A stretch of DNA of 7,820 bases from Elusimicrobiota bacterium (lineage in GTDB: Bacteria > CG03 > SLGR01 > PWQF01): positions 1-7,820 of the forward strand of contig PWOI01000127.1 in NCBI GenBank assembly GCA_003557485.1. The letters run 5' to 3'. Position numbers and translations under genes: made by a program. Under the pieces are notes generated by a model. That model searched no databases, had not been told where the DNA came from, and saw only the letters and a list, made by a program, of their open reading frames with translations. Positions 1-7,820 of the stretch are shown here, in pieces; positions within the stretch are counted from its first letter, which is position 1, and each line of letters starts with the position of its first letter.

Positions 1-17
1 AGCTCCGGCACTGCATT

Positions 18-2603
18 GTGAAAAATGAAAACAACCTGTCCGGGGTTTCCGGAACAGGTATCCCGGGCCTTGATGAAATATTTGACGGGCTGAGAATAGG
101 CGACAATGTTGTATGGCAGATAGACAGCATAGAAGATTACCGGCACCTTGCTTCGGCCTTTGCCGGTGAAGCGGTAAAAAATAATAAAGAAGTCGTATAT
201 TTTCGGTACGCTTCCCACAAAGAACTTATTTCTTCCGGAAAAGGTATAGAAACTTTCACTTTTGATCCCGCCAGAGGTTTTGAGGCCTTTACCACAGCGG
301 TAAGCGAGGTAATAGAGCTAAAAGGCAGGGGCGTTTACTATGTTTTTGATTGTCTTTCCGAACTGCTTACTGCCTGGGCTACCGATCTTATGATAGGCAA
401 TTTTTTTATGGTTGCCTGCCCGCGCCTATTTGAACTTGATACAATTGCCTATTTTTCCGTTATGCGCAACCGGCATTCACATAAAGCGCTTGCCCGCATA
501 CGTAAAACGACCCAGGTTCTGGCAGATGTTTACCGCCATAGCAGCTCTTTCTATATCCACCCTCTTAAGGTTGAAAACAGGTACTCTCATACAATGTTTC
601 TTCCGCACCGCCAGGACGGCAGCAGCTTTAAGGCGGTAAAAGAGAGTATAAAAGCCGTTGAACTGCACTCAAGTATCCGGGGAAAAGGAATAGTCTCGGT
701 AAAAAGGAATCTTGACTACTGGGACAGATTGTTTATGGAGGCTCAGGAACTTTCCGTGGAGCCCGGAGATTCGGAAAGGTCCCGTTCTATGGCAGACCGG
801 CTCTGCAGGATTATGGTAACTGAAAATCCCAGGATTCTTTCACTGGCAGAAAAGTATTTCAGTTTGAAGGACCTTCTTGAAATAAGGTACCGGCTTATAG
901 GAACGGGTTATATAGGCGGAAAATCCGCGGGTATGCTGATTGCAAGAAAAATTCTTTCAAAGGATAAACAGCTTAACTGGGATGGCCTGTGCGAACCCCA
1001 CGATTCGTTTTTTATAGGGTCTGATATATTTAATACCTATCTGGTAGAAAACGGGTTATGGAAACTCTATATGAAACAAAAAAATCCCGAAACCTATTTT
1101 TCTGCCGCTGAAGAATTGAGAGAGAGTCTAAAAGAAGGACATTTCCCGGACGAAGTAAGGGAGCATTTTCAGCAGATTGTAGAGTATTTCGGTTCATCTC
1201 CCCTTATTGTAAGGTCAAGCTCCCTGCTTGAAGACGCCTACGGGAACGCATTTGCCGGGAAATATGACAGTGTTTTCTGCGCCAGCCGCGGCACGCCCTC
1301 GCAGAGGTACAATGATTTTGAAAACGCGGTAAGAACGGTTTACGCAAGCACAATGAGCCGGGACGCTCTTACTTACAGGAAAATGCAGAACCTGCATATG
1401 TCGCGGGAGCAGATGGCCCTGCTTGTTCAGCGTGTTTCCGGAGAACATCACAAAAAATATTTTTTTCCTATCGCTGCCGGGGTGGGGCTTTCCCATAACA
1501 CTTATGTATGGAACGAGAAACTTTCTCCGGAGGCAGGTATGCTCCGGCTTGTTTTCGGCCTGGGAACCAGGGCGGTTAACCGGGTTGAAGGAGATTACCC
1601 GAGAATGGTAGCTCTGGATGATCCGGAAATACGCCCGTATTCGGGGGAGGACCATATGAAGTTTTCGCAGCGTAAGGTTGACGTGATAAGCATTGATGAA
1701 AATTCCCTTTCTACTGTACCCTTTATGGAACTTCTTCGGCAAACCGGAAATATAGATATGGCCCTGGTTGCTTCAAGGGATTATGGCGCACCGGGTTTTG
1801 AAGCAGCCAAAGAAAACTGGGTGATTACGCTTGACAACCTGATAGCAAGAAAAGATATCACAGAAACTTTCAAAAGTATATTCAAAACTCTTGAAACCGC
1901 TTATAATTATCCGGTGGAGATAGAGTTTACAATAAATTTCTTCGGAGAAGAGGAGCCTAAAATTAATCTTCTGCAGTGCAGGCCGCTTCAGACCAGGACT
2001 ACAGGAAAAAGAATAGAAATAGAGGCGGCTACTGAAAACATGGATATTTTTTTTAGCGCCAAAGGTAATTTTATAGGAGGGAACCTCTCCCTGCCCGTTA
2101 AAAAAATAGTTTATATAAAACCTGAAGAATATATCCTCCTGGATCAAAGGGATAAATACCAGGTAGCGAGAATAACAGGTATGATTAACGGCCTTACCGA
2201 CAGGGCCCGGGACCCTTCAATGCTTATCGGGCCGGGCAGGTGGGGAACAACTACTCCTTCGCTGGGCGTGACAGTCAGTTATTATGAAATTAATAACTTC
2301 AGCTTTCTTATAGAAACATCTCTGCCCGAAAGCAATTTTATGCCGGAATTCTCATTTGGTACGCATTTCTTTCAGGATATAGTAGAGGCCGATATTTTCT
2401 ATGCCGGCCTTATGGAAGGAAAGGAAACAGCAGGACCTGACACAGCGCTGCTGGAATCCCTTAAAAACAGTTTTACCGATATTCTTCCGGAGTATGCGAA
2501 ATATGAAAATGTCATAGGCGTATATGACGTTTCGGAGCTTGAAATGAAACTTCTTTCCGATATCCGGCTGCGTAAGTTTCTCTGCGTTTTCAAGAAGAAA
2601 TAA
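18..2603 (+). CDS. KaiC-like / PEP-pyruvate-binding (PPDK N-terminal) domain protein
   Basis: An 861-residue protein. Residues about 9-200 resemble a KaiC/RecA-like domain (GTGIPGLDEIFDGL at 12-25), but the Walker A loop that should follow is replaced by QIDSIEDY, so this half probably does not hydrolyse ATP. Residues about 290-660 form the ATP-grasp domain of pyruvate phosphate dikinase and PEP synthase: YIGGKSAGM (298-306), SPLIVRSSSLLEDAYGN (394-410), GLGTRAVNRVEGDYPR (514-529) and INLLQCRPLQTR (649-660). The C-terminal 200 residues contain a LIGPGRWGTTTPSLG motif. I see no phosphohistidine swivel domain and no PEP/pyruvate TIM barrel, so this is not a complete dikinase; its substrate is unknown. 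No membrane segment is evident. The GTG start at 18 has no clear Shine-Dalgarno, and the frame stays open to the window edge, so the true start may lie upstream. The 278-nt gap after it argues against co-transcription with the next operon. Confidence 0.85.
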   Translation: MKNENNLSGVSGTGIPGLDEIFDGLRIGDNVVWQIDSIEDYRHLASAFAGEAVKNNKEVVYFRYASHKELISSGKGIETFTFDPARGFEAFTTAVSEVIELKGRGVYYVFDCLSELLTAWATDLMIGNFFMVACPRLFELDTIAYFSVMRNRHSHKALARIRKTTQVLADVYRHSSSFYIHPLKVENRYSHTMFLPHRQDGSSFKAVKESIKAVELHSSIRGKGIVSVKRNLDYWDRLFMEAQELSVEPGDSERSRSMADRLCRIMVTENPRILSLAEKYFSLKDLLEIRYRLIGTGYIGGKSAGMLIARKILSKDKQLNWDGLCEPHDSFFIGSDIFNTYLVENGLWKLYMKQKNPETYFSAAEELRESLKEGHFPDEVREHFQQIVEYFGSSPLIVRSSSLLEDAYGNAFAGKYDSVFCASRGTPSQRYNDFENAVRTVYASTMSRDALTYRKMQNLHMSREQMALLVQRVSGEHHKKYFFPIAAGVGLSHNTYVWNEKLSPEAGMLRLVFGLGTRAVNRVEGDYPRMVALDDPEIRPYSGEDHMKFSQRKVDVISIDENSLSTVPFMELLRQTGNIDMALVASRDYGAPGFEAAKENWVITLDNLIARKDITETFKSIFKTLETAYNYPVEIEFTINFFGEEEPKINLLQCRPLQTRTTGKRIEIEAATENMDIFFSAKGNFIGGNLSLPVKKIVYIKPEEYILLDQRDKYQVARITGMINGLTDRARDPSMLIGPGRWGTTTPSLGVTVSYYEINNFSFLIETSLPESNFMPEFSFGTHFFQDIVEADIFYAGLMEGKETAGPDTALLESLKNSFTDILPEYAKYENVIGVYDVSELEMKLLSDIRLRKFLCVFKKK

Positions 2604-2629
2604 GACTCGGACCCTCCGCCCTGTAGATT

Positions 2630-2648
2630 CCTTTTGAAGGTATTTTTT
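2630..2648 (+). terminator. weak terminator-like hairpin with T tract
   Basis: A small hairpin (CCTT, loop TTG, AAGG at 2630-2640) is followed by TA and six T residues (2643-2648), starting 26 nt after the stop of the dikinase-like gene. The position suits an intrinsic terminator, but the 4-bp stem is short and could be chance. Confidence 0.3.
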
Positions 2649-2722
2649 ACAGACTTTCCTCTGCCCGCCATTTCTTTAATAGTAAAAATATTAACAGCTA
2701 AACAATAATTTTCCAATCATCC

Positions 2723-2755
2723 TCACGGTAAAAAACCCTATGGTTTCACCCGTGA
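2723..2755. promoter_or_regulatory. two-part dyad upstream of the sulfur operon promoter
   Basis: TCACGG (2723-2728) pairs with CCGTGA (2750-2755). Inside it AAACC (2733-2737) pairs with GGTTT (2742-2746) across a CTAT loop, leaving an internal loop of 4 and 3 nt. It lies about 26 bp upstream of the predicted -35, so it may be a protein-binding dyad for the downstream operon. If transcription starts further upstream, it would be a folded leader RNA. I do not recognise it as a known riboswitch. Confidence 0.35.
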
Positions 2756-2780
2756 TAAATCTCCGGTGCAATCTCTATAC

Positions 2781-2809
2781 TTGACAATATTAGTAAATTT
2801 TATTATAAG
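2781..2809 (+). promoter_or_regulatory. sigma-70-like promoter of the sulfur-transfer operon
   Basis: A perfect -35 hexamer TTGACA (2781-2786) is followed after 17 bp by TATAAG (2804-2809), or after 16 bp by TTATAA (2803-2808). This would start transcription near 2815 and leave a leader of roughly 65 nt before the threonine synthase-like gene. The downstream region is very AT-rich, so the exact -10 is uncertain. It is the only convincing promoter I see for the operon, whose later genes are nearly contiguous. Confidence 0.6.
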
Positions 2810-2834
2810 TTTATTAATAGTTAAATACTAATAT
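2787..2834. repeat. inverted repeat spanning the predicted -10 region
   Basis: ATATTAGTA (2787-2795) is matched by its exact reverse complement TACTAATAT (2826-2834), with centres about 39 bp apart, so the arms flank the predicted -10 and start site. A second pair, AATAGTT (2816-2822) and AACTATT (2841-2847), overlaps it, and TATTATAA occurs three times (2801, 2834, 2860). These could be operator half-sites for a repressor. The base composition makes chance repeats likely, so confidence is limited. Confidence 0.3.
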
Positions 2835-2881
2835 ATTATAAACTATTTTTGAGTTTAAATATTATAAAAAGGTAACATATA

Positions 2882-4102
2882 ATGAGATTTAAAAACTTAC
2901 AATGCAGAGAATGTCAGAGAAAATATCCGGCAGAGGCTATTTACGTCTGTGAATACTGTTTTGGCCCCCTGGAGGTTATCTATGATTATGAGAATATAGA
3001 TATTTCCCGGGAGTCGATATCAAAAGGGCCTTTAAGTCTCTGGCGCTACAAGCCCCTTCTTCCTGTTCATACTGACAGCCCCGTTACTATAGGGGAAGGG
3101 CTGACTCCTCTTGTCAGGGCCGGCAACCTCGAGAAAGAGCTTGGAATTAAAGAACTCTATATAAAGAATGACTCTGTCAACCCTACATTCTCATTTAAAG
3201 ACAGAGTAGTTACTGTGGCAGTTTCCAGGGCAAGGGAGCTGGGGTTTGATACTGTGGCCTGCGCATCTACAGGGAATCTCGCCTGTTCTGTGGCTGCATA
3301 CGGTAAAAAAGCCGGGCTGAAAACAGTGGTTTTTATTCCCGCTGATCTTGAGAAGGGAAAAGTAATCGGGGCAGGTATATACCAGCCTCACCTGGTGGGG
3401 GTTAAGGGAGATTACGACCAGGTAAACCGCCTCTGCGGCGAACTGGCGGGAACCTTCAACTGGGGTTTTGTGAATGTAAACCTGCGCCCCTATTATGCCG
3501 AGGGCTCCAAGACTCTGGGTTTTGAGGTGGCCGAACAGCTTGGTTTCAGGGCGCCGCGTCAGGTTGTTGTGCCGATGGCATCGGGTTCTCTCCTTACCAA
3601 GATATACAAGGGATTAAAGGAATTTGAAGAGCTGGGAATAATAGATGAAGCCGGAACCCGGTTTTTCGGCGCCCAGGCCGCCGGAGCCGATCCCATAGCC
3701 GAAGCTGTCAGGAAAGACGAAGATATCATAAGGCCCGTAAAAGTGAAAACTATTGCCAAATCACTGGCTATCGGAAACCCTGCCGACGGCTATTACGCCT
3801 GGAATGTCATTAAGAAATCCGGAGGCTATGCAGCTTCTGTCAGCGATAATGAAATTGTGGAAGGGATAAAACTTCTTGCCTCCACCGAAGGAATATTTAC
3901 CGAAACCGCGGGCGGGGTTACGGTTGGATCGTTGAAAAAACTTATTGAAGCCGGGAAGATAGACCCGGACCTTTCAGTTGTTATATATATAACCGGCAAT
4001 GGACTCAAGACCCAGGAAGCGGTTGAGAAAAGCGTTTCTAAAATAGAGGAGATCGATCCTTCTCTTGAATCGTTTAAAGAAACCTGTCCTTGGGCAGGGT
4101 GA
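2882..4102 (+). CDS. thrC: zinc-ribbon threonine synthase homologue (PLP-dependent, possible thiocarboxylate-using sulfhydrylase)
   Basis: A 406-residue enzyme of the type II PLP fold. An N-terminal zinc ribbon has Cys8, Cys11, Cys23 and Cys26. The PLP lysine is Lys106 in NPTFSFKDR; CASTGNLACS (127-136) is the substrate loop, PMASGS (231-236) takes the place of the usual phosphate-binding loop, and TGNG (371-374) lies near the cofactor ring. The overall pattern (SGSLLTKIYKGL, LAIGNPADG, TEGIFTETAGG) fits a threonine synthase branch I associate with cyanobacteria and other bacteria. The default reaction is O-phosphohomoserine to threonine and phosphate. Because a Gly-Gly sulfur carrier and its E1 follow directly, it may instead, or also, accept sulfur from a protein thiocarboxylate to make homocysteine; that part is inference. 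ATG at 2882 follows AAAAAGG by 9 nt. It is the first gene of the operon, and the next starts 22 nt after its stop. Confidence 0.88.
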   Translation: MRFKNLQCRECQRKYPAEAIYVCEYCFGPLEVIYDYENIDISRESISKGPLSLWRYKPLLPVHTDSPVTIGEGLTPLVRAGNLEKELGIKELYIKNDSVNPTFSFKDRVVTVAVSRARELGFDTVACASTGNLACSVAAYGKKAGLKTVVFIPADLEKGKVIGAGIYQPHLVGVKGDYDQVNRLCGELAGTFNWGFVNVNLRPYYAEGSKTLGFEVAEQLGFRAPRQVVVPMASGSLLTKIYKGLKEFEELGIIDEAGTRFFGAQAAGADPIAEAVRKDEDIIRPVKVKTIAKSLAIGNPADGYYAWNVIKKSGGYAASVSDNEIVEGIKLLASTEGIFTETAGGVTVGSLKKLIEAGKIDPDLSVVIYITGNGLKTQEAVEKSVSKIEEIDPSLESFKETCPWAG

Positions 4103-4110
4103 TATTAAAA

Positions 4111-4116
4111 AAGGAG
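4111..4116 (+). promoter_or_regulatory. Shine-Dalgarno fixing the start of the sulfur-carrier gene
   Basis: AAGGAG lies 8 nt before the ATG at 4125. This favours a 90-residue carrier over an upstream start at 4065, which would lie inside the threonine synthase-like gene and add 20 unconserved residues. Confidence 0.8.
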
Positions 4117-4124
4117 TAGAAAAT

Positions 4125-4397
4125 ATGGCAAAAGTAAAGATACCGCAGCCGCTGAGAAATCTTACGGGCGGCAATAATGAGGTCTCCCTGACGGGAAGTA
4201 AAGTCGGAGAGGTTCTTTCGGAACTGGAAAAGGAATATCCTTCAATAAAAGAAAGGTTGAGGGATGACGAAGGGAAGCTTAGGAGATTTATAAATATATT
4301 CGTCAACGGAGATGACATAAGGCATCTTGAAGGTGAGGCTACACCGGTAAGTGACAGCGACGAAATAACTATACTTCCGGCCATAGCTGGGGGCTGA
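4125..4397 (+). CDS. MoaD/ThiS-family ubiquitin-like sulfur carrier protein
   Basis: A 90-residue beta-grasp protein with the layout of MoaD: an N-terminal strand (AKVKIPQPLRNLTGG), a helix with EVLSELEKEYP, then FINIFVNGDDIRHLEG (55-70), and finally ITILPAIAGG at the C-terminus. The terminal Gly89-Gly90 is free, so the protein could be adenylated and thiocarboxylated without prior trimming, unlike Wolinella HcyS, which carries an extra residue. Its position between a PLP enzyme and an E1 points to a role as sulfur donor in amino acid synthesis, like CysO, more than molybdopterin synthesis: no MoaE, MoaA or MoaC is present. It is 22 nt after the threonine synthase-like gene and 1 nt before the NIL gene, so translation is probably coupled. 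Molybdopterin or tungstopterin synthesis remains an alternative. Confidence 0.88.
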   Translation: MAKVKIPQPLRNLTGGNNEVSLTGSKVGEVLSELEKEYPSIKERLRDDEGKLRRFINIFVNGDDIRHLEGEATPVSDSDEITILPAIAGG

Positions 4398-4398
4398 T

Positions 4399-4644
4399 AT
4401 GGCAAGAATAAAAAAACAGCTTGATTTGATTTTTCCCGAAGAACAGGTAAAGGAACCGGTCATATACAGGGTGAGCAAAGAATATGATGTTGTTTTCAAT
4501 ATCCGCCGGGCAAAAGTTACGGAAACCACTGGGGAACTGGTCCTGGAATTTGAGGGAGATGAGGGTGAAGTGGAGAAGGCCGTAGAGTATCTTTCCGGGA
4601 AAGGGATAAGGGTTCAGCCCCTTACCCATGACATAGTGGAGTAA
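4399..4644 (+). CDS. stand-alone NIL-domain protein
   Basis: An 81-residue protein consisting almost entirely of one NIL domain, the ferredoxin-like fold found at the C-terminus of the methionine ABC transporter ATPase MetN, where it binds methionine. The family pattern is seen in QVKEPVIYRVSKEYDVVFNI (16-35), RRAKVTETTGELVLEFEG (36-53) and the helix EVEKAVEYLSGKGI. No ATPase or ferredoxin domain is attached. NIL domains, some fused to ferredoxins, are also linked to anaerobic homocysteine synthesis in methanogens. Here it sits between the sulfur carrier and its activating enzyme. It could sense methionine or homocysteine, or act as an accessory subunit of the sulfur transfer; the sequence does not decide between them. 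The start codon follows the carrier stop by a single base, with only a G-rich run as a possible ribosome binding site. Confidence 0.82.
   Translation: MARIKKQLDLIFPEEQVKEPVIYRVSKEYDVVFNIRRAKVTETTGELVLEFEGDEGEVEKAVEYLSGKGIRVQPLTHDIVE
4638..4641 (+). promoter_or_regulatory. Shine-Dalgarno pointing to a GTA codon
   Basis: GGAG, within the end of the NIL gene, is followed by 8 nt and then by GTA at 4650, exactly where the E1 family N-terminus should begin. No ATG, GTG or TTG in that frame lies between the upstream in-frame TGA (4629-4631) and the GTG at 4740. Confidence 0.5.
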
Positions 4645-4649
4645 ATACA

Positions 4650-5666
4650 GTAGATACAAACAGATATATAAGGCAGCAGCTTTTTAAACCCGTAGGAGAA
4701 GAAGGGCAGCGGAAACTGCAGGCTTCAAAAGCGGTTATTGTGGGATGCGGCGCCCTGGGTTCAAGGGTCAGTGAAGAACTTGTGCGTTCCGGCTGCGGTA
4801 CTGTCAGGATAATAGATAGGGATTTCATAGAACTGTCAAATCTTCAGAGGCAAGTCCTTTTTACCGAAGAAGATGTAAGAGAGAACCTTCCCAAGGCGGT
4901 TGCCGCCGGAAAGCATCTGGGAGAAATAAACTCTGAAGTAAAAGTAGATGCAGTAGTAGACGATTTGAATTTCTCAACAGCAGAAAAGTACCTCTCCGGG
5001 GCAGATATAATTCTTGACGGGACAGATAACCTGGAAGTTCGGATGGTTATTAATGATTACGCCTGGAAAAACGGAATTCCATATATCTACGGCGCGGCGG
5101 TTTCATCATACGGAAGCACAATGAACATTATTCAGGGAAAAACGGCATGTCTTCGGTGTCTCTACCCTTCTCTCCCTCCCCCGGGAGAACTGGATACCTG
5201 TGATACTGCGGGAGTTATATATCCCGTTCCGGGAGTTATAGCGTCAATAGAAGCGGCAGAAGCAATAAAATTTCTGACCGGGAATAAGTTGAGGGAGGGC
5301 CTTCTTTTCATAGATCTCTGGAGCGGCCGTTTTGAAAGCTTTAAAACCAGTTCATACGGGGAATGTCCCTGCTGCGCTCTTGGGAATTTTGAGTTCCTTA
5401 CTTCCGGTAAAGGAAAAAGAATAACCACACTCTGCGGCAGGAACGCTATACAGATTACCCCTGTTGAGGGAGAAGGGGAAATAAATTTTAATGAACTGAA
5501 AGAAAAACTTGACCGTGTAGGCAGGACTGAAGGTAATAAATTTATAATGAAGTTTAAAGCAGAAGGTTATGAGATAAGTATTTTCCGCAACGGAAGGATT
5601 ATAATCCAGGGAACAGACGATATAAATAAGGCAAGGAGCCTCTATTCCAGGTTCATAGGCGAATGA
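4650..5666 (+). CDS. HesA/MoeB/ThiF-family E1-like adenylyltransferase for the sulfur carrier, non-canonical start
   Basis: It adenylates the C-terminal glycine of a ubiquitin-like carrier as the first step to a thiocarboxylate. Counting from the GTA at 4650 gives 338 residues. The family's RYxRQ opening appears as RYIRQQLF (5-12), followed by the nucleotide loop GCGALG (32-37), Asp56, NLQRQ (64-68), Lys82, DGTDN (123-127) and Arg131. Cys167/Cys170 and Cys239/Cys242 make the structural zinc site. Cys184, before DTAGVIYPVPG, is the likely persulfide or thioester cysteine. About 80 residues after the zinc site form a C-terminal domain (LCGRNAIQI, IFRNGRIIIQGT). No rhodanese domain is present. 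The first canonical start in frame, GTG 4740, would delete the conserved N-terminus and first beta strand, so I reject it. GTA initiation, a sequence error, or a -1 shift from the NIL gene are possible. Its end overlaps the next gene by 4 nt (ATGA). Confidence 0.82.
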   Translation, partial: VDTNRYIRQQLFKPVGEEGQRKLQASKAVIVGCGALGSRVSEELVRSGCGTVRIIDRDFIELSNLQRQVLFTEEDVRENLPKAVAAGKHLGEINSEVKVDAVVDDLNFSTAEKYLSGADIILDGTDNLEVRMVINDYAWKNGIPYIYGAAVSSYGSTMNIIQGKTACLRCLYPSLPPPGELDTCDTAGVIYPVPGVIASIEAAEAIKFLTGNKLREGLLFIDLWSGRFESFKTSSYGECPCCALGNFEFLTSGKGKRITTLCGRNAIQITPVEGEGEINFNELKEKLDRVGRTEGNKFIMKFKAEGYEISIFRNGRIIIQGTDDINKARSLYSRFIGE

Positions 5667-6820
5667 ATGCCCGAAGTGAAAACATAATATATTTTGATAA
5701 CGCAGCTACCTCCTGGCCAAAGCCGGAGACTGTCTATAATTCTCTCTGCAGTTTTCTTAGGGAAAAGGGTGCAAATCCCGGCCGCAGCGGCCACCGGCTG
5801 GCCCAGGAAGCCGAGTGGGCTGTAGAGGAAACCAGAAATATTCTTGCAGATTTTTTTGGGGTTGAAAAGAGTGAAAGAATAGTATTTGCCCTTAACTGCA
5901 CCGATGCTCTTAATATTGCCATACACGGGGTTGTGAAGAAAGAAACACATGTTGTTACTACAGCTCTTGAGCATAACTCGGTTACCCGTGTATTGAATGA
6001 ACTTAAGGATAGAAAGTCGATCCGGGTTTCGGTTGTAGAGCCCGACAGTAAAGGTTATATAAGGCCGTCTTTGATCTCGGAAAAAATAAAGAAAGACACC
6101 TCACTTATAATCATCAACCACGCCTCCAATGTTACCGGCGCCATTCAGCCGGCCGGTGAAATTGCTCAAATTGCCCGAAGGAAGGGAATCCCTCTTCTGC
6201 TTGATGCGGCCCAGTCATCCGGTGTGGTGGACCTTGATCTAAAAAAGTCCGGAATAACACTCTGCGCCTTTCCCGGTCATAAAGGCCTTTTAGGGCCTAC
6301 AGGAACCGGTGGACTTTATGTATCAGAGGATGTTGATATCTCTTCCTTTCGCCAGGGAGGGTCCGGGAGTGATTCATCCTTGCCGCGTCAGCCGGAGGAA
6401 TATCCTTTCCATCTGGAAGCCGGGACTCAGAATACCTCTGGGATAGCGGCTCTTGCTGAAGGAGTGAAATATGTTAAAGATAATTTTAAAGAAATAAAGA
6501 AAACGGAAGAGGAAATTCTTTCTTTTCTTTTAGAAGAATTTGAAAAAATTACCGGATTGAAGGTGTATGGGTCCAAGTCGACAGGTAGCCGCCTGGGCGT
6601 CATTTCGATAAATTTGAAGGGGTGGTCTCCTGATGACCTCGGGGCTGTACTGGACGAGAATTTCAACATAGCGGTGCGTAGCGGGCTGCACTGCGCTCCC
6701 GGAGCACACCGGTGTTTGGGAACTTTTCCGGAGGGGACGGTAAGGATTTCCTGCGGTCCGTTCAATACTTTGTCCCAGGCCGAGGTTCTCGTTCGGGCTC
6801 TGCGGGAAATAGGAAAGTAA
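5663..6820 (+). CDS. class V aminotransferase-fold cysteine desulfurase
   Basis: A 385-residue PLP enzyme that removes sulfur from cysteine as a protein-bound persulfide, giving alanine. The opening IIYFDNAATSWPKP (8-21) is typical of the SufS-related group that includes Enterococcus EF2568. Catalytic features are His104 in EHNS, Asp181 and Gln184 in LLDAAQSSG, the PLP lysine Lys207 in GHKGLLGPTG, and the persulfide cysteine Cys344 in RSGLHCAPGAH. Length and motifs are complete. In this operon it most likely charges the E1 or the carrier with sulfur; no SufU, SufE or IscU partner is visible, which argues against general Fe-S assembly as its only job. The ATG overlaps the stop of the E1 gene by 4 nt, so translation is probably coupled. 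A selenocysteine lyase activity cannot be excluded. Confidence 0.88.
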   Translation: MNARSENIIYFDNAATSWPKPETVYNSLCSFLREKGANPGRSGHRLAQEAEWAVEETRNILADFFGVEKSERIVFALNCTDALNIAIHGVVKKETHVVTTALEHNSVTRVLNELKDRKSIRVSVVEPDSKGYIRPSLISEKIKKDTSLIIINHASNVTGAIQPAGEIAQIARRKGIPLLLDAAQSSGVVDLDLKKSGITLCAFPGHKGLLGPTGTGGLYVSEDVDISSFRQGGSGSDSSLPRQPEEYPFHLEAGTQNTSGIAALAEGVKYVKDNFKEIKKTEEEILSFLLEEFEKITGLKVYGSKSTGSRLGVISINLKGWSPDDLGAVLDENFNIAVRSGLHCAPGAHRCLGTFPEGTVRISCGPFNTLSQAEVLVRALREIGK

Positions 6821-6841
6821 AAGAAAGGAAGAATGTGACAG

Positions 6842-7633
6842 ATGAAAGAAAAGATGTTCGGTAAAATAAGCGAAAAAGCGGTAACAAGGGCTATTGTTGA
6901 AGAGTTTTCCCGGCAGTTCTCAGATTATGTGGAATCAGACTGCCTTATTATAGGGGGCGGCCCTTCCGGCCTGATATTCGCCCGGGACCTTGCAGAAAAA
7001 GGTTACAAGGTTCTTGTTGTTGAGCGCAATAACTACCTGGGAGGCGGTTTCTGGTTGGGCGGATACCTTATGAACAAGATAACGGTAAGGGCTCCTGCCC
7101 AGAAAATACTTGAAGAACTGGAAATTCCCTACACTACCAGAGAGGAAGGGCTTTTTGTAGCTGACGGCCCTCACGCCTGTTCTGCCCTGATAAAAAGCTC
7201 CTGTGACGCGGGGATAAAGATAGCAAATATGACTACCTTTGACGATCTGGTATACAGACAAGGGAAGGTTGGGGGGGCAGTTATAAATTGGACTCCTGTT
7301 GAATCTCTGCCAAGGCAGATCACCTGTGTTGACCCTATAGCTATGGAGTCCGCAGTTCTGGTGGACGCAACCGGCCACGATGCGGCGGTGCTTAACAAAT
7401 ACATAGAAAGAAAAGGGGAGAAACTTCCCGGTTTCGGAGCTATGTGGGTTGAAGAATCCGAGGAGGCAATTGTTGAACATACCGGCAATTTTGCCCCGGG
7501 CCTTTATGCCTGCGGGATGGCGGTATCTACCGCTTACGGTCTGCCCAGAATGGGGCCCACTTTTGGTTCAATGCTTGCCTCGGGAAGAAAGCTTGCCGGG
7601 ATTATAGATAAGGATCTATCTAAATGCCGGTAA
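6842..7633 (+). CDS. thi4: THI4-type thiazole synthase with cysteine at the sulfur-donor position
   Basis: A 263-residue flavoprotein-like enzyme that in this family builds the thiamin thiazole moiety, as ADP-thiazole carboxylate, from NAD and glycine. The dinucleotide loop is GGGPSG (38-43), with Glu61-Arg62 at the end of strand two; GGGFWLGG (67-74), INWTPVE (148-154), GHD (178-180) and PRMGPTFGSML (235-245) are family signatures. The residue two before the conserved Asp-Pro is Cys162 (ITCVDP). Yeast and plant THI4 have their sacrificial cysteine there, and archaeal sulfide-using enzymes have histidine. It may therefore use its own cysteine once, or be re-sulfurated by the operon's relay; the latter is speculation. 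ATG 6842 follows AAAGGAAG by about 10 nt and lies 21 nt after the desulfurase gene. Database names such as ribose-1,5-bisphosphate isomerase for this family are misleading. Confidence 0.87.
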   Translation: MKEKMFGKISEKAVTRAIVEEFSRQFSDYVESDCLIIGGGPSGLIFARDLAEKGYKVLVVERNNYLGGGFWLGGYLMNKITVRAPAQKILEELEIPYTTREEGLFVADGPHACSALIKSSCDAGIKIANMTTFDDLVYRQGKVGGAVINWTPVESLPRQITCVDPIAMESAVLVDATGHDAAVLNKYIERKGEKLPGFGAMWVEESEEAIVEHTGNFAPGLYACGMAVSTAYGLPRMGPTFGSMLASGRKLAGIIDKDLSKCR

Positions 7634-7657
7634 GGCATATACGGTTCGGGTAAACCT

Positions 7658-7820
7658 TTGAGAGATGAAATAAAACAGGTAACTATAGTAAACGAAAGCC
7701 CTCTCGATGAAATAAAAATTGTTTCCAGTCTCCGGGATATCATAGGTGCTGCCGGCAAAGAGAAGTTAAAAATAACTGCTATCCAGCAGAAGATCCTGCC
7801 CGGCTGTGGCGGTGATACAG
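7658..7820 (+). CDS. hypothetical protein, 5' part only
   Basis: An open frame of 54 codons runs off the window end. It begins with TTG at 7658, 24 nt after the THI4 stop, and the frame is open back to a TAA at 7631-7633, where no ATG or GTG occurs. The predicted peptide starts LRDEIKQVTIVNESPLDEIK and later contains LPGCGGDT, a Cys-Gly-Gly turn that could bind a metal or nucleotide. I do not recognise the family. There is no strong Shine-Dalgarno. Codon use resembles the upstream genes, and the same strand and short gap suggest it belongs to the operon. Confidence 0.5.
   Translation, partial: MRDEIKQVTIVNESPLDEIKIVSSLRDIIGAAGKEKLKITAIQQKILPGCGGDT

Follow-up and report, generated by a model that had tools for sequence, protein, structure and literature searches.

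The HcyS/HcyF/HcyD/MetY route of Wolinella succinogenes, reportedly described by Krishnamoorthy and Begley in 2011, is said to yield homocysteine from O-acetylhomoserine with sulfur from a carrier thiocarboxylate. Protein-thiocarboxylate chemistry also underlies the CysO/CysM/Mec+/MoeZ system of M. tuberculosis. In Streptomyces albulus, MetM/MetO was described as a homocysteine synthase (Hasebe et al. 2024, AEM 90:e01247-24, as cited in PMC12172450). According to the account in PMC12172450, a SAM riboswitch lies upstream of MetM/MetO in Streptomyces but is not universal. The same account reports a cyanobacterial MetM homologue that lacks this riboswitch and, in vitro, shows the activities of threonine synthase and deaminase; because of this homologue we did not take a SAM riboswitch as a defining feature of MetM/MetO. 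A further route, consisting of DUF39, a NIL/ferredoxin protein, and COG2122, proceeds from aspartate semialdehyde without passing through homoserine (PMC5764234).

We analysed a window of 7,820 nt (the whole stretch of DNA) from an Elusimicrobiota bacterium. A profile search identified six genes at 2882–7633, all on the + strand and each above the curated Pfam cut-offs. The features are as follows:

2604–2881, + strand: AT-rich upstream region, putative operon promoter, without riboswitch (best sigma-70-like match at 2854–2883)
2882–4102, + strand: MetM-like PLP enzyme of threonine-synthase fold, 406 aa (TIGR00260, PALP, clade placement)
4125–4397, + strand: ThiS/MoaD-fold sulfur carrier, MetO/CysO-like, C-terminus AIAGG (ThiS PF02597)
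4399–4644, + strand: stand-alone NIL-domain protein, 81 aa (PF09383, 67.7 bits)
4650–5666, + strand: E1 adenylyltransferase of ThiF/MoeB type with C-terminal extension and unusual start codon (ThiF PF00899)
5663–6820, + strand: class-V cysteine desulfurase family protein (TIGR01977, 444 bits)
6842–7633, + strand: THI4-family protein, divergent Cys-type, second THI4 copy of the genome (TIGR00292, 240 bits)
7658–7820, + strand: 5' end of a DUF6775 gene, TTG start (overlap with contig C60; the full-length homologue in genome L011 matches DUF6775)

The first four genes follow one another at 22, 1, and about 5 nt; E1 and the desulfurase overlap by 4 nt, and 21 nt separate the desulfurase from THI4. 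These values bear out the compact operon with gaps of at most 22 nt that an earlier sequence-only reading had described. The proposed extent of six genes did not hold at the downstream end. The window stops inside the seventh gene, and its end overlaps the start of contig C60 exactly over 121 bp; C60 carries the rest of the DUF6775 gene, followed by cysK. Promoter and terminator scans of the window gave counts not above those for shuffled sequence, and no Rfam family came near its threshold, so that the window is without a riboswitch.

Two other genomes (L011 and L012) share a five-gene order with the operon. The repetition of this order, together with the enzyme/carrier pair at 79 of 80 related loci, indicates that the arrangement is not due to chance. 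Identities among the three genomes are 89–93% for MetM, 69–73% for the desulfurase, 74–78% for E1, and 70–75% for canonical ThrC. We considered whether the operon as a whole had recently passed from one family to another and rejected this: the desulfurase and E1 have diverged as much as canonical ThrC, and constraint on MetM explains its high identity equally well.

Like the MetM/MetO system of S. albulus, the locus combines a ThrC-homologous PLP enzyme with an adjoining sulfur-carrier gene. The window operon differs in that it also encodes a NIL protein, a dedicated E1, and a cysteine desulfurase, followed by THI4, DUF6775, and cysK, and in that it lacks a SAM riboswitch. With the M. tuberculosis system it shares the carrier family and, presumably, protein-thiocarboxylate chemistry; the best solved relative of the carrier is CysO (3dwg, E 2e-22). 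Unlike that system, the PLP enzyme is ThrC-like and not CysM-like, the operon has no M67 protease, and no rhodanese domain was detected in the E1 with Pfam profiles. As in Wolinella, the proposed product is homocysteine and the sulfur would come from a carrier thiocarboxylate, but the substrate would be O-phosphohomoserine, and the host genome has no MetY (PF01053). A NIL-domain protein is common to the window operon and the DUF39 route (PMC5764234), which occurs in relatives of the host; the operon lacks DUF39 and a ferredoxin domain.

The PLP enzyme reaches 295.7 bits with TIGR00260, above the thrC cut-off, and carries the PLP lysine K106 in the motif NPTFSFKDRVV. In a tree of 31–32 MetM-like and 29 ThrC sequences, which did not include S. 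albulus MetM, the MetM-like proteins formed a single clade with 100/100 support; the canonical ThrC proteins encoded in these genomes, the host genome among them, fell outside it. The window enzyme was not placed in the ThrC group. A gene from the actinomycete Nonomuraea, which has a SAM riboswitch upstream and a carrier ending in VAGG downstream, grouped within the MetM-like clade. Twenty-eight positions are clade-specific: examples in MetM-like proteins are leucine at 133 (STGN-L133), a position taken by T or A in ThrC, R202, where N stands in 28 of 29 ThrC, and T342, where all 29 have P. At L133, R202, T342, and T377 the window enzyme departs from the residues that most ThrC have. Judged by its sequence, this enzyme is other than an ordinary threonine synthase and belongs to a separate clade.

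A Gly-Gly ThiS-type carrier gene adjoins the PLP-enzyme gene at 79 of 80 loci of the MetM clade from bacteria and archaea, compared with 0 of 36 canonical ThrC loci. SAM riboswitches were found directly upstream of metM in 11 members of the clade, which represent four or more phyla; all 11 detected among 37 related loci had this position. Cyanobacterial loci contain metM and the carrier alone, and at several related loci CysM and an M67 protease are inserted between carrier and E1.

The NIL protein of the window has the NIR(R/Q/M/T)A signature and the D-[VI]-[VI]-E-type tail that are common to NIL proteins beside metM in other phyla. It would most likely act as a sensor of methionine or homocysteine or as a partner in product release. 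The E1 matches NF009123 over its full length, below the cut-off of that profile, and has cysteines in CxxC...CPCC and in DTC(186)DTAGV. No ATG, GTG, or TTG precedes position 4740, although the conserved N-terminus begins near 4650; the aligned codon is ATA in the two closest relatives and GTA in the window, 8 nt after GGAG. The desulfurase has the PLP motif H-K206 and Cys344 in RSGLHCAPGAH.

The THI4 protein matches the family profile TIGR00292, although it lacks the active-site His of sulfide-dependent THI4: the motif ITCVDP has Cys in place of the His of GLHVDP, along with three extra residues. A canonical THI4 copy is encoded on contig C115 of the same genome. Of the three sister operons, that of L012 lacks THI4, as do the other MetM loci that we examined, and a part of THI4 in the sulfur route is not supported. 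We considered DUF6775 as a missing carrier protease and rejected it, since the copies in L011 and in the host genome (G000) have no HExxH and the protein is therefore not an obvious metallopeptidase.

We searched the host genome family by family. The sequence-only reading had suggested looking for a separate true threonine synthase and for missing conventional homocysteine enzymes. Contig C148 carries thrC, thrB (homoserine kinase), and lysC together; no full-length PF01053 protein (only partial matches of 27–32 bits) and no MetX was found. A MetH homologue is encoded. No DUF39 or NIL/ferredoxin gene turned up in the operon or in a search of the assembly, but both occur in two MetM-bearing genomes from the host's order and in a genome of the same genus (G022, 82% complete), in which no MetM was found. 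In G022 the order is DUF39-NIL/Fd-THI4, and the corresponding order in the host is cut at a contig end. On these grounds we rejected the view that the host is without any other homocysteine route; it probably has the DUF39 route as well, with the locus in an assembly gap, and the operon may therefore be redundant or serve another product. A complete conventional pathway, named beforehand as evidence against the proposal, is present only in a loose sense, as DUF39 is an alternative and not a conventional route. Full-length PF01053 was absent from 14 of 22 MetM genomes and present in 8; in a second set, which partly overlaps the first, it was missing from 8 of 11, five of them 97–100% complete with low contamination.

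We conclude, with a probability of roughly 80% on the evidence of genes and their context, that the operon encodes a homocysteine synthase of the MetM/MetO type together with a dedicated chain that supplies it with sulfur. The desulfurase would take sulfur from cysteine, and E1 would adenylate the Gly-Gly end of the carrier, which would be loaded with sulfur as a thiocarboxylate (carrier-COSH). O-phosphohomoserine would come from homoserine kinase, whose gene lies at another locus next to that of the true threonine synthase, and MetM would form a PLP-bound beta,gamma-unsaturated intermediate from it. Carrier sulfur, instead of water, would add to this intermediate to give homocysteine, and MetH would methylate the product. 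We infer both the homocysteine reaction in this organism and the direction of sulfur flow. The reaction put forward in the sequence-only reading fits the clade, the carrier linkage, the SAM riboswitches of relatives, the separate ThrC, and the lack of PF01053 and MetX; its match to the published MetM/MetO means that it is well supported but not new. The core reaction was reported for Streptomyces in 2024, and the wider set with NIL, its own E1, and cysteine desulfurase is a new form of the system. NIL would be an additional component. Counting against this reading are DUF39 in relatives, the missing SAM riboswitch on the window operon, and PF01053 in 8 of 22 MetM genomes, as well as the lack of MetM in G022 and the in vitro activities of the cyanobacterial homologue.

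The carrier, E1, and desulfurase could instead feed a cysteine synthase as in CysO/CysM, with MetM as a passenger or second client of the carrier. The kinship of the carrier to CysO, the cysK gene after the operon, and the loci with CysM and M67 protease speak for this. The cyanobacterial loci with metM and carrier only do not fit, the CysK proteins encoded on C60 and by the homologous gene of L011 are of the sulfide type, and the cysteine desulfurase points to cysteine as source of sulfur and not as product; we regard this as unlikely. The PLP enzyme itself is not a member of the CysK/CysM family (33 bits with the cysKM profile, cut-off 344). That it is an ordinary second threonine synthase, next to carrier genes with a different role, for instance in cysteine or thiamine synthesis, is suggested by the thrC cut-off passed and by the activities that PMC12172450 reports for the cyanobacterial homologue. 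The genome, however, already has a canonical ThrC with thrB and lysC, and the clade split, the changed motif residues, the near universal carrier linkage, and the regulation of relatives by SAM riboswitches make it quite improbable.

The presence of THI4 and a ThiF-type E1 in one operon would suit a supply of thiazole sulfur for thiamine by carrier, E1, desulfurase, and THI4. THI4 is not known to use a ThiS carrier; moreover, the genome has a separate canonical THI4, the protein is missing from the L012 operon and other MetM loci examined, and the riboswitches of relatives respond to SAM and not TPP, which leaves little room for a role in thiamine synthesis. Cysteate synthase is a relative of ThrC, and the PLP enzyme has a weak match to TIGR03844. 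At 64 bits the score is far below the cut-off of 324.9, the window shows no further gene for coenzyme M, and carrier linkage and SAM riboswitches indicate methionine. Another sulfur product such as cysteate, with sulfite as donor as in coenzyme M synthesis, is therefore extremely improbable.

The operon may be a device for cystathionine-free transsulfuration, in which cysteine made by CysK would pass its sulfur via a dedicated desulfurase, E1, and carrier to MetM, with NIL as a genuine third partner in MetM systems for methionine/homocysteine sensing or product release. We put this forward tentatively, with the odds somewhat against it. If true, the NIL domains found in MetN, in the DUF39 pathway, and in MetM systems would have one ligand in common. 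The NIL domain occurs in three separate methionine-related systems, and its recurrence beside MetM poses a testable question about its role. Members of the MetM clade probably carry the label threonine synthase in the annotation of most genomes. According to Price et al. 2018 (PMC5764234), at least one homocysteine route was still to be discovered. Neither PF01053 nor DUF39 was found in 10 of the 22 MetM genomes of the first set, including Hydrothermarchaea, one Nitrospinaceae genome, and one Rokubacteria genome; as MetM is the sole homocysteine candidate among the routes searched there, clade members acting as homocysteine synthases would fill the missing step.

The six genes that the sequence-only reading had described on contig C105 were real and densely packed, and a seventh gene was interrupted by the window end. 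The window is this entire contig (7820 bp) of a 2.07-Mb, 212-contig host assembly of 86.6% completeness.

Genes of the operon and its continuation (window positions unless a locus is named)
2882-4102, ThrC-type PLP enzyme
4125-4397, ThiS-family carrier, C-terminus AIAGG
4399-4644, NIL protein
about 4650-5666, ThiF-type E1
5663-6820, cysteine-desulfurase-family protein
6842-7633, THI4-family protein
7658-7820, DUF6775-family gene (also L162:1-675; L011:12786-13550)

The first 121 bases of contig C60 are the last 121 of the window, and the DUF6775-family gene is completed on C60, followed by cysK. The uninterrupted DNA of L011, a sister operon, showed the same gene order as the joined contigs. 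The gene between THI4 and cysK ('probable metallopeptidase') encodes a protein with a cysteine-rich C-terminal end; no HExxH motif was found in it, and it is possibly an inactive zincin-like protein. Upstream of the operon (18-2603) lies the gene for an 861-aa protein in which a PPDK_N domain of the PEP-synthase type spans about residues 298-665. No Pfam match was found in its N-terminal part of roughly 300 aa, and it is no member of the L011 or L012 sister operons.

No ATG, GTG or TTG start was found for the E1 gene in three related genomes (4632-4740; L011:9766-9814; L012:9431-9539). A conserved GGAG was followed 8 nt later by ATA in two genomes and by GTA in the window. The L011 desulfurase gene, which overlaps the E1 stop, also has an apparent ATA start. 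Together, these codons suggest that AUA may be used as a start codon in the host's lineage.

Scanning genome contigs with the window PLP enzyme as query yielded 80 loci (58-93% identity) from cyanobacteria, Zetaproteobacteria, Chloroflexota, Deltaproteobacteria, Nitrospinota, Abditibacteriota, Rokubacteria and archaea. A ThiS-type carrier gene adjoined the PLP-enzyme gene in 79 of them, the exception being L088, whose DNA stops 1.3 kb downstream. Over all fetched loci, the carrier was present at 100/108 high-scoring genes (some places enter more than once) versus 0/36 canonical ThrC genes; since most ThrC loci reach only about 1.4 kb downstream, the latter holds for close linkage. NIL adjoined the PLP-enzyme gene in Chloroflexota, Abditibacteriota, Zetaproteobacteria, Deltaproteobacteria/Myxococcota, Rokubacteria and the host's own phylum. 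Larger operons also comprised CysK or CysM and sulfite reductase, and in some cases an M67 protease. In Deltaproteobacteria and Zetaproteobacteria (L057:8001-13439; L072:8001-14480), metM, carrier, NIL, cysteine synthase, E1 and sulfite reductase are united in operons, some of them preceded by a SAM riboswitch. The window's five-gene order was common only to L011 and L012, from genomes of a different family of the host's order. The operon is real, and its neighbourhood is conserved in relatives.

In the tree, the split between MetM-like and ThrC-like proteins had 100/100 support, and one protein of each type is encoded in the host genome. Its canonical ThrC starts a thrC-thrB-lysC cluster on contig C148 (thrB and lysC identified by sequence reading, not profile search), so that the separate true threonine synthase, for which the sequence-only reading had proposed a search, is present. 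At 28 positions, residues were fixed among MetM-like proteins and rare in ThrC. Aligned with ThrC of T. thermophilus, the window enzyme has L133 in place of the Thr following the STGN motif, and N200, R202 and Y205 in place of Ser155, Asn157 and Arg160 (numbers counted from the alignment). Going by ThrC structures, these four positions presumably line the substrate pocket.

In Nonomuraea, an actinomycete member of the clade, the gene directly follows a SAM riboswitch and directly precedes a ...VAGG carrier. In a scan of 36 more loci, ten had a SAM riboswitch directly 5' of the gene, and none was found elsewhere in the DNA of the 36; the ten are from Chloroflexota, Deltaproteobacteria/Myxococcota, Zetaproteobacteria and two other genomes. 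This riboswitch regulation of relatives is independent evidence that the MetM-like clade serves methionine.

The place that had been given to THI4 in the route was not borne out. THI4 occurs twice in the host genome: in the operon (6842-7633) and as a canonical His-type gene on contig C115 (L180:7499-8098) that is cut short at the contig end. The operon protein carries Cys (ITCVDP) at the sulfur-donor position, where sulfide-type enzymes have the active-site His, and is 43-45% identical to canonical full-length THI4 from genomes of two relatives. Since it is missing from the L012 operon, the role of this second copy in homocysteine synthesis is doubtful.

We also considered other routes to homocysteine. 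The family search found no full-length PF01053 enzyme (the family of MetB, MetY, MetZ and MetC) in the host genome, and MetX was not found in the host or its relatives; a MetH homologue is present in the host. Full-length PF01053 was missing from 14/22 MetM genomes and from 8/11 genomes of a second set, which repeats the two sister genomes of the first, and was present in 13/14 control genomes at equal stringency. DUF39 occurred in 6/22 MetM genomes, including both sister genomes, and was not found in the 86.6% complete host assembly. In the same-genus genome G022, DUF39, NIL/ferredoxin and canonical THI4 are consecutive, and the host's canonical THI4 ends at the contig edge exactly where G022 has this row. 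The DUF39 route is therefore probably present in the host as well. The predicted lack of metB, metY, metZ and metX agreed with the searches; a lack of any other homocysteine route probably does not apply. Neither PF01053 nor DUF39 was found in 10/22 MetM genomes, where MetM was the only candidate found. Within the host's order, several genomes have canonical THI4 adjoining NIL/ferredoxin and DUF39 (L164:1856-4307; L179:600-3002; L182:977-4763), and these loci link genes for thiazole and homocysteine synthesis.

MetM reportedly takes its sulfur from thiocarboxylated MetO and acts on O-phosphohomoserine as substrate. The title of Hasebe et al. 2024, as cited in PMC12172450, fits this donor and substrate. 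As far as PMC12172450 relates that work, MetM of S. albulus is a homocysteine synthase homologous to ThrC, occurs together with a SAM riboswitch and with MetO as sulfur carrier, and has homologues in cyanobacteria. Since MetM and MetO were already described, the carrier-thiocarboxylate route proposed by the sequence-only reading is a rediscovery of a recently published reaction. Unlike the S. albulus system, the window operon additionally has a dedicated sulfur-loading set, and no SAM riboswitch was found in the window. The genes, their linkage, the clade, the riboswitches of relatives and the co-occurrence with other routes were observed. From these we infer as the most likely scheme that cysteine sulfur would pass through desulfurase and E1 to the carrier, whose thiocarboxylate would react with O-phosphohomoserine at the MetM-like enzyme to give homocysteine; the NIL protein would have a putative role in it. 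We concluded that the operon is a MetM/MetO-type system in variant form, and a function in homocysteine synthesis is likely (probability about 0.8). To the known MetM/MetO, the analysis adds the sulfur-loading set, a recurrent NIL partner, SAM riboswitches over several phyla and the probable coexistence of MetM with DUF39 in one lineage.
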